NCBI GenBank assembly: GCA_013299105.1
Contig: JAAFJY010000009.1
Location: 1-64,000 of the forward strand
Origin: Chitinophagales bacterium
GTDB taxonomy: Bacteria > Bacteroidota > Bacteroidia > Chitinophagales > Saprospiraceae
Direction of reading: 5' to 3'
DNA: 64,000 nt
Every line of letters begins with the position of its first letter. Within the stretch, counting starts at the first letter, position 1. The notes under the pieces were generated by a model. It was given only the letters and a program-made list of their open reading frames with translations. It made no database searches and was not told the DNA's origin. Both the position numbers and the translations under genes were made by a program. Below, one piece after another: positions 1 through 64,000 of this stretch.

Positions 1-142
1 TGGACTCAAAGGCAATAACCTCCTTTGAATCAAACAAAAGTGCAAATAAGTCTAAAAAACCTTTGCCGCATACGCCAAGTGGGGATTTTCAAGTTTCGAT
101 TATTTTTGCGCGAAACGTCAGCTTGAGTTAAAAAAACGATCA

Positions 143-664
143 GTGCCAGCCATCTATGAATATCGAACAGTGCCCAAACTCGATCAAGCCGCCTATTTGA
201 CTGCAAAAATTACCAATTGGCAGGAGTTGAATTTGCTGGATGGAGAAGCCAGTTTGTTTTTTGAAGGTGCGTTTCTAGGGAAAACCATTTTTGATTTGAA
301 GCACGCCCCTGATACTTTGAGTCTTTCGCTGGGCAAAGACCTAAACATTGTGGTAAGTCGTGAAAAGTTGAAAACCTTCAGCAGCAAAAAATTCCTGGGC
401 AACGAGCGCATCGAAAGCCTTGCTTTTGAAATCACCGTGCGCAACAACAAAGCCCAGCACATTGACATTGTGGTTGAAGATCAAATCCCAATTTCGAGCC
501 TAAAGGAAATTAGTGTAAGGGATACAGAATATCCTGGTGCTGTTTTGGATGAAGAAAAAGGTAAATTGATTTGGAAATACAGCATTTCGGCTCGACAAAC
601 GCAGAAAATGCAACTAAAGTACCGAGTAGAATTTCCCAAGAACCGAAGAATGGCATTAGAATAG
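143..664 (+). pseudogene. DUF4139 (mucoidy-inhibitor MuiA-like) protein, C-terminal remnant
   Basis: About 170 residues match the C-terminal half of DUF4139 proteins: the VPAIYEY start of the domain, the LFFEGAFLGKT strand and the closing YRVEFPKNR. Family members are normally several hundred residues long, with an N-terminal DUF4140 domain and a coiled coil, and neither is present here. The reading frame stays open back to base 56, and residues just before the GTG at 143 (LELKK) still look native, so the break lies near base 120. Just upstream is a 20-base stretch almost identical to one at 11763-11782. I infer a 5' truncation by recombination or element insertion. An assembly or frameshift break near the window edge is the alternative. 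Confidence 0.65.
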
Positions 665-677
665 GATATCTTACAAC

Positions 678-713
678 AAAAAAAGCAGGCCACAATTGTG
701 AACCTGCTTTTTT
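678..713. terminator. Bidirectional intrinsic terminator
   Basis: AAAAAAGCAGG pairs with CCTGCTTTTTT around a short loop that itself contains the palindrome CACAATTGTG. An A-tract precedes and a T-tract follows, so it can serve both the DUF4139 remnant (plus) and the tRNA transcript (minus). Confidence 0.8.
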
Positions 714-719
714 GCGTAG

Positions 720-792
<73 letters not shown>

Positions 793-810
793 TTGTTGTT
801 TTAGCGAGTG

Positions 811-842
811 CAAATATAAAGCACTTATGACCGAAGGTGCAA
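811..842 (-). promoter_or_regulatory. Bacteroidota-type promoter of tRNA-Ala
   Basis: Reading the minus strand, TTG (840-842) is followed after 21 nt by TATATTTG (811-818), which fits TAnnTTTG. The predicted start near 804 lies about 12 nt before the tRNA 5' end. Confidence 0.65.
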
Positions 843-1005
843 GTGTTTTTCTAAAAAAAATTGCTGGTGCAGGTTTTTTTTAGAAAAATGCGAAATCTTG
901 CAACTAAAGCAGCAGAAAATTGCATCTTATGGCATATTTTACCGCAACATTTGGAAAAATGCGTTGTTACATGCGGGCATTGGCCGCACTTTAAGATGAA
1001 GAAAC

Positions 1006-1833
1006 ATGGAAAGAATAACGGAACTGTCTTCCCACTACCGCCATTTGGAGCAAATGAGCGTTTCGGAACTCCTACACAACATGAACAAAGAGGACCAAAC
1101 GGTGCCTCATTCGGTAGCCCAAGCCATTCCACAGATGGAGCCCTTGGTTGCGGCCATCGTTGAAAAAATGAAAGGTGGGGGCCGTCTGTTTTACATTGGC
1201 GCGGGCACCAGTGGTCGCTTGGGAGTTTTGGATGCATCTGAAATACCACCCACTTTTGGAGTAGGGGAGGAAATGGTCATGGGCTTGATTGCGGGGGGCG
1301 ATTATGCCATTCGCCACCCGGTTGAAGACGCGGAAGACAATACTCGCCAAGCCTGGAAAGACCTTTCCGTGTTCAATATTGACCAACAGGATGTGGTAAT
1401 TGGCATCGCTGCATCTGGCACTACACCTTATGTAATCGGAGGACTGGAAGATTGTCGAGCGAATGGCTTGATCACGGGCTGCATTACTTGTAACCCCAAC
1501 TCGCCATTGGCAGCTGCCGCTGATTTTCCAGTGGAGATCGTCACCGGACCAGAGTTCGTGACCGGCAGTACGCGCATGAAAGCTGGTACTGCTCAAAAGC
1601 TAGCTCTCAACATGATCAGCACCAGCGTAATGATCCAAATGGGGCGGGTACTCGACAACAAAATGGTCGACATGCAGCTCACGAATGATAAGTTGGTCGA
1701 CCGAGGGGTCAAAATGCTGATCAGCAACCTTGATATCCACTACGACGAAGCCAAAAAATGGCTCCTAAAATACGGCAGCGTGCGCAAAGCAATGGATGCC
1801 TATCAAAACGAACAAAACTTGGTCAAGTCATGA
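1006..1833 (+). CDS. murQ: N-acetylmuramic acid 6-phosphate etherase
   Basis: MurQ cleaves the D-lactyl ether of MurNAc-6-phosphate, giving GlcNAc-6-phosphate and lactate, in cytoplasmic recycling of cell-wall sugars. The 275-residue product has the SIS phosphosugar fold with GAGTSGRLG (65-73). Glu79 (DASE) and Glu110 (VEDAED) have the same 31-residue spacing as the two catalytic glutamates of E. coli MurQ. The late motif TGSTRMKAGTAQK is also present. The length is near the family norm. The stop TGA overlaps the next start (ATGA), so it is translationally coupled to the sugar kinase. Tannerella forsythia keeps murK and murQ together in a MurNAc operon, which supports both calls. Confidence 0.95.
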   Translation: MERITELSSHYRHLEQMSVSELLHNMNKEDQTVPHSVAQAIPQMEPLVAAIVEKMKGGGRLFYIGAGTSGRLGVLDASEIPPTFGVGEEMVMGLIAGGDYAIRHPVEDAEDNTRQAWKDLSVFNIDQQDVVIGIAASGTTPYVIGGLEDCRANGLITGCITCNPNSPLAAAADFPVEIVTGPEFVTGSTRMKAGTAQKLALNMISTSVMIQMGRVLDNKMVDMQLTNDKLVDRGVKMLISNLDIHYDEAKKWLLKYGSVRKAMDAYQNEQNLVKS

Positions 1834-2669
1834 TTCTGTTGGTTGACAGCGGGGCTACCAAAGCCAATTGGGCAGCTGTGCAAGACGGTGAAATTATTCG
1901 CCAAACCCGAACCCAAGGAATCAGCCCTTACTTTTTAACCGACGAAGGCATCATCGACATTGCCCGTGAGGCCCGAATGGCACTTCCTTCCAAGATTGAT
2001 GCCGTATTTTTCTACAGCACAGGGTGCAAAGCCGAAGACCAACGGCGCAGGGTCGCTACCTTGTTGCGTTTGGTTTTTCAGGAGGCTCGTACTGTAGAGG
2101 TGGATACAGACCTCTTGGCAGCAGCCCGTTCAATGGCCCAAAATGAAGAAGGAATCGTGTGTATTCTGGGTACAGGCTCCAACGCTTGTGGATATGATGG
2201 TACCCAGATCATCAGCAATTCTGGTGGTTTGGGCTTCATTTTGGGCGATGAGGGCAGTGGAGCGGCCATCGGCAAAGAGATCGTTAAAGCTTACCTTAAT
2301 CACGAACTTCCACCTGCGCTCTGGGATGATTTTCACCAACGCTACCACCTGAATCGCGACAATATTTTGGAATCGGTATACAAGCTGCCCTTTCCCAATC
2401 GTTTCTTGGCCACTTTTGCCCCATTTGCTGCTGAAAATCGAGAGGATAATGTCATCCAAGGTATTTTAAAACGACAGTTCGAGCTGTTTTTCCAACGCAG
2501 TGTTTTGCCTTTAAATGGTAGTCAGCGCCTGAGTGTGCATTTTGTAGGTAGTGTAGCCTATTATTTTGAACCTGAAATCAGCGCAGCTGGTAGAGTAGAG
2601 AAAGTGAGCTTGGGCAAGTTTTGCAAGGATCCAATGGATGGTTTAATTTTGTACCACAACACTAAATAA
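1830..2669 (+). CDS. murK: BadF/BcrA-type N-acetyl sugar kinase (MurK-like)
   Basis: ASKHA-fold kinase of 279 residues that probably phosphorylates MurNAc and/or GlcNAc at the 6 position to feed MurQ. Visible motifs are the phosphate-1 loop DSGATKANW near the N-terminus, the central LGTGSNA and LGDEGSGAAIGKE. The start chosen is the ATG at 1830, which overlaps the murQ stop by four bases; an in-frame ATG at 1758 lies inside murQ and would add a non-homologous extension. Substrate preference (MurNAc versus GlcNAc) cannot be read from the sequence; the murQ context favours MurNAc. Confidence 0.88.
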   Translation: MILLVDSGATKANWAAVQDGEIIRQTRTQGISPYFLTDEGIIDIAREARMALPSKIDAVFFYSTGCKAEDQRRRVATLLRLVFQEARTVEVDTDLLAAARSMAQNEEGIVCILGTGSNACGYDGTQIISNSGGLGFILGDEGSGAAIGKEIVKAYLNHELPPALWDDFHQRYHLNRDNILESVYKLPFPNRFLATFAPFAAENREDNVIQGILKRQFELFFQRSVLPLNGSQRLSVHFVGSVAYYFEPEISAAGRVEKVSLGKFCKDPMDGLILYHNTK

Positions 2670-2802
2670 GAGAGTGTAAAAAATAAGGTAAACGAGTTTG
2701 GATTCAGTGAGAAAAGATAAACAACTGGATGAAAGGAAGTTGTGTTCTTTCTTTTTTTAACCTCAAAAATAAAGTTGTTTACTTTATTTTAGCTCAGACA
2801 CT
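2670..2802 (+). repeat. Palindromic repeat element R1, copy 1
   Basis: About 133 bp starting right after the murK stop. Outer arms (AGTGT...AAAATAAGGTAAAC and its complement) and inner arms (AACAACT / AAGTTGT) could fold the whole unit into one long hairpin. The same layout recurs at 31959-32100 (inverted) and 62184-62320. Confidence 0.8.
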
Positions 2803-2986
2803 AAGTACAGCGTTTTTTAAGTTCTCGTAATTAACTCCTCTACTGATTGGTGGAGGTGAATCGGCAAAAGGGCTGATATGCTTACCTTTTTAATGCCAAA
2901 ATTCATTTACGATGGTTTAGCGAACTTAAAAAACAAACTACTAAGTTGTTCTTAACGCTAATGTGACATTTAACTTACAAAGCAAA

Positions 2987-3017
2987 TTGAATCACAGTCA
3001 AAATTATTTTACATTTG
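2987..3017 (+). promoter_or_regulatory. Bacteroidota-type promoter in front of a non-coding transcript
   Basis: TTG (2987-2989), a 20-nt spacer, then TACATTTG (3010-3017), an exact TAnnTTTG match. The predicted start is near 3024. No ORF of useful length follows before the terminator at 3225-3253. Confidence 0.7.
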
Positions 3018-3023
3018 TAGTGT

Positions 3024-3253
3024 TTTAGTAGTTTGGAACTAAAATAGAGTGACCTCCTGTACTTTTGGGCTGCCTTCCTTTTCCATCCGATAGCGGATAT
3101 CTACACTGTACTCAGGCTCGTTTAGCTTGCTCTTCCCTTAACCCTTTTCGTTCAGCAATACGCTGTAATATTTAAATTTCAGTAGCCCAAATCCAAATGA
3201 TCGTTCTATATAGCAAGAACCAAGGCCTGAAGGATTTGCCTTCAGGCTTTTTT
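3024..3253 (+). ncRNA. Candidate structured non-coding RNA, about 230 nt
   Basis: A consensus promoter and a strong intrinsic terminator bracket a stretch with no convincing ORF. A 5' hairpin TTTTAGT / ACTAAAA can form. A long-range helix TTTGGGCT (3064-3071) / AGCCCAAA (3183-3190) closes a domain holding small hairpins such as CCGATAGCGG and CAGCAATACGCTG. Size and organisation would suit a 6S-like RNA or an unknown family. I do not see signatures of tmRNA, SRP RNA or RNase P. The minus strand carries two short peptide-like stretches in different frames, so a decayed gene is the alternative. Confidence 0.5.
3225..3253 (+). terminator. Intrinsic terminator of the candidate ncRNA
   Basis: GCCTGAAGG (3225-3233), a 5-nt loop, CCTTCAGGC (3239-3247), then a run of T to 3253. 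It also abuts the end of the minus-strand gene that stops at 3253. Confidence 0.85.
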
Positions 3254-3513
3254 CATGGTTTAGCATATCGTTCATAGCGCATGCGTTGCAAAATGGCATC
3301 TCCAAAAAAGCTCAAGCCTGCGTTGAACACACAAAGCGAGCAGGTTCCTACTAAGACCCATTTCCACATTGGGGAGCCTGAATATTTGAGCATGGCCGAT
3401 TCTGCGATCAAACATGCACCAAAACCCACCAATACTAAGCCCAATGGAGCCCGAACCAACCAACGTCGATAATAGGTTTTGGCCGCCGAACTTTCAATAA
3501 GATCATTTTTCAT
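3253..3513 (-). CDS. Small two-helix membrane protein
   Basis: 86 residues with no family recognised. After a polar N-terminus containing YYRRWL there are two hydrophobic segments, roughly residues 24-41 (APLGLVLVGFGACLIAES) and 50-70 (MWKWVLVGTCSLCVFNAGLSFF), and a basic C-terminus (RMRYERYAKP). This fits an inner-membrane hairpin protein with both ends in the cytoplasm. It lies just upstream, in the same direction, of the dipeptide epimerase gene (30 bp gap), so the two may be co-transcribed. Confidence 0.7.
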   Translation of the reverse strand: MKNDLIESSAAKTYYRRWLVRAPLGLVLVGFGACLIAESAMLKYSGSPMWKWVLVGTCSLCVFNAGLSFFGDAILQRMRYERYAKP

Positions 3514-3542
3514 ATCTGTAAAATATTTGTTTGACTAACTTT

Positions 3543-4610
3543 TTAACCAAAATCAACTCCTAAACCAGGCGCTGCAATACAACGCAAATACCCATCTTCC
3601 AAAATAAATCCGCCTTTGACCACGTCTTCAGCCAGGTCAAAACTGCCATCAAGGTCTAAATATTTGGTATTTGGCTGTGCCAAAGCCAGGGCCAAAGCTG
3701 CGCTGATGCTCACAATGCTTTCGTCGTTACAGCCCCACATTAGGTCGGTTTTTGCAGCCAAGGCCACATTGGCCAGTTCTTGAGCAGCCATGATTCCTCC
3801 ACATTTCATCATTTTGATGTTGAAAATGCCACAAGCAGGATTGCCACTCAGCAATTGATGGGCACTGTATATATCCAGCAAGCTTTCATCGGCAGCAATG
3901 CGTGATTTTTGCTCGTTGGGAAGCACGCGTAACGCGTCCATCTGAACTACTAGAACGGGCTGTTCTACTAGTTCCAACTTCAATTTTTCAGTTTTTGCAA
4001 AAAACACTTTCAACTCTTCGGGGCTGTAGCCTTGGTTGGGGTCAACACGGATTCCTATGTGCGGGCCACAAAATTCGCGCAATTTGTGGAGTCGTTCCAG
4101 GTCTTCGCCCAAGTCAAGCCCCAATTTCACTTTTAATATTTTGAACCCTTTGTCAATGAACTCTTTGGCATCGGCCAGGGTGCTTTCTGCATTAGCAATA
4201 CCAATGGTGACTGAAGTCAGCATTTTGCCAGTACGCCCGCCCAAAAAATCGTACAAGGAAATGTCCACGCTCTGGCAAAAGGCATCGTGCAGGGCAATAT
4301 CAATAGCGGCCATTGCGGCAGGTTGCCGATAAAATAACTCGCGATACCACTTGATATAGCGCTGAAAACCCGCGATGGGGCTCCCACACAATACCTGTAA
4401 AATATCGGATTGCAAGGCCGCAAGGGTTTGGTCCATGCTTTCACCCGTAACTTGTTCCATCGGGCAACCTGCGCCAATGCCCCGAATGCCATTTTCCAAT
4501 TCAATGACCACAAAAGCATTTTCTACCTCGCTGATGTGTTGATAAGCGATGGTGTAAGGGCGTGAAAGGGCCAGGTTTTGCCGCCAGGCAGTGATGGATT
4601 TGATTTTCAT
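3543..4610 (-). CDS. Dipeptide epimerase (L-Ala-D/L-Glu type), enolase superfamily
   Basis: A 355-residue protein of the muconate-lactonizing branch of the enolase superfamily. The catalytic K-x-K pair is Lys160/Lys162 (ILKVKLG). Metal ligands follow in order as Asp190 (RVDPNQ), Glu216 (VEQP) and Asp241 (AADES), and the second-face lysine lies in NIKMMKCGG (266-269). The Bacteroidota members characterised epimerise L-Ala-D-Glu and related dipeptides, letting the cell reuse stem-peptide products. The nearby murQ-murK pair supports a peptidoglycan-recycling role. The start is set at the ATG at 4610; a longer in-frame ATG at 4652 adds a non-conserved leader. Exact dipeptide specificity is not evident. 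Confidence 0.9.
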   Translation of the reverse strand: MKIKSITAWRQNLALSRPYTIAYQHISEVENAFVVIELENGIRGIGAGCPMEQVTGESMDQTLAALQSDILQVLCGSPIAGFQRYIKWYRELFYRQPAAMAAIDIALHDAFCQSVDISLYDFLGGRTGKMLTSVTIGIANAESTLADAKEFIDKGFKILKVKLGLDLGEDLERLHKLREFCGPHIGIRVDPNQGYSPEELKVFFAKTEKLKLELVEQPVLVVQMDALRVLPNEQKSRIAADESLLDIYSAHQLLSGNPACGIFNIKMMKCGGIMAAQELANVALAAKTDLMWGCNDESIVSISAALALALAQPNTKYLDLDGSFDLAEDVVKGGFILEDGYLRCIAAPGLGVDFG

Positions 4611-4694
4611 GCGCAAAAGGGGTGATTTTTTAGTGATTGAGCATTGCTGCAAAACAAATGAAAAACAACGGGGTTCAAGATAATAAACTGAACA

Positions 4695-5042
4695 ATGAAA
4701 AGAAGACTAAAACTTTTATTTCTACTCGCCTTGATGGTTCCATTCTTGCATTCTTGTAACCAAGAAGAAGAACAAGAGCTTAGGGTATCCATCGGAGAAC
4801 GCCTGGAAACCATCGTGAAAGAGCAGAAAATCATCAAGGTACTGGCGTGTTGTATCAGCTGTGAATGCAGTGCACCAGTTGATTATCGCGGAACGGACCA
4901 TGAATTCTTAGCCAATGACATGCTTCGCATTGGCAACAATATTCGGGATTTGCGTACCCTTATTATTTATCGGATTGATGAAGTAATTGGGCAGGGCGGG
5001 GTAGCAGAAAAAAGGTTGATCCTGCTTTTTCCCAATCCATAA
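4695..5042 (+). CDS. Small cysteine-rich lipoprotein of unknown function
   Basis: A 115-residue precursor. A basic start (MKRRLK), a hydrophobic core and the lipobox LHSC predict a lipoprotein anchored at Cys21. The mature part begins with an acidic stretch (NQEEEQE) and then has a tight cluster of four cysteines in CCISCEC, which could bind metal or form disulfides. The C-terminal third looks helical. No family was recognised. It is divergent from the epimerase gene and convergent with the GT39 gene. Confidence 0.75.
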   Translation: MKRRLKLLFLLALMVPFLHSCNQEEEQELRVSIGERLETIVKEQKIIKVLACCISCECSAPVDYRGTDHEFLANDMLRIGNNIRDLRTLIIYRIDEVIGQGGVAEKRLILLFPNP

Positions 5043-5061
5043 ATGAGTAACTGGGGTAAAG

Positions 5062-6723
5062 TCAGTTTTTCCTTTTCCAGAACACAAAGCCATTTTTCCG
5101 TCCAACTTCCTCTAAAGTTGGCTCATTTGCTAGTTCTCCGGCCCGGTGAATTTTACAAATGAAATAAGTTGGCTTGTCCACCGGACCCCTCAACAACCAT
5201 TCATAATCGCTGTGCTTGAGATTGCTTTGCGGGCGTTTTTGGGCGTAGTACAAGTGCGCGTAGGACTTGTAAGCATGGGTAGAAATGTAGCAGTCTTCCT
5301 GGCTATGGGCTTCAAAAAACTCGATTGCTGCGCGTTGTGAATATCCCTCTACGCGTTTGATGAAAAACACCAAGGTCAAGAATACGAAAATGGTACTGCC
5401 GCCAAAGAGGTAAAGAAATCCACGTTCCAAAGCTTGTTTTTTCCATGATTTTTGCACCAAAAACAGGACCAGCAGCAAAAACCAGGCGGGCAAAACCTCC
5501 AAGCCAGTCCAATTGACCTGGGCTTCTAAATTGGCCATTGCAAAGGGGTCTTTGGCGAACAAAGGTCTGAGCTCAGTGATATTCAAGGCCAAAATGGGCA
5601 ATGCGTTGATCAGTAAAAAATACAAAGCTGCGATACCCCAAAGCAGTTTTTTGATCCAGCCTTTGAACACAACTTCCCCTTTGATCAAATGCTGGATGCA
5701 CAGTGCAGCTAGGTAAGTAAGCGGAAAATAAGCCAAGGAAGAGTAATGCACAATTTTGGATTGCACCAGGCTGAATAGAATCAAAACCACCCAAAAAAGG
5801 AACTTCATCCAACGTCGAAAGTCTTCCTGAAATGACCTGCTGCTTGGGGGCAATGCCCAAAAAGCCCTCAAGGCAAAGACCGAAGCAGGAAAGCAGCCCA
5901 ATAGCAACACAACAAAATGATACCCCGGAAAGCCCCCATGCCCCGCGTCTTCGGTTTGGAACAAGCGGATTTGGTAGCGGATGAACTCCTGAAAAAACCA
6001 GGGCCCATTTTTGATGAACTCTACGCCGAACCACAAACCAGCAGCTAGCAAGGCCATCCCACTAAACAGCAAAAACTGCGGTACATTGACGTAAAAACTA
6101 AAGCGCTTGTAAACCCAATAGACGCCCAAGGTAAGACATACTATAAGGTAGGCCGCTGGGCCCTTGGTCAATATCGCCAAGCCTAAGCAGAAGCCGCCCA
6201 ACAGAAGGTAAATCCATTTGTTGCGCTTCAAAGTCAGGCCCAAGCCGTCTTTTTGCCAATAAAACAAAATGAATTGGTACAAAGCCGCAAAAATGAACAG
6301 GTTGAACCAGGGATCAATGATGCCAGATTTGAAGTACAAAAAAGGCAAAACTGAGCCCAAGTAAGCCCCTGCCCAAATCAACCCAAATTGCGGGTTGTGC
6401 AGCCTTCGCCCAATGCGGTACAAAAACATGAGCGTGAGAATGCCACAAACGGCATTTGGAAGACGCGCCGCGTGTTCATTTACGCCAAAAACTTGCATCG
6501 ACAAGGCCTGCATCCACACAAACAAGGGTGGTTTTTCCCAAAAAGGCTCGTAGTTGATCTGAGGACGCAGGTAATCTCCTGTCGAAAGCATCTCACGGGC
6601 AATTTCAGCGAAATTGATTTCGTCCCAGTCAAACAAATGCACCCCACCCAGGAAGGGAAGAAACAACACAGCTCCCAGCAGGGCAAATAGGATGGTGTAT
6701 GGAAATTGATTTGACTTGGTCAT
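5062..6723 (-). CDS. ArnT-like GT39/PMT-family glycosyltransferase
   Basis: A 553-residue integral membrane protein with many hydrophobic helices. It carries the hallmark of lipid-linked-sugar glycosyltransferases, an early periplasmic loop with DWDE (FDWDEINFAEIAREML), followed by the EPFWEKPPLFVW segment typical of ArnT/PMT proteins. Such enzymes move a sugar from a polyprenyl-phosphate donor to lipid A, protein or glycan outside the cytoplasmic membrane; the acceptor here is unknown. The start is the ATG at 6723 (MTKSNQFPY), because an upstream in-frame ATG at 6834 would overlap the divergent ABC gene. The C-terminal ~100 residues form a soluble domain. Confidence 0.9.
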   Translation of the reverse strand: MTKSNQFPYTILFALLGAVLFLPFLGGVHLFDWDEINFAEIAREMLSTGDYLRPQINYEPFWEKPPLFVWMQALSMQVFGVNEHAARLPNAVCGILTLMFLYRIGRRLHNPQFGLIWAGAYLGSVLPFLYFKSGIIDPWFNLFIFAALYQFILFYWQKDGLGLTLKRNKWIYLLLGGFCLGLAILTKGPAAYLIVCLTLGVYWVYKRFSFYVNVPQFLLFSGMALLAAGLWFGVEFIKNGPWFFQEFIRYQIRLFQTEDAGHGGFPGYHFVVLLLGCFPASVFALRAFWALPPSSRSFQEDFRRWMKFLFWVVLILFSLVQSKIVHYSSLAYFPLTYLAALCIQHLIKGEVVFKGWIKKLLWGIAALYFLLINALPILALNITELRPLFAKDPFAMANLEAQVNWTGLEVLPAWFLLLVLFLVQKSWKKQALERGFLYLFGGSTIFVFLTLVFFIKRVEGYSQRAAIEFFEAHSQEDCYISTHAYKSYAHLYYAQKRPQSNLKHSDYEWLLRGPVDKPTYFICKIHRAGELANEPTLEEVGRKNGFVFWKRKN

Positions 6724-6761
6724 TGTGGCGGATTTACGCTGCTGCAAAACTCCGATTTTTT

Positions 6762-6792
6762 TTGTTTCTGCACAGGGAATAAAGTAGGTTTG
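6762..6792 (+). promoter_or_regulatory. Promoter of the ModF-like gene
   Basis: TTG (6762-6764), a 20-nt spacer and TAGGTTTG (6785-6792) match the Bacteroidota consensus. The predicted start near 6799 leaves an ~11-nt leader before the ATG at 6810. Confidence 0.7.
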
Positions 6793-6809
6793 TTGCCCAA
6801 TATCTTCAC

Positions 6810-8264
6810 ATGTTACTGTCTCTCGAAAATACATCGGTCAAACGTTTTGGAAAAACACTTTTTGACGACTTTTCCTGGAAGATAAGTCCTGGCGAAAGCT
6901 GGGCAATTGTAGGGCCAATGGGCTCAGGGAAAAGCAGTTTGATCGAGCTGGTTCGCCAAAAAGCCCTGGTCAAAACCCGCTTGGCGGCCAATGATTACCG
7001 CCAATATTGGCAATTGTCGAGGGCTTTGCAGTATTACCAGCAGCGGTTCAATAGCTCCGATGCAGAATTGGCACCCAGCGTTCTTGACTTTTTGAATGAC
7101 CAAATTATACCTGTAGGTACCAGCAATCTGGCTTCGGTGACTTTGTCTCCCCTCAGCTTGGACCAAGATTTTTTGGAAGAAAAGGCCCGGCTTTTACAAA
7201 TTGAGCACTTGCTAGATCGCCGTATCACCTCCTTGTCGAATGGTGAAACCCGCCGCATGTTGTTGTGCAAGACATTGCTGGAAGAAATGGATTTGCTCCT
7301 ACTCGATATGCCTTTTATTGGCTTGGATGAGGTTTCGCGTGGGGTTTTACACTCCATACTTAACCTATTCAATACCGAGGGGTTGAGCATCGTAATGGCT
7401 ACTTCTCCCCAAGAAATCCCCGCCTGCGTCAGCCACGTGCTCGAGCTGGGCGATGGTGAAATGGTGTACCAGGGAAACAAGCTCGGATGGCCTAAACTTA
7501 ATCAAAACACTGTCAGCAGCGCCGAAATACTCGATCCCGAAAAACGCCAAAAACTCAATGCCGCGATCAATGCTGATTTCAACAGTTTTGTGAAAATGAA
7601 GGACGTAAAGGTGCGTTACGGCCAGAAACAAGTATTGGAAAGCGTAAATTGGCAAGTAAATACAGGCGAAAAATGGGCCATCCTGGGCCCCAATGGTTCC
7701 GGAAAATCGACTTTGATCAGCTTGCTAACCGCCGACAATCCCCAACGATTTGCCAATGACATTCACTTGTTTGGGCAAAAAATTGGCACAGGCGAAAGCA
7801 TTTGGGACATCCGCAAGCGCATGGGCTTCGTTTCTCCTGAGTTGCAGTTGTATTTTCCCAGGCATTACAGCGCTTGGGCGGTGGTGGCTTCGGGTTTGTT
7901 CGACGCTGGTGGTTTGTACCGGGAATTGACCAAAGACCAAGAACAACAAGCGTTGGAAATCATGGATTTGCTGAAAATCACCGACTTGCGGACTCGAAAA
8001 ATGTATGAATTGTCGAATGGACAGCAACGGTTAGCCCTTTTGGCCCGTGCCTTGATCAAAAACCCGCCAGTTTTGATCTTGGACGAGCCTTGCCAGGGTC
8101 TGGACGAAACGGGGATCAATTTTTTTCGCGAATTGGTGCAGGAGCTGTGTGCCGATACGCCACGGACTTTGATTTATACTACCCATTATCCTGCCGAAAT
8201 CCCTGCTTGCGTGGATCATTTTTTGACTTGGGAGGATGGGAAATGGTTAGCTTCGAAAAAGTAA
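6810..8264 (+). CDS. ModF/PhrA-like protein with two ABC ATPase domains
   Basis: A 484-residue cytoplasmic protein with two fused ABC domains and no membrane helices. NBD1 has Walker A GPMGSGKSS (35-43) and signature LSNGE (142-146). NBD2 has GPNGSGKST (293-301), signature LSNGQ and a full Walker B LILDEP. NBD1 looks degenerate: Walker B ends in Asp166-Met167 instead of Asp-Glu, and the H-loop position reads ATSPQE without histidine, while NBD2 keeps THY. Relatives include E. coli ModF, linked to molybdate, but no molybdate genes lie nearby, so the physiological role is open. The 3' end overlaps the convergent queA by 18 bp. Confidence 0.85.
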   Translation: MLLSLENTSVKRFGKTLFDDFSWKISPGESWAIVGPMGSGKSSLIELVRQKALVKTRLAANDYRQYWQLSRALQYYQQRFNSSDAELAPSVLDFLNDQIIPVGTSNLASVTLSPLSLDQDFLEEKARLLQIEHLLDRRITSLSNGETRRMLLCKTLLEEMDLLLLDMPFIGLDEVSRGVLHSILNLFNTEGLSIVMATSPQEIPACVSHVLELGDGEMVYQGNKLGWPKLNQNTVSSAEILDPEKRQKLNAAINADFNSFVKMKDVKVRYGQKQVLESVNWQVNTGEKWAILGPNGSGKSTLISLLTADNPQRFANDIHLFGQKIGTGESIWDIRKRMGFVSPELQLYFPRHYSAWAVVASGLFDAGGLYRELTKDQEQQALEIMDLLKITDLRTRKMYELSNGQQRLALLARALIKNPPVLILDEPCQGLDETGINFFRELVQELCADTPRTLIYTTHYPAEIPACVDHFLTWEDGKWLASKK

Positions 8265-9467
8265 ACTTCCATCACCGTAACTTAGGAAACGGTACTCATT
8301 GGCCAGCGCATAGTCATATACCTTGCGCCAATCCTCGCCAATGAAACAAGCCACCAACAAAAGCAAGGTACTCGAAGGCTGGTGAAAATTGGTACACAAT
8401 GCATCCGCCGTTCGGATTGAATAACCTGGAGCGAGCAACAACTGCGTTTTGGCCACCAGCCGATTGGTATTTTGCACTTCCAACCAATCCAACAAAGCCG
8501 CAAGAGCAGTTTTGCAGTCAATGGCCGTCAATTCCGGGCGGTAAGCATCCCATTGGGTGATTTCGAGGTCTTCACGGCTGGCTTGCGGCTGAATTTTGGC
8601 CTTGCAACCCATCAGGTACAAGCTCTCCAGGGTACGCAATGAGGTGGTACCTACTACCACCATTTGTCGTTGATCAAGCCCGGAGGCGATGGTTTTGAGC
8701 AAATCGCGGCTCACCTCAAAATACTCTGCGTGCATGTCGTGCTCGCCGATGGTTTCGGTTTTAACGGGTTTGAAGGTTCCTGCGCCCACATGCAAAGTCA
8801 AGTAAGCAGGCTGGATGTTTTTAGCTTGAAAATCGGCAAAAACTTGGTCGGTGAAATGCAAACCCGCTGTTGGCGCGGCTACTGAACCATCGTGGTGGGC
8901 GTAGATGGTTTGATAGCGTTCACGGTCGCTTTCTTCGGTCTCGCGGTTGAGGTAGGGTGGGAGCGGGATCTGCCCCGCCAGGCCCAGGATTTCAGCAAAA
9001 CTCAGGTCGGCTGGGGTCCATTTGAAATCAATTTGATACGAATCACCGAGTTTTGGCCCTAAAAAAGCTTCCAGTTTTACCGTTTGGCCTTCGTATTGCC
9101 ATTCGCCAACGACTGGACCTTCTCTCCATTTTTTTACCCCGCCTACCAGGCATTTCCAGCTCGTAGCGCCTTGCTGAAACATGCCGCTGGCCAATTCACC
9201 AAGTGGTTCGAGGCAAAAGATTTCAACTGCTCCACCAGTGTTTTTGTGTAAAATCAAGCGAGCCGGAATCACGCGGGTATTGTTGAATAAAATCAGAGCA
9301 CCCTCCTGCAAATAATTGCTTACTTCGCGATACACCGCCGTCTCGATCTGCCCTTGTTGATAAACCAAGAGCTTGGAACTATCACGTTCGGGCAGCGGGT
9401 ACTTGGCGATGCGCGCATCGGGCAAGTCGTAAGTGTAATCTTCAATGCGGATGTCTTGAACGGCCAT
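8247..9467 (-). CDS. queA: S-adenosylmethionine:tRNA ribosyltransferase-isomerase
   Basis: QueA transfers and isomerises the ribosyl part of SAM onto 7-aminomethyl-7-deazaguanine in tRNA, the penultimate step of queuosine synthesis. The 406-residue protein has the family's opening DYTYDLPDARIAKYPLPERD, the NNTRVIPARL strand, TAGLHFT and HVGAGTFKPV. The start chosen is the ATG at 9467 (MAVQDIRIEDY); a second ATG seven codons upstream (9488) lies at the predicted promoter. It shares a short intergenic region with divergent gldC. Confidence 0.96.
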   Translation of the reverse strand: MAVQDIRIEDYTYDLPDARIAKYPLPERDSSKLLVYQQGQIETAVYREVSNYLQEGALILFNNTRVIPARLILHKNTGGAVEIFCLEPLGELASGMFQQGATSWKCLVGGVKKWREGPVVGEWQYEGQTVKLEAFLGPKLGDSYQIDFKWTPADLSFAEILGLAGQIPLPPYLNRETEESDRERYQTIYAHHDGSVAAPTAGLHFTDQVFADFQAKNIQPAYLTLHVGAGTFKPVKTETIGEHDMHAEYFEVSRDLLKTIASGLDQRQMVVVGTTSLRTLESLYLMGCKAKIQPQASREDLEITQWDAYRPELTAIDCKTALAALLDWLEVQNTNRLVAKTQLLLAPGYSIRTADALCTNFHQPSSTLLLLVACFIGEDWRKVYDYALANEYRFLSYGDGSLLFRS

Positions 9468-9485
9468 TTTTCGGTACTTAGGCGG

Positions 9486-9493
9486 CAAAGGTA
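9486..9493 (-). promoter_or_regulatory. Probable -7 box of the queA promoter
   Basis: On the minus strand TACCTTTG matches TAnnTTTG, with a start near 9479 and a ~12-nt leader to the ATG at 9467. A clear TTG at -33 is not obvious, so this rests on the -7 box only. Confidence 0.45.
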
Positions 9494-9570
9494 AGGTGGG
9501 AATGGCCAGTCAGAAAACTAAATTGACTGGAAAAATTGTCTAAAATGTGCGTGTTCGACTCGGAAAGCAC

Positions 9571-9578
9571 TACCTTCG
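9571..9578 (+). promoter_or_regulatory. Probable -7 box of the gldC promoter
   Basis: TACCTTCG is a common variant of TAnnTTTG. The predicted start near 9585 is 15 nt before the gldC ATG. The -33 region is weak. Confidence 0.45.
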
Positions 9579-9599
9579 CGCCGAAATTTTGACCAACAG

Positions 9600-9953
9600 A
9601 TGAGTGAAATCAAGCAAAAATCAGAAATCCGGATCGAAGTAGGGCTGGACTCCGAAAAAGTACCCGTGAGCATCGCATGGGCTTCAAGTGACAATCCGAA
9701 TGGAGCTGAATTAGAAGAAGCCAAAGCTATGCTGATCTCTTTTTTCAGCAAAGACCACTTGGATACTGCCAAAATTGACCTGTGGACCAAAGACATGCAG
9801 GTTAATGAAATGGACCGTTTCATGTTCCAAACCCTGCGTGGCCTGGCCGATACTTATTATAAGTCTACCCAAAACACCAAACTGGCTCGTGCCATGCAGC
9901 AGTTTGTGCAGTATTTTGGCGAAGAGACAGAGGTGATTCCAAAGCAGAAGTAG
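9600..9953 (+). CDS. gldC: Gliding motility protein GldC
   Basis: A 117-residue soluble protein that fits the GldC family of Bacteroidota (about 110 residues): SEIKIEVGLD-type start, WASSDNPNG, an acidic-helical middle and LRGLADTYYKSTQNTKLARAMQQFV at the end. GldC was first found among gliding/type IX secretion genes of flavobacteria, where it has a supporting, non-essential role; its biochemical activity is unknown. No other gld genes are in the window, so it stands alone between queA and aroC. Confidence 0.92.
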   Translation: MSEIKQKSEIRIEVGLDSEKVPVSIAWASSDNPNGAELEEAKAMLISFFSKDHLDTAKIDLWTKDMQVNEMDRFMFQTLRGLADTYYKSTQNTKLARAMQQFVQYFGEETEVIPKQK

Positions 9954-9955
9954 TG

Positions 9956-11032
9956 CTACTTCACCATTTTCTGCCTTAGCAAATGATCGGCTATTACCAA
10001 AGCCGCCATCGCCTCTACAATTGGCACAGCGCGGGGCAAAACACAAGGGTCGTGGCGACCACGGCCAACCACGCTTACGGCCTCACCTTGTTCATTGACC
10101 GAATCCTGGGCGGGAATGATGGTTGCGACGGGCTTGAAAGCCGTGCGGAAATAGATGTCCATGCCATTGGAAATGCCCCCCTGGATGCCGCCCGAATGGT
10201 TGCTGCGGGTCACGATTTTTCCATCTACATTTTCAAAAGCATCGTTGTGCTGCGAGCCGTGCAGGGCTACCCCTGCAAAGCCTGAACCGTATTCAAAGCC
10301 CTTGCAGGCGTTGATACTGAGCATGGCTTTGCCAAGGTCAGCATGTAGCTTGTCAAAAGCAGGCTCACCCAAACCCACCGGACACCCCGTGATTACCGCA
10401 CTGATTACTCCGCCGATGGTGTCGCCTTGCTTGCGCACGGCATTGATCAATTCATACATTTCAGCGGCCATTGCGGGGTCGGGGCAGCGCACGTCGTTGC
10501 TTTCGGTCAGGCTCAGGTCCAGTTCTTGGTAGGATTTGTTCAATAACAAGCTACCTACCTGGCTCACGTAAGCTTGCACTTCTACGCCATGTTGCTTCAA
10601 AAAAAGCTTGGCAATGGCCCCGGCGGCCACCCTTGCAGCCGTTTCGCGGGCTGAAGAACGGCCTCCGCCCCGGTAGTCGCGGACGCCATATTTTTCCTGG
10701 TAGGTATAATCGGCGTGAGAAGGCCGGTACTTGTCGGCAATGTGGGAATAATCGCCGGAACGCTGATCGTCGTTGGGGATGTACATGCTGATGGGTGTGC
10801 CTGTGCTTTTACCCTCAAAAATACCCGATTGGATTTGCAGGGTATCACTTTCCTTGCGCTGGGTCACAATTTTGGACTGCCCAGGTTTGCGGCGATCCAG
10901 TTCGTTTTGGATAAACTCCAGGTCAAGCGCCAAGCCGGGAGGACAGCCATCGACAATGACGCCAATGCCTGTGCCGTGTGATTCGCCAAATGTATGGATG
11001 CGAAAAGCGGTGCCAAAAGTACTTCCTGCCAT
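9956..11032 (-). CDS. aroC: Chorismate synthase
   Basis: The last shikimate-pathway step, EPSP to chorismate, using reduced FMN. The 358-residue product shows the three family signatures in order: [18 protein letters not shown] near the N-terminus, RPSHADYTY with the following [17 protein letters not shown], and a C-terminal [19 protein letters not shown]. The start is the ATG at 11032 (MAGSTFG), which is the conserved N-terminus; the in-frame extension to 11242 is not homologous. Confidence 0.97.
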
Positions 11033-11610
11033 GTGTTTTTGTTTGGGTTCGCAGCCCAAGAGGAGCTTGCGGCGGCCAAAAATAGCTTGCGGGAGGCTTT
11101 TTTTCAAACCCAAACAGTAAAACCTATACTTTGGAGAGAAAATTAAGCGTATAGAGAGCCATGCTCTTTTAAGTATTGCCCAATACAACAGTAAAATCCA
11201 TCCAGAATATCGATTTCCTTGTACCAGTAGATGATTTGTCAATTTTCATTGGGCTGCGCTACGATGACCTTTTTGCTACTGCTTAATACCCACACTACCT
11301 TTTCTGCACCAAACAAGAATAATTTATTGGTTTTTGGTTAGTGCTGAAAACTTTGGAGAAAAGCAATCTCGACAATCAAGCAAGACTTTTTTGTCTAAAC
11401 CAGAATTTGCAAAATTACAGGGATGTGCTACACATGTAAGGCTAACGCATGTGATTTGCAAGGCTATTTCAAGGAGTTTCAGCGCAAATCAGCATTACAT
11501 TTGAATGACTACCTGATGTTGAAGATATTATTTTCACCCACCTAATAATGAAAAAGAATTGAAAAGTCAATTCGATATGTGTAAAATTATAACTCAATTG
11601 ATGTGGAAAA
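11033..11610. other. Intergenic stretch with no supported gene
   Basis: About 580 bp upstream of aroC. On the minus strand, bases 11150-11340 read as a peptide-like stretch interrupted by a stop (ending in KEHGSLYA), which could be a decayed small gene, but I recognise no family. No promoter or terminator is convincing. Confidence 0.4.
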
Positions 11611-11970
11611 TAAAGAAGAGATGGGTGCGGCTCCCGTTTGATGTATTTTTGAACAAAAAGTATACTCAAGTCTAATGTATTGGTTTTCAGCATGATGCCC
11701 TTTTCTTTTTTCTTGACAAAAAAAGGAACAAAAAAGTCAAGGGCTGTGATCAAATCCTGCGATTTTGCGTGAAACGTCAGCTCCAAGGAGCAACGGGAAT
11801 CCACCAAACTCGCTCCTTCGTCGCTCAGGCAGTGGTGCTTCTGATCCGTCGCGCTTTAAAGCGCCCTTTCGCAAAATCGGGATTTACTCAATGCCCCTTG
11901 GGGCTCCGATCAAAGTATCAGAGAAAAGCCTGACTTTTTACATCAAATTGGAGCCGCATCCGAAGAGATT
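11611..11970. repeat. Inverted-repeat (MITE-like) element
   Basis: The left arm at about 11618-11648 (AAGAGATGGGTGCGGCTCCC, then GTTTGATGTA) is matched in inverse orientation by the right arm at about 11936-11967 (TACATCAAATTGGAGCCGCA, then TCCGAAGAGA). The ~290 bp between has no credible ORF and includes TTTTGCGTGAAACGTCAGCT, a 20-mer that recurs with one change at 104-123. Confidence 0.6.
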
Positions 11971-12071
11971 GATGCTTTAAGGTTGTTAAATTTAAGTTTT
12001 ATTCGAATTCTAGATTTAAAATCTCTCTATGTCTAAAGTACACTCTTTTATGCTTATCTTGCAACATCTAA

Positions 12072-12261
12072 AAAGGCGGCAATATCGCCCAGCTCGCCTA
12101 CCGTGTGCGGGGCTCCGAGACGCATATTTTACAGCTATGCCTACGCTACCTGAACCGCCTGAGCAGCGCCACCTTTAATGAATACAGCGACGCAGGCAGT
12201 ATTTCCAGCAACAAGTACAAAGAAATCCTCGCCCACGACCTGCATGGCAACAACTGCATCA
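12072..12261 (+). pseudogene. RHS-repeat protein fragment
   Basis: The plus frame reads like one RHS/YD repeat unit: GGNIAQLAYRVRGSE, then RYLNRLSSATFNEYSD, then SSNKYKEILAHDLHGN, where intact repeats usually have YDYLNRL and YDLHGNI. There is no start, no signal peptide and no long flanking frame, and the segment runs into the folC 3' end. It is a remnant of a much larger RHS/polymorphic-toxin-type gene, left by rearrangement. The call rests on family memory, not on a search. Confidence 0.6.
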
Positions 12262-12297
12262 ATTACCCCCAAACAAGCGCAGCGAACTTTTACCCCT

Positions 12298-13587
12298 CTA
12301 AATCACCTCCGCCAGCACAAATGTACTACCGCCAACATAGATCAAATCATCAGCTTTGGCTTGTCTTTTGGCCGCCTTCAAGGCATTGCGTACCGAAGTA
12401 TAGGTCTTGCCCAATAAGCCTTTTCCTTGGGCTTGGGCCTGCAAGTCTTTAGCCTCCAATCCCCTGGGAATATCGGGTTTGGCAAAATAGTAGTTGGCGT
12501 TTTTGGGGAAAAGATCGAGCATTTTGCCCAAGTCTTTGTCTTTGACCACGCCCATGACAATGTGGAGTCGAGCAAAATCGAGTTGCAGCAATCGTTCCAT
12601 CACCTCGCGCAAGCCATCTTCATTGTGGGCGCTGTCACAAAGCACCCTTGGGTTTTGCTGCAAAAACTGCCAACGCCCCATGAAGCGGGTGCGGCTCTGC
12701 AACTCCGCCAATCCGGTATGAATGTGTTCAGGTTTTATGCCCCACTCTAGCGGCATTTTCTCTACTGCTTGCAACACGGTGCAGAGGTTTTTGCGCTGGA
12801 ATGGACCATGTGCTTGCAACTCGTAAAGCTGATTGAAAAGTCCATCTTTGCTTGCTTCAAAAATGCTTTTTTCAAAATCTTCTGTTTGCAAAATAGCGCT
12901 GTAATGCTGGTCAGCAAAAGTGATTTCGGCCTTCATTTCCAGGGCTTTTTGCTTGAAAACGGGCGCGGTTTCGGGATGGGTTTCGCCGATCACCACGGGT
13001 ACGCCAGTTTTGATGATGCCCGCTTTTTCGCTTGCAATCAAAGGCAAGGTGTCGCCCAAAAACTGCATGTGGTCCCAGCCGATGTTGGTGATCACGCTCA
13101 ACACTGGGTTGATGACATTGGTGCTGTCTAGCCTGCCTCCCATGCCCACTTCGATGATGGCTACATCGACTTTTTGCTGCCTGAAATACTCAAAAGCCAT
13201 GCCTACCGTCAATTCAAAAAAGGAAGGCTGGATTTTTTCGATCAAGGGTTTCACCTGCTCGATGAAGTCGATCACGAATTGGCGGGTTACGTATTTTCCA
13301 TTGACCTTGATGCGCTCCCGAAAATCGCGGTAATGCGGCGAAATGTACAAACCCGTTTTGAAACCTCGTGCTTGCAAGATCGCCGCCAACATGTGTGCAG
13401 TAGAACCTTTGCCATTGGTACCGCCCACATGGATGCAGGGATAATGGCGATGTGGATGTTCTAAAAAATCCATCAAAGCCAGGGTATTGGTCAAATCTTT
13501 GCGAAAAGCCGCCGCCCCAATCCGGTGAAACATCGGCAATTGGCTGTACAAAAAATCAAGGGTTTGCTGGTAAGCAGCTTTCATCAC
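12298..13587 (-). CDS. folC: Bifunctional folylpolyglutamate synthase / dihydrofolate synthase
   Basis: A Mur-ligase-type enzyme that adds glutamate to dihydropteroate and folates. The 429 residues begin with the family's LDFLYSQLPMFHRIG, followed by the ATP-loop GGTNGKGSTAHML, the substrate loop YISPHYRDFRERIKVNG (a variant of SPHL), the Walker-like EVGMGGRLDSTNVI and NIGWDHMQFLG. The C-terminal domain contains the DSAHNEDGLRE motif. Two adjacent ATGs (13587 and 13584) are possible starts. Confidence 0.95.
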   Translation of the reverse strand: MMKAAYQQTLDFLYSQLPMFHRIGAAAFRKDLTNTLALMDFLEHPHRHYPCIHVGGTNGKGSTAHMLAAILQARGFKTGLYISPHYRDFRERIKVNGKYVTRQFVIDFIEQVKPLIEKIQPSFFELTVGMAFEYFRQQKVDVAIIEVGMGGRLDSTNVINPVLSVITNIGWDHMQFLGDTLPLIASEKAGIIKTGVPVVIGETHPETAPVFKQKALEMKAEITFADQHYSAILQTEDFEKSIFEASKDGLFNQLYELQAHGPFQRKNLCTVLQAVEKMPLEWGIKPEHIHTGLAELQSRTRFMGRWQFLQQNPRVLCDSAHNEDGLREVMERLLQLDFARLHIVMGVVKDKDLGKMLDLFPKNANYYFAKPDIPRGLEAKDLQAQAQGKGLLGKTYTSVRNALKAAKRQAKADDLIYVGGSTFVLAEVI

Positions 13588-13639
13588 TACAGTCGTGGAA
13601 TGTCAAAAATAATCAAGGTAACACTGATCCTTTGTGAGT

Positions 13640-13990
13640 CGTAACAGCGCAACGAGAACGAAATAATAGGCCCTTAACATTTTGCTGCTATCTGTAAGCG
13701 TCCCAAATGTCCAGCTTCGCAATAAGCCTAAGATTTGTAGAATCGGTCATTCCACCCTGGTTTCCCAACACCTGGCTTCGCAAGAAGCCTAAGATTTTTG
13801 ATGTCTTAGGCTTCTCCGAAGCCCGAACTCGCCATTGCAACCCAAGCTCTAAAAAGCTTTTGGCTTCTTGCGAAGCACGCTCGCTAATGAGATTTCAACG
13901 CTAGGGTCAACATTTCGATATACGTTTTGGCATTTGGTAGGGGTCTGATTCGATTAAAATCAGGCGTTAATACAACGAGAATAGACGGTT
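13640..13990. repeat. Local repeat cluster (AGCTTCGCAAnAAGCCTAAGAT)
   Basis: No gene in about 500 bp. The motif GCTTCGCAAnAAGCCTAAGATTT occurs directly near 13713 and 13784 and inverted near 13803 (TCTTAGGCTTCTCCGAAGCC) and 13857 (TTTTGGCTTCTTGCGAAGCA). Two of the copies face each other around 13783-13824 and can form a hairpin. Confidence 0.55.
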
Positions 13991-14086
13991 ATTTTGTTCC
14001 CAGCCTACTGTAATCGCAACTAGTACTTCAAAAGGACCAGACATGAAAACAACAGCTCAAAAACAGCAAAGGTTTGAAGTAAGAAC

Positions 14087-15376
14087 CTACGTTTTCACGA
14101 GCTCCCCAATCGCCTTCACCAAGGTATCCAGCTCGCGGGTGGTGGTGTAGACATTCGGCGTCAGGCGCACGCCTTTGATGTTTTCCCATTCGATGGCCAC
14201 GGAGTGGATTTTGTAGTTGCGGTGAAAATGATCGGCAACTTCGCTGGGCTTTTTGTCTTTTACGGTCAAAAGACCGATGGCGCAACCAAATTCTGGATCG
14301 AGCGAGGTTTTTACCGCAACTCCTGGCATGGCATTGGCTTTTTTGGCCCAGTAATTTTTTAAATAGTGCAGACGCGCCGCTTTGCGCTCAGTACCGATCA
14401 TGTGGTGGAAGTCGATGGCCTGGTTGATGCCTTGCTCGATGGCAAAAGAACGGGTGCCCAGGTTTTCAAATTTGCGGATGTCCTCGCTTTCGGCGTCAGG
14501 TGCGCCAAAAAGCGGGTACAGGTTTTTGATTTTGTCTTTTTTGACGTACAACATGCCGCTGCCAAATGGCGCACAAAGCCACTTGTGCAAGCTGGTACCA
14601 AAATAGTCGCATTCCAGATCGGGAATGGTGTAGGGAAAATGCGCAAATGTATGTGCTCCGTCCACCAGCACCTCAATGCCCCGTTTTTTGGCGGCCTGGG
14701 CGATTTCTTTGACGGGCAAAATCTGACCCATCCAGTTGATCAGGTGGGTGATGTGTACTACCTTGGTTTTGCTGGTGAAGGCATCGCTGAAGGTCTTGAC
14801 GATCTCCGCTTTGTTTTCGATTGGGAATTCAAAATTCAGCCATTTCAGTACAATCCCGTCGCGTTTTTCCCTTTGTTTCCAGGCGTTGATCATGTTGGGA
14901 TAGTCTTGCTTGGTGAGCACCACCTCATCGCCAGCCTTGAGGCGCAAGCCAAAAATGATGGTCTCCAAAGCCTCAGTCGAGTTGCGGTTGATGGCCACTT
15001 CCTCAGGGCTGCATCCGCCCAGATCGGCCAACTTGCGGCGCAGGGGCTCGCGGCCTTCGTCGAGGGTACGCCACATGTAGTAGCTGGGGGTTTCGTTGCT
15101 CAGGCGGTTGTAGCGCTCTACCGCTTCTTGCACCACCTTGGGCGAGGGACAAACGCCACCGTTGTTGAGGTTGATCAAAGCAGATGAAACGGTATAGGCC
15201 TGCCGAATTTGGTACCAAAAAGTCTCGTCTTCCGTAAAAGCATCGGGCGCGAACTGGCTGCTTTTTTCCAATAAACTGATTAAACTCTTGCCTTGCGCAG
15301 TTTGGTAAAACCCCGGAGCTGCACTGGCCGCACCCAACAAGGCAAAATTTTGGAGAAAGGATCGACGAGATGACAT
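14087..15376 (-). CDS. Exported aminotransferase class V (isopenicillin-N-epimerase-like)
   Basis: A PLP-dependent fold-type I enzyme of 429 residues. The N-terminus MSSRRSFLQNFALLGAASAA is a plausible Tat signal (two arginines before SFLQ), so it likely acts in the periplasm. The PLP lysine is in TSLHKWLCAPFG, the cofactor Asp in LVDGAHTFAHFP, and the substrate region in INRNSTEALETIIFG. Members resemble isopenicillin N epimerase and cysteine desulfurases; the true substrate is unknown. The start is at 15376, since the longer in-frame ATG at 15454 only adds a non-conserved leader. Confidence 0.88.
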   Translation of the reverse strand: MSSRRSFLQNFALLGAASAAPGFYQTAQGKSLISLLEKSSQFAPDAFTEDETFWYQIRQAYTVSSALINLNNGGVCPSPKVVQEAVERYNRLSNETPSYYMWRTLDEGREPLRRKLADLGGCSPEEVAINRNSTEALETIIFGLRLKAGDEVVLTKQDYPNMINAWKQREKRDGIVLKWLNFEFPIENKAEIVKTFSDAFTSKTKVVHITHLINWMGQILPVKEIAQAAKKRGIEVLVDGAHTFAHFPYTIPDLECDYFGTSLHKWLCAPFGSGMLYVKKDKIKNLYPLFGAPDAESEDIRKFENLGTRSFAIEQGINQAIDFHHMIGTERKAARLHYLKNYWAKKANAMPGVAVKTSLDPEFGCAIGLLTVKDKKPSEVADHFHRNYKIHSVAIEWENIKGVRLTPNVYTTTRELDTLVKAIGELVKT

Positions 15377-15502
15377 GTGTAGTGGTTTTTGATGTGGGGG
15401 TAAAATACGGGGATTTTGAAGAAATTGAAGAATAAAGATTGGGATTGAGTTCACAAATGCTGCGTCGAAAGGATTTTTTTAGTTAAACTTGACAAGATAT
15501 AA

Positions 15503-15988
15503 ATGATGGAAAAGATGGAAACTTTAATGAGCATATCTCAGCCTGAAGTCGAAAAAGGCAAACCAGTACCAAGCAAAAATCATTCGCTTGCTCAAGGAAA
15601 CACATATTTTCATTTGCGAGACAAATACGGGAATATTTTTCGATTTGCAATTGCCCCGACCATGCTGTTGGCAGAAAATCAAGAGACTCCTGATATCGCT
15701 ATTTACGACCAATTGGAATTTACTCCTGGAAGAGATGAATTTCCAGTCGCAAGAATACCATTGGGAGTGATTGAAATTTTATCAACTGCTTATTTTCTTG
15801 AGGACTTTTTGGCGCGAAGTCAGATCTATTTCGATTCCGGCATCCAGTCCTACTGGCTGGTCATTCCAGACCTGACTACGATTTATGTGTTCTCAGCCCC
15901 ACATGAGTTTGAAGTATTTTTCAAAAAAGAAACACTGGTCGATGCCAAATTGGGCATTGAATTGGAGCTTGGGGCTATTTTTAGCTGA
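15503..15988 (+). CDS. Uma2-family (DUF820) restriction-endonuclease-like protein
   Basis: A 161-residue protein with the Uma2 layout: TPDIAIYD (Asp64), PLGVIEILS (Glu91) and IYFDSGIQSYWLVIPDLTTIYVF. The PD-(D/E)xK nuclease pattern looks weakened, because the usual lysine before the YxxxGI element is Arg105 and the residue two after Glu91 is Leu. Uma2 proteins are numerous in Bacteroidota and cyanobacteria, and their role is unknown. The length is slightly short for the family (about 190). An alternative start a few codons in (Met6 or Met9) is possible. Confidence 0.78.
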   Translation: MMEKMETLMSISQPEVEKGKPVPSKNHSLAQGNTYFHLRDKYGNIFRFAIAPTMLLAENQETPDIAIYDQLEFTPGRDEFPVARIPLGVIEILSTAYFLEDFLARSQIYFDSGIQSYWLVIPDLTTIYVFSAPHEFEVFFKKETLVDAKLGIELELGAIFS

Positions 15989-16018
15989 TTTCCCGTTTTT
16001 TATTCACCATGCAAAATG

Positions 16019-16055
16019 AAAAAGCCAGTGAATAATCGTTATCCACTGGCTTTTA
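16019..16055. terminator. Bidirectional terminator between convergent genes
   Basis: AAAAGCCAGTG (from 16019) pairs with CACTGGCTTTT (to 16055) across a short AT-rich loop. It serves the Uma2-like gene (plus) and metG (minus). Confidence 0.85.
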
Positions 16056-16075
16056 TGCTGGTGTATTCTCTTTCT

Positions 16076-18241
16076 TTACTTCACCACACTTCCATTCGCC
16101 ACAGGCACTGCCGGGCTGGCCAGGCGCAGTTTCCCATCCGCATCTTCAGCGCTGAGAATCATGCCATTGGACTCGATGCCGCGCAATTTCCTTGGGGCCA
16201 AGTTGGCTACTACAATCACTTGTTTGCCGGGCAGTTCTGCTGGATCAAAGTGCTCGGCGATGCCTGACACGATGGTACGTACTTCACTGCCCATATCCAC
16301 GCTCAGTTGCAGGAGTTTGCCCGCTTTCGGCACGCGTTCGGCGGAGAGGATGGTGCCTGCGCGCAAGTCGATTTTGGCAAAATCGTCGTATTGAATTTCC
16401 ATTTTGCTTTCGGGTTTTACGGGTTCAACTTGTACTGTAGCTGGGGCTTCCGTTTTTGGTTCATCCTTGGCTTTGGCGGCTTCTGCGGCCAAAACAGCGG
16501 CGAGTTTCTGTTTTTGGCGATCCACAATTTCCTGGCGGGAATTGTCGCGGCGATCGGCAATTTTTGGGAACAAAACCGTTGCTTCAGCGATGGCTTGGCC
16601 ACTTGAAACCAGGGCTTCTCCAGTCGCCAACTTGTTCAACATGCTTTGCCAATCGCCATTTTTGACTGGTTCTTGACCCAACAAAGTGAGGATGCGCGGG
16701 CTGGTGAAAGGAATAAAAGGATGACTCACCACGCCCAATATGCCCACGACCTGCAAGCACAAGTACATGCATTCCACGATTACGGGGCTGTCAGGGTCTG
16801 TTTTGTAAATGGTCCAAGGCGAAACGTCTTGCAGGTAGGTGTTGCCATAAGAGGAAATTTCCATCACTTTTTGGCAAGCCGCTTTGAAGTTGTAGCGCTG
16901 GATGTCTTCAGTCAATGCCTGGGTTAGCGTGGTCACTTCGGCCAGTTTTTCCTGCAAATTGACCGAACAGGCAGGCACTTGGCCGTCGAAGTATTTGTGC
17001 GACAGGGTGACGACCCGGTTGATGAAGTTGCCCAGGTTGTCAGCGAGTTCTTTGTCGTGGTAATCCACAAAATCGTCCCATTTGAAGTCCGCATCGCGGT
17101 TTTCAGGCAGGTTGCGGATCAGGGCGTATCGCAGGGCGTCTTCCTTGTTGGGAAAGTCTTTGAATGCTTCGAGGTATTCGTGTTGTTCGATTCCCCAGCC
17201 ACGCGACTTGGAGAATTTTTGTCCTTCAAAATTCAAGAATTGGTTGGCGGGTACGTTTACTGGCAAGGCATAATCGCCATGGGCTTTCAACATCGCCGGA
17301 AAAATGATGCAGTGGAAAACGATGTTGTCCTTGCCGATGAAATGGACGAGCTCTACACCCGGTCCTTTCCAGTATTCCTCCCAGTTTTTACCCTGATCTT
17401 CGGCCCATTGGCGGGTAGCGGAAATGTAACCGATCGGGGCGTCAAACCACACGTACAGCACTTTTCCAGCACCTTCAGGCAGCGGCACGGGGATGCCCCA
17501 ATCCAGGTCGCGGGTGATGGCGCGGGGCTGCAAACCCTCGTCCAACCAAGACAAACATTGCCCCAAAACGTGGTTTTTCCAGGCCCCCGCATCGTGGTGC
17601 TGTTGGCCGTCGAGGATGCCTTTTTCGATCCATTCGCGCAACCAGGGACCGTGTTTGTCGAGCTTAAAGTACCAGTGTTTCGTGGGGCGCAACACGGGTG
17701 TTTTGCCGCTCATCGTCGAGCGGGGATTGATCAGCTCAGTAGGAGAGAGGGCTGAGCCGCAATTTTCGCATTGGTCGCCAAAAGCTTCGGTGTGGCCACA
17801 GGTCGGGCAAGTGCCAATGATGTAGCGGTCGGCCAAAAACTGCTGGTACTCCTCATCGTAATATTGCTCCACCAATCTTTCCTCAAACTCATCGCCCATT
17901 TCGTGCAGTTTCAGGAAAAACTCTTGCGAAGTCTGGTGGTGAATCGGCTCGCTGGTGCGGTGGTAGATGTCGAAAGAAATGCCCAATTTGGCGAAGGCAT
18001 CGCTGTTGAGCGCGTGGTACTTGTCGATGATTTCACGGGGGCTGATGCCTTCTTTTTTGGCGCGAATCGTGATGGCCGCACCGTGTTCGTCCGAGCCGCA
18101 AACCCATACCACGTCCTTGCCCATCGAGCGCATGAAGCGCGCATAAATGTCAGCAGGAAGATAGGCCCCAGCCAGATGGCCGAGGTGCAAAGCGCCATTG
18201 GCGTAGGGCAAAGCGGAGGTGATCAGGTATTTTTTAGCCAT
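16076..18241 (-). CDS. metG: Methionyl-tRNA synthetase
   Basis: Class I synthetase of 721 residues. It carries ALPYANGALHLGH (HIGH motif), a zinc knuckle with CPTCGHTEAFGDQCENCG, the KFSKSRG form of KMSKS, and an anticodon-binding helical domain. The C-terminal ~110 residues are a Trbp111-type tRNA-binding domain (FAKIDLRAGTILSAERVPKA and the NLAPRKLRGIESNGMILSA end), separated by a basic, Ala/Lys/Glu-rich linker that makes the protein longer than the E. coli enzyme. Confidence 0.97.
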   Translation of the reverse strand: MAKKYLITSALPYANGALHLGHLAGAYLPADIYARFMRSMGKDVVWVCGSDEHGAAITIRAKKEGISPREIIDKYHALNSDAFAKLGISFDIYHRTSEPIHHQTSQEFFLKLHEMGDEFEERLVEQYYDEEYQQFLADRYIIGTCPTCGHTEAFGDQCENCGSALSPTELINPRSTMSGKTPVLRPTKHWYFKLDKHGPWLREWIEKGILDGQQHHDAGAWKNHVLGQCLSWLDEGLQPRAITRDLDWGIPVPLPEGAGKVLYVWFDAPIGYISATRQWAEDQGKNWEEYWKGPGVELVHFIGKDNIVFHCIIFPAMLKAHGDYALPVNVPANQFLNFEGQKFSKSRGWGIEQHEYLEAFKDFPNKEDALRYALIRNLPENRDADFKWDDFVDYHDKELADNLGNFINRVVTLSHKYFDGQVPACSVNLQEKLAEVTTLTQALTEDIQRYNFKAACQKVMEISSYGNTYLQDVSPWTIYKTDPDSPVIVECMYLCLQVVGILGVVSHPFIPFTSPRILTLLGQEPVKNGDWQSMLNKLATGEALVSSGQAIAEATVLFPKIADRRDNSRQEIVDRQKQKLAAVLAAEAAKAKDEPKTEAPATVQVEPVKPESKMEIQYDDFAKIDLRAGTILSAERVPKAGKLLQLSVDMGSEVRTIVSGIAEHFDPAELPGKQVIVVANLAPRKLRGIESNGMILSAEDADGKLRLASPAVPVANGSVVK

Positions 18242-18337
18242 TTCTCAAGTGGGAAAAACCCGTTTAATTTTTGTGAGCGCGAATATACGCTTAATGTGCA
18301 TAAACCAGAAAAAGTCGAGAAGAGTTCCTAAAAAAGA

Positions 18338-18805
18338 AAGGCTCAATGTGGGTTTCAAGTTGAAAAAGACTTGGGCGTTTGCCTTGATCTAACCTAAGGT
18401 GAGTTTTAGGTTTGCGAAGTTCGATTTTTTGACTTACGAGTGACGACTTACGACTTATGAAGTAGGGGCTCGCTGGCAAGATCTTAGGGTTCTTAGATTT
18501 CCATTTTTACGGTTTGGTATTTTTGAGTTAACCTCAGCTTTGGAATGTTTTTAAAATATTGAAAAACAATTACCTGCAAACATTTTTCGCGTCCACTAAA
18601 GATGTAATAAAATTGACTGAGCTATTTTATTGGGAAAACTTCAATCGTAAAAACGATGATTTGATGAACCACAAATTTTCAATCGAAGCCCTACTTCGTA
18701 AGTCGTAAGTCGTCACTCGTAAGTCGTCACTCAAAAAAAGTCTTTGTGGCTTCATGACCAGAACAAACTCGTTTTGAATCACCACTTGAAACCCAATGAG
18801 AGCCA
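18338..18805. repeat. Long nested inverted-repeat element (~470 bp)
   Basis: Outer arms: GGCTCAATGTGGGTTTCAAG (from 18340) against CTTGAAACCCAATGAGAGCC (to 18803). Inner arms of about 45 bp: 18424-18470 against 18687-18735, both built on GAGTGACGACTTACGACTTA and AGTAGGG. The right inner arm has an extra GAGTGACGACTTAC unit. No ORF lies inside. The structure resembles a MITE or the remains of one; it fills the gap between metG and the LOG-family gene. Confidence 0.7.
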
Positions 18806-18875
18806 AAAGAAAACTTGGAACTGAACAAAAAGGAGCTATTTTTGGTCTTATGCTACAACACAAACCTTACTATAT

Positions 18876-19589
18876 ATGCCAAACTCCGAGATCCAATTCC
18901 TGGAAGGTCCGCGCTCACGCTGGCAAGAACTCAAATTTAGTTTCAAAGTCTTGAATGAATTCATCAAGGGATTCCGGGCTTTGCATTTTGCAGGCCCATG
19001 CATCACGGTATTTGGTTCGGCTCGTTTCAACGAAAATACCAGGGATTATCAAGTGACCAGGGAGTTGTCAGGAGAATTGGCCAAGTTGGGCTTCACCATC
19101 ATGACAGGCGGCGGTCCGGGCATCATGGAAGCTGCCAACCGTGGGGCCAAAGATGTAGGTGGTCGCAGTGTAGGTTGCAACATCGTTTTGCCGATGGAAC
19201 AGCACCACAACCCTTACCTCGACAAATGGGTGAACATCCGCTACTTCTTCGTGCGCAAAACCCTTTTGATCAAATATTCGTATGCTTTCGTGGTGATGCC
19301 AGGTGGATTTGGCACGCTCGACGAGTTTTTTGAGGCCATCACCCTGATTCAAACGGGTAAAATTCACGACTTCCCCATCGTGATTTTTGACACCGAATAC
19401 CACCGCGACATCCTGGAACACATCGACTTGATGCTGGAACGCAAAGCGATCAGCCCAGAGGACAAAAAACTCTACCTGGCCACCGATGACATCAACGAGG
19501 CGGTCGCTTACATTCGCGACAATACCATCGGCAAGTTTAAACTGGAGAAGGAGAAAAAGCCCAGTGCTTGGTTGGGGGAGAAGGTTTAG
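18876..19589 (+). CDS. LOG-family (TIGR00730) nucleotide 5'-monophosphate nucleosidase-like protein
   Basis: A 237-residue Rossmann-fold protein with both LOG motifs: GGGPGIMEA (78-86) and PGGFGTLDE (142-150), which build the nucleotide and phosphoribose site. LOG proteins release the base from cytokinin ribotides in plants. Bacterial members act on nucleoside monophosphates or make cytokinin-like compounds, and which applies here is not visible. An N-terminal ~40-residue helical extension precedes the core. Confidence 0.88.
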   Translation: MPNSEIQFLEGPRSRWQELKFSFKVLNEFIKGFRALHFAGPCITVFGSARFNENTRDYQVTRELSGELAKLGFTIMTGGGPGIMEAANRGAKDVGGRSVGCNIVLPMEQHHNPYLDKWVNIRYFFVRKTLLIKYSYAFVVMPGGFGTLDEFFEAITLIQTGKIHDFPIVIFDTEYHRDILEHIDLMLERKAISPEDKKLYLATDDINEAVAYIRDNTIGKFKLEKEKKPSAWLGEKV

Positions 19590-19662
19590 GGCTGAGAAAG
19601 GATTTTGCTATTGCGAAAAAGAAGTATCTTTACCTTGGGAGCCCAAATCTCTCTATTGAATC

Positions 19663-20961
19663 ATGCGCATTTACCACTTGCTTTTTATCTTGCTTTTTTC
19701 AGCATGTAAGATCGATGAAAATTCTCTGATTGAACGCGAGACGCCACTGAATCACAGCACCAATCGCGTACTCGTCCCCGTCGGTGGCAATGCCTGGTTG
19801 CAAAACGGAGGCGAATTGTCGGAGAAAGGCTTGAGCAAATGGACCAACTCCAATACCCAGTGCAAAGTTTATTTCAAGACTGCTCAGGGGGGTAAATTTC
19901 GCTTGTCCTTGTTGCTAAAACCCGAACCAGGCTCTGCTAAAATCCAGGTTAGCGCACTGGGAATAAGCAAAGCCATCCAGGTATCGGGTGCTGGGGAAAA
20001 GGAATTCATGGTAGGGGAGTGGAGCCTGGGCAAAGCCACTTACGTTGAGGTCAGCATCCAAGGCCTGAGCAAAACTGGTGCGGGTTATGGTGAATTGAGC
20101 CAGATTGGCCTCAGCGGCACGGCCATTACGCCCGATTTGAGTTATGTGAAAGACAACAAAGACAATTATTTCTATTGGGGCCGCCGAGGGCCGTCGGTAC
20201 ACCTCAATTTTCCTACTGATGGAAAGCAAATAGAATGGTTTTACAGCGAAATCACTGTGCCCAAGGACAACGACGTGATCGGTTCCTACTACATGGCCAA
20301 TGGTTTTGGCGAAGGTTATTTTGGCATTCAAGTCAATTCAACAACCGAAAGGCGGGTCCTTTTTTCGGTTTGGAGCCCTTTTGAAACCGACAACCCCAAT
20401 TCAATTCCGCCCGATCAACGCATTCAATTGCTGAAAAAAGGGCCTGGTGTTTATACCGGAGAATTTGGCAACGAAGGCGCTGGTGGACAAAGTTACCTGG
20501 TTTTTCTCTGGAAAGTAGGCATTACTTACAGCTTCTTGTTGCGAGGAAAACCGGATGGGACCACTACCACCTACACCGCCTATTTCTTTGCGCCCGAAGA
20601 AAACCAATGGCGCTTGATCGCCAGTTTCAAGCGGCCTAAAACGAATACCTATCTCAAACACCTCTACTCCTTCCTCGAAAATTTTGACCCCGAAACAGGC
20701 AACCAAACCCGCATGGCCCTCTACGGCAACCAATGGGCAGGCGACAGCCAAGGCAAGTGGACTGAACTGTCCAAAATGAATTTCACCGGAGACAACACTG
20801 CACGCAAGAATTTTCGCAAAGACTACGCAGGTGGCTTGAACAATGGGCAGTTTTTCCTCAAGAACTGCGGCTTTTTCGCTGATTTTGTGCCTTTGGATGG
20901 CAACTTTGAGCGCCCTTTGAAGAAAGTGGCTCCGCAGATTGATTTTGGGAAATTGCCTTGA
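19663..20961 (+). CDS. DUF3472 lipoprotein with N-terminal DUF5077-like domain
   Basis: A 432-residue precursor. The short signal peptide ends in FSAC, a plausible lipobox. Residues ~35-135 form a beta-sandwich resembling DUF5077 (LVPVGGNAWLQNGGELSEKG), and the rest matches the DUF3472 pattern (EWFYSEITVPKDNDVIGSYYMANGFGEGYFGIQVNS, FSVWSPF, then GGQSYL). Such proteins are common in Bacteroidota and may bind carbohydrate on the cell surface; no activity is established. Confidence 0.8.
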   Translation: MRIYHLLFILLFSACKIDENSLIERETPLNHSTNRVLVPVGGNAWLQNGGELSEKGLSKWTNSNTQCKVYFKTAQGGKFRLSLLLKPEPGSAKIQVSALGISKAIQVSGAGEKEFMVGEWSLGKATYVEVSIQGLSKTGAGYGELSQIGLSGTAITPDLSYVKDNKDNYFYWGRRGPSVHLNFPTDGKQIEWFYSEITVPKDNDVIGSYYMANGFGEGYFGIQVNSTTERRVLFSVWSPFETDNPNSIPPDQRIQLLKKGPGVYTGEFGNEGAGGQSYLVFLWKVGITYSFLLRGKPDGTTTTYTAYFFAPEENQWRLIASFKRPKTNTYLKHLYSFLENFDPETGNQTRMALYGNQWAGDSQGKWTELSKMNFTGDNTARKNFRKDYAGGLNNGQFFLKNCGFFADFVPLDGNFERPLKKVAPQIDFGKLP

Positions 20962-20976
20962 ATCAGTTCAATTGCC

Positions 20977-21933
20977 TCACAACACAATCCCCATTTGAAT
21001 ATTTGCCCGCTCATAAGGCGAAGGTCGTCCGGTCACTTTCACAAAACCCAGTTTTTGGTACAAGCTCAATGCGGGTTTTAGGAGGGTATTGCTTTCCAAA
21101 AACACCGCCCTGGCACCAAGACTGCGGGCTTTGTCGAGAACCGCTTGCCCCAATAAGTAGCCCAGGTGCTTGCCTTGGGCTTTGGGCGATACGGCCATTT
21201 TGGCCAGCTCGTAATCATAGGTCGGGTCATCGGCGGGCATTTTGGCCAGGGCGCATACCCCCAAGGGCTCACCTTCGTAAAGGGCGATGAAAATGTAGCC
21301 GCCTTTTTCCAAAATATAACCTTCAGGGTCATCCAGGGCTCGGTAATCGGCTTCTTCCATTACAAAATACTTGCTGATCCATTCCACGTTCAGGTCGCGG
21401 AAGGCTTGGCGGTATTGGGGGCTGTATTCCACGATTTGTACGGCTTTTGATTCCCGCGATTTGCGTTGGTCCTGTACCCGGCGAAACAGGGAGCGCTGCT
21501 CCAGCAAAAACTCCCACTCGGCGATGGCTTTCCAAAGGTCATACTGCGACTGGGCGAGGATTTCATCCAAGGCGGCATTTACATCCTGGTATTGATACTG
21601 GATTTTTTCATTCATTTCCAGACCCTTAGGGCTCAGGGCCACTACATTTCTGCGCTTGTCGCTTTCGTCGCGACGTTCTTCGAGCAAGCCATGTTTGTGC
21701 ATTTCACTCACGATCTTCGAAACCGAAGGGTGCGAATGGCCGATCTCTTTGGCAATAACTGTCACCGTTTTGGCTTCGCCTTTTGACAAAGCATAAAAAA
21801 CCGGGAACCATTTGGGTTGCAACTCCACGCCATACAATTGATAAAGCTGGGTGGCATCCGCTGTGATTTTTTCTGTGAGCATCCGCAGCCTGCTGCCGAT
21901 GGCAATTTTACCGATTTGATCAAAGAAATTCAT
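20977..21933 (-). CDS. MarR-type regulator fused to GNAT acetyltransferase
   Basis: A 318-residue two-domain protein. Residues ~1-150 form a MarR winged helix, with recognition helix around AKEIGHSHPSVSKIVSEMHKHGLL and the wing RRDESDKRRNVVALS. Residues ~165-318 form a GNAT fold with the acetyl-CoA loop ELAKMAVSPKAQGKHLGYLLGQAVLDKA and the LYQKLGFVKV strand. It may sense or modify a small ligand through the GNAT part while controlling transcription through the MarR part. A 20-bp imperfect palindrome right upstream (21949-21968) is a candidate autoregulatory operator. Confidence 0.88.
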   Translation of the reverse strand: MNFFDQIGKIAIGSRLRMLTEKITADATQLYQLYGVELQPKWFPVFYALSKGEAKTVTVIAKEIGHSHPSVSKIVSEMHKHGLLEERRDESDKRRNVVALSPKGLEMNEKIQYQYQDVNAALDEILAQSQYDLWKAIAEWEFLLEQRSLFRRVQDQRKSRESKAVQIVEYSPQYRQAFRDLNVEWISKYFVMEEADYRALDDPEGYILEKGGYIFIALYEGEPLGVCALAKMPADDPTYDYELAKMAVSPKAQGKHLGYLLGQAVLDKARSLGARAVFLESNTLLKPALSLYQKLGFVKVTGRPSPYERANIQMGIVL

Positions 21934-21948
21934 GAATTGGGTTGTTAA

Positions 21949-21968
21949 TTATGTAATTGGTTACGTAA
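21949..21968. promoter_or_regulatory. Candidate MarR operator
   Basis: TTATGTAAT-TG-GTTACGTAA is an imperfect palindrome (7 of 9 positions symmetric), 16 bp upstream of the MarR-GNAT start. MarR proteins typically bind such sites at their own promoters. Confidence 0.5.
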
Positions 21969-22205
21969 ATGTAAATATGATTTTTGAAGAACGCAAGTGT
22001 AGCAGTAAAAAATTACTGCTGGAAAACCAATACTCGGCCACATCGGGGGAAGTGTTTTGTATAAATAGGTATTCGCCATCCTTTGCAGGTATCCATTCAC
22101 AAGCAAAATCCGCCATTTACTCATTAAGTGGCGCAGGTTTACTGACTTGTGACTAAATTAGAGCGTGTATTTGATTTGATTCGTTTTGCCCTGAACCACT
22201 TGTAA

Positions 22206-25200
22206 ATGCTTTTGAAGATACCCATCCTGCGTAGTATTGTTTTTTGCTTGTGTTTGTATGTCGGGCATGAGCAGATGGGGCTACTGTATGCACAATTACC
22301 AAGCTATCACCTCCAAAACTTTGACAGCGATTCAGGGATTCGGCCCGGCATTATTCTGGCTATTGCACAAGATTGCAAAGGCTTCTTGTGGCTGATGGGA
22401 CCACGCATGGTGCAGTGTTTCGATGGCAAAACCACCCGCAATTATCCTTTGAATACTTACCCCATCCGCCTTTTTTGTGACAAACAAGACGGCGTATGGA
22501 TCAGCACCCACGACCAGATTTTGCGCTTTTCAGCCCCCAAAGGCCGCTTTGAACCCACTGCACTGCCTCCCATCGACTCTTTGGGCATGGTGATTGGCGT
22601 TTTTGAATTGCCCGACCACAGCATTTGGGCTTTGTGCATGAAAGGCCTTTTTCGTTGGCAACCCCGGCAGCAGGTTTTTCAAAAGGTGAAAATGGAAGTC
22701 CCTCCGCCATATAAGCCTGATATGCTTTTGACAAGGGGCTGGCAACTCTATTTCCATCAAGGCCCAAACGTGCAGGTGTACAACTTCAAAACCAAAGTCC
22801 TGCGCAGCCTTCCCGATCAAGGCCAGTTCCGCATTTTTCCCCTGAACGATGACCAAGCCCTGCAAAGTAATTGGGACAATGAGACTTGGTTTTTGGATTT
22901 TGCCCAAAAAACCGTCAAAAAACTTGAACTTCCATTAAAGCTGCGCGAAAATACGGAAGCTACCAACTTGCACACACGCGGAATTACGGCCATTGGGCAA
23001 AGTCAATTTTACCTCAGCGCCCGTGAAGGCAATTTTATTTATTCCCCTAAAACTGGCCAACTTCAGCCCATTACTTTTTATATGGCGGGGCTAGAGGTCA
23101 AGAGCAAAGATTTTGTCAATACCGTTTTTGACGACGGGAAGGGTTCTGCCTGGCTGGCCTCACCGGGTGGTTTACTGAAAATTGATTTCTTGAAATCGCG
23201 CATGGGCTTGTTGAGAGCGCCAAAAGAACGGCCTGATGCCACCCATGCCCGTTTGAACGCGGTCAGGCGCATGGTGGAGGATGAAAAAGGCCGCTTGTGG
23301 TTGGCTACCGGGCATGGATTGGCTTGTTACGAACAGGGCAAAAACGATTGGTTTTTCATTCCACCCCGGCAAGGTGACCCGCGCTACATGGCCCATCCAT
23401 CGCTGATCAGCATGATTTATGATGGCAAGAACTTGCTCATCGGGGCTGCGGGCATGGGCTTGTGGTTGATGAATACCGATACCCGCCAATTTCAAAGGCC
23501 CAGGTACCCGCACGATTCCATCCGACTAGCCAGCGAAGCCGATTTTTTCGACGATATCCTCAGCCTGCGCAATGGGGACCACCTGCTCATGGGGCGAGAT
23601 CAGCTGTATTTGCTGGATGGAAAAAATTACATCTTGCATTTTGTTGAAACTCCAGCGGGAAGGGAAAATACCAATTATGCATGGCAAGATCCGCAAGGGC
23701 TCATTTGGTTGGCTACCACCAAGGGTTTGTATTGCTTAGACGAAAAATTCAAGGTCCTGGCCAACCGCATCAACACTTCAATCGACGATCTATTGACTGC
23801 GGGATACATGAGAAAGGATGGTCAATTGCTGTTTTGCAGCCTTAAAGGTTTATTTTTGGCCAAACTGGAAAATGGGCAAATTCGCACGCAAAAGCAAGGC
23901 TCATTTTTTGAAAAACAGATGAACACCATTCTCTACCAAGACGACTCTGGTACCATTTGGGCTGCTGGTGATGAAGGTATTGTGCGCATGGATGGCAAAA
24001 CCAAACGCCTGCTAAAATTTGACCACAGTGACAACCTCCAGGGTTATGCCTTCAATGCCAAATCCGTTTTACACAATCGAGCAGGGCAATTGCTTTTTGG
24101 CGGCAACAATGGCATCAATTACGTTGACCTCAAAGGTTTTGATGTCAAAAAAACGCAATCACCCGTTTTTTTTCAACGCGTTTGCATTGATGGCATCGAT
24201 ACGCTTTACCAATCTTCTAAACAGGAAATTTGCTTGAAGCCCGGCGACCATTACTTGCTTTTGGAGTACGCAGTGCCCTATTTCAACAATCCTGATAAAA
24301 TCTCCTATCGTTACAAGTTAGAAGGCTTGGAAGAAAATTGGCAAGGTCTGGGGAAAGAACGAATTTTGCAAATCAGTCGTTTGCCCGTTGGCCGTTACCG
24401 CCTGCTCTTGCAAGCGAGCTTAAACGGCTTAGATTGGGAGACTTCAAAAGACCAGCTTGCATTTAGCGTAGCTGCACCCATCTGGCAAAGACCCTGGATG
24501 ATTACTGTGTTTTTGGGGATACTGGTCTTTGGCATTTGGTGGTTTGTACGCCTGCGCAACCGGCAAGTGCAGGAAAAGGAGGAAGAGTTAGAAGCAGAGC
24601 AGGCCATCAATTATTTCGCCTCCAGCATTTATTCCCAAAGTACGGTGGATGCCATTCTTTGGGACGTGGCCCGCAACTGCATTGGCCGTTTGCAATTTGA
24701 AGACTGTGTAGTTTATCTTTTGGATGAAAAAAACCAGACCTTGGTGCAAAAAGCAGCACATGGCCCCAAAAGCCCCCGGCATTACGAGATTACGCGACCG
24801 ATCGAGATTCCGATTGGCCGGGGAATTGTAGGGAGCGTAGCTGCTAGTGGCCGTGCTGAAATCGTGCCCGATACCCGCAAGGATCCACGGTACATTGTGG
24901 ACGATGCGGCAAGGTTGTCAGAAATTTCGGTTCCCATCATTTTTGATGGAAAAGTGCTGGGCGTAATCGATTGCGAGCACTCGGCTTTGAATTTTTTCAC
25001 TTCCAAACACCATTCGGTTTTGACCACCATCGCTTCACTTTGTGCCAATAAAATTGTACGGGCCAAAGCCGAAGAAGAAAAAGAATTGGCCAAACAAAGC
25101 CTGACCGATGCCCGCCAGCGCATGCGCGAAGTTGAAATGCAAGCCTTGAGAGCCCAGATGAATCCCCATTTTATTTTCAATTGCCTCAACTCGATCAACC

Positions 25201-25760
25201 GCTATATCGTCAAAAGCGACCAAGCTACCGCTTCACTTTACCTGACCCGTTTTGCCAAACTCATCCGCCTGATTCTCGACAATTCCAATAGTGAAAATGT
25301 GGTGTTGACCAATGAACTGGAAGCTTTGAAATTGTACATCGAAATGGAATCCCTGCGTTTTGCCGAAAAATTCAATTGGCAAGTTACGGTGGAGGAAGGT
25401 GTGAACCTGGATACCATTGAAGTGCCTCCCATGATCATCCAACCCTTTGTGGAAAATGCCATTTGGCATGGCTTGTTGCACTTAGAAAAACCAGGTTCCT
25501 TGTTGGTGAAATTAAGCCTGAATGGGCACAACATGCTGGAATGCGTAATCGAAGACAATGGCATTGGCCGCGAAAAAGCCCGTGAGCTGAAAAGCAAAAC
25601 GGCTACTACCCGAAAATCTTTGGGTATGCGCCTGACCGAAGATCGCCTGAGCCTCCTCAACCAAAACGCTCAGCTCAATGCGGGCATTCGCATTGAGGAC
25701 TTGAAAGACGCGCAAGGCCAAGCCTGTGGAACCAGGGTGACTTTGCAAATCCCGATTTGA
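22206..25760 (+). CDS. Hybrid propeller sensor histidine kinase (reg_prop, Y_Y_Y, GAF, LytS-type kinase)
   Basis: A 1184-residue sensor. A signal-like N-terminus precedes many two-component-propeller repeats (blade ends such as GSAWLASPGGLLKID, GRLWLATGHGLACY and GLIWLATTKGLYCL), then a Y_Y_Y domain (KISYRYKLEGLEENWQGLG), one membrane helix (~764-784), a short coiled coil, a cytoplasmic GAF domain (~810-950) and a His_kinase module with the phospho-accepting His988 in QMNPHFIFNCLNSINRY, then HATPase motifs VENAIWHGLL and EDNGIGRE. The propeller probably senses an extracytoplasmic, often glycan-related, signal. The cognate LytTR regulator follows, separated by repeat R2. Confidence 0.92.
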   Translation: MLLKIPILRSIVFCLCLYVGHEQMGLLYAQLPSYHLQNFDSDSGIRPGIILAIAQDCKGFLWLMGPRMVQCFDGKTTRNYPLNTYPIRLFCDKQDGVWISTHDQILRFSAPKGRFEPTALPPIDSLGMVIGVFELPDHSIWALCMKGLFRWQPRQQVFQKVKMEVPPPYKPDMLLTRGWQLYFHQGPNVQVYNFKTKVLRSLPDQGQFRIFPLNDDQALQSNWDNETWFLDFAQKTVKKLELPLKLRENTEATNLHTRGITAIGQSQFYLSAREGNFIYSPKTGQLQPITFYMAGLEVKSKDFVNTVFDDGKGSAWLASPGGLLKIDFLKSRMGLLRAPKERPDATHARLNAVRRMVEDEKGRLWLATGHGLACYEQGKNDWFFIPPRQGDPRYMAHPSLISMIYDGKNLLIGAAGMGLWLMNTDTRQFQRPRYPHDSIRLASEADFFDDILSLRNGDHLLMGRDQLYLLDGKNYILHFVETPAGRENTNYAWQDPQGLIWLATTKGLYCLDEKFKVLANRINTSIDDLLTAGYMRKDGQLLFCSLKGLFLAKLENGQIRTQKQGSFFEKQMNTILYQDDSGTIWAAGDEGIVRMDGKTKRLLKFDHSDNLQGYAFNAKSVLHNRAGQLLFGGNNGINYVDLKGFDVKKTQSPVFFQRVCIDGIDTLYQSSKQEICLKPGDHYLLLEYAVPYFNNPDKISYRYKLEGLEENWQGLGKERILQISRLPVGRYRLLLQASLNGLDWETSKDQLAFSVAAPIWQRPWMITVFLGILVFGIWWFVRLRNRQVQEKEEELEAEQAINYFASSIYSQSTVDAILWDVARNCIGRLQFEDCVVYLLDEKNQTLVQKAAHGPKSPRHYEITRPIEIPIGRGIVGSVAASGRAEIVPDTRKDPRYIVDDAARLSEISVPIIFDGKVLGVIDCEHSALNFFTSKHHSVLTTIASLCANKIVRAKAEEEKELAKQSLTDARQRMREVEMQALRAQMNPHFIFNCLNSINRYIVKSDQATASLYLTRFAKLIRLILDNSNSENVVLTNELEALKLYIEMESLRFAEKFNWQVTVEEGVNLDTIEVPPMIIQPFVENAIWHGLLHLEKPGSLLVKLSLNGHNMLECVIEDNGIGREKARELKSKTATTRKSLGMRLTEDRLSLLNQNAQLNAGIRIEDLKDAQGQACGTRVTLQIPI

Positions 25761-25762
25761 AC

Positions 25763-25929
25763 TTAGAGCATGTTTAAAATTTTTTGTTTGCTATAAAACG
25801 GACCAATTTCGCCTACTCTTTGTTAGGAAAATGCTCATTATGCGCTGCATAACTCCGCTTTTCCTGCCTCGAGTAGTCAAAATTTGCCTCGTTTTCTGAC
25901 TAAACCTCCAATATTTAAACATACTCTTA
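25763..25929 (+). repeat. Palindromic repeat element R2, copy A
   Basis: 167 bp with terminal inverted repeats TTAGAGCATGTTTAAA / TTTAAACATACTCTTA. It begins 2 bp after the kinase stop and ends 20 bp before the regulator start. The core contains TTATGC-GCT-GCATAA (25838-25852), conserved in all three copies. Confidence 0.85.
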
Positions 25930-25949
25930 ATTGCCCAAAAGAACTATAC

Positions 25950-26702
25950 ATGATCCGCTGTATTCTCATCGACGACGAAAGCAATAGCCTGGAAATGATG
26001 GAATGGCTACTGCAAACCTACTGCCCCGAAGTGCAAATCCTGGCCCAGTGCAACAGCGCTGAAACTGGCATCAAAGCCATTCGCGAACTTCAGCCAGATG
26101 TCATTTTTCTTGACATTGAAATGCCCCACATGAATGGATTCGACATGCTGGAGCAGTTCGAACGACTCAATTTTGATGTAGTATTTTGTACGGCTTATGA
26201 CCAATTTGCACTCAAAGCTTTTCGGTACAGCGCCCTCAATTACTTGCTCAAACCCATCGACCCTGACGATTTGAAAGCCACCGTGCAGCGCATCGCTGAG
26301 AGACAACAAGCCCCTTCACGCGAGCAGATTGATATGTTACTACAAACCATGAAGCAAAGCCTGCCACGCAGCACTCCTCCCAGAATTGCCCTTACCACTG
26401 GCGATGGTTTGATTTTTGTAGCTACCCAAGATATTTTGTATTGCGAGGCCGAGAGCAATTACACTAAAGTAGTCATGTCTAATAACCGCAAAATTTTGGT
26501 CGCCAAAGTATTAAAGGAGATCGACGACGCTTTGTCAGGGGAGGATTTTTTCCGCATCCACAATTCCTTCTTGATCAATGTCAACCACATCAAACGCTTT
26601 GTACGTGGCGATGGAGGCTATGTGGTGATGGACGATGATACTTCAATCACCATTTCACGCTCAAGGAGGCAAGCGTTCATGGACATGTTTCCTAGGTTTT
26701 AG
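25950..26702 (+). CDS. LytTR-family response regulator
   Basis: A 250-residue regulator. It has a receiver domain with acidic pocket DDE (9-10) and phospho-acceptor Asp55 (IFLDIEMPHM), Lys in YLLKPI, then a LytTR DNA-binding domain (~150-250) with EAESNYTKV, FFRIHNSFLINVNHI and GDGGYVVM. It is the likely partner of the large kinase upstream. The start is at 25950 (MIRCILIDDE); an upstream in-frame ATG at 25884 lies inside repeat R2 and is not homologous. Confidence 0.93.
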   Translation: MIRCILIDDESNSLEMMEWLLQTYCPEVQILAQCNSAETGIKAIRELQPDVIFLDIEMPHMNGFDMLEQFERLNFDVVFCTAYDQFALKAFRYSALNYLLKPIDPDDLKATVQRIAERQQAPSREQIDMLLQTMKQSLPRSTPPRIALTTGDGLIFVATQDILYCEAESNYTKVVMSNNRKILVAKVLKEIDDALSGEDFFRIHNSFLINVNHIKRFVRGDGGYVVMDDDTSITISRSRRQAFMDMFPRF

Positions 26703-26751
26703 CCTACAAAATACCATCCACTCAAAAAAACGACCATTGGCTCAAGCATTA

Positions 26752-26782
26752 TTGACCTGAGCGGGCTTTGGGCCTAGCTTTG
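26752..26782 (+). promoter_or_regulatory. Consensus promoter of a candidate small RNA
   Basis: TTG (26752-26754), a 20-nt spacer, TAGCTTTG (26775-26782). The predicted start is near 26789, only ~70 nt before a strong terminator. Confidence 0.7.
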
Positions 26783-26787
26783 CAGGA

Positions 26788-26861
26788 GAATGGGTGAAAA
26801 CACCTAAGTCCGATGTCTTATAGTAGAAAGCGCCACCCGTTCAGGACGGCGCTTTCTTTTT
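26788..26861 (+). ncRNA. Candidate small RNA with competing hairpins (~74 nt)
   Basis: No start codon with a usable ORF is present between promoter and terminator. The 5' end can form GGTG-AAAA-CACC. The segment GAATGGGTG (26787-26795) can also pair with CACCCGTTC, which lies in the loop of the 3' terminator hairpin (one G-U pair), and GTCC can pair with GGAC beside it. The fold is thus either two hairpins or a 5'-to-loop pseudoknot. The RNA family was not recognised. Confidence 0.5.
26826..26861 (+). terminator. Intrinsic terminator
   Basis: GAAAGCGCC (26826-26834) pairs with GGCGCTTTC (26848-26856), followed by T-rich sequence to 26861. Confidence 0.85.
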
Positions 26862-26874
26862 GCCCTTCAATCTT

Positions 26875-27058
26875 AGTAATAAGCCACGAATAAACCTTAC
26901 CAAATCGCAACTTCGTTGCCTCGCTGCGCGAGGCCATTTTTTGAACACGGATGACACGGATTACGCGGATTTACACGGATTTCCAGCATGACGTTGACCA
27001 TGATGTTGACAACTGGCAATTAGAAAATTGGTAAGGTTTATTTTTGAAACGTCACTTA
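26875..27058 (+). repeat. Repeat element R3, copy 1
   Basis: Terminal inverted repeats AATAAACCTTACCAA / TTGGTAAGGTTTATT. Near the left end is the hairpin GCCTCGCTGCGCGAGGC; the interior contains the run ACACGGAT-GACACGGATTACGCGGATTTACACGGATTT and two GACGTTGACC-like units. Related copies are at 41183-41358 (inverted) and 51108-51240. Confidence 0.8.
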
Positions 27059-27179
27059 TCTTCCTCAAAGAATCAATAGTGTGAATGAGAATGACTTTTA
27101 TTGAATGACAATAAATGTCCTTATTTTGCCAATCCTGCCCGTTCAACTTGCAGGGTTTTTGTTTGAAAGAATTTTTCAA

Positions 27180-27785
27180 ATGCCGAAAACACCCGCCACC
27201 CGTTTCGCCGATCCTGGCTTGGCCTTGTACGATTTGGCCACCTATTTTTGGGTACACTGCCCCAAGTGCGATGGGCGTGCCACCGTAAACAATGCCGAAA
27301 GCAATCATCGCTTGACTTGTACCCAGTGCCACCATTTAGAAATGCCTGGTCATTGGCATGGCAGCGCCACGATTTATGTGAGCGTAAAATGCCGGGAATG
27401 CCATGCCCCAATTCGCAAAAGCGCCGCTTGGGAACAGCCGTGGACCAAACTAAAGGTCAAATGTGAAAAATGTGGCGACGAGTGTAGCTACGAAGGCAGT
27501 GTGAGCAAATCGTATGTCCATCAGGGTTTGCTGACGGATTCGGTGTACGGCTTGCCTTTGTGGCTGCAAACCAATTTGAAAGAAGACTTGTTTTGGGCCT
27601 TCAACCCGGATCACCTCGAATTGCTGCGCCAATACGTTGCTGCCAAGCACCGCGAACGCGGCATCGCTCCGCGCAACACAATCCGCAAAAACAGTGCCTT
27701 GTTGAGCCGATTACCTGCTTTCATCACGAAAGCCAGCAATCGCGAACCCATTTTGAAACTGATCGATAAACTGCTGCAAAAATGA
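27180..27785 (+). CDS. Zinc-ribbon protein of unknown function
   Basis: 201 residues. The N-terminal half has four CxxC knuckles (CPKC, CTQC, CREC, CEKC), enough for two zinc ribbons with histidines nearby (HHLEMPGHWHG). The C-terminal half (WLQTNLKEDLFWAFNPDHLELLRQYVAAKHRERG) is a helical segment, followed by a basic tail. The start is at 27180 (MPKTPATRF); the in-frame ATG at 27105 adds a hydrophobic leader that I judge untranslated. It overlaps the next gene by four bases, so the two form an operon. Confidence 0.8.
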   Translation: MPKTPATRFADPGLALYDLATYFWVHCPKCDGRATVNNAESNHRLTCTQCHHLEMPGHWHGSATIYVSVKCRECHAPIRKSAAWEQPWTKLKVKCEKCGDECSYEGSVSKSYVHQGLLTDSVYGLPLWLQTNLKEDLFWAFNPDHLELLRQYVAAKHRERGIAPRNTIRKNSALLSRLPAFITKASNREPILKLIDKLLQK

Positions 27786-28069
27786 ATAATTTTATCAACG
27801 CCAGGCTGGAATATGAAGGCAATTTCCGCGCAGGTACCATCCACTACCACGAAGGCGACTTGCACCTCAAATTTTACCACGAAATGGGTGGTGGCGATTG
27901 CTTTTTTTACATCCTCATCCCTTCAAGCGAGCAATGGGAAGCCCAAACTCAAACACCGCTTGAGCGCAGGGACGAAATCATCAGTTTTTTGGCAAATAGG
28001 GTGAAAATGGAAAAAGCAGCTGGAAAACGGTACGAAATTGAGGACGGCAGCATTGTATTTTACAACTAG
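27782..28069 (+). CDS. Conserved small protein coupled to the zinc-ribbon gene
   Basis: 95 residues, alpha/beta, soluble. Features are EYEGNFRAGTIHYHEGDLHLKF, GGGDCFFYILIPS and the C-terminal helix ERRDEIISFLANRVKMEKA. It starts inside the stop of the zinc-ribbon gene (ATGA overlap), which implies linked function. No family was recognised. Confidence 0.75.
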   Translation: MNNFINARLEYEGNFRAGTIHYHEGDLHLKFYHEMGGGDCFFYILIPSSEQWEAQTQTPLERRDEIISFLANRVKMEKAAGKRYEIEDGSIVFYN

Positions 28070-28104
28070 TGGAGCTTCTCTTCAACATTTCAACCATAAA
28101 CATT

Positions 28105-29043
28105 TCAACTCCTGACAAAACTCACTCCAAAACTCCCTTTTGCGATTTCGCCAGGTTCCAGTTTCAAGAGGCCATTGCCATTGTTAAATGCATCGGGGCT
28201 ACAAGTCATGGGCTCCAGGGCTACGCAATGGCGCAGGGGGGGGATGAACACTTGCAAGAAGTTGTATTTCCCGGGTCCGGTTTCCTGCCAATAACGCAGA
28301 CGGCCTTCGGGGCCACTGAGGATGACTTCAGCCTTTCCAGGTTTGGCGTCGAGCACAAAACAATTGTCGAGCATGGTGCTGCCAATTTTCTTGAGGCTGG
28401 CAAATTCGTCGTAAGGGTAGTTTTTTCCAATAGGTAACATGCGCTCGTTCACCGCCATGATTTCGCAAAAAGGCAAGTGCATGGCATAATCATTCACGTT
28501 GTCGCCCACCCGAAAATAGGGGTGCCAGCCGAAACCCACCGGAATAGGCGTGTCGTGTAAATTTTGATACACCATTTCTATCTCCAGCCCATTTGCATCA
28601 CTCAGGTGGTAGGCGATTTCAAACGCAAAGTGGAAAGGATAAGACATGTTTTGGCCAGCATCTTCGTATCGGCAGTGAATCCATGCCTCGTTTTCTTCAG
28701 CCATTACTTTGCTGACTTGCATGGGCTTATTTTGCCCAAAACCATGTAAAGCTACTTGGCTGGTCGGCTCGTTAATGGGGAAATGATAGGTATGCCCTAG
28801 CCATTCGTAAGTGCCATCGGTCAGGCGATTAGGAAAGGGAAAAAGGACCGTGTTTTTGGCCCAGCGGTTGATGTTGACCTCTTGAGCGGTTTGGTAGCCA
28901 TCCAATAAATGAGTGTACGAAAGCTGTAAATCTAAAGCAATGCCCCCAAATTCTGGCAGGATACTCAGGGAATTCCCCGTTTCAGAATGGTGCAAAGTAT
29001 GGCGAGTATATTGTCCAAATTCGTCGATGAGATGGCGGTACAT
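28105..29043 (-). CDS. Aldose 1-epimerase (galactose-mutarotase-like)
   Basis: A 312-residue beta-sandwich enzyme that interconverts anomers of aldoses in the cytoplasm. Characteristic elements are FPFPNRLTDGTYEW, the first catalytic-region histidine in ALHGFG, the second in GFGWHPYFRVG and the closing VALEPMTCSPDAFN. There is no signal peptide. Sugar specificity is not evident; it could also be a hexose-6-phosphate mutarotase-type relative. Confidence 0.9.
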   Translation of the reverse strand: MYRHLIDEFGQYTRHTLHHSETGNSLSILPEFGGIALDLQLSYTHLLDGYQTAQEVNINRWAKNTVLFPFPNRLTDGTYEWLGHTYHFPINEPTSQVALHGFGQNKPMQVSKVMAEENEAWIHCRYEDAGQNMSYPFHFAFEIAYHLSDANGLEIEMVYQNLHDTPIPVGFGWHPYFRVGDNVNDYAMHLPFCEIMAVNERMLPIGKNYPYDEFASLKKIGSTMLDNCFVLDAKPGKAEVILSGPEGRLRYWQETGPGKYNFLQVFIPPLRHCVALEPMTCSPDAFNNGNGLLKLEPGEIAKGSFGVSFVRS

Positions 29044-29068
29044 GGCAATGGGTTTGTGTGTAGGGGAG

Positions 29069-29098
29069 CAAAGTTAGGAGTAGAAGCCAAGTTGCCAA
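29069..29098 (-). promoter_or_regulatory. Promoter of the aldose epimerase gene
   Basis: On the minus strand TTG (29096-29098), a 19-nt spacer and TAACTTTG (29069-29076) match the Bacteroidota consensus. The predicted start near 29062 leaves a ~19-nt leader. Confidence 0.7.
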
Positions 29099-29130
29099 AT
29101 ATCCTGAATCATTTTCTGTTAATCTTGAAA

Positions 29131-29171
29131 TAAAAAATCGGGATATGTGCCAAAAATGAACATACCCCGAT
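29131..29171 (-). terminator. Terminator of the M14 peptidase gene
   Basis: On the minus strand ATCGGGGTATGT pairs with ACATATCCCGAT, followed by TTTTTTATTT. Confidence 0.75.
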
Positions 29172-29195
29172 CTTTATTTGGCTTTACTTAGCGCA

Positions 29196-31781
29196 TTACT
29201 TCTTCTGTTCTTGCTCCAAAGCTGCTCCGCTGATCAAATTCCCAAAGAATACCGCATTCAAAAACAAGCGGTTGGTGCCGTACCAATGCGCACGGAAATT
29301 GGGGTTGTCGGCCATAAAGATGACCCTACCCTGGCCTTGGCCACTGACTACGATGCCAGCCGCGTTTTTCACCTGTTCGGTCCACTTGCGGTGCATATAA
29401 CCGCTCAACAGCGGGTTGTTGGTATAGAGCAGTGGAGTAGAGTAGGGGTTTTTGCCTTTTTCCAAAAATAATTCCCCATCGCGGAAAACAGGCATTTTGG
29501 CGTTGCGGTAGCCATAAGCGAGGGGGTGGGTGAGATCCAGCTCGGCTTCGAAGATGGCACCGGGGTTGTCCTGAGCGCCCATGTCGTCCATGATGCCGCC
29601 ATAAGGCATGCGGCCCTTGTTGGCGGGGTCTTTGAGCTCGCGGATTTCCACAAAACCAATGCCCTGACTTTTTAGCCAGGTAATTGCCCGCTGGATGGCT
29701 ACAATGGTGCCACCTGCGGCTACCCATTCTTTTAATTTGGCCGCACCTGCATTGCCGATTGCGCCAAAAGTGCCATCACCCAGGATAATTACATTGTAGC
29801 GGCTCAGGTTGACGCGGGCAATGTCATCCGCTTCCACTTTCGATACGGTCATGTCAAAACGGGTGTCGAGCAAGTGCCAGGCTTCGCCAGCGGTATTCGA
29901 GCCGACGGTTTCGCCGACCACGATCATCACCTTGGGCTGGCGCAGGGTCAGGAAGTTGTTGCTACCCAGGTCAATGCCCGAAGGAGTGAGTCCTGTTTCT
30001 ACTGCATTGAATTTCACACCCAATTCAGCAGTGATGTCTCCCACCAGTTTGTGGATTTCAGCTGCACCCAGGTTTTGGTTTTGTACGCCTAATAATATGG
30101 TACCCTGCGGATAGTTTTTACCTCCTAACTTGAATGGCTGGGAGGCAACTTTGCTACGCAGTCCCTTGGCTTGTAAGTGGGTAAGGGCGCGAGGAGCATA
30201 GTAGTGTTCCCATTCGAGCAGGTAGGCATAGTTGCTCAGGGAGGGTGCCGCGGGTTTGGCACGTTCCACTTGCGCGCCTTCTACCTTTTTGCCCATCAAC
30301 TTGCTGTTTTCAGCACCTTTTTTGGCCACCGCTGCGTATTGCAGGTTGAAGGCCATCGGCACGGTCCAAGAAGAGATGTCGTAGAAAATACTGTCGATGA
30401 ACGTCTTTCCGGTTTCAAAAATGCCGCGAACCAAGCGGTATTGGTTTTGCTCCATCGGCACAAAAAAAGCTGCTCCGGGGTTGAAAGTCTTGCCTTCTGC
30501 ACTTACACTGCCGCCTAATTCGTGTACCTCAATGTGCTGGCGGCGCAAGATTTCCACAAAACGATCCAAACGGGCCGGATCATAATCATCGCCAAATACG
30601 TACCCCAGGCGGCTGTCGTTTTTGGCCTCTTGGATGGCGCTTTGGTAAAAATCGCGTTGGTGTTCGAGTAGTTCTTGCTTCATGGCCACCGCCGCAGCTT
30701 GGGTGGAAAGGGCGGTTCTGACCTGGTTGCGGATGGTGAAAGCAAAGGTCAGAGGTCCGTTGGTTGATTCCTGCAAGTGCCCGCGTGAGCTGGCCTGCTC
30801 AAATAAAATGCCGATACACCCTTGAAAATCGGGGTAAGTCGAACCTTTTCCAATGTAAAAATCGTCAAAACCCTCCTGGGTATAATACAATGAGCCGATC
30901 TGGTCCAGGGCCTTGGCGTGGAAATTGCCGATTTTAGCGGTCAATTCCTGGTTTTGTTTGGGTGGGATTTGGCTGACCCGGGTAGGTACGCCAGGCATGA
31001 AGAAAAACGAGGCATTGGTGCCCATCTCGTGGTGGTCGGTGAGGATATTGGGCTTCCATTCCTGAAAAATCTTGGCGCGACCGCGTGATTCCGGGTGGGC
31101 TCCCATCAGCCAGTCGCGGTTGAGGTCGAACCAGTAATGGTTAAAGCGACCACCGGGCCAGGTTTCGCTAAATTCGCGGTCGGCGGGATCGCCCGTGAGG
31201 TGACGGTTGCGGTGCTGGTTGGCCCAGGTAGAGAAGCGCTGGAACCCATCGGGATTGAAACAAGGGTCAAACAGAATGATCGTATTATTGAGCAATTGGT
31301 CGATTTCGGGGCTTTGTCCGGCGGCCAAGTAGTAGGCCATCAGCATGGCTGCATTTCCCCCGCTGGGTTCATTGCCGTGGATCGAAAAACCCTGCCAAAC
31401 TACCAGTGGTGCAGCATTCAAGTCGGCTTTGCTTGATTCGGAAGGGTTACTTACCTGCAAGTGCTTGGCCTTGAGCTCGACCAGGTTGCTGTGGTTTTTT
31501 TCAGCTGTAATTGTGAGGTAAATCAAAGGGCGCATCTCGTAGGTACGGGCATACTCAGTCAGGCGAAAACGGGGTGAAAGTTCACTCAATTTGCGCAGGT
31601 ATGCCACCTGCTGGTCGTGAGTAACATGCCATTCGCCGATTTGGAACCCCAAAAAGGCTTCTGGAGTTGGAATCTTGGAGTCGTAAGTGATATTGGGCAA
31701 ATAATAAGTCAATTCCTGGCGCTGTGCCTGAAGCGTTTGGAAAAGTGAAAAGGCAACAAGCAGTAAAAATGCTTTTTTCAT
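29196..31781 (-). CDS. Secreted M14 zinc carboxypeptidase with C-terminal DJ-1/glutamine-amidotransferase-like domain
   Basis: 861 residues. A signal peptide (MKKAFLLLVAFSLFQTLQA) directs export. The M14 domain spans roughly residues 50-400: zinc ligands are His and Glu in SIHGNEPSG and His in LTDHHEMG, with substrate-arginine-region FDLNRDW between. The C-terminal ~250 residues resemble a class-I glutamine-amidotransferase/DJ-1 fold (KVMIVVGET, YNVIILGDGTFG). This two-part layout is common in Bacteroidota peptidases annotated as zinc carboxypeptidases; the substrate is unknown. The start is at 31781, chosen for the signal peptide. Confidence 0.9.
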   Translation of the reverse strand: MKKAFLLLVAFSLFQTLQAQRQELTYYLPNITYDSKIPTPEAFLGFQIGEWHVTHDQQVAYLRKLSELSPRFRLTEYARTYEMRPLIYLTITAEKNHSNLVELKAKHLQVSNPSESSKADLNAAPLVVWQGFSIHGNEPSGGNAAMLMAYYLAAGQSPEIDQLLNNTIILFDPCFNPDGFQRFSTWANQHRNRHLTGDPADREFSETWPGGRFNHYWFDLNRDWLMGAHPESRGRAKIFQEWKPNILTDHHEMGTNASFFFMPGVPTRVSQIPPKQNQELTAKIGNFHAKALDQIGSLYYTQEGFDDFYIGKGSTYPDFQGCIGILFEQASSRGHLQESTNGPLTFAFTIRNQVRTALSTQAAAVAMKQELLEHQRDFYQSAIQEAKNDSRLGYVFGDDYDPARLDRFVEILRRQHIEVHELGGSVSAEGKTFNPGAAFFVPMEQNQYRLVRGIFETGKTFIDSIFYDISSWTVPMAFNLQYAAVAKKGAENSKLMGKKVEGAQVERAKPAAPSLSNYAYLLEWEHYYAPRALTHLQAKGLRSKVASQPFKLGGKNYPQGTILLGVQNQNLGAAEIHKLVGDITAELGVKFNAVETGLTPSGIDLGSNNFLTLRQPKVMIVVGETVGSNTAGEAWHLLDTRFDMTVSKVEADDIARVNLSRYNVIILGDGTFGAIGNAGAAKLKEWVAAGGTIVAIQRAITWLKSQGIGFVEIRELKDPANKGRMPYGGIMDDMGAQDNPGAIFEAELDLTHPLAYGYRNAKMPVFRDGELFLEKGKNPYSTPLLYTNNPLLSGYMHRKWTEQVKNAAGIVVSGQGQGRVIFMADNPNFRAHWYGTNRLFLNAVFFGNLISGAALEQEQKK

Positions 31782-31802
31782 ACATCCGATTTTGGTGATG
31801 GG

Positions 31803-31844
31803 CATAAAAAACAACGCTTGGTCTCAATGAGAAACCAAGCGTTT
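31803..31844 (-). terminator. Terminator-like hairpin just upstream of the peptidase start
   Basis: On the minus strand AACGCTTGGT pairs with ACCAAGCGTT, followed by GTTTTTT, ending only 22 nt before the M14 start codon. It either ends transcripts from upstream genes or acts as a leader attenuator. Confidence 0.65.
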
Positions 31845-31958
31845 AACTGAAAACCAAAAATAACAATAAAGCGCGTATGGATAAGTATAAATAGACGATG
31901 GGTGATTTTGCCGGGGTTTTTGACAGAAATAAAATGTAGTTTGACCAAGAACGAATCG

Positions 31959-32100
31959 CTTAGTATTTGAGCTAAAATAAGATGGACATCTTTGTTTTTG
32001 AGGTTTAGCAAAAAAAGAATACAAATCCTTTTATTCAGTTGCTTTTCATTTTTCACTAAACCCAAACCTGGCCACCTTATTTTTTTACGCTTCCTTAGGG
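31959..32100 (-). repeat. Palindromic repeat element R1, copy 2 (inverted)
   Basis: Read on the minus strand it begins CCCTAAGGAAGCGTAAAAA and ends TTATTTTAGCTCAAATACTA, closely parallel to the copy at 62184-62320. A second copy of the terminal motif (CTAAGGGAGCGTAATAAAGC) follows at 32107-32125, so the end appears duplicated. Confidence 0.8.
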
Positions 32101-32121
32101 TCCGAGCTTTATTACGCTCCC

Positions 32122-32286
32122 TTAGAGTAGTTTAAAATTTTTTGTTTGCCACAAAACGGCCCAATTTCGCCTATTCTTCGTTAGGAAAATGCTCATTATG
32201 CGCTGCATAACTCCGCTTTTCCTGCCTCGACTAGCCAAAATTTGCCTCTTTTCTGTCTAAACCTCCAATATTTAAACACACTCTTA
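32122..32286 (+). repeat. Palindromic repeat element R2, copy B
   Basis: 165 bp, very similar to copy A at 25763-25929, with the core TTATGCGCTGCATAA at 32196-32210. Its right end supplies the stop codon (TAA, 32284-32286 on the minus strand) of the neighbouring gene. Confidence 0.85.
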
Positions 32287-32640
32287 GTCTCGAGTGATTT
32301 TAGAGACCATAATTTTTTCCTGATCAACCAGAAGTACTTGGCTCATGTTGCCACTTTTCTGCTCCACTTCAAGTACATAGCGGCCTTGTGGCAGGTCTTC
32401 TAAATTCAAACGGGTGGAAAACCCATTGTGGTCGTTGATGGTACGATTGTAAAAGACTTCATTGTCACTCAAGCTTTTCAAGCGCAAAACACTGCGCTCC
32501 TTTTGCAGGTTGGCAAGGTTGATTACCAAACTCTTGGACTCCACTTTGGTTTTGAGGAGTACCAGTTCGATGACTTTGTCTTTGGCTTGTGCGATGAGTA
32601 AGGGCATGGCGAGGGCCAGCGTAAGCAAAATCCTTTTCAT
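32284..32640 (-). CDS. Small secreted beta-rich protein
   Basis: 118 residues with a signal peptide (MKRILLTLALAMPLLIAQAK) and a compact beta-rich domain with NLEDLPQGRYVLEVEQKSG, the usual pattern of small Ig-like or DUF3244-like folds of Bacteroidota. The start at 32640 is set by the signal peptide; the in-frame extension to 32793 is not protein-like. The stop codon lies within the end of repeat R2, so the C-terminus may have been changed by the element's arrival. Confidence 0.75.
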   Translation of the reverse strand: MKRILLTLALAMPLLIAQAKDKVIELVLLKTKVESKSLVINLANLQKERSVLRLKSLSDNEVFYNRTINDHNGFSTRLNLEDLPQGRYVLEVEQKSGNMSQVLLVDQEKIMVSKITRD

Positions 32641-32874
32641 AATAACAACAAGGTTTTGAGCATCTTTTTGCAACACAAAAAGACCCTCAGATGATAGAAT
32701 TGGGTGATGTAAAATAAAAAAAGTCGGGTGATGTATCGTCAGTGAGAACTCATACGAGAAAGACGAGTCCTGGCATGGAATAGTTGCAGCCAAAAATGTT
32801 AAAAGCCGGAATCTTCGGTGAATTCGCTGTTTTTGAAGACCAATCTGGTGAAAAATGGGATGAAAAATTTGCGA

Positions 32875-33516
32875 CTATTGCTGCAAGTATTCGATCCCCA
32901 TCGGAATTGAGCCATACACCCGCCAGCGCTGCCCTTCTTTTTTGAGCAGCCAGAGCTGGATGACAAGGTTGTCTTTGAAACTGAGATTGCTTTTATGCCC
33001 TTCGGTGAGTTGGGTAATCCGCAGCACTGCGCTATCGGAGCCTATTAATATCGGATCAATGCTTTGAATGCTGTAATAAATTGAAATATCCGCGATTTGT
33101 TGTTTGACGAATTCGATGGTATTGACCAGTTGTGGGGCTTCGGAATGAAATGTACGCCACAGGAGGTCATATTTTTTGCTTTGAAGGGCTGAAAAATGAG
33201 TGTGAATCAAAGACTCTATGCCTTCCAACTCTTCAGCAAAATCCTGAGATGATACCTGGTTTTTTTCCTGGAGCTTTTGACTAAAATACAAGATGCGTTT
33301 GCGAAAAATATTATAGGCTACATCTACTTGCTCGCGACTGAGCGTCTTGTTCATTTCTTCAGCAATCAATCTTTCCAACTCACCATTCAAGGCAACTAAG
33401 TCGTGGTGTAAATCTTGAAAAGTCAATGACTGGCAAGTTTCTTGTAAAAGTAGGGCTACAGCTTGTTTTAACTCGTTTTCGCTGATGTGAGCTTCTACTT
33501 TAGCGTTTAAGTCCAT
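32875..33516 (-). CDS. EAD11-like effector-associated domain fused to an NTF2/SnoaL-like domain
   Basis: 213 residues. Residues ~5-80 form a helical bundle resembling effector-associated domain 11 of predicted bacterial conflict proteins (SENELKQAVALLLQET, LVALNGELERLIAEEMNKTLSREQVDVAYNIFRKRILY). Residues ~110-213 look like an NTF2/SnoaL fold (LLWRTFHSEAPQLVNTIEF, QLWLLKKEGQRWRVYGSIP). EADs are thought to recruit effector proteins by homotypic contact, but no effector with a matching EAD is in the window. The start is at 33516 (MDLNAK); an upstream ATG at 33567 is possible. The fold assignment is from pattern memory and should be checked. Confidence 0.6.
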   Translation of the reverse strand: MDLNAKVEAHISENELKQAVALLLQETCQSLTFQDLHHDLVALNGELERLIAEEMNKTLSREQVDVAYNIFRKRILYFSQKLQEKNQVSSQDFAEELEGIESLIHTHFSALQSKKYDLLWRTFHSEAPQLVNTIEFVKQQIADISIYYSIQSIDPILIGSDSAVLRITQLTEGHKSNLSFKDNLVIQLWLLKKEGQRWRVYGSIPMGIEYLQQ

Positions 33517-33596
33517 GATTGAGATGGGTTTGGGTAAAGATAACACTCGATTTTTAAGTACAAACACATAAAAGCCAATAATTTATAGAGGATATC

Positions 33597-34004
33597 TTAG
33601 CCAATGGAAAACTGCATCAAATTCGACCTTATTTCCTGGTATTTCGCTTCCGAGATGAAGGCCAAAGCATAGTCCATTTCAGCACTACCAAAGCAAATAA
33701 ATTTTTTTTCACCTTTATAGCCGTTTTCTTGTAGAATTTTGTTCAGACCTTCTTCGAATTCAGGAAGATTGATATAATCGCTCTGCCTTTCCACTGAAAA
33801 AGCGGAGGTTTTTCCGTTTACGATAAGATTGAATTCAAATCTACCGTCTTTGTATGCGGATGAAAAATCATCCAATTTCAAGATACCGTTGGTAGTTTTG
33901 AAGGCCCGTAAAATATGATCCTTGTAGTCGTTGCCACTGAAAATACAGTCTGGCACATCAGTATAAAACTCATCGTCAGAAATAATGTCATTAAGTTCGT
34001 TCAT
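33597..34004 (-). CDS. Hypothetical small acidic protein
   Basis: 135 residues, acidic, soluble, alpha/beta. It begins MNELNDIISDDEFYTDVPD and includes LPEFEEGLNKILQENGYKGEKKF and FGSAEMDYALAFISEAKYQEI. The size and charge are reminiscent of immunity or SMI1/KNR4-like proteins, but no motif proves that. It lies 80 bp upstream of, and in the same direction as, the EAD gene, so the two may form one unit. Confidence 0.7.
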   Translation of the reverse strand: MNELNDIISDDEFYTDVPDCIFSGNDYKDHILRAFKTTNGILKLDDFSSAYKDGRFEFNLIVNGKTSAFSVERQSDYINLPEFEEGLNKILQENGYKGEKKFICFGSAEMDYALAFISEAKYQEIRSNLMQFSIG

Positions 34005-34219
34005 TGTTTTGAGTTTTTTATTCTGTAAACAATACATGAATCAGCCAAGAAGCCAATCCAAAAGGCAGGTAATTGATTTATTTCCTACACGGTTTGCAAT
34101 TTTACTCATAGTTTTTTATGGTTCCAAGATTCTGGTTTAAATCAACTTGTATTTTTGCAAAACCCACCCTAGGTTTTTGATATGTTTGATTGCTGGTTTT
34201 TCCTTGCTACTTACTTTTT

Positions 34220-34249
34220 TTGTCTCCCTATAAAAAATATCTACCTTCG
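34220..34249 (+). promoter_or_regulatory. Promoter of pruA
   Basis: TTG (34220-34222), a 19-nt spacer and TACCTTCG (34242-34249), a frequent variant of TAnnTTTG. The predicted start is near 34256, about 23 nt before the ATG at 34279. Confidence 0.65.
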
Positions 34250-34278
34250 CAGCGCCAAATCAAGAAAACCAAAACAAC

Positions 34279-35910
34279 ATGTCTGACGCAATTTTTGCCC
34301 TACCCAAAGCCATGAATGAACCCGTTTTGCAATTTGCGCCGGGTTCTCCAGAAAAACTAGCATTGAAAAAAATGTTGGCTACCCTGAAAAACCAGCCCTT
34401 GGAAATTCCCCAGGTGATTGGTGGGAAAAAAATCTTAGAGGGCGAAAAAACTGCCATTCGTCCGCCGCATGAGCACCAGCATATCCTGGGGTATTTTTAC
34501 AAAGGCAATGCCAGCCATGTGCAGGCTGCCATCGCCGCTGCCGCTGCGGCCAAGCCAGGATGGGAAGCCATGCCCTGGCAAGATCGTGCTGCCATTTTCC
34601 TCAAAGCAGCCGACTTGTTGAGTGGCCCTTACCGCAGCAAAATGCTGGCGGCTACCATGCTGGGTCAAAGTAAAAATGCTTACCAAGCGGAAATTGACGC
34701 CGTTGCGGAATTGTGCGATTTCTTCCGCTTCAACGCCGAATACATGCTGGACCTCTACGCCCAGCAACCCCAAAGCCCGGCCCTGACCTGGAACCGCATG
34801 GAATACCGTCCATTGGAGGGTTTTGTGTTTGCGATCACCCCGTTTAACTTTACCTCCATAGCTGGCAACCTGCCTTGTGCCCCCGCTTTGATGGGCAATA
34901 CCACGATTTGGAAGCCTGCCGAAACGCAGATTTATTCGGCTGGGGTGATCATGGAGGTTTTGGAAGAAGCTGGTCTGCCCTCTGGGGTAGTCAACCTGAT
35001 TCTGGTCGATGGCCCAGTAGCGGGCGACATCATTTTCTCGCACCCTGATTTTGCGGGACTGCATTTTACGGGGAGTACCGGGGTTTTTCAAGCCTTGTGG
35101 AACACGATTGCCCGTAACATTCCCAAGTACAAGGCTTATCCGCGCATCGTGGGCGAAACGGGGGGCAAAGACTTTATCCTCGCTCACCCAAGTGCAAATG
35201 TGGAGGCGCTGGCCGTAGCTATGGCCCGTGGAGCCTTTGAATACCAGGGCCAAAAATGCAGTGCAGCCTCGCGGGCGTACATCCCCAAAAGCATTTGGCC
35301 TGCGGTTAAAAAACGCGCCATCGAGCTGACCCAAAGCATGAAAATGGGCTCACCCGAAGACTTTCGCAATTTCATCAATGCGGTAATCGACGAGCGCGCT
35401 TTTGACAAAATCAGCAGTTACATCGTGGCTACCCGCGATAGCAAAGACGCCGAGATCATCGTTGGGGGCAAATGCGACAAAAGTGTGGGTTACTTCATCG
35501 AGCCTACGATCATCGAAACGAGCAACCCGCATTTTCTGACGATGGAAGAAGAGATTTTCGGCCCGGTGTTGACCGTCTTTGCCTACGATGATGCCGACCT
35601 CGAGGCCACCATCAAATTGGTAGATACGACTTCACCTTATGCCCTGACCGGAGCTATTTTTGCCCAGGGCCGCGATGTGATCAATCATTTGAGTAATGCA
35701 CTACGCCACTCAGCAGGCAATTTCTACATCAACGACAAGCCAACAGGTGCGGTCGTGGGCCAGCAGCCTTTTGGCGGAGCCCGTGCTTCCGGCACCAACG
35801 ACAAAGCAGGATCTCTTTGGAACCTGGTACGTTGGGTATCGCCTCGTGCAATGAAAGAAAACTTCAATCCTCCTTTGGATTACACCTATCCGTTTATGAT
35901 GGAAGAGTAA
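34279..35910 (+). CDS. pruA: L-glutamate gamma-semialdehyde dehydrogenase (delta-1-pyrroline-5-carboxylate dehydrogenase)
   Basis: A 543-residue aldehyde dehydrogenase that oxidises glutamate semialdehyde to glutamate with NAD in proline breakdown. The catalytic Glu is in VGETGGKDF and the catalytic Cys in YQGQKCSAASRAY. NAD-site elements include FTGSTGVFQALW and EEEIFGPVLTVF; the C-terminal PFGGARASGTNDKAG is typical of the stand-alone P5CDH branch. The length fits the single-domain form; no proline dehydrogenase gene is adjacent. Confidence 0.95.
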   Translation: MSDAIFALPKAMNEPVLQFAPGSPEKLALKKMLATLKNQPLEIPQVIGGKKILEGEKTAIRPPHEHQHILGYFYKGNASHVQAAIAAAAAAKPGWEAMPWQDRAAIFLKAADLLSGPYRSKMLAATMLGQSKNAYQAEIDAVAELCDFFRFNAEYMLDLYAQQPQSPALTWNRMEYRPLEGFVFAITPFNFTSIAGNLPCAPALMGNTTIWKPAETQIYSAGVIMEVLEEAGLPSGVVNLILVDGPVAGDIIFSHPDFAGLHFTGSTGVFQALWNTIARNIPKYKAYPRIVGETGGKDFILAHPSANVEALAVAMARGAFEYQGQKCSAASRAYIPKSIWPAVKKRAIELTQSMKMGSPEDFRNFINAVIDERAFDKISSYIVATRDSKDAEIIVGGKCDKSVGYFIEPTIIETSNPHFLTMEEEIFGPVLTVFAYDDADLEATIKLVDTTSPYALTGAIFAQGRDVINHLSNALRHSAGNFYINDKPTGAVVGQQPFGGARASGTNDKAGSLWNLVRWVSPRAMKENFNPPLDYTYPFMMEE

Positions 35911-35913
35911 GCA

Positions 35914-35953
35914 GTTGAAACGTTGAAATGTTGAAATGTTGAAGAGTTGAAAA
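35914..35953 (+). repeat. Tandem octamer GTTGAAAN, five units
   Basis: GTTGAAAC-GTTGAAAT-GTTGAAAT-GTTGAAGA-GTTGAAAA lies right after the pruA stop. Part of it can pair with CTTTTC...TTCAAC at 35974-35992. The same units in reverse are at 28080-28109, after another gene stop. Confidence 0.7.
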
Positions 35954-36031
35954 GAAGACTACCGCTCAGGGCCACTCTTTTCATCCCTTCAACTTTCCAA
36001 CCTTAAACTAAATGACAATTTTGCTGAAACA

Positions 36032-36580
36032 ATGAACCTGAGTTCTTCTAACCTTGTAATCGAAACCGAACGCCTTTTTTTGGCTTCCTGTAGCCTATCC
36101 ATGTATGAAGCCATCCTCAGAGGCGATCATGAAATTGCCGACCTATTGGGGATTCGCGTGCCAAAAGATTGGACCATTTTTGGCGATGAGCCCACTGTTT
36201 TTGCCATGGAACGGGTGCGTACCCAGCCACAAGACGAACATTGGTTCATGTTCATGCCCATTCACAAAACCTTGCATACTCTCCTTGGAGCGGGTGGCTA
36301 CAAAGGCGGCCCTGACGCGAAAGGGGTTGTAGAAATTGGTTACGAAATCGCTTCGGATTTTCAAAATCAGGGCTATGCAACCGAATATGCAAAAGGCCTG
36401 ATCCAACATGCATTCGATCATCCAGCCATTAAAACTGTCAAAGCCCATACCCTGGCTGAACCTAACTACAGCACCAGGGTTTTGAAAAACTGTGGCATGG
36501 AGTTCGTTGAAGAACTATTCGATCCAGACGATGGTGCGATTTGGCAATGGAAAATTGATCGAGAAATTATCACGGTTTAA
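36032..36580 (+). CDS. GNAT-family N-acetyltransferase (RimJ/RimL-like)
   Basis: A 182-residue protein of the Acetyltransf_3 type: opening LVIETERLFLASCSLSMYEAIL, then VVEIGYEIASDFQNQGYATEYAKGL (acetyl-CoA binding loop Q-N-Q-G-Y-A) and AHTLAEPNYSTRVLKNCGMEFV, the usual substrate-side strand. Such enzymes acetylate protein N-termini, antibiotics or metabolites; the target is unknown. Confidence 0.88.
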   Translation: MNLSSSNLVIETERLFLASCSLSMYEAILRGDHEIADLLGIRVPKDWTIFGDEPTVFAMERVRTQPQDEHWFMFMPIHKTLHTLLGAGGYKGGPDAKGVVEIGYEIASDFQNQGYATEYAKGLIQHAFDHPAIKTVKAHTLAEPNYSTRVLKNCGMEFVEELFDPDDGAIWQWKIDREIITV

Positions 36581-36619
36581 TCGGCAATGCTTACCTTGGA
36601 CGGAGATTAATTTCACAAC

Positions 36620-38896
36620 ATGAAACACCAATTGCTTCCAGTCCTACTGCTGTTTGTTTTTCCATCTTTTCTTTTTTCGCAAAACAAACTCACTTGGGAA
36701 TTCCCGCTTCCGCGCACGCATACGGGTATCCTCTTGGGCAATGGTACCCAGGGCCTAATGGTTTGGGGCAGTGGCGAACAACTCAATATCACAGTTGCCA
36801 GGGCTGGTTTTTGGGACCACCGTGGGGGCAATGAATTCAGCGCCCGCATCACTTACCCGGAGCTGAAAAAAATGCTGGAAGCCAAAGACAATGCGGCCAT
36901 CAAAGCTGCATTCGCCGTTCCGCAAAAACAAGGGGCACCAAATTTTGGCCATCCCCAACAACTGGGTGGGGGTCGCCTGGAATTGACCTTGCCTAAAGGT
37001 TGGAGCCTGGAACGTGGGGATTTGCACCTCGACAAAGGCGAGATACAGATTATAGTGAGCAAAGCTGGTGCCCAGCAATGGATCAAAATCCGGGAAGCAA
37101 TCAAAGACGAGTTAGCTTGGGTGGAATTGCCCGCTGCTTTGCAAAGCACTACACTTAAACTGGTTTCTGCCTATGAACTCAACCAAGAACGCCTCAATGC
37201 AGTGGGAATCCAAGCCCCCGAAGCATGGAACCTGGACCAGGTACAGGGCCTAACCCAGAAACTGCCTGAAGATGCCCCCTTGACCCTGGCTTATCGCAAA
37301 TTGGGCAATGTGGTAAAAATCGCTTCGCACTTGGGTGACGGCTACCAAAAAGAAAGCGTTCGCCTAATCAACGGCAACAATCTCGCAACCCTGGAAACCG
37401 AGCGCCTGGCTTGGTGGAAAAACTATTGGGCAACAGCTGCCAATGTCAGTTTGCCCGATGCCGATTTACAGGAATTACACGATTATGGCTTGTACAAACT
37501 GGCCTTCATTTCTCCTCCGCAAGGTGTGCCCGCTACTTTGCAAGGCCCTTTCATGGAAGAATACCAAATCGTACCCTGGAGTAACGACTACCACTTCAAT
37601 ATCAACGTGCAGATGATTTACTACCCCGCTTTGATGAGCGGCAAGTTTGATCACCTGATGCCCATGTGGAAAATGATCGAAGGCTGGATGCCTGAATTGC
37701 AGCGCAATGGCGAAGCATTTTTTGGCCGCAAAGGAGCCCTGATGCTGCCCCACGCTGTGGATGATCGCTGCAAAGTAGTAGGTACTTTTTGGACAGGAAC
37801 CATTGACCATGCTTGTACGGGTTGGATGGCCCAATTGGCCTGGCTGCATTATCGCTACAGCAACCAGCGCGAAATATTGGAAAAATATGCCTATCCCTTG
37901 TTGATCGGTGCCTTTGAGGGGTATTGGGCGATGCTCGAAGAAGTACCAGATGGCAAAGGTGGCCAGCGATTTAGTTTGCCCGTATCCGTGTCGCCTGAAT
38001 ACCGGGGCGACCGCATGGATGCCTGGGGCAAAGACGCCTCATTTCAGTTGGCAGCCCTCCATGCAGTGGCACAAACTTTGCCCCAAGCTGCCGCTTTGCT
38101 CAACAAACCTCTTGACCCACGTTGGGAGGATGTGAGCAAAAGACTACCACCTTACACCACATTTGATGGCGAATACCTCCAGGAGTGGAGCTTGAAAAGC
38201 AAGCGCATCGCCCTGTGGGAGGGCATGGATTTGATTGAAAGTCATCGCCACCATTCACACCTGGGGGCCATTTATCCATTTGTTACCATTGATCCCAACA
38301 GCGAGGAACACCGCAGCATTGTACAAAACTCACTGGCTACTTGGCGCTACCGCGGGGCTGGGGGTTGGTCCGGCTGGTGTATTTCTTGGGCTTCCATTCT
38401 ACTAGCCAGAACAGGGCAAACCGAGGCTGCCGTAAACTGGATCAAGTACTTCAAACAAAACTTCAGCAACGAAGGCCGGGGTACTTCTCACAATGCCAAT
38501 ACCCTGGGCAATAGCATCATGGGGCACCCAATCTGGAGCCGCACAGGACAGAAAAATGGAGAAATCATGCAGCTCGATGGAGGAATGGGTGCCATTACTG
38601 CCATTTATGAACTCCTGGTACAAAACCGCAAAGATGGGCTACACGTTTTGCCCGACCGCTCGATTTATTGGAAAAATACCAGCTTCCAAAATGTAAGGGC
38701 CGAAGGTGGCTTCAAAGTGAGCGCCAAAGTAGCCAAAGGCCAGTTGGAAGAAGTGAAAATCGAATGCACTGCGGATCAAGAACTGCGCTTGCACCACGGT
38801 TTTGGCGAAAAGTATTCCTTGAACGGTCAAGTTCAAAATGGAAAGGTTTTACAGCGCAATTGCAAGGCCGGGGAAATTTTGGTTTTAAGAAATTGA
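36620..38896 (+). CDS. Glycoside hydrolase family 95 protein (alpha-L-fucosidase-like), secreted
   Basis: A 758-residue precursor with a signal peptide (up to about FLFSQ). It has an N-terminal beta-sandwich, an (alpha/alpha)6 barrel and a C-terminal beta domain. All the GH95 catalytic-region elements can be placed: Asn327/Asn329 in FNINVQM, Glu460 in SVSPEYRG and Asp653 in QLDGGMGAI, matching the Asn pair, acid and Asp described for the Bifidobacterium enzyme AfcA. GH95 enzymes remove terminal alpha-1,2-fucose or L-galactose, so fucosidase versus galactosidase is open. Confidence 0.88.
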   Translation: MKHQLLPVLLLFVFPSFLFSQNKLTWEFPLPRTHTGILLGNGTQGLMVWGSGEQLNITVARAGFWDHRGGNEFSARITYPELKKMLEAKDNAAIKAAFAVPQKQGAPNFGHPQQLGGGRLELTLPKGWSLERGDLHLDKGEIQIIVSKAGAQQWIKIREAIKDELAWVELPAALQSTTLKLVSAYELNQERLNAVGIQAPEAWNLDQVQGLTQKLPEDAPLTLAYRKLGNVVKIASHLGDGYQKESVRLINGNNLATLETERLAWWKNYWATAANVSLPDADLQELHDYGLYKLAFISPPQGVPATLQGPFMEEYQIVPWSNDYHFNINVQMIYYPALMSGKFDHLMPMWKMIEGWMPELQRNGEAFFGRKGALMLPHAVDDRCKVVGTFWTGTIDHACTGWMAQLAWLHYRYSNQREILEKYAYPLLIGAFEGYWAMLEEVPDGKGGQRFSLPVSVSPEYRGDRMDAWGKDASFQLAALHAVAQTLPQAAALLNKPLDPRWEDVSKRLPPYTTFDGEYLQEWSLKSKRIALWEGMDLIESHRHHSHLGAIYPFVTIDPNSEEHRSIVQNSLATWRYRGAGGWSGWCISWASILLARTGQTEAAVNWIKYFKQNFSNEGRGTSHNANTLGNSIMGHPIWSRTGQKNGEIMQLDGGMGAITAIYELLVQNRKDGLHVLPDRSIYWKNTSFQNVRAEGGFKVSAKVAKGQLEEVKIECTADQELRLHHGFGEKYSLNGQVQNGKVLQRNCKAGEILVLRN

Positions 38897-38901
38897 TATC
38901 G

Positions 38902-38945
38902 ACACCTACTGAAAATTCCCCGAAATTTTCAGTAGGTGTGAATTT
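38902..38945 (+). terminator. Terminator of the GH95 gene
   Basis: ACACCTACTGAAAATT pairs with AATTTTCAGTAGGTGT over a 6-7-nt loop, followed by GAATTTT. The stem is long and perfect but the T-tract is weak. Confidence 0.65.
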
Positions 38946-39184
38946 TGTGATGAAAATGAAGCGCCCCGGACCGCGCCGTGTCACGCCTTGGCGTGAAAGC
39001 GGGCCAATTATGAACATTCTTTCAAATTCTAAATTAGTCAACGTCAAGCAAGAAATTCTGTAATTCTGAAAATTCTGGTTCAGACAAAAAATACCTCCTT
39101 TGCTTTTTGAGTCCGTTTTTCTACGAAGTTTCCAGACACACCAAAAAACACAAATCCCGCATCTCTGCATGAAACACAAATCAC

Positions 39185-39760
39185 ATGGCAGAGATCAATA
39201 CCACCGAAGTAAAAAAAGAAGGCGGCAAAAAACGCAGCAAAAAGGCCTCTACCCGCGTGGACCTCACCGCAATGGTTGACTTGGGCTTCTTGCTCATCAC
39301 TTTTTTCATGCTGGCTACCACTATGAGCAAACCCAAGGCCATGCAGGTGAACAAGCCTGCGAAATTGGATAAAGAAGAAATCACCAAACTTCCTGAAATC
39401 CCACAATCCAAAACGCTTTCACTCGTGTTGGGCAAAAACGACCGGTTGTACGCGTATTCTGGAGCCGACATAGGCACCAATTACCAGATCGACTCGATGA
39501 GTTTTTCGCGCTCAGGCCTGCGCGAGATTGTTAGAAAACGCCAAAACGAGGTAGCGCAAAAATGGGAAGATCCACAACAACTGTTTGTGATGATCAAACC
39601 CAGTGCAGGCTCTAACTACCGCAACTTGGTGGATGTACTCGACGAAATGGCCATTTGTCAGGTGAGTCGTTATGCCATTTTGGACGAATTCAATGAATTG
39701 GACCAGGAAATTCTCAGTAAAACCGGAAATGAGATAGCGGTTTTGAGCTGGAAAAAGTAA
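39185..39760 (+). CDS. ExbD/TolR-family biopolymer transport protein
   Basis: 191 residues. A basic cytoplasmic tail (KKEGGKKRSKKAS) leads to one membrane helix with the essential Asp32 in LTAMVDLGFLLITFFML, followed by a periplasmic domain ending in EIAVLSWKK. ExbD works with ExbB and TonB to use proton flow to energise outer-membrane receptors. No exbB or second exbD lies next to it, which is unusual; it may use an ExbB made elsewhere. Confidence 0.9.
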   Translation: MAEINTTEVKKEGGKKRSKKASTRVDLTAMVDLGFLLITFFMLATTMSKPKAMQVNKPAKLDKEEITKLPEIPQSKTLSLVLGKNDRLYAYSGADIGTNYQIDSMSFSRSGLREIVRKRQNEVAQKWEDPQQLFVMIKPSAGSNYRNLVDVLDEMAICQVSRYAILDEFNELDQEILSKTGNEIAVLSWKK

Positions 39761-39862
39761 GTCACTTTTTTGTAGGGGAAAGGCATGTAACATAAGTTCT
39801 CCCAGCGCGTTTATAGGATGTTGAGTTTAGTTTGATCCATTTTTATCATACAAAATCATCAC

Positions 39863-41113
39863 ATGAAACATTTCTTTCCCCGTTTTATTCTGTTCTTTTT
39901 ATTGAGCGTTTGCGGCTCAAACGCTTGGAGCCAAGCCGATTTTCGCCCGGGATATTTGATCAAAAGCAGTGGTGACACCCTGCGGGGTTTGATCGACTAC
40001 CGCACCAACGAGCCGCGTTATGCCTTGCGCTGTACCTTTAAAGCAAGTGTTTCAGCCCAGGCGCAAGAATTCAGTCCGGAAGAAATCAAGAGTTTTCTGT
40101 TTGAAGACAAGAAGTACATCGTGAGCGTGGTGCTGCCAGACTCCACCACCCAAGGCCCGGTTTTTGCCCAGCGCTTGGCCACCGGAGTGGTCAATTTGTA
40201 CCGCTATTTGAACCGTTATTTTGTGGAAAAATCAGGGCGAAGAACCTTCGAATTGATCCAGACTCAGAAAGAAGTCACCCGAAACAACGAAGATTTCATC
40301 GTTCCAGAGAAAAAATACATCGCTACGCTGAACTCTTATTTTGTCGATTGCGAGGCCATGTCAGGCAAATTGGACCGTTTGGAATTGGTTGAAAAAGACC
40401 TCATCAAGGTGGTCAACAAGTACAATGAATGCATGGGGAAACCCGCCACCATCAACCAAAGTGATTTGCCAGCGATGGTTTTATCCCCAAGGCTTGGGGT
40501 ATGGGCCGGGACTGGATCATTTGACGTGACTGAAGACCGTTCGCGCCAAAACTTATTTGATCGGGTTCCATTTTCATCGGGGTTCATCGCTGCACCAGTA
40601 GCGGGTTTGGAATTGGAGTTACCCCGAACCGTACCTGGCCTTTTCTTCAATTTAGAAATGATGCTTTTGCAAAAAAAGCACAGCGGAAGCTACGAAGAAC
40701 AGCAAGCCCGAAAATTTGAAGGGGAATACGAGGCTAGTTTTGGCTTTTTGCGTATGCCCATTGGCATTGGCTATGCACAACCTGAGAATGGGAGGAAATT
40801 TTCTTTTTTTGCCAAAGCAGGCACCAGTTTCAACCTGAGCCTGACTAAAGCAGAAATGACGGCTCGGATCAATTTGATTTCTCCTTCTGAAACCATTCAA
40901 CGGAATGCGGATTACGGGAGCAGTGATTTTAGCCCCAAGCAATTGAGTACCTATTGGGGTGCAATTGGCTTGCGCCAAAACAAGAAGGGACTGCGATTTT
41001 TTGCAGAAACCCGTTTTGAACTGGAACAAAACCCCATGAAATTCAGGCCAAATCTAAACTTTCCTTTCAGCCGGGGCACTAATTTTGGGCTCCACTTGGG
41101 TATTTACTTTTAA
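39863..41113 (+). CDS. Outer-membrane beta-barrel (PorT-like) protein
   Basis: 416 residues with a signal peptide ending around AWSQA. The N-terminal ~170 residues start with FRPGYLIKSSGDTLRGLIDYR, a recurring Bacteroidota module of unknown role. The C-terminal ~220 residues alternate polar and hydrophobic residues as in a small barrel (FSFFAKAGTSFNLSLT, RFFAETRFELEQNP) and end in FGLHLGIYF, a final strand with terminal Phe. Function unknown. Confidence 0.78.
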   Translation: MKHFFPRFILFFLLSVCGSNAWSQADFRPGYLIKSSGDTLRGLIDYRTNEPRYALRCTFKASVSAQAQEFSPEEIKSFLFEDKKYIVSVVLPDSTTQGPVFAQRLATGVVNLYRYLNRYFVEKSGRRTFELIQTQKEVTRNNEDFIVPEKKYIATLNSYFVDCEAMSGKLDRLELVEKDLIKVVNKYNECMGKPATINQSDLPAMVLSPRLGVWAGTGSFDVTEDRSRQNLFDRVPFSSGFIAAPVAGLELELPRTVPGLFFNLEMMLLQKKHSGSYEEQQARKFEGEYEASFGFLRMPIGIGYAQPENGRKFSFFAKAGTSFNLSLTKAEMTARINLISPSETIQRNADYGSSDFSPKQLSTYWGAIGLRQNKKGLRFFAETRFELEQNPMKFRPNLNFPFSRGTNFGLHLGIYF

Positions 41114-41182
41114 TTTCAGCAGTTCTCCATGTAGCCATTCACCTGACTTTGATGCAACTTCTGGATAGATTTCAGATGGGCG

Positions 41183-41358
41183 GTCAAAAATAAACCTTTC
41201 CAGTTTTTATGGTACACGCATGTCAACGTAACGGTCAACGTCATGTTGAAAATCCGTGGAAATCCGCTAAATCCGCGTCATCCGCGTACTAAAAACGGCC
41301 TCGCGCAGCGAGGCAACGCAGTTGCGATTTGGTAAGGTTTATTTGTGGCTTGTCACTA
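41183..41358 (-). repeat. Repeat element R3, copy 2 (inverted)
   Basis: On the minus strand it starts AAGCCACAAATAAACCTTAC and runs through GCAACTGCGTTGCCTCGCTG, then the CGGATGACGCGGATTTAGCG-like interior, to a degenerate TTTATTTTTG end. It fills most of the 350-bp gap between the barrel gene and the MocR gene. Confidence 0.8.
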
Positions 41359-41465
41359 AATAGGAGCTTGATACACCTCAAATCTTCCCCGCGAGCCCCC
41401 AAATCATATGTAGTATGTCGTCTATCGTATGTTGTATGTAAAAAATGCACCAAACAAATAAGAAC

Positions 41466-42938
41466 TCACGATAATTTTATCAACTTACTCAACACCCCAA
41501 TTCCCTGCGCCATCTCCGCTTCGTTGATGGACGCAAAACCAAGACGAGCAGCATTCAATGGCTTTTCCTGCCAGTGGTAATTGCTGCCATTGTTGATGTT
41601 CATGCCTTGTTCGGCTGCTTTTTTGGCCAAATCAAGCAGCGAAATACCAGGATCAAACTGCCCCCAAATGGCCATGCCGCCAGTAGGAATTTCAAAATTT
41701 AAGCAATCACCCAGTTCGGTTTTAAGCATTTCAGCAAGGGTGTTGCGGCGCTTTTCGTAGGTTTTTACGGCTTTCTTGAGGTGTCTGCGCAACTCACCAG
41801 CTTTCAAAAAATCGGCAAAAGCAGCTTCAAAAACCTGCTCGCCTTGGCGGTCCACGATTCTGCGCAAATCTGACATGGCCCGAATCACTTCACTTGGCCC
41901 AACGGCATAGCCCAGGCGCAAGGCGGGGGAGATGGCTTTGCAAAATGAGCCTACGTACAGGGTCAAGCCATTGTTGTCTTCGCTGCTCAAGGGCAAGATC
42001 GGGTTGCTGTCGTAGTGAAAATCAAAATCATAGTCGTCTTCGAGAATGCAAAAACGATAGCGCCGCGCCAATTCCAACAATTCCAGTCTGCGCCCTGCCG
42101 GCATGCTCACGGTAGTAGGGTAGTGGTGGTGCGGGGTGAGGTAGAGCATGCGCAGGGGCATTTTTTTGCACAAGTCTTCCACTGCATTGGGGTCTAATCC
42201 ATTTTTGTCAATTTTAAGGCCTTGGAGTTGGGCTCCGGTTTGGGCAAAAATTAGTCGCCCGGTGAAATAGCCAATCTCTCCCACGCCCACCACCGATCCA
42301 GGCTTGAGCAAGCAGTTGCTGGCCAGGTGAAATGCCTGGATGCTGCCCCTCGTAATCATGATATTGTCTTCATTGAGGCACAAGCCCCTGCTTTCGCGCA
42401 GGTAATTGCACAAGGTTTGTCTCAAACCCCAGTCCCCTTGGGTCGAGGCATATCCCAGGCTTTGTCTTTTTTGCCCCAACAGCAAGCGCTGTCGATAATA
42501 CCGAGCCAGTGAATCCAAGGGGGCCAATCTTACATCGGGCAAGCCGTCGTCGAATCGCAAGCCTTGGTGATTGCTGATCAGGGGCTTTTGGAGCTGGGGG
42601 TCGGCTTGAAAATCATAGCCAGGTGTTGCTTTGGGAGTTTTGATTTGGGTGGCTTCGCCCAGGCTTTTGACCTTGATTTCTGGTAGTTTTTGGCTCACAA
42701 AAGTACCCACTGAGGCTACGGTTTCCAGCCAACCCTGGGCTTCCAGTTCTTCCAGAGCGGCTACGATTGTTTTGCGGTGCACCCCCAATTGCGCGGCCAA
42801 AATCCTGCTGCCAGGCAAGCGGCTACCCCTGGCCAATTTCCCCTCGCGGATCAATTGGCTCAAAGAGAAGGCGATCTGCTGGAAGATGGGTGTGGATGAT
42901 TCCTGATCCAGGGTGATCATGTTGTCAAAAGGTAACAT
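41466..42938 (-). CDS. MocR-type GntR regulator with aminotransferase domain (PdxR-like)
   Basis: 490 residues. An N-terminal GntR winged helix (~10-80: TPIFQQIAFSLSQLI, RGSRLPGSRILAAQLGVHRKTIVAAL) is followed by a fold-type I aminotransferase domain that should bind PLP through the lysine in LYVGSFCKAISPALRLGY; ILEDDYDFDFHYD carries the cofactor Asp. MocR proteins sense PLP or amines and often control vitamin B6 or transport genes. It is divergent from a cupin and a PNPOx-like gene across a shared palindromic promoter. The MLPFDN start is kept because family relatives begin alike. Confidence 0.92.
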   Translation of the reverse strand: MLPFDNMITLDQESSTPIFQQIAFSLSQLIREGKLARGSRLPGSRILAAQLGVHRKTIVAALEELEAQGWLETVASVGTFVSQKLPEIKVKSLGEATQIKTPKATPGYDFQADPQLQKPLISNHQGLRFDDGLPDVRLAPLDSLARYYRQRLLLGQKRQSLGYASTQGDWGLRQTLCNYLRESRGLCLNEDNIMITRGSIQAFHLASNCLLKPGSVVGVGEIGYFTGRLIFAQTGAQLQGLKIDKNGLDPNAVEDLCKKMPLRMLYLTPHHHYPTTVSMPAGRRLELLELARRYRFCILEDDYDFDFHYDSNPILPLSSEDNNGLTLYVGSFCKAISPALRLGYAVGPSEVIRAMSDLRRIVDRQGEQVFEAAFADFLKAGELRRHLKKAVKTYEKRRNTLAEMLKTELGDCLNFEIPTGGMAIWGQFDPGISLLDLAKKAAEQGMNINNGSNYHWQEKPLNAARLGFASINEAEMAQGIGVLSKLIKLS

Positions 42939-42971
42939 AGCCGGACTACTTATTTTGTAAAAACTGGCTGA

Positions 42972-43016
42972 TTCAAATAGTCCTGCAAAGCTATAACTTT
43001 GTTGTTATCCAAACAA
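42972..43016. promoter_or_regulatory. Overlapping divergent promoters sharing one palindrome
   Basis: Plus strand: TTC (42972-42974), ~19 nt, TAACTTTG (42994-43001) for the cupin gene. Minus strand: TTG (about 43014-43016), 20 nt, TAGCTTTG (42986-42993) for mocR. The two -7 boxes touch and form CAAAGCTATAACTTTG, a near-perfect palindrome, and ATAACTTTGTTGTTAT adds a second inverted repeat. Polymerase binding to one should exclude the other. Confidence 0.6.
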
Positions 43017-43024
43017 ACAAACAC

Positions 43025-43369
43025 ATGCACTACCGACTTACACTCACCCAAATGCTAGGCAGCTTGGATCCCCCTGCGGGCAAAACTTTTGAAGAAGGCT
43101 TCAGGCACGGCAGCATGAGCATTGAATTGTACCGCCCCTACCTGCAAGACTTGCAACAACCTCACCTTCAGGACGAAATCTATGTAGTGGCCACGGGGCG
43201 GGGCATTTTTTTTCGCGGAGGAGAAAGGGTGCCTTTTGGGCCCAATGATGTTTTGTTCGTGCCCGCTGGCATGGAGCATCGTTTCGAACACTTTACCGAT
43301 GATTTAGCCGTCTGGGTCATTTTTTATGGACCCGAAGGAGGCGAAAACAATAGCAACTTACAAGCATGA
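43025..43369 (+). CDS. Cupin-domain protein
   Basis: A 114-residue single-domain cupin. The double-stranded beta-helix motifs are partly visible (QDEIYVVATGRGIFFRGGERVPFGPNDVLFVPAGMEHRFEH). The second motif keeps the proline and terminal His (AGMEHRFE), whereas the first lacks the usual two histidines (EIYVV), so metal binding may be reduced. It overlaps the next gene by four bases. Confidence 0.88.
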   Translation: MHYRLTLTQMLGSLDPPAGKTFEEGFRHGSMSIELYRPYLQDLQQPHLQDEIYVVATGRGIFFRGGERVPFGPNDVLFVPAGMEHRFEHFTDDLAVWVIFYGPEGGENNSNLQA

Positions 43370-44016
43370 AAGCAAAAACTTCACTCACGCAACCGAGTCG
43401 CTATCCTAAGCGCATGGATTATTCGGAAGAAACAATCAATGCCATTTTGGATGAAGGCCTTTTTTGCCACGTTTCTTTTACCAATGACGGGCAGCCATTT
43501 TTATTGCCCACCGGTTATGCCCGCATTGGCAAAATTTTGTATTTACACGGCTCGGTCGGCAGTCATTTTTTCATGCAAATGGCCAAAGGCATTCCGGTTT
43601 GCGTGGCAGTGACTTTGTTGGACGCCCTGGTTTTGGCTCGTTCGGTGTTTAATCACTCTGTAAATTACAGGAGTGTGATTGGTTTTGGCAAAACCCGCTT
43701 GGTGGAAAACGAAGAGGAAAAATGGCTGGCTGCCAAAAGTTTCACCGAGCACATGATTCCTGGTCGCTGGGATGATGCCCGCCAACCTACGGCCAGCGAA
43801 ATGAAGAAAACCATGTTCATCGCAGTCGAACTGGAGGAAATGAGCGCCAAATTGCGTACCCACGGCGTAGGCGACGACCCCGAAGACCTGGACCTGGATG
43901 TTTGGGCGGGTCTATTGCCTTTACCGGTCAAAGCCCAGCCCTTGCAAGTTGCGGAGGACTTGAAAGCAGGTGTGCCAGTACCCGAATATTTACAAAACTA
44001 TTGGCGGGGCAAGTGA
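43366..44016 (+). CDS. Pyridoxamine-5'-phosphate-oxidase-like FMN-binding split-barrel protein
   Basis: 216 residues with the split-barrel pattern seen in NimA/PNPOx-like proteins: INAILDEGLFCHVSFTNDGQPFLLPTGY, the IGKILYLHGSVGSHFF strand and VCVAVTLLDALVLARSVFNHSVNYRSVIGFG. The start overlaps the cupin stop (ATGA), so the pair is one operon opposite the MocR regulator. PLP-sensing MocR next to a PNPOx-like enzyme is a common arrangement and suggests control by B6 or an amine. Confidence 0.9.
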   Translation: MKAKTSLTQPSRYPKRMDYSEETINAILDEGLFCHVSFTNDGQPFLLPTGYARIGKILYLHGSVGSHFFMQMAKGIPVCVAVTLLDALVLARSVFNHSVNYRSVIGFGKTRLVENEEEKWLAAKSFTEHMIPGRWDDARQPTASEMKKTMFIAVELEEMSAKLRTHGVGDDPEDLDLDVWAGLLPLPVKAQPLQVAEDLKAGVPVPEYLQNYWRGK

Positions 44017-44022
44017 TCGCTT

Positions 44023-45543
44023 TCAAGCTCGATGATCCATGTTTTTAGGATTCAACAGCAACCTGACCAAGCCAAAAGCCACCACTGTCACCAGGAATAA
44101 AGCCGGAAATCCACCGAGATTGGACGCCATTTTGATGCCATCAATGCCTGCGCTGGAAATCATGATCCAGGCCACTGTGCCCACCAGTACCCCCCAGGCG
44201 ATTTTGATCCAAACAGGGGCCTCTGGACTTTCTGGCGAAATGCCATTGGTACACAAGGCACTCATGGCCGAGGTATTGGCATCGGCTCCAGCTACGTAGC
44301 TCAAAAACGCAGTGAATAAAAATACCAATCCACTCACTTGGCTCCAAGGAAATTGATCCAACATCCCGTAGATCACATCTTCGGGGCCTTGTTTTTGCAA
44401 AATGCTGCTTAGTAACCCAGGTTGCTGTTGCATTTCCAGGTACAGGGCATTGCCTCCAAAAATCAACATCCACAGCAAGGAAAAAAGCGAAGGCCAGATG
44501 AGGTTGAACAAAATGAACTCCCGCACCGTGTAGCCCTGCGCAACCTGCCCCAGAAACAAAGCAGTAACAGGTGCCCAGGCCAACCAATTGGCCCAATAAA
44601 ACACCGTCCAACTATTGCCCCATTCGGCATCCATACCAATACCCAGGCTGCGCTGGGGGAAAGTTTGGACGTATTCCACCAAGCTATTTCCTCCCAAGCT
44701 GAGTAAGTACATTTTAGGGCCACAAATCAACACAAACAGGGCCAAACCAATAAAAATGTAAGTGTTGAGTTTTGACAAAATTTTGATGCCGTTGAACAAA
44801 CCTGTGATCGCTGAAACCACAAAGGCTCCTACGATCAATACTGTAATCAAGGCCCAACTTTCAGGTGAGTCTTGCAGGCCAAAAAATCGCTTCAAGCCAC
44901 CCGAAACGCTCAAAATGCCAGCCCCCAAGGTAGCAGCCATGCCAGCAACCAAACTGTACAAGCAAATGGCGTCCACAAAGGATGAAAACCCAGCCGAAGT
45001 TTTGCGCCGCGTTAAGGGGTAAAACAAGGCCCCTAAGCTGAATGGCTGTTGAAAATTGTAATAAGTCAATGCAAACACCAATCCTGCCACAGTGTACATA
45101 CTATATGGTGTGAAAGTCCAGTGCATAAACAGGGTGGACATGGCGAATTGCGCGGTCTCGTCGGAATTGGCTTGCAAGCCAAGACCCTTTGGCGGAGACT
45201 GCAAATGATAAAGCGGCTCTGAACTTGCCCAAAACAAGATCCCAATTGCGATGGTGGTGCAAAGTGTAACGCTGAACCATTCCCAGCGCTTGAGCAAAGG
45301 CTGGGCTGCTGGCCCACCGATCTTTACTTTGGCCAGGGGAGAAAACCAAGTCCAGATGCACAAAAGAAAAAAGAAAAAAGTACTGCCCGAAAAAAGCCAA
45401 TTAAAGTGGTTCAGAATCCAGGCGTTAGCGGCTTTAACTTTGTTTAAGAAATCCTCAGCTTGTAGAAAACTGTACAAAGTAGAACTGCTTAATAACAAAA
45501 ACGGGATTAAAAAAACGGGAAGTTTTATTTTTGATCGATTCAT
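44023..45543 (-). CDS. BCCT-family transporter
   Basis: A 506-residue protein with about 12 membrane helices, from the betaine/carnitine/choline transporter family. Diagnostic segments are FWASSEPLYHLQSPP, MSTLFMHWTFTPYSMYTV (family W-T-xx-xY) and FYWANWLAWAPVTALFLGQVAQGYTVREFI, equivalent to the conserved WTLFYWAWWISWAPFVG-type helix of BetP. The long regulatory C-terminal tail of BetP is absent, so osmotic gating of that kind is unlikely. The start is at 45543, seven codons before the first helix. Confidence 0.9.
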   Translation of the reverse strand: MNRSKIKLPVFLIPFLLLSSSTLYSFLQAEDFLNKVKAANAWILNHFNWLFSGSTFFFFLLCIWTWFSPLAKVKIGGPAAQPLLKRWEWFSVTLCTTIAIGILFWASSEPLYHLQSPPKGLGLQANSDETAQFAMSTLFMHWTFTPYSMYTVAGLVFALTYYNFQQPFSLGALFYPLTRRKTSAGFSSFVDAICLYSLVAGMAATLGAGILSVSGGLKRFFGLQDSPESWALITVLIVGAFVVSAITGLFNGIKILSKLNTYIFIGLALFVLICGPKMYLLSLGGNSLVEYVQTFPQRSLGIGMDAEWGNSWTVFYWANWLAWAPVTALFLGQVAQGYTVREFILFNLIWPSLFSLLWMLIFGGNALYLEMQQQPGLLSSILQKQGPEDVIYGMLDQFPWSQVSGLVFLFTAFLSYVAGADANTSAMSALCTNGISPESPEAPVWIKIAWGVLVGTVAWIMISSAGIDGIKMASNLGGFPALFLVTVVAFGLVRLLLNPKNMDHRA

Positions 45544-45572
45544 TGAAGGAAGTTGTTTACCTTTCCAAGATA

Positions 45573-46412
45573 ATGACAAAAAAATCTAATCCAAGCAAAA
45601 CAGGTCGTTGGACTACATTTTCCTATGCCGACGCTAATGATCCCTGGTGGAAAAAATTATTGATCAATGCAGTGGAATTGAGCACTGGCCGACGAACCAT
45701 CGAACGCCTTTATAACAATATCCGCGATCTGGACGTCCCCGGACATGAGTTGTGGGGCCTGGGCTTAGAGCAATTGAGGATCAAAATCGATTACGATGCT
45801 GATGCGTTGGCTGCCATTCCTGCCGAGGGCACCTTGGTTTTCATTGCCAATCATCCATATGGGGTGGTGGATGGACTGATCCTGGCTGCGATGCTCGCCA
45901 AAGTCAGGCGGCGTTTCGTGTTTCTGGTCAATGAAGTTTTGACTAGGGATGAACGCCTAAAGCCCTTCTTGTTGCCCATCGACTTTCGCGAAACAGAAGA
46001 AGCCTTGAGAATCAACATCGAGAGCCGACGCCTGGCCATCGAACGCCTCAAAGCTGGGGACTCCTTGGCTATTTTTCCAGCTGGCGGGGTAATGACAGCA
46101 AAATCATACTTTGGCCCAGCAGAAGACCTAGAATGGAAACGATTTGTACTCAAATTGATCCAACAGAGCAAAGCCACCGTGGTGCCCTTGTACATTGAGG
46201 GCCAAAACAGCCGCATGTTCCAGATAGTCAGCCAGTTCAGCATGGCGCTTCGCCTGGGGATGTTGTTGTACGAAACGGTCAACAAGCAAGGAAGAACCAT
46301 CAAGGTGAACATCGGCAAGCCCATTCCCTTCGAGGAGCTACAAACAGCCTGTGATCCTAAAAAACAGCTGGGTTATTTGCACGATCGGGTGATGGAGCTG
46401 AAAAAAAGTTGA
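45573..46412 (+). CDS. PlsC-like acyltransferase
   Basis: A 279-residue 1-acyl-glycerol-phosphate-acyltransferase-like enzyme. The catalytic box reads FIANHPYGVVDGL, an NHxxxxxD variant of the usual HxxxxD. The FPAGGV block corresponds to the FPEGTR glycerol-phosphate motif, and VVPLYIEG is the later P-motif. This branch includes hemolysin-like acyltransferases involved in ornithine-lipid synthesis, but the exact acceptor is unknown. The start is at 45573; a more distal in-frame ATG at 45531 overlaps the divergent BCCT start. Confidence 0.86.
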   Translation: MTKKSNPSKTGRWTTFSYADANDPWWKKLLINAVELSTGRRTIERLYNNIRDLDVPGHELWGLGLEQLRIKIDYDADALAAIPAEGTLVFIANHPYGVVDGLILAAMLAKVRRRFVFLVNEVLTRDERLKPFLLPIDFRETEEALRINIESRRLAIERLKAGDSLAIFPAGGVMTAKSYFGPAEDLEWKRFVLKLIQQSKATVVPLYIEGQNSRMFQIVSQFSMALRLGMLLYETVNKQGRTIKVNIGKPIPFEELQTACDPKKQLGYLHDRVMELKKS

Positions 46413-46443
46413 GGAGTTGAGCAGATGGGCACCCAATCAACCT

Positions 46444-47340
46444 TCATTGAGTGCTTAGTTTTTTCAAGTTGTTGATGATTGATTGGCAAACAGTTGCGTC
46501 AATGCTTTGCCCCCAGCTTTGCGATGGATTTTGGGCGTGAATCCAATAACGATTTTTGGACCCTTGCAAGGAATAAACCTCCAAGTGCTGAATCATTTCC
46601 CCTTTTCGATAGACCTTGAGGTCCCAACGAGGCAATTCAACCAGACTCCAGTCTTCGGGTTTCTCATTCAAAGGGGTGGCATAGAGCCGCTGAAAATTGA
46701 TGAGTGTTTTGTTCCAACTCGTGGTGTCACTTATTTTTTGCCCATCAACCTGCCAATGCCCTCTTTTCTTTTGAAAAACATACTTTTGATCATCAGCAGT
46801 GGTAAAATGCAAGGAATCGAGGAGGGTTGGAAAATGAAGCAATACACTTTCTGAGTGTATTTTATGTGCTTCGAAATGCTGGTAAAAAATTTTGCTGCTA
46901 GCCAGGGGAACTCGGTAAAAAGTCCCGGCCCGGGGGAAAGTGAGCCAAGCCGACCTCAAGGTTTCGTTTTTGAACAATTGGAAGGTTTCGCTCAAGCCCG
47001 CTTTGTCAAATAACTTGACCTCGATGGATTCCATTGGTTCATCGGGCAGCTCTTTTTCCAATTCCAACCAACTTAAGCCTTGTATGGCGGCCATCATTGG
47101 GCTCAACAGTGCCGTTTTGGCGGGAATACTGTTTTGTCCATCCGAGACCAACCAATGTTTGTTTTTTTGGCTAAAAAACAATTCGCCTTGAGGAGAAGAT
47201 AGGGTTATGGCCTGGATTTCACTATTTGGTGTGTGGATCAATCGGTGGTCAATGGTGCCATTCTTTTTCCAGTACCACCAAGCTCCTACTGCAAGTGTAA
47301 GAAAGAGAATAAACAAAATGATAGGCCCACGATTTTTCAT
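46444..47340 (-). CDS. DUF4340-domain protein
   Basis: 298 residues. An N-terminal anchor helix (IILFILFLTLAVGAWWYW) is followed by a periplasmic, beta-rich DUF4340-type region (WLVSDGQNSIPAKTALLSPMMAAIQG, WLTFPRAGTFYRVPLASSKIF, YVFQKKRGHWQVDGQ). DUF4340 proteins often accompany gliding-type ABC transporters (GldF/GldG), but none is here. The start is at 47340 because the longer frame upstream runs antisense through the divergent lipoprotein gene. Confidence 0.82.
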   Translation of the reverse strand: MKNRGPIILFILFLTLAVGAWWYWKKNGTIDHRLIHTPNSEIQAITLSSPQGELFFSQKNKHWLVSDGQNSIPAKTALLSPMMAAIQGLSWLELEKELPDEPMESIEVKLFDKAGLSETFQLFKNETLRSAWLTFPRAGTFYRVPLASSKIFYQHFEAHKIHSESVLLHFPTLLDSLHFTTADDQKYVFQKKRGHWQVDGQKISDTTSWNKTLINFQRLYATPLNEKPEDWSLVELPRWDLKVYRKGEMIQHLEVYSLQGSKNRYWIHAQNPSQSWGQSIDATVCQSIINNLKKLSTQ

Positions 47341-47386
47341 ACTACTGGTTTTTTGGATTTCACTACTTTTGGCCCAAAATACAACC

Positions 47387-47992
47387 ATGCGCTTTTTAGG
47401 ACAAATTCTTCTCCTTACTTTCTTTTTGGCTACTGCCTGCAGCTCCAAAAACAAGACCGCTGAGGTCGGCACAGTTGCAGAGGCCGAATCCCAAGCAAAT
47501 GAAGTCGAATCCCAAGCCTTCACGATGTATGACATACCCGGAAATGCCGAGAAGTTTGCCCAAAAAACAGATACGACTGGTATCATCCTGGAAGACGGAA
47601 TCACCAATGCCAAAGGGCTAAAACACGGCATCTGGGTGACATATGACCCGGAGACCGGAAATCCCATCAAAATCGCCAATTTTTTGGATGGAAAATACAA
47701 TGGCCCTTATTTTGAACTGGAACCTGGTGGTCGCCTGCTCATGAAAGGTCATTACATCAACAATATGCTAGATGGATATGTGGCCAAGTACCATTTGGGC
47801 CGCTTGATGCGTGAAGCGATTTATCGACAAGGAAAATTGGAAGGCGAGTTCAAGGAATACAACTTGACACAGGGTTATTTGCAAAAAGTGATTCACTATG
47901 AAAATGGAGAATTACATGGCCCTTATCAGTTTTTTGACGAAAATGGCAAAATAAAAGTTGAATACAACTATGTTCGTGGCAAGCAGCAATGA
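47387..47992 (+). CDS. MORN-repeat-type (YwqK-like) lipoprotein
   Basis: 201 residues; the lipobox FLATAC predicts a lipoprotein. The mature part has at least four MORN/YwqK-like units: GLKHGIWVTYDPETGN, LDGKYNGPYFELEPGGRL, MREAIYRQGKLEGEFKEY and YENGELHGPYQFFDENGKI. Such repeats make elongated beta meanders. The YwqK family is sometimes called an antitoxin, but nothing here supports a toxin partner. Confidence 0.85.
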   Translation: MRFLGQILLLTFFLATACSSKNKTAEVGTVAEAESQANEVESQAFTMYDIPGNAEKFAQKTDTTGIILEDGITNAKGLKHGIWVTYDPETGNPIKIANFLDGKYNGPYFELEPGGRLLMKGHYINNMLDGYVAKYHLGRLMREAIYRQGKLEGEFKEYNLTQGYLQKVIHYENGELHGPYQFFDENGKIKVEYNYVRGKQQ

Positions 47993-48040
47993 TGATTGAT
48001 GTTTAGTGCATTTATTAGGTCAATTTAAGGCGGAGACCAT

Positions 48041-48235
48041 TCATTTTGGGTTTTTTTGACCTTTTTCGGGGGGCTTTGTTTTATCCACGGACTTGTATTC
48101 ATTCTGTAATGCGCGAAGAATGTCCTGTTTTTCTTTGGGCAACTCGCGCTGCCCTTTGACTACCGATTGGATAGGTGATTCTTTTTCGTTGTCCATTAGA
48201 AAAAGTAAGCCCATTAATTCCCTGATACCACCCAT
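48041..48235 (-). CDS. Small hydrophilic protein (weak call)
   Basis: 64 residues, highly charged with a Lys/Pro-rich C-terminus (KTKPPEKGQKNPK) and a short hydrophobic start (MGGIRELMGLLFLMD). No family is known. Its composition is protein-like rather than random and nothing overlaps it, but there is no promoter evidence. Confidence 0.4.
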   Translation of the reverse strand: MGGIRELMGLLFLMDNEKESPIQSVVKGQRELPKEKQDILRALQNEYKSVDKTKPPEKGQKNPK

Positions 48236-48256
48236 GATTGTCGTTTTGGTTAGAAG

Positions 48257-48452
48257 GTGAAAGTTTAAGTCGTTACTACTGACCTGAACTTTTACGTTAA
48301 AAAAACCGGATATAGCTCGAAATCATGATTGTAAAACACCCAAGGGTTTGGCTTGGCGGGATTACACAATGTATTTTGATTGGTAAAGTTTAGGTCGGCG
48401 GTTTCGAGTCAAAAAAGATGACAGTTTTTCGTTGGCGACTTAAACTTTTACT
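48257..48452. repeat. Nested inverted repeat in the gap before the PAS-AraC gene
   Basis: Outer arms GTGAAAGTTTAAGTCG (48257-48272) and CGACTTAAACTTTTACT (48436-48452); inner arms GACCTGAACTTTTAC (48281-48295) and GTAAAGTTTAGGTC (48383-48396). It could fold as one large hairpin. No ORF is present in 48236-48620. Confidence 0.6.
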
Positions 48453-48620
48453 TTGCTAGGATAAAGGTGCAGGGAAATAAGTTGAGAAGCAAATTATCGC
48501 CGAGAATTAAGGTCTGAATTCACGAATCCGAACTCATTCATTTTCAATGCGAAACAAATTAAGCTCGGCGCTGTTTGGTATACCGAAAATCTTATAGCAG
48601 TACTTACTTGAATAAGCGGT

Positions 48621-49427
48621 CTATACGTTGGCTCTGATGTAGTCCTTTGGTGTTTGATTGGTCACTTCTTTGAATACTTTGTAAAAAGTGGATTTGTTCT
48701 TAAATCCACACTGGAGTGCAATTCCGTACAATGTCAGGTTACTAAGGTCATCGCTCATCAGTTTACTGGTTGCTTCGGCAACACGATATAAATTGACGAA
48801 TTGTTGAAAATTGTAACCAGACTGATGATTAACTACTTGTGAAAGGTATTTGGTGTTGGTCGATAGCAAATCGGCGATGTATTTCAGGGTCAGATTTGGG
48901 TCTAAATAGAGCCTATCTTTTTCCAGTACTTGTTTGAGTCGGTCAAACAATTTCACTTCATCGATGCCTTTGAGGCTGCTCGATCGGTATTTTTCGTTGA
49001 TATTCAGGAGCGGGATATCACTTTCATCAATTATTGCAGTACCATCCACTTCAAAAGCAATGAAATTGGTCAGTTGATGATTGCGATTAAATACAGGATG
49101 AATGACGAGTTTACACGTATAGGGTTCTCCGGACTTTCTATAATTCGTGATTTGGTCTTTTAATGGCACTTGGGTTTGCAGGGCCCTGCGAATGCGCAGA
49201 ATCGCTTCGGGCTCCGAGTCAGGCCCTTGCAGTATTTTTCCAGGATTCCGCCCTATGGCTTCCCCTAAAGTATACCCAGTAATGCTGGTGAAATCTTCAT
49301 TCACCCAGATGATCCGCTTTTCTGGATCCGTCAAAATGACTGCTATGTGCGGTATCATACGTTTTTGTTTAAGGTTTAAGCAGTTTTCAGGGGTAAAAGT
49401 TAAACACTCTATTGTCCTGATTATCAA
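48621..49427 (-). CDS. PAS-domain AraC-type transcriptional regulator
   Basis: 268 residues. An N-terminal PAS domain (~25-125: RIIWVNEDFTSITGYTLGEAIG) ends in GRNPGKILQGPDSEP, the LOV-like position where the photoactive Cys would be is Pro, so flavin photochemistry is unlikely. The C-terminal ~100 residues are an AraC helix-turn-helix pair (LTLKYIADLLSTNTKYLSQVVNHQSGYNFQQFVN; IALQCGFKNKSTFYKVFKEVTNQTPKDY). The start may be 49427, or 49358 (MIPHIAV); the longer form is kept as protein-like. The ligand and targets are unknown. Confidence 0.88.
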   Translation of the reverse strand: MIIRTIECLTFTPENCLNLKQKRMIPHIAVILTDPEKRIIWVNEDFTSITGYTLGEAIGRNPGKILQGPDSEPEAILRIRRALQTQVPLKDQITNYRKSGEPYTCKLVIHPVFNRNHQLTNFIAFEVDGTAIIDESDIPLLNINEKYRSSSLKGIDEVKLFDRLKQVLEKDRLYLDPNLTLKYIADLLSTNTKYLSQVVNHQSGYNFQQFVNLYRVAEATSKLMSDDLSNLTLYGIALQCGFKNKSTFYKVFKEVTNQTPKDYIRANV

Positions 49428-49678
49428 TGCTTAATCCTAGTATTTCATGGCTTAAAACTACGATTTTTTTTGGGAATAAAAACAAAAAAATTTCAGCAAA
49501 TACTTTTGTTTAAAGTATTTTAGAAACTGCTTGATACCAGCAACCTATACCCTTTAGGTAATAAGGTATGGAATCAGGAATAGCTGATTTGCTTATTTAG
49601 GGCTGATAATCAATTAAATGTGAGCAAATACCAGGTAGTAAAAAACAATTCTTTCGCTAGGCTTAAAATCAGACAAAT

Positions 49679-50905
49679 TCATAAACCCGTTAAACCTTCA
49701 AACAACCATTTGGCTAAAGCCTCTCGGTTACTCTCTAAAACGATCCTTTGTTGATCTCTGGGGTGCCGAATATTGCCCAATTCCAGGAACAGAGCAGTAG
49801 GTTTGGTTTCGCGCAACATGTGTAGGTCGCGGGTGGTTACAGTGCCTTCGTATTGGCCGTTTTTGCGGTAGATTTCGTATTTGTTCCTGATGGATTTAAA
49901 CAAGCGATTGGCCATTGTTTTGCCTTCCTCGCTGCCTTTTTGGTGGTATATGAACAGGTCAACTTGTTGGTTGCGCCCTCTGGAGTCGATGTGGATGCTG
50001 ATTGAAACTTGCTTGCTCAATCCAGCCTTGCGATTTTGTTCATAAAGCGTATTGATGATATTGGAACGCTGAAATAAGCGCATACGGTGGGAAGTAGAAA
50101 CCCTGCTACCCCCCCACACTTGTTCGTCTTTGTCGCATTTCAAAATGGTTCCACCACGAATACCATCGTTGGGGTCGCGGGTAATCATATAGGTTATGGC
50201 CCCGTGTGAAATGAGTTTGCGGCACAGCCTCAGGGAAACATCGTAAGCATATTCATCTTCACACAAGTCGTGACCATTATACCTGCCAATTGCACCAGGA
50301 TCATTACCGCCGTGCCCCGCATCGATGAAAAAAACTTGCCCATTTAATTTGCTACTGAGCAGCGGCGTGTAAGCAAAGTCTGGCCCAAAAATGGGGAATT
50401 TGCGTTTCCCGGGGTTACTTTCCTGCTGGTAATTTGGGTCGGCAACCTCATTTTCTGAGATCAGAGTGATTTTGGGCACGCTGGCTGTACTTTTATTCGC
50501 CGCACAATTCAGGATGTGGTGGGGCACCCAAAGTTCCCGGTCTACTTTATACGATTTTAACTTTACCTGCTTGGCCAGCATCAGCTCGTTGTACTTTTGT
50601 ATGGCCAAAGCGGTGTTGAAGTCGCTGATGTTCAAAGAAGCCCGAATGTTTTTGGCATTGAATTTTGCAACCTGGATGGGTAGGAAATATGTCTTTCCTT
50701 TGATCAGTTCCGTTTTTCGGGTCACTTTGTTGAGCGCACAAAACTTATCAATGTTGCAGGAATAGGTTTCGAGTTGGTAGCGTCGCAGAAATGACAGCAT
50801 ACCATCACCAGGCTTGGCAATGGCCTGTAGGTAGTTGTTTTGGGCCAATGCCAGGCTCCAACAGCAGGATAGAATAAACACCAGATAATAGGTCCGAAAA
50901 AACAT
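49679..50905 (-). CDS. N-acetylmuramoyl-L-alanine amidase (Amidase_3), secreted
   Basis: 408 residues with a signal peptide (MFFRTYYLVFILSCCWSLALA). The C-terminal Amidase_3 domain has the zinc ligands in FIDAGHGGNDPGA (His), the acidic DEYAYD (Glu/Asp), SIHIDSRG (His) and the catalytic Glu in ALFLELGNIRHP. It cleaves between MurNAc and L-Ala in peptidoglycan, usually in cell separation. The N-terminal ~150 residues have LysM-like elements (YLQAIAKPGDGMLSFLRRYQL). The start is at 50905; the extension to 51004 runs into repeat R2. Confidence 0.88.
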   Translation of the reverse strand: MFFRTYYLVFILSCCWSLALAQNNYLQAIAKPGDGMLSFLRRYQLETYSCNIDKFCALNKVTRKTELIKGKTYFLPIQVAKFNAKNIRASLNISDFNTALAIQKYNELMLAKQVKLKSYKVDRELWVPHHILNCAANKSTASVPKITLISENEVADPNYQQESNPGKRKFPIFGPDFAYTPLLSSKLNGQVFFIDAGHGGNDPGAIGRYNGHDLCEDEYAYDVSLRLCRKLISHGAITYMITRDPNDGIRGGTILKCDKDEQVWGGSRVSTSHRMRLFQRSNIINTLYEQNRKAGLSKQVSISIHIDSRGRNQQVDLFIYHQKGSEEGKTMANRLFKSIRNKYEIYRKNGQYEGTVTTRDLHMLRETKPTALFLELGNIRHPRDQQRIVLESNREALAKWLFEGLTGL

Positions 50906-50932
50906 TCTCCAGGTTTTAGTAAGCTTGGTTAG

Positions 50933-51106
50933 TAAGAGTATGTTTAAAAATTTTTTGTTTGGCCCAAAATGGCTCCGCCTAAGTCTTGATTTACGCCGTT
51001 CCAAAAATGCTCATTATGCGTTGCATAACTCCGCTTTTTGCGCCTCGACTAGTCGAAAACGTGCTCATTTTGACTTCAATCCTAAATTTTAGATAGACAT
51101 CCTCTA
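50933..51106 (+). repeat. Palindromic repeat element R2, copy C (diverged)
   Basis: 174 bp; left terminus TAAGAGTATGTTTAAA is intact, the right terminus has decayed. The core TTATGC-GTT-GCATAA (51014-51028) is retained. It ends within 2 bp of an R3 copy, and its left end is 28 bp from the amidase start. Confidence 0.75.
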
Positions 51107-51107
51107 A

Positions 51108-51240
51108 CAAGCCAGAAATAAAAAGCACCAAAATGTAACTGCGTTACGTACTTCGCCTCGCACAGCGAGGGAATTTTAGCACGCGGATGACGCTGATTTT
51201 CGCGGATTTGCCAGCATGATGTTGACACTAGCTGGACTTG
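51108..51240 (+). repeat. Repeat element R3, copy 3 (degenerate)
   Basis: Starts CAAGCCAGAAATAAA and continues with GTAACTGCGTTACG, a CGCCTCGCACAGCGAGG hairpin, GGATGACGCTGATTTTCGCG and CCAGCATGATGTTGAC. It is shorter and less symmetric than the other two R3 copies. Confidence 0.65.
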
Positions 51241-51418
51241 GCATCCGTAAAATGGCCTATTTTATTTTGATACCCTGATTTACAAAGCGAAAATGCGGCT
51301 TTTTTCTGGACAAAAAACACCAGCGGCTCATATTTGCACATTTCTTGGTAAAAAGAGTAAAATCTATTGTGCACGCCAAGCTTCTTGACTTAAATTTAAG
51401 CCCTTAAAGCATTCAAGA

Positions 51419-52081
51419 ATGAACTTTTTTGCCCAGGTAGGCATCTTGCTACGCAAAGAATTGTTGTTGGAATGGCGCAACGGGTATGCCATCAGTGGTA
51501 TTTTGTTGTACGTTTTGTCGACAGTTTTCGTGGTCTATGTCTCTTTTTTTCAAGGGGTAAGCCCGATGGTTTGGAATACACTGTATTGGGTAATGGTCTT
51601 ATTTGCGACCACCAATGCAGTGGTCAAAAGTTTTGTGCAAGAAAACGGCGCAAGGCAGCTGTACTATTATCAATTGGCGGACCCAACGGCTGTTTTGGTC
51701 GCTAAAATTTTGTACAATATCCTCTTGCTCTTTGCCTTGAGCGTTTTGACTTGGCTCGCTTTTGGGTTCATCACCAACAATCCCGTCCAGCACCTTGAGA
51801 AATTTCTCTTGGCCATTTTTTTAGGCAGCTTGGGTTTTTCAATTTTATTCACCTTTGTGTCGGCATTATCTGCTAAAGCCGACAACAATGCGGCCCTTTT
51901 GCCGGTTTTGAGTTTCCCATTGGTTTTGCCCATCATCATGACTTTGGTTAAAATTTCGGTCAGCGCCCTGGGGGCCATCCGTGATAGTAGCTTGGGCAAA
52001 GACATTGGTATATTAATAGGTATCGATTTGGGGCTTTTTGCCCTTGCTTTGGTCTTGTTTCCTTTTTTGTGGAGGGATTAA
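51419..52081 (+). CDS. ccmB: Heme exporter protein B
   Basis: A 220-residue integral membrane protein with six helices, the CcmB permease of the CcmAB-C complex in system I cytochrome c maturation. Typical segments are RKELLLEWRNGYAISGILLYV at the start, LFATTNAVVKSFVQENGARQLYYYQLADP, and the PVLSFPLVLPIIMTLVK loop. It is followed by ccmC and ccmD. The ATPase gene ccmA is not adjacent. Confidence 0.93.
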   Translation: MNFFAQVGILLRKELLLEWRNGYAISGILLYVLSTVFVVYVSFFQGVSPMVWNTLYWVMVLFATTNAVVKSFVQENGARQLYYYQLADPTAVLVAKILYNILLLFALSVLTWLAFGFITNNPVQHLEKFLLAIFLGSLGFSILFTFVSALSAKADNNAALLPVLSFPLVLPIIMTLVKISVSALGAIRDSSLGKDIGILIGIDLGLFALALVLFPFLWRD

Positions 52082-52107
52082 CAAGGGTCACAACATAATA
52101 AACTGAG

Positions 52108-53166
52108 ATGATCAGACAAAGTTGGTGGAAAATATTGGGCGTTCTTCTGCTCGTGTACACTTTTATTGCAGGTTTGATGATGCCCCTTAAGCCGGGCATT
52201 ATTCAAGTTTCTCCCGGTAGCCTTCATGCCGGCGAAGCGGTTGAATTAGTCGTGCGGGGCTACAACTCCTCTTACGCCAAGGCTGGCAAAGAAAACATGC
52301 GTGCCTGGCTAAAAATGGACGATGAAAACATCCTAGCGGCCTCGAAAGTACAAGTCCTTGGTAACCGCGACCTGAAAGTTTTTTTCAATTTACCAGCTTA
52401 TTTGCCCTCAAAAGATAGTTCAGGTAGCTTCTCATTGATCCTGGATCATCCAGCTGATGGCGCTGCGGTGTTGCCCAACGCAGTATTCATTACCCAGGAT
52501 TCTATCGACCCGGCTAAAGCGGGCTCTGCATGGAAAAGCGGTCGTTTTGAAAACTTGAGTGAACATCCCGGAAAGACCTTTCCTTTCCGCAACATTCTCA
52601 AAGAGAGCATCCGCAACCAATATTTTCACGTGCCTTTGTGGTTTGCAATGATGTTCCTGTTTCTTTTTTCCTTGATCCACAGCATCAAGTACCTTCGAAA
52701 AGGCGACCCTGATGCTGACTTGCGGGTTGTTTCGCTGAACCAAGCTGGCATGATTTATGGCTTATTAGGGGTTGTCACGGGGGCCTTGTGGGCCAAACAC
52801 ACTTGGGGTGCTTACTGGAGTTGGGATACCAAGCAGAACATGACGGCCATTTGCTTGCTGATTTACGCCGCCTACTTTGTACTACGCGGGGCTTTTCAGG
52901 ACGACGAACGCAAGGCTAGGCTTTCGGCTATCTATAATATTTTTGCTTTTGCAGCAATGATTCCACTCTTGTTCGTCATTCCGCGCATGACCGATAGCTT
53001 GCATCCCGGTGCCGGGGGCAACCCTGCTTTCGGAGGTGATGACCTTGACAATACCATGCGCATGGTATTCTATCCGGCTGGAGTAGGTTGGACTTTGCTG
53101 GGATTTTGGGTGGCATCTATTGTTTACCGCATCCGGGCATTGGAGTTCAAATGGCTCGATCGCTAG
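52108..53166 (+). CDS. ccmC: Cytochrome c biogenesis protein CcmC with periplasmic insertion
   Basis: 352 residues. CcmC binds heme at the periplasmic face and loads it onto CcmE. The tryptophan-rich heme-handling motif WGAYWSWDTKQ lies between helices, with the two axial histidines in YFHVPLW and DSLHPGAG. Between the first helix and the rest is an insertion of roughly 140 residues (~30-165: beta-rich, VSPGSLHAGEAVELVVRGYN), absent from the ~245-residue E. coli protein and frequent in Bacteroidota. Confidence 0.92.
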   Translation: MIRQSWWKILGVLLLVYTFIAGLMMPLKPGIIQVSPGSLHAGEAVELVVRGYNSSYAKAGKENMRAWLKMDDENILAASKVQVLGNRDLKVFFNLPAYLPSKDSSGSFSLILDHPADGAAVLPNAVFITQDSIDPAKAGSAWKSGRFENLSEHPGKTFPFRNILKESIRNQYFHVPLWFAMMFLFLFSLIHSIKYLRKGDPDADLRVVSLNQAGMIYGLLGVVTGALWAKHTWGAYWSWDTKQNMTAICLLIYAAYFVLRGAFQDDERKARLSAIYNIFAFAAMIPLLFVIPRMTDSLHPGAGGNPAFGGDDLDNTMRMVFYPAGVGWTLLGFWVASIVYRIRALEFKWLDR

Positions 53167-53241
53167 CCCTTGTCTGCAAAGGCGGCTTGCCTAAAATCAA
53201 GCCTTCACAAAAATTTTATTTCTAAAAAACCGCGCTTTGCT

Positions 53242-53249
53242 TACTTTTG
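53242..53249 (+). promoter_or_regulatory. Possible internal promoter before ccmD-gdh
   Basis: TACTTTTG matches TAnnTTTG; the -33 element is weak. A start near 53256 would give a 46-nt leader before ccmD. Confidence 0.4.
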
Positions 53250-53301
53250 CTTTGAAAATACCACAATTGTTAAGCCAAAGCCAAATAAAATTGAATTTAC
53301 C

Positions 53302-53517
53302 ATGATCTGTAACCGCGTCTCGCTTGTTCTGATTTTGGCTTTGGCAAGCATCGTAAGTGCTCGTGCCCAGGGTGCCGATGCTGATTTTTTGGAAAGTATG
53401 GGAAAAATGTATGTGGTGCTGGCAGTGGTTCTGGCCATTTTATTCGGCATTGTTGCATTTCTCATCTACCTTGATCGCAAGCTAACCAAATTGGAAAACC
53501 AAATAAAAGAAGAATGA
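53302..53517 (+). CDS. ccmD: CcmD-like small membrane protein
   Basis: 71 residues: a signal-like first helix (VSLVLILALASIVSARAQ), the short periplasmic segment GADADFLESMGKMYV, one membrane helix (VVLAVVLAILFGIVAFLIYL) and a charged tail (DRKLTKLENQIKEE), matching the CcmD pattern in which a small protein helps release holo-CcmE from CcmABC. The position directly after ccmC supports the call. The stop overlaps the dehydrogenase start by four bases. Confidence 0.75.
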   Translation: MICNRVSLVLILALASIVSARAQGADADFLESMGKMYVVLAVVLAILFGIVAFLIYLDRKLTKLENQIKEE

Positions 53518-54935
53518 GTAAAAAAGGCGGGTTCTACGAAAGCGTGGAACACTATTTCGATCGGGCAGCACCGTTTACCGGATTGCCACAGGGATTGCTG
53601 GACCAAATTAAAGCCTGCAACTCTGTTTACCGGATGAATTTCCCGGTCAAATTGCGCGGAGAGGTGAAAGTAATTGAAGCTTATCGCGTTCAGCATAGCC
53701 AACACCGCAGCCCAACCAAAGGTGGGATTCGCTACTCGAATCACGTAAACCAGGAAGAAGTAATGGCCCTTGCGGCCCTGATGTCGTACAAGTGTGCCAT
53801 GGTTGATGTGCCATTTGGCGGTGCTAAAGGCGGCATTAAAATCAATCCCTGGGAGTACAACGAGGAAGAACTGGAAAAAATCACCCGTCGTTACACTTCC
53901 GAGCTCATCAAGCGCAACATGATTGGCCCATCGGTTGACGTACCTGCGCCCGACTACGGCACGGGATCGCGCGAAATGGCCTGGATTTATGACACGTACC
54001 GTGCTTTCCGGGGAGAAGAAATCGACGCAGCAGGCTGTGTAACCGGAAAGCCAGTCAACCAAAACGGTGTACGTGGCCGTGAAGAAGCAACTGGGCGTGG
54101 GGTGTATTATGGCATCAGGGAGGCTTGTAATTTTCCTGAAGACATGAAAAAAATCGGCCTTAGTACGGGAACCAAAGGCAAAACCTTTGTGCTACAAGGC
54201 TTAGGAAACGTGGGTTCCTTCAGTGGAAGAATCGGTCAAGACGAAGGAGGTATGATTCTCGTTGGGGTAGGTGAAGTAGAAGGAGCTGTTTACAAAGCCG
54301 AAGGAATCGATATCCACGAATTGCTCAAATACCGAAAGGCTACGGGATCTATCCTCAACTTTCCAGGTGCTACCAGCTATCCAAAAGAACAACGCGAAGT
54401 TGCGCTCGAATTCGAATGCGATGTACTGATCCCTGCTGCATTGGAAAGTGTGATTACGATAGACAATGCCAAGAGAATCAAGGCAAAAATCATCGCGGAA
54501 GCCGCCAATGGCCCAATCGCAGCCGATGCAGAAGAAGTACTACTCGCTGCTAGTAAACTGATTATTCCTGACGTGTACCTCAACGCAGGTGGGGTGACTG
54601 TTTCCTATTTCGAGTGGTTGAAAAACCTGTCGCATATGCGTTTTGGTCGCATGGACAAGCGTTTTAACCAGGCTCGTTTGATGGACATGGTAAACCTGGT
54701 AGAACGCATGACGGGCCGCTCCGTCAATGACAGCGAGCAGGCTATGATCGCCAGAGGTGCCGAAGAGATTGACTTGGTTCGTTCAGGTTTGGAAGAAACC
54801 ATGATCACAGCATACCACCAAATACGTGAAGTCAAGATGCAGCGAGAAGGCATTGAAGACTTGCGTACCGCAGCATTTGTAAACGCGGTGTTGAAGATCA
54901 GCAACGACTACATGTCGCTTGGCATTTGGCCTTGA
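53514..54935 (+). CDS. Glutamate dehydrogenase (Glu/Leu/Phe/Val family)
   Basis: 473 residues. It interconverts glutamate and 2-oxoglutarate with NAD(P). The catalytic lysines lie in PTKGGIRYSNH and VPFGGAKGGI, followed by PAPDYGTGSREMAW and the Rossmann glycine motif FVLQGLGNVGSFSGRI. The C-terminal NAGGVTVSYFEWLKNLSH is typical of bacterial GDHs. The start overlaps the ccmD stop, which ties an amino-acid dehydrogenase to a cytochrome biogenesis cluster in one transcript. Leucine-type dehydrogenases are a close alternative. Confidence 0.93.
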   Translation: MSKKGGFYESVEHYFDRAAPFTGLPQGLLDQIKACNSVYRMNFPVKLRGEVKVIEAYRVQHSQHRSPTKGGIRYSNHVNQEEVMALAALMSYKCAMVDVPFGGAKGGIKINPWEYNEEELEKITRRYTSELIKRNMIGPSVDVPAPDYGTGSREMAWIYDTYRAFRGEEIDAAGCVTGKPVNQNGVRGREEATGRGVYYGIREACNFPEDMKKIGLSTGTKGKTFVLQGLGNVGSFSGRIGQDEGGMILVGVGEVEGAVYKAEGIDIHELLKYRKATGSILNFPGATSYPKEQREVALEFECDVLIPAALESVITIDNAKRIKAKIIAEAANGPIAADAEEVLLAASKLIIPDVYLNAGGVTVSYFEWLKNLSHMRFGRMDKRFNQARLMDMVNLVERMTGRSVNDSEQAMIARGAEEIDLVRSGLEETMITAYHQIREVKMQREGIEDLRTAAFVNAVLKISNDYMSLGIWP

Positions 54936-54957
54936 TTCCTGTGTGAAATGACTAGAG

Positions 54958-55003
54958 TTCAGAGAAACAGATCGGCGTAAATGATTTGTTTCTCTGAATT
55001 TCT
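54958..55003 (+). terminator. Terminator of the glutamate dehydrogenase transcript
   Basis: TTCAGAGAAACA pairs with TGTTTCTCTGAA across a 17-nt loop, followed by TTTCTT. Confidence 0.7.
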
Positions 55004-55190
55004 TAAAGCTTGATTACCAGCAGATTTATATCTGAAACAAAATCAGCTCAAAATATTGTTGGGTATTTTTGAATTATTTATGGCATTTTTGGAAGAAAAT
55101 TAGGCTATTTTTGAACAGATGTTTGCATAGCACGTTCATGTAGCCTATATTAGCGTTTCTAAAGCACACCACCACCACCAACAACACCTT

Positions 55191-55673
55191 ATGGAACCAA
55201 CAATCGAAAAACTTGACAAAATCGATTTGAAGATCCTGAAAATTTTGCAGGAAAACAGCAAGATCACCAACCTCGATTTGTCTAAAAAAATCGGCTTGTC
55301 TCCAGCCCCTACTTTGGAACGGGTCAAAAAGTTGGAAACAAGCGAAATCATCGAAAGTTATCACGCAAAAGTCAACCCTCAAACCATCGGTTTGAAGGTC
55401 AAGACCTTTGTATTGGTTTCTTTGGCATGGCAAAAAGAAAACGCACTCAATAATTTTCTGCAAAAAATTTCAGAAATTGACGAAATCGTTGAGTGCTACA
55501 TCATCACGGGTGAAGCCGATTTTTTGATCAAGATCATTTGCAGCGACATTCCTTCATACGAACAGTTGTTGTTCAAAACCCTTTCACAGATCGAAGAAAT
55601 TGAAAGGCTCAAGACTTTGATGACACTTTCCACTGTGAAAGATTCCAAAGTGCTGCCTTACAAGTACGATTAA
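55191..55673 (+). CDS. Lrp/AsnC-family transcriptional regulator
   Basis: 160 residues. An AsnC-type helix-turn-helix (~8-60: LDKIDLKILKILQENSKITNLDLSKKIGLSPAPTLERVKKLE) precedes a RAM effector domain (~75-145: VLVSLAWQKENALNNFLQKI, ECYIITGEADFLIKIICSD). It probably senses amino acids. It follows the glutamate dehydrogenase operon after a terminator, which would suit control of amino-acid catabolism, but this is inference. Confidence 0.92.
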   Translation: MEPTIEKLDKIDLKILKILQENSKITNLDLSKKIGLSPAPTLERVKKLETSEIIESYHAKVNPQTIGLKVKTFVLVSLAWQKENALNNFLQKISEIDEIVECYIITGEADFLIKIICSDIPSYEQLLFKTLSQIEEIERLKTLMTLSTVKDSKVLPYKYD

Positions 55674-55700
55674 TTGGCGTTCAGCTACTGGCATGGACCA

Positions 55701-55747
55701 ACAAAACTTGGGATCGGTGATTGCGTACTGACCCAAGTTTTGTGTTT
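55701..55747 (+). terminator. Terminator of the lrp-like gene
   Basis: ACAAAACTTGGG pairs with CCCAAGTTTTGT over a ~19-nt loop, with GTTT following. Confidence 0.65.
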
Positions 55748-55783
55748 AAACCTTGTTAGTATACAGCTGGAAGGCAGGTATTT

Positions 55784-56596
55784 ATGAAGAAAAAAAAGCA
55801 GACACTACTTTGGGCTATTCAGCGCCCGGATAGCGAACAAGTTTCCTACTTGTTGGGTACGATTCATGCGCGTTGTGACGAAGCATTTCGACAGATAGTA
55901 CGATTTTGTGAGCTCATAGAAGCTTGTGAGCAGTTTGCAGCTGAGCTGGATTTGGAAGAAAAGGGCGGTGTTGATTGGATCCAGCAAGCGATGTTGCCTC
56001 AGCACCAGGTCATTTCGGAGCACATTCCTCCTAAAAAATACGAAAAACTCAAGCGTATTATCCGCAAAGCCAGCGGCCGTGACATCTCACTACTTGACCG
56101 TTTTTTACCCATTGTAGTAGTCAATATGATCCTGGAGGACCTGCTTCCAGCCGATCAACCTTACACTTTGGACCAGTATCTCTGGGATTTTGCCCGCCGC
56201 CAAAACAAAATCACCCACGGTTTGGAAAGTTCAGAAGAACAAGCAACTGTGTTGCGAAAAATTCCACTCAAAGACCAGTTTCGTGATTTGGTCTACTTGG
56301 GCAAAAAAATTCAAAAAGAACGCCGGGATTTGTACAAAATGATCCAGGTTTACGCAACCGGAGACTACCAAGCCTTGTTTAAAGCGGCAAAAAAACATGT
56401 GGGCGGAGCCCGAAAAGTACTGCTTTACAAACGCAACCGTGTGATGGCTCAGCGTTTTGAGGAGATCATGAAAAATGGATCAACTTTTTGCGCCGTTGGA
56501 GCTGCTCACCTGGGAGGCCAAAAAGGGGTGCTGCGTTTGCTAAAAGAAGCTGGGTTCAGCGTCCGCCCGCTGGAATGGAAAAATGTGGAAGAATAA
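55784..56596 (+). CDS. TraB/GumN-family protein
   Basis: 270 residues. The two signature ends of the family are present: LLGTIHARCDEAF near the N-terminus (GTIH motif) and FCAVGAAHLGGQKGVLRLLKEAGFSV near the C-terminus, with a conserved AAELDLEE in between. The family adopts an EreA-like fold and some members (Tiki) are metalloproteases. No signal peptide is visible, so this copy appears cytoplasmic. It overlaps the TonB receptor gene by 14 bases. Confidence 0.87.
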   Translation: MKKKKQTLLWAIQRPDSEQVSYLLGTIHARCDEAFRQIVRFCELIEACEQFAAELDLEEKGGVDWIQQAMLPQHQVISEHIPPKKYEKLKRIIRKASGRDISLLDRFLPIVVVNMILEDLLPADQPYTLDQYLWDFARRQNKITHGLESSEEQATVLRKIPLKDQFRDLVYLGKKIQKERRDLYKMIQVYATGDYQALFKAAKKHVGGARKVLLYKRNRVMAQRFEEIMKNGSTFCAVGAAHLGGQKGVLRLLKEAGFSVRPLEWKNVEE

Positions 56597-58928
56597 AACA
56601 TCGAAAATCCTCCTTTTGGGCTTGGGTTTCCTCTCTTTTGTGTCCGGTCCAAGGGCGCAAACCTTTAACCTCAATGGTTATGTCAAAGATGCTCAAAGCG
56701 GAGAAACCTTGCTGGGGGCAGCAATTTTTTTGGCTGATGATCCTAGTACTGGAGTTTTAAGCAATACTTACGGCTATTATGCCCTTCGCTTGCCCTCCGG
56801 AAAGCATCGCCTCAAAGTGACTTATTTGGGTTATCAAACCATTGAAAAGGTCATTGAATTGACTGAAAACATCAATTTAGACTTCGAACTTCAGGCCGGG
56901 CTTGATTTGGAAACGGTAGAAGTCAGTTCCCAACGCAAAGACGCCAATGTAGAAAGCACCCGCATGGGCCAACTCGAATTGCCCATCGAAAAAGCTAAAA
57001 AACTCCCTGCATTGATGGGCGAAGTGGACATTTTGAAAGTGCTGCAACTGCTGCCAGGTGTCAGATCGGCAGGGGAGGGGAACGCCGGTTTTTTTGTGCG
57101 GGGCGGTGGTGCTGACCAAAACCTGGTTTTGCTTGACGAAGCAGTGGTGTACAACTCCGGTCACTTGCTGGGTTTCTTTTCGGTTTTCAATGCCGATGCC
57201 ATCAAAAATGCTGAACTGCTCAAAGGAAGTATGCCTGCGGCGTATGGTGGTCGGCTTAGTTCAGTGGTGGATGTACAAATGAAGGAGGGCAATGACCAGC
57301 ATTTCAGCATGGAAGGCGGGTTGGGCTTGATCGCCTCACGCCTGACTTTGCAAGGCCCGATTCAAAAAGACCATAGTTCATTCATCCTCACTGGTCGCCG
57401 CACGTATGCTTTGGATTTGGCCCAACCATTCATCAAAAATACCGATTTCGCTGGTACCAATTACTACTTCTACGACCTGAACGCCAAGGTAAACCACCGT
57501 TTCTCAGCCAAAGACCGCTTGTTTTTGTCGGGTTATTTCGGGCGGGATGTGCTCAAATTTCGGAATGCCAGCCGCGATTTTTACTTCGACTTGCCTTACG
57601 GAAATTCAACTTCGACCTTGCGTTGGAACCATTTGTTTTCGCAGCGTTTGTTCATGAATGCCACCGCAGTTTACAATGATTACGACTTCCGTTTTTCGGG
57701 CGGACAAGATAATTTTGGCGTTGATGCCTTCAGTGGTGTAAGGGATTGGAACTTCAAAATGGACTTCGATTGGTTCCCCTCGCCCAAGCATACCATCAAA
57801 TACGGGGCCAATTACACCTACCACCGCCTTACGCCCAGCATCGCCAATGCCATCAGTGGGGAGCAACGTTTTTCCAACAACTTTCAACCCCAGTTTGCCC
57901 ACGAAGGGGCTTTTTACCTGCAAGACGACGCGAAGTTGAGTGCCAGGTTCAAGCTAAATGTTGGTATTCGCTTGTCTTGGTTTGCGCAGTTGGGGCCCTA
58001 CACGTCTTTATTTGATGGTCAAAATTATGAAAAAGGCGAGCCTGTAAAATCATACGCTGGTCCTGAACCACGCCTGGCTTTGCGCTACAGCCTTTCAGCT
58101 CAATCTTCACTCAAGGCCAGTGTCACTGCCGCTTATCAGTACTTGCATTTGGTCAGTAACTCCACCAGTACTTTACCTTTTGACATTTGGGTGCCCAGCT
58201 CGGAGTACGTTCGACCACAATTTGGCTGGCAGTATGCACTGGGCTATTTTCGCAATTTTTCTGAGAATGCCCTCGAATTTTCGCTCGAGACCTACTACCG
58301 CAGCCTCAGCAATCAGATCGACTATGGCGAAAGTTATGTCAACAACGCTGCCGACAACCTGGAGGAGCAATTTGTTTTCGGAACAGGCCGGGCATACGGC
58401 CTCGAATTCTTGCTCCGTAAAAACAAAGGGCGACTGAATGGCTGGATTGGCTATACGCTGGCTCGCACCGAAAGACAGTTTTCTGATATCAATGGGGGGC
58501 GCGCTTTTCCTACAGTTTTTGACCGCCGCCACGACTTGTCGGTGGTGGCCAATTATCAGTTGTCGAAAAAGTGGGAATTGTCGGGAGTTTTTGTTTACGG
58601 ACAAGGGCGGGCTTTCACTCCGGTTCAGAGTTTATATTTGATTGGTCAAAACATCAGCCCGAACTACGGCCCGCGCAACAGTGCCCGCCTACCCGATTAT
58701 CACCGCATGGACCTTTCAGCCACTTTTACGCCTGGTAATGGCAAAGAAAAAAAGATTCAATCGGCCTGGGTATTTTCGGTTTACAACACCTATAGCCGAT
58801 TGAATCCTTTTTTTGTGTATTACCGATTTGATACTGACACTTCAGCGGGCACAGCCAAGGCAGAAGCTATCAAGGTGGCTTTGTTTCCGGTGATTCCTAC
58901 CGTGACTTGGAATTTTAAGCTGCGCTGA
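56583..58928 (+). CDS. TonB-dependent receptor with N-terminal carboxypeptidase-like domain
   Basis: 781 residues. A signal peptide (up to ~PRAQ) precedes a CarboxypepD_reg-like domain (~27-110: FNLNGYVKDAQSGETLLGAAIFL, LSNTYGYYALRLPSGKHRLKVTYLGYQT), a plug domain (~125-240: LLPGVRSAGEGNAGFFVRGGGADQNLVLLDEA) and a 22-stranded barrel ending in FPVIPTVTWNFKLR. Unlike SusC proteins it is short and no SusD lies next to it, so it probably imports a small ligand. It overlaps the TraB/GumN gene. Confidence 0.92.
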   Translation: MWKNKTSKILLLGLGFLSFVSGPRAQTFNLNGYVKDAQSGETLLGAAIFLADDPSTGVLSNTYGYYALRLPSGKHRLKVTYLGYQTIEKVIELTENINLDFELQAGLDLETVEVSSQRKDANVESTRMGQLELPIEKAKKLPALMGEVDILKVLQLLPGVRSAGEGNAGFFVRGGGADQNLVLLDEAVVYNSGHLLGFFSVFNADAIKNAELLKGSMPAAYGGRLSSVVDVQMKEGNDQHFSMEGGLGLIASRLTLQGPIQKDHSSFILTGRRTYALDLAQPFIKNTDFAGTNYYFYDLNAKVNHRFSAKDRLFLSGYFGRDVLKFRNASRDFYFDLPYGNSTSTLRWNHLFSQRLFMNATAVYNDYDFRFSGGQDNFGVDAFSGVRDWNFKMDFDWFPSPKHTIKYGANYTYHRLTPSIANAISGEQRFSNNFQPQFAHEGAFYLQDDAKLSARFKLNVGIRLSWFAQLGPYTSLFDGQNYEKGEPVKSYAGPEPRLALRYSLSAQSSLKASVTAAYQYLHLVSNSTSTLPFDIWVPSSEYVRPQFGWQYALGYFRNFSENALEFSLETYYRSLSNQIDYGESYVNNAADNLEEQFVFGTGRAYGLEFLLRKNKGRLNGWIGYTLARTERQFSDINGGRAFPTVFDRRHDLSVVANYQLSKKWELSGVFVYGQGRAFTPVQSLYLIGQNISPNYGPRNSARLPDYHRMDLSATFTPGNGKEKKIQSAWVFSVYNTYSRLNPFFVYYRFDTDTSAGTAKAEAIKVALFPVIPTVTWNFKLR

Positions 58929-58940
58929 ACGGTTTAATAC

Positions 58941-59492
58941 TTACTCCACCTCAACAATCATTTCCACTTCCACGGCCATGTTGCCAGGCAAGGAACCCAT
59001 GCCAACTGCCGAGCGGGCGTGCTTGCCTTTTTCGCCAAAAACTTCGACCATCAGGTCCGAAAAACCGTTGATGACTTTGGGGTGATCAGCGAAATCGCCG
59101 TTGCAATTGACCATACCCAGTACTTTGACGATGCGTTTTACCCGATCCAGGTTGCCGAGTTCTTCTTTCAAACCAGCCAATTGGTTGATGCCAGTAAGTC
59201 GAGCTGCCTGATAACCCTGTTCCAGGCTCAAATCGGTTCCCACTTTCCCAGTAATGTATTTGCCATCGTTGCCACGCGGCCCTTTGCCCGACATAAAAAC
59301 CAGATTCCCTACGCGTACCGCGTTGACGTAATTGGCTACGGGAGGTGGATTTTGGGTCAAAGTAATATTCAAGGCCTTCAAACGGTCTTCAATGACAGAG
59401 CTGCCAGGTGTTTGGCTCATGTTTTGAGTGGTTTTGCAAGCGCTCAGGCAAAAGAGGCAGAGCAGACTCAAGATGGTAAAAAATGGTTTCAT
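58941..59492 (-). CDS. RidA-family protein with lipoprotein signal
   Basis: 183 residues. An N-terminal signal ending in FCLSAC predicts a lipoprotein anchored at the cell envelope, followed by a RidA/YjgF domain (~60-180: VANYVNAVRVGNLVFMSGKGP, GYQAARLTGINQLAGLKEELG, ARSAVGMGSLPGNMAVEVE). Ordinary RidA is a soluble cytoplasmic enamine/imine deaminase and carries a conserved Arg near ARSAVG, also seen here. An exported RidA is unusual and its substrate is unknown. The start is set at the signal peptide; the frame extends further upstream to 59678 but is not convincing. Confidence 0.82.
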   Translation of the reverse strand: MKPFFTILSLLCLFCLSACKTTQNMSQTPGSSVIEDRLKALNITLTQNPPPVANYVNAVRVGNLVFMSGKGPRGNDGKYITGKVGTDLSLEQGYQAARLTGINQLAGLKEELGNLDRVKRIVKVLGMVNCNGDFADHPKVINGFSDLMVEVFGEKGKHARSAVGMGSLPGNMAVEVEMIVEVE

Positions 59493-59580
59493 AAGGTCGA
59501 TTATTTTCCGCCCTTGGCCAGGCGCAGGCGTTCGTTGTACTCCAATGCTTTGGGTATGTTGTTCAACTGATCTCAATCTA

Positions 59581-60297
59581 TTAACAGCGGACGGTTTTTT
59601 TCTTGTGGGCAATTTTACCTTTTTCCTGGACTTTGAAAATGTATTCACCTGCATCGGGCACTTTGCAAGAGGTGCCACCCATATCCACTTTTATTGTCCC
59701 CAAAGTTTCGGAAAGTGCGATGCATTTTTCAGTAAATTCAGGAACTTGGGTGCCCAAGGTGATGATGAAACCGTTCATGGCATACTTTTCGCGGTTTTTG
59801 GCGCTTTTGATATTTTTGGACACCCGATCCAATAACTTTTCACACCAATCCAGGTCTATTTCGGCATTGGGTTTGAGGTGCAAAACCGAGGCCAAAGTAG
59901 CCCAACCAGCCCCTGCAATACCGTCTTCTTCCGAATCAATCCATTTCATCCCCAGTTTTTCACCCCACGGTGATTCGGCAGCTACCCAAGCCACTGTGTA
60001 TTCGCTGAGCATGTACCAGTAAGCTCCTTTGATCCATTCCTCTAATTGGGCCTCGCTGATTTGTTTTTCATCAGCGATCAAGCCAGCCAGGTACATGGCG
60101 TCGGAATTCCCAGTTTTGTACAAATCCAAGGCCAATTGGTGGTCTTTTTTCACTTTGAGGCTTTTCATGATGCTTTTCATATCGCCCACTTTTACCCCAA
60201 AAAATGGCTCACGGGCACCGTGTCGCATCAGCACTTTTTTGGTGCCTTCGTTGCCGTGGTCTTCCAGCAAATCCATGACTTCTTGTACACTTGGCAT
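59581..60297 (-). CDS. DNA alkylation repair protein (AlkD-like)
   Basis: A 238-residue protein made of HEAT-like alpha-helical repeats, resembling the DNA alkylation repair family (VLMRHGAREPFFGVKVGDMKSIMKSL, LALDLYKTGNSDAMYLAGLIAD, WCEKLLDRVSKNIKSAKNREKYAMNGFI). AlkC/AlkD remove 3- and 7-alkylpurines. The family's catalytic Asp and Trp residues cannot be placed with certainty here, so it may be a divergent, possibly non-catalytic member. Confidence 0.75.
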   Translation of the reverse strand: MPSVQEVMDLLEDHGNEGTKKVLMRHGAREPFFGVKVGDMKSIMKSLKVKKDHQLALDLYKTGNSDAMYLAGLIADEKQISEAQLEEWIKGAYWYMLSEYTVAWVAAESPWGEKLGMKWIDSEEDGIAGAGWATLASVLHLKPNAEIDLDWCEKLLDRVSKNIKSAKNREKYAMNGFIITLGTQVPEFTEKCIALSETLGTIKVDMGGTSCKVPDAGEYIFKVQEKGKIAHKKKTVRC

Positions 60298-60336
60298 AAA
60301 CGCTACTGTTAAGATTTACGAAGATAACATTTTTCT

Positions 60337-60918
60337 TTACTGTTCTTCCAATACCAAAGCGGCCCTTACATTGTGGGCCTGCTGCACATGCCGCATGTTG
60401 TGATGCACTACAAATCGCAGCACGTCACCCAATTTCAAGCGGATGAAACGGGTGATGGTGATTGGAATTCTTACCGCCTCCAGATCAACCAGTTCTGCTT
60501 CATTGAGCAGGCGCAAAGTTTCTTTTTGCTGGTCTAAAAAACGATCAATGATGTTGGTAGGAAGTTCCATACCCATCGGGTCTTTGTCCCGAAAGGTCTT
60601 CATTTTATTGGTGACAGCCTGGGATTGAGGCAGCATGGATTGGGCAAAATATTCGCCCAACCAACCAGGACGAAACTCCGCCTTGGCATTTTTTTTCAGC
60701 TTTTTGGCTTGGCCGATGGCATTTTCGATAGCGGGCAGGTAATAATCGCCGTATAAACACAGGTGTTCCAGGCACTCGGCAATGCACCAGCGGCTTGGGT
60801 CCTCGCGCAAGTGCAGGTCTTCAGCACTGAGTGTCGCAAATTGTGATTCGGTTTCCGCAATGATCTTTTCAGTTTGGGCTTTCAGGTCGGCCAATAAGGT
60901 ATGCGTCGTCAGTGCCAT
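60337..60918 (-). CDS. DinB-family protein
   Basis: 193 residues. A four-helix DinB/DUF664-type bundle: WCIAECLEHLCLYGDYYL contains the first metal-site histidine, and HHNMRHVQQAHNV in the C-terminal helix has the second pair. Such proteins bind a divalent metal and include bacillithiol-S-transferases and mycothiol-dependent enzymes; this one's thiol or substrate is not evident. Confidence 0.84.
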   Translation of the reverse strand: MALTTHTLLADLKAQTEKIIAETESQFATLSAEDLHLREDPSRWCIAECLEHLCLYGDYYLPAIENAIGQAKKLKKNAKAEFRPGWLGEYFAQSMLPQSQAVTNKMKTFRDKDPMGMELPTNIIDRFLDQQKETLRLLNEAELVDLEAVRIPITITRFIRLKLGDVLRFVVHHNMRHVQQAHNVRAALVLEEQ

Positions 60919-60974
60919 CGGTGTTTTTTTGCGAAAGATACAGCAAGTGTGGGTAAAAGAAGAGCAAGATTAGT

Positions 60975-62147
60975 TCAATTCGACTGGCCCTCCAACAAAA
61001 TTTCTACCCGCCAAAGTCCTTCATGAGGCCCGCAAAACAATTTCCATTTGCCTGGATAGCTTTCCTCCAGCCGAGCCTCCACGTAGCGCAAACCAGAACC
61101 ATTTCGAGCAGAACCGGGCTCGATCTCGCCATCGTTGCTCAAGCAATATCGGATGTTTTTGCCTTTAACGATTTTGCACAATTCAAAATGGCCTTTTTTT
61201 CTTTCGGCATAACCGTGGGTCAAGCCGTTTTCGATTAAGGTGTGAAAAATGGCTGGCGGCACTTGTTCCTTGCCATCGAGTCCCTTGGTGCTCAAGCTGA
61301 ATTGGGACTGTCGGCGGTAACCCATGATGTGCAAATGGGCCCGACACATTTCCAACTCATCAGAAAGCAGGATCATTTTTTGGCCCGACATGTGGTTCAG
61401 CATCCGCAATTCTTCGGCGAGTTCCTGCACAAAATGTGCGGCGGCTGGCGGCGATTGTTCAATCCATTCCTGGAGTGAGGTCAGCGAATTGAACAGAAAA
61501 TGGGGTTGTAAGCTTTTCTTTAGCAATTGGTTTTCCAGGCGCGAAGAACGCAACAAGGCCTCTTGCTGGGTGCGGATTTGGGCCGCGATTTGCTGCGCCA
61601 CCGAAATGGTCATGATTACGATGAAGGCGATCAAACCCACTTGATAACCTACGGTGTAGTTGCTGTTTTGTTCAACAAAAGTGGCCAATCCAAAAATAAT
61701 CAAGCCAATGCAGCAGAATAAAGCTCCGGCTCGCTTTTGCCAAAAACCATAAATAGAAGCGCTGATGCCAATGAGCAATACCAAGGGCAAAAGACTGACT
61801 TTATAGTGAAATATAATCGAAGCAAGGATCGCATAAATCAATAATATCCACCCCCTGCGAGGAGTATTGAATTCATACAAAACAAAAGCCAAAAGAAAAA
61901 AACAGCCTCCTTCAAAACTGATGATGGCCCCCAGGCGCTCGGCTTGATCAGAGAGATCAAAAGTGTCTCGCAGAATGCCCGCATCCCGTCGAAAAAGCGA
62001 TTTTCCCGCATTGAACAAACAAGAAAGGCTGAAAAAGACAAAAGAAAGCCTTTGCCTGAATCCAAAAAACAGGATAAGGTAAAAAATGGCCGAAGTAATG
62101 AGCACCCCGGATAGCAAGAGCAAGGTAGAGCTGAGGCTAAAAAGCAT
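60975..62147 (-). CDS. LytS-type sensor histidine kinase
   Basis: 390 residues. About eight N-terminal membrane helices (residues ~1-190) form a 7TM-like sensor, followed by a coiled-coil linker, the His_kinase domain with the phospho-acceptor His in LQPHFLFNSLTSLQEW, and an ATPase module (PPAIFHTLIENGLTHGY, LRYVEARLEESYPGKW). Start at 62147, since the upstream in-frame start at 62180 falls at repeat R1. The cognate LytTR regulator is two genes away (63531). Confidence 0.9.
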   Translation of the reverse strand: MLFSLSSTLLLLSGVLITSAIFYLILFFGFRQRLSFVFFSLSCLFNAGKSLFRRDAGILRDTFDLSDQAERLGAIISFEGGCFFLLAFVLYEFNTPRRGWILLIYAILASIIFHYKVSLLPLVLLIGISASIYGFWQKRAGALFCCIGLIIFGLATFVEQNSNYTVGYQVGLIAFIVIMTISVAQQIAAQIRTQQEALLRSSRLENQLLKKSLQPHFLFNSLTSLQEWIEQSPPAAAHFVQELAEELRMLNHMSGQKMILLSDELEMCRAHLHIMGYRRQSQFSLSTKGLDGKEQVPPAIFHTLIENGLTHGYAERKKGHFELCKIVKGKNIRYCLSNDGEIEPGSARNGSGLRYVEARLEESYPGKWKLFCGPHEGLWRVEILLEGQSN

Positions 62148-62183
62148 GGTGAAAGGTAGGGTGATTTGAACACAAACCACCCC

Positions 62184-62320
62184 TTAGGGAGCGTAAAAAA
62201 TAAGGTGGACGGATTTGGGGTTAGTGAAAAAAGAAAAGCAACTGACCGGAAGGAAGTTGTGTTCTTTTTTTGCTAACCCTCAAAAGCAAATACGTCCATT
62301 TTATTTTAGCTCAAATACTG
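62184..62320 (+). repeat. Palindromic repeat element R1, copy 3
   Basis: 137 bp with arms TAAAAAATAAGGTGGACG / CGTCCATTTTATTTTA and an inner pair GGGTTAG...AAAAAAGAA / TTCTTTTTTT...CTAACCC. It lies directly upstream of the kinase start and just beyond the stop of the NTF2-like gene (62328). Confidence 0.85.
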
Positions 62321-62327
62321 AATAATG

Positions 62328-62756
62328 TTACATTTTCTTATTTTCCTCAAAAAAGAAAGACTTGTTGATGATCTTCCAAGTACCGTTGATTTTAAGCAAA
62401 GTCATGTAATCGAAAAAAGCGCCACGAGGGTTGACAATGTGCAATTTGGCAAAAGCCGCATGGCCATTTACTTCGATCGACAAGACTGCGGTTTTGCGTT
62501 CTTGGGCAGGGCCAGGCTTGATGCGCTCGCGGAAAAACTGGGCGGCATTGACCTCCGTATATTTGCCCTCATCGAGGTAAATCATCCGGGCATTGGGGTG
62601 AAAAGCACTGGCTAGGCGCTCAGCGTCATTTTCGGTACCACCAATTAGATAGTCGTTGCAAGTTTTTTCGATCGCGAGCAAGTCGCTGCTTTGAGCAAAT
62701 ATGCCCAAGCTAAACATTAGGGCCAAGGCCAGGAAAAAGGATTTTTTAGAAACCAT
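62328..62756 (-). CDS. Secreted NTF2-like (putative lumazine-binding) protein
   Basis: 142 residues with a signal peptide (KKSFFLALALMFSLGIFAQ) and one NTF2/SnoaL-type domain (LAIEKTCNDYLIGGTENDAERLASAFHPNARMIYL, then the GTWKIINKSF end), close to the PF12893-type fold seen in Bacteroidota secreted proteins. It sits between the two components of a LytS/LytTR pair and may be a periplasmic product or sensor accessory of that system. Start at 62756, as the extension to 62873 overlaps the regulator gene. Confidence 0.82.
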   Translation of the reverse strand: MVSKKSFFLALALMFSLGIFAQSSDLLAIEKTCNDYLIGGTENDAERLASAFHPNARMIYLDEGKYTEVNAAQFFRERIKPGPAQERKTAVLSIEVNGHAAFAKLHIVNPRGAFFDYMTLLKINGTWKIINKSFFFEENKKM

Positions 62757-62841
62757 TTTTATGTGTTTTCTACAAAAATGATAGCTTAAAAATTCATTTG
62801 TGTGTTTTTCGGTCGAACTGCACCTGGTTGATGTGAATTGT

Positions 62842-63531
62842 TTAGTCGGCTTTGCGCAAGGCCCGATAAGCAATTCTGCTCACAGGTATTTCAAAACCAC
62901 CTTGTACAATAGCCCGGTACTTGCCCGCACCATAGTTGACTACTTTCTCCAAAAACAATCTGTTGATCAAGTATGAACGGTGGATGCGAACAAAGTGTGC
63001 GGGCAAGATCAGGTTCAGCTGATTGAGGTTTTTTTCGTGGAGCCAAGTTTTGTCGTCGCAAGTGTAGAGTTCTGCATAATTGCCGGCGCCCTTGATCATT
63101 CGTAGGTTAGCAATCTCGACCAGGTAGAGGTTATGGCCTTTTTTGACTGCCAGGAAACGGGCATTTTTCTTTTCTTCCAGACCATCGTAGCGCTCAATGG
63201 CTTTTTGCAAGCGCTCAACAGTAAAGGGTTTGGGAACAAAATCTAGAACACCGTATTCAAATGCTTCGATTGCTTTGTCGGTATATGCAGACACTATGAT
63301 GGTTTGAAAGGCCCCAGCAGCGAGGTTTTGCAGGATTTCAAAACCGTCTTTTCCATTCAAGTTGAGGTCCAAAAGCAGTAGATCTACCGGATTTTCGGAC
63401 AAAAAAGCACGACCGCTGGCCATAGTGAGGCAATGTTGCACCTGGGAAATACGCCCCCCCAACACCTCACGGGTCAAGCGTTCCAGGCGTTGAGCTACGG
63501 TAGCTTCGTCTTCGATGATCAAGATTCTCAT
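62842..63531 (-). CDS. LytTR-family response regulator
   Basis: 229 residues. Receiver with acidic EDE near the start, phospho-acceptor Asp55 (LLLLDLNLNG) and Lys in FVPKPF, then a LytTR domain (~125-229: LRMIKGAGNYAELYTCDD, FVRIHRSYLINRLFLEKV). It is probably the partner of the LytS kinase two genes downstream. Confidence 0.93.
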   Translation of the reverse strand: MRILIIEDEATVAQRLERLTREVLGGRISQVQHCLTMASGRAFLSENPVDLLLLDLNLNGKDGFEILQNLAAGAFQTIIVSAYTDKAIEAFEYGVLDFVPKPFTVERLQKAIERYDGLEEKKNARFLAVKKGHNLYLVEIANLRMIKGAGNYAELYTCDDKTWLHEKNLNQLNLILPAHFVRIHRSYLINRLFLEKVVNYGAGKYRAIVQGGFEIPVSRIAYRALRKAD

Positions 63532-63691
63532 ATGATTATGTAACGAAATAAATAGCTGAAAGGTGTATCAGGATGGACTCACCTGAAAAACCTTGGGTCA
63601 AATTTTTTCATTTTACAGCTTTTATTTAGTTTGCATACTGAAAAAGCAGTTGAAACCAAAACTGCGCAACACCTACCACGCTAAAACCATC

Positions 63692-64000
63692 ATGGAGGCC
63701 ACACCTTACCCTAAAGTACGTTGGAGCGGAGGCGCAAAAATAGCCATGCGCTTCTTCAGTATTTATTTTCTGCTCTACATTTTTCCTTTCCCACTTGACT
63801 TGATCATTCCTAAGTTCAGTTCATGGTTAAGTGGTTCCTGGATGATTCCGATCAAGTGGATGGGCAAAAACCTGCTGCATTTGCCCTACGAAATCACCAT
63901 CAAACCCAATGGCAGTGGTGACACTACCTATAACTATGTACAAATCTTGCTTTTTGCCATTTTGGCGCTGGTCGGGACCCTCGTTTGGTCCATTTTAGAC
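63692..64000 (+). CDS. Partial DoxX-like membrane protein (runs off the window)
   Basis: 103 residues visible, open to the window edge. After a polar start (MEATPYPKVRWSGGAK) come a first membrane helix (RFFSIYFLLYIFPFPLDLII) and a second helix at the end (IQILLFAILALVGTLVWSIL), with a short amphipathic piece and the polar loop EITIKPNGSGDTTYN between. The pattern RFxxIYFxLYIFPFPL recalls DoxX-family proteins of Bacteroidota. C-terminus not seen. Confidence 0.6.
   Translation, partial: MEATPYPKVRWSGGAKIAMRFFSIYFLLYIFPFPLDLIIPKFSSWLSGSWMIPIKWMGKNLLHLPYEITIKPNGSGDTTYNYVQILLFAILALVGTLVWSILD

Follow-up and report, generated by a model that had tools for sequence, protein, structure and literature searches.

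A portable hairpin module with variable stems and constant unpaired loops in the R2 repeats of a Chitinophagales bacterium and in short mobile elements with other ends

Integron attC sites are imperfect palindromes of variable sequence and conserved structure, with fixed unpaired positions, in which the folded bottom strand is read; they carry the core sites RYYYAAC/GTTRRRY and recombine by integrase in cassette arrays. Several groups of short mobile repeats are described in the sources cited here, of which parts were consulted. MITEPsy1 of Pseudomonas syringae is a short element with no gene, inverted ends (GGAAGGTCTGAAAAAGCC) matching the IS5 family and a short target duplication, which is CTAG or YTAA in elements of this type (PMC3189936), and MITE-like repeats have been described in P. 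fluorescens (PMC2718517). Correia/NEMIS, ERIC and CIR elements measure 100–200 bp, form a long imperfect hairpin and occur each in one bacterial group, and some small mobile repeats carry a conserved internal motif such as the IHF site in Correia or GANTC in CIR (PMC2229807). REP palindromes, which are linked to RAYT transposases, are hairpin repeats with a GTAG or CGTC tag; in some of them, such as the GTAG-24 repeats of P. aeruginosa with their unpaired GA, an internal mismatch is fixed (PMC3733652).

The repeat R2 described here has features of all these systems. It resembles MITEPsy1 in its short length, absence of genes, IS5-family-matching inverted ends and short target duplication, a likeness drawn from ends and size; the ends of the two elements differ, the target duplication of R2 is TNA and R2 contains a structured core that it shares with MITEs of other end types. 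Like Correia/NEMIS, ERIC and CIR it lies within 100–200 bp and forms a long imperfect hairpin, but its inner module crosses element types and phyla and has covarying stems. It shares with REP palindromes the hairpin and, with some of them, a fixed internal mismatch; in place of their tag it has the ends and target duplications of a transposon, and an alignment of 50 modules showed neither GTAG nor CGTC as a constant sequence beside the hairpin. As in attC sites, the stems of the module are variable and certain unpaired positions are fixed; unlike attC sites, R2 inserts with target duplications, which argues for DDE transposition rather than integron recombination. The consulted parts of PMC2718517, PMC3189936, PMC2229807 and PMC3733652 contain no mention of a module shared between element families, and among the papers listed by a search of the open-licence PMC literature for the letters of the element none was recognized by its title as dealing with R2, an earlier description elsewhere being possible.

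R2 was noticed in the window, i.e., the whole stretch of 64,000 nucleotides that was analyzed, where the original prediction described three copies with terminal inverted repeats in a MITE-like frame around a fixed palindrome. All three copies (159–169 bp each) were confirmed where it had placed them, and each is flanked by 3-bp direct repeats; in copy C the right TAA duplication ends at 51107, one base past the end first proposed. The 15-bp core (25838-25852 in copy A, 32196-32210 in B and 51014-51028 in C) is, as had been claimed, identical in copies A and B and different by one base in C. The longer pattern of core plus flanks has exactly 3 matches in the window, against 0.10 expected by chance with up to 3 mismatches allowed. 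The parts of the three copies, with the MITE limits read from the sequence, are as follows:

25766-25926, minus strand: copy A, MITE flanked by a TTA target duplication (25763-25765 and 25927-25929); the strand that folds is the minus strand
25830-25858, minus strand: copy A, inner module with TGCTCA loop strand, TTATGC-GCT-GCATAA hairpin and CTCCGC loop strand (GCGGAG-hairpin-TGAGCA on the minus strand)
25866-25871, no strand assigned: copy A, right strand (GCCTCG) of the second internal loop; the left strand of this loop, at 25820-25824, is TTGTT, a variant of CGTT
32125-32283, minus strand: copy B, MITE with TTA duplications at 32122-32124 and 32284-32286 (also row L024 of the element set)
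32188-32216, minus strand: copy B, inner module; its second loop consists of CGTT (32179-32182) and GCCTCG (32224-32229)
50936-51104, minus strand: copy C, MITE with TAA duplications at 50933-50935 and 51105-51107 and a degenerate right end
51006-51034, minus strand: copy C, inner module with TTATGC-GTT-GCATAA hairpin; second loop strands CGTT at 50997-51000 and GCCTCG at 51042-51047

Copy A has 40 genomic matches of at least 88% identity (40 scored of 208 candidates). It lies between the end of an ORF of 1184 aa (22206-25760) and an ATG at 25951, the product of the ORF starting there resembling, by eye, a LytTR-type response regulator; the MITE may separate partner genes.

A search for core and termini through the host genome (G000; 7.67 Mb, genus of Haliscomenobacter hydrossis), along the lines suggested in the original prediction, found 116 exact flanked cores (62 forward and 54 reverse), against none for the reversed pattern used as a control, and 53 places with the left end. 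The genome thus contains at least 116 copies. Over the 108 distinct elements read (the core places listed being the first 100 of the 116), mean identity was 0.994 in the core vs. 0.83 in the rest, these copies having been selected by their exact core. When places were selected by the left end only (52 of the 53), 38 had an exact core, 5 a core with one mismatch, 2 a core with 3–4 mismatches and 7 no recognizable core. Within the 45 copies so selected that have a core, mean pairwise ungapped identity reached 0.97 over the 18 constant letters vs. 0.59 and 0.67 in the 40 nt on either side, the last two values being depressed by indels. The claim that the core is better conserved than the remainder was thus borne out, and with many copies aligned it did not fall to the level of its flanks.

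Identical 3-bp flanks, mostly TNA (TTA or TAA), border 58 of 100 elements of the host genome (the count excludes 8 of the 108 that lack two recognizable ends), compared with a mean of 24.4 and a maximum of 43 in 5,000 shuffles of the right flanks. Four copies (L312–L315) of an element of the IS5 family, about 0.9 kb long and with ends GAGTATGTTCAAAATTTTTTG, are present in H. hydrossis, and a second sister species has one related copy (L303) with ends GAGCATGTCTAAA. TNA target duplications were found in all five of these copies, and the terminal inverted repeat GAGTATGTT[TC]AAAATTTTTTG is common to the R2 MITE and the IS5-family element. The transposase of L312, the one IS protein scanned, matches NF033580 (E 3e-47) and PF13340 plus PF01609. 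Given the matching ends and the TNA duplications, R2 is a MITE of the IS5 type, and the same two features show that it is moved in trans by an IS5-family transposase. R2 has no coding capacity, as its 159–169 bp are too short for a transposase and ORFs of at least 120 aa merely cross the edge of a copy. As to an autonomous partner in the host genome, none of its 8 DDE_Tnp_1 hits has R2-like ends on both sides, and the one relative found of the H. hydrossis transposase, at 38%, is at a locus with other inverted repeats. Two loci of this genome were also recorded: an IS5-type transposase gene (L268, contig C1, approximately 271.7–272.5 kb; PF01609, PF13586) at a locus with CCGTTTTAAAAT inverted repeats, unlike the ends of R2, and a stretch of about 500 bp (L143:7731-8234, contig C33) with R2-like ends (GAGCATGTTTAAA and its inverse) and no intact module, which is possibly a longer non-autonomous relative of R2.

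The inner module is arranged outward from an apical hairpin, followed by TGCTCA facing CTCCGC, a second stem of free sequence, and CGTT facing GCCTYG. Its constant parts are the unpaired flanks TGCTCA and CTCCGC and, further out, CGTT and GCCTYG; on the minus strand of the window these form two purine-rich internal loops, GCGGAG/TGAGCA (loop 1, with a 5'-GA/3'-AG tandem mismatch) and RAGGC/AACG (loop 2). The constancy of loop 1 is freely tested in the host genome only, since in other genomes the exact pattern used for searching prescribed its letters.

The palindrome is nearly fixed in the host genome yet variable elsewhere, its two arms changing together. The sister genomes G001–G004 have mostly TTTAGC-GCT-GCTAAA instead of the TTATGC-GCT-GCATAA of the host, and other genomes carry between the constant AATGCTCATT and AACTCCGC arms such as TTTAC/GTAAA, TTTAG/CTAAA, TTGGC/GCCAA and TTGAC/GTCAA, among others. 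In 105 distinct inserts (from 171 elements) 313 of the 315 arm pairs of the apical stem are Watson–Crick, 2 are of other kinds and none is G-T or A-C, the insert between the constant flanks measuring 10, 11, 12, 13 or 16 nt. One-sided arm changes amount to three among 109 listed places, with two more and one other mismatch in a second listing. All three arm pairs are present in 109 of 111 pattern matches from cellular genomes, in contrast to viral contigs (L372–L394) taken as a control, where 17 of 23 matches have zero or one arm pair, as chance expects, and 6 have three; the module is nearly absent from the viral-contig collection examined. The idea of the palindrome as a species-specific code was dropped, given that several arm versions coexist in G412, G413 and G414.

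These results bear on the proposal, made in the original prediction, that the fixed palindrome could be a protein-binding site. A binding partner is likely in our view; the palindrome itself varies in sequence across genomes with its pairing kept, and the spacing of the constant flanks varies as well. The comparison across genomes thus does not bear out a fixed palindrome that serves as an ordinary protein-binding site. A palindrome of changing sequence and conserved pairing between constant unpaired flanks is more readily explained if a folded strand is recognized than if the target is a rigid double-stranded palindrome.

Loop 2 was absent from the search pattern. Across 62 unfiltered clusters CGTT occurs 8–36 nt to the left of the core in 49, compared with 4 further left and 9 on the right side, and GCCT occurs to the right of the core in 47 vs. 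19 further right and 3 on the left. Loop 1 and loop 2 are separated by 5/7 nt in 72 of 96 elements of the host genome, 20 of 24 of its genus mates and all three in genome G025. For the 135 other elements the left distance is 14–15 nt in 87, 13 in 2, 4 in 4 and 28–30 in 10 (undetected in 29, no value given for 3), and the right distance is 16–17 nt in 70 and 6–7 in 32, part of the latter representing GCCT inside stem 2. The step of 9–10 nt between the two commonest spacings is close to one helical turn and would suit a reading of the loops on a helix.

The fold was evaluated on an alignment of 50 diverse modules (of 59 cluster representatives, the 9 that had insertions or an unusual length were excluded). 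As the 59 representatives were drawn from 91 elements pre-filtered for CGTT and GCCT near the core, the conservation of loop 2 was taken from the unfiltered clusters instead. Under the RNAalifold structure 89.5% of the cells are paired vs. 67.0% in shuffled and 34–42% in slid alignments, and both sides are changed in 316 cells vs. 95.6 after shuffling; relatedness can exceed the shuffles, a weakness from which the slid control is free, although the alignment under test had also supplied the structure. Pairs in which both sides change number 19, which does not exceed the shuffles, as 87 of 500 reach this value.

With RNA energies the minus strand gives the more stable fold for 92/94, 114/117 and 15/15 sequences, and with DNA energies for 91/94, 109/117 and 15/15. 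Wobble pairs in stem 2 show no strand preference (30 sense vs. 29 antisense), so that the choice of strand rests on the energies of the loops themselves. Stem 2 contains 29 G-U pairs on the folded strand vs. 30 A-C mismatches in 1375 pairs (78 of 119 elements usable), and G-U is rare in the apical stem. Wobble counts over whole arms were rejected because the fixed loops are mixed into them. A table of the antisense fold in the host genome has 451 G-T vs. 165 A-C cells, 265 of the 451 at four pairs with a G-T consensus, the fold being derived from the same strand and the copies being related. Relative to neighboring genes the module has no clear orientation bias (22 vs. 15 in the broad set, 8 vs. 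6 in the host genome and 4 vs. 4 in its relatives) after exclusion of cores inside ORFs of at least 100 aa by a crude caller (16/79, 1/23 and 4/15, respectively). With regard to replication, the H. hydrossis chromosome, which starts at dnaA, gives a split of 14:9 between replichores, not significant; over five genomes the split is 61 vs. 47, but four of the records have no dnaA at their start, so that only 14:9 counts. A coding role for the module (a possible ATG-AGC-ATT start seen by eye on the minus strand) was rejected on account of the varying insert length and the disagreement of the reading frames.

A scan of bacterial genomes retrieved at least 116 stretches with the module pattern, 80 of them shown by name, and the taxa among the named matches include Pseudomonas, Stutzerimonas, Halomonadaceae, Nitrosomonadales, Mariprofundales, Bdellovibrio, Alistipes, Tannerellaceae, Prevotellaceae, Chitinophaga and others. 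The copy number rises to 171 in a Nitrosomonadales draft of 2.3 Mb; P. oryzihabitans YY7 has 35 copies and a Rikenellaceae draft has 34. The distribution is patchy: among 119 genomes of relatives 8 have a match, the host included (the five genomes of its genus, together with G025, which has 8 copies, G081, whose single core is paired, and G033, whose single insert is unpaired), and a wider sample of Bacteroidota gave, besides the host, 1 match in 295, which has a 4-nt insert and may be due to chance.

The ends that enclose the module are of several kinds. In G025 it stands between other ends with ANT duplications (three of three elements read by eye), and one copy on a Pseudomonas amygdali plasmid (L370) has a CTAG duplication. 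Module elements of Mariprofundales have GTAACTACTCAG ends and 8-bp duplications, which, in the 6 copies with both ends readable, are exact in 3 (GAAGATTT, CCTAAAAT and GAAAAAAT in L185, L226 and L324), match at 7 of 8 positions in one and are missing in 2, several of these readings using the outermost of serial end units. A duplication of 8 bp instead of 3 bp shows a different transposase for these elements. One of the Mariprofundales copies adjoins an IS66 transposase fragment (PF03050) that lies outside the duplication and hence does not show shared ends, and no intact IS66 was found for the Mariprofundales copies. Further end types occur in Rikenellaceae, Prevotellaceae, Nitrosomonadales, Bdellovibrio and Pseudomonas, with at least two in P. 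oryzihabitans YY7 alone. Taken together, the comparisons show that one central module is shared by elements of differing ends across lineages, with stems that covary and a second loop that persists. The Mariprofundales elements of L169, L185, L226 and L324 bear additional end units on the outside (GCTGAGTAGTTAC), spaced by about 32 bp, as though ends had been attached one after another.

A mechanism may be proposed on this basis. In single-stranded DNA (during replication, transfer or transposition) or upon cruciform extrusion, the minus strand of the window copies would fold into a long imperfect hairpin in which the stems would be nearly free in sequence and the two purine-rich loops would be fixed, for the most part with one of two spacings that differ by approximately a helical turn. 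A putative structure-reading protein, either common to the hosts or supplied by other mobile elements, would recognize both loops, perhaps on one face of the helix, and this recognition may raise the chance of the MITE being copied, kept or inserted. We infer that the folded strand is the working form, that a common factor reads its loops and that the element benefits. The account as a whole, i.e., a portable DNA-hairpin cassette whose folded strand is read by a putative factor and which aids MITEs of different transposases, seems to us about equally likely to hold or to fail. Its more detailed version is offered tentatively, as one that we would sooner expect to see revised than upheld: a portable single-stranded hairpin module in which nothing but the unpaired purine-rich loops is fixed may have been taken up by non-autonomous elements of two or more transposase kinds (3-bp and 8-bp duplications) across Pseudomonadota, Bacteroidota and Bdellovibrio, because it would recruit a putative conserved cellular factor able to read the folded strand.

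Other explanations are to be weighed against the hairpin cassette. A protein might bind AATGCTCATT, AACTCCGC, CGTT and GCCTYG in double-stranded DNA, as IHF does in Correia elements, the palindromy being a by-product of a fold-back MITE origin or of correction; the constant letters exist in duplex form as well, stem 2 has no strand-specific wobble and the two commonest loop spacings look helically phased. We regard such a duplex site as fairly unlikely, as a rigid complex could hardly tolerate inserts of such varied length and the constant letters coincide with the unpaired positions of the fold. Transcription of the minus strand would make the module a structured RNA involved in mRNA processing, a protein-binding RNA or a ribozyme, in agreement with a fold that is stable as RNA and with purine-rich loops whose tandem G-A mismatch looks RNA-like. 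However, structured RNAs normally show many G-U pairs, and here G-U is no commoner than A-C in stem 2 and rare in the apical stem; this scarcity and the lack of a clear gene-orientation bias favor DNA over RNA. Moreover, Rfam 15 detected one tRNA and no module match in the window and, in 8 module-bearing loci at E up to 5, gave 16 weak matches, none at the gathering score. An RNA element is thus unlikely.

The stems could also be paired for reasons other than function. Template-switch correction of quasi-palindromes is an established mutational process which could keep stems paired without selection on folding, and the module might then be a passive fossil, namely one ancient palindrome with ends swapped by recombination, stems paired by template switching and loops with no present function. 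The close likeness of copies within the host genome would agree with this; nevertheless, the second loop, although absent from the search pattern, has persisted across lineages whose stems are widely divergent, and correction alone should erase mismatched loops; what selection must be maintaining is the fixed loops. A fossil of this sort is quite improbable. The usual explanation of MITEs (PMC3189936, in the part consulted) would see in the center of R2 a remnant of the parental insertion sequence after internal deletion, and the ends of R2 do match an IS5-family element. The four constant 8-mers of the module are, however, all absent from the 4 IS copies scanned (L303, L312, L313 and L315, of 5), which indicates that the center is not left over from that IS5-family element, and the same module lies between ends of other kinds; an ordinary MITE core is accordingly very improbable.

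If the tentative version with a conserved cellular factor is true, bacterial MITEs would commonly carry the module as a plug-in, and it would represent a class of structure-read DNA signal new to the sources searched. The usual explanation of MITEs, as insertion sequences that have shrunk, gives their interior no importance; here the interior is the part shared across ends and phyla, and it carries a strong record of covariation. Were a factor to read the fold, this could shed light on which short elements attain a hundred copies or more, and it would provide a directly testable DNA-structure signal. Covariation with few G-T intermediates may, in turn, mark structures of DNA and not of RNA.

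Additional hairpins occur beside the constant loop in some elements. Some Nitrosomonadales copies (L157 and L172) have an extra hairpin of about 48 nt (GGGCGGC...GCCGCCC) in one arm, and extra small hairpins are found in the left arm of L165, L170, L213, L218 and L263, with Pokkaliibacter among the hosts.
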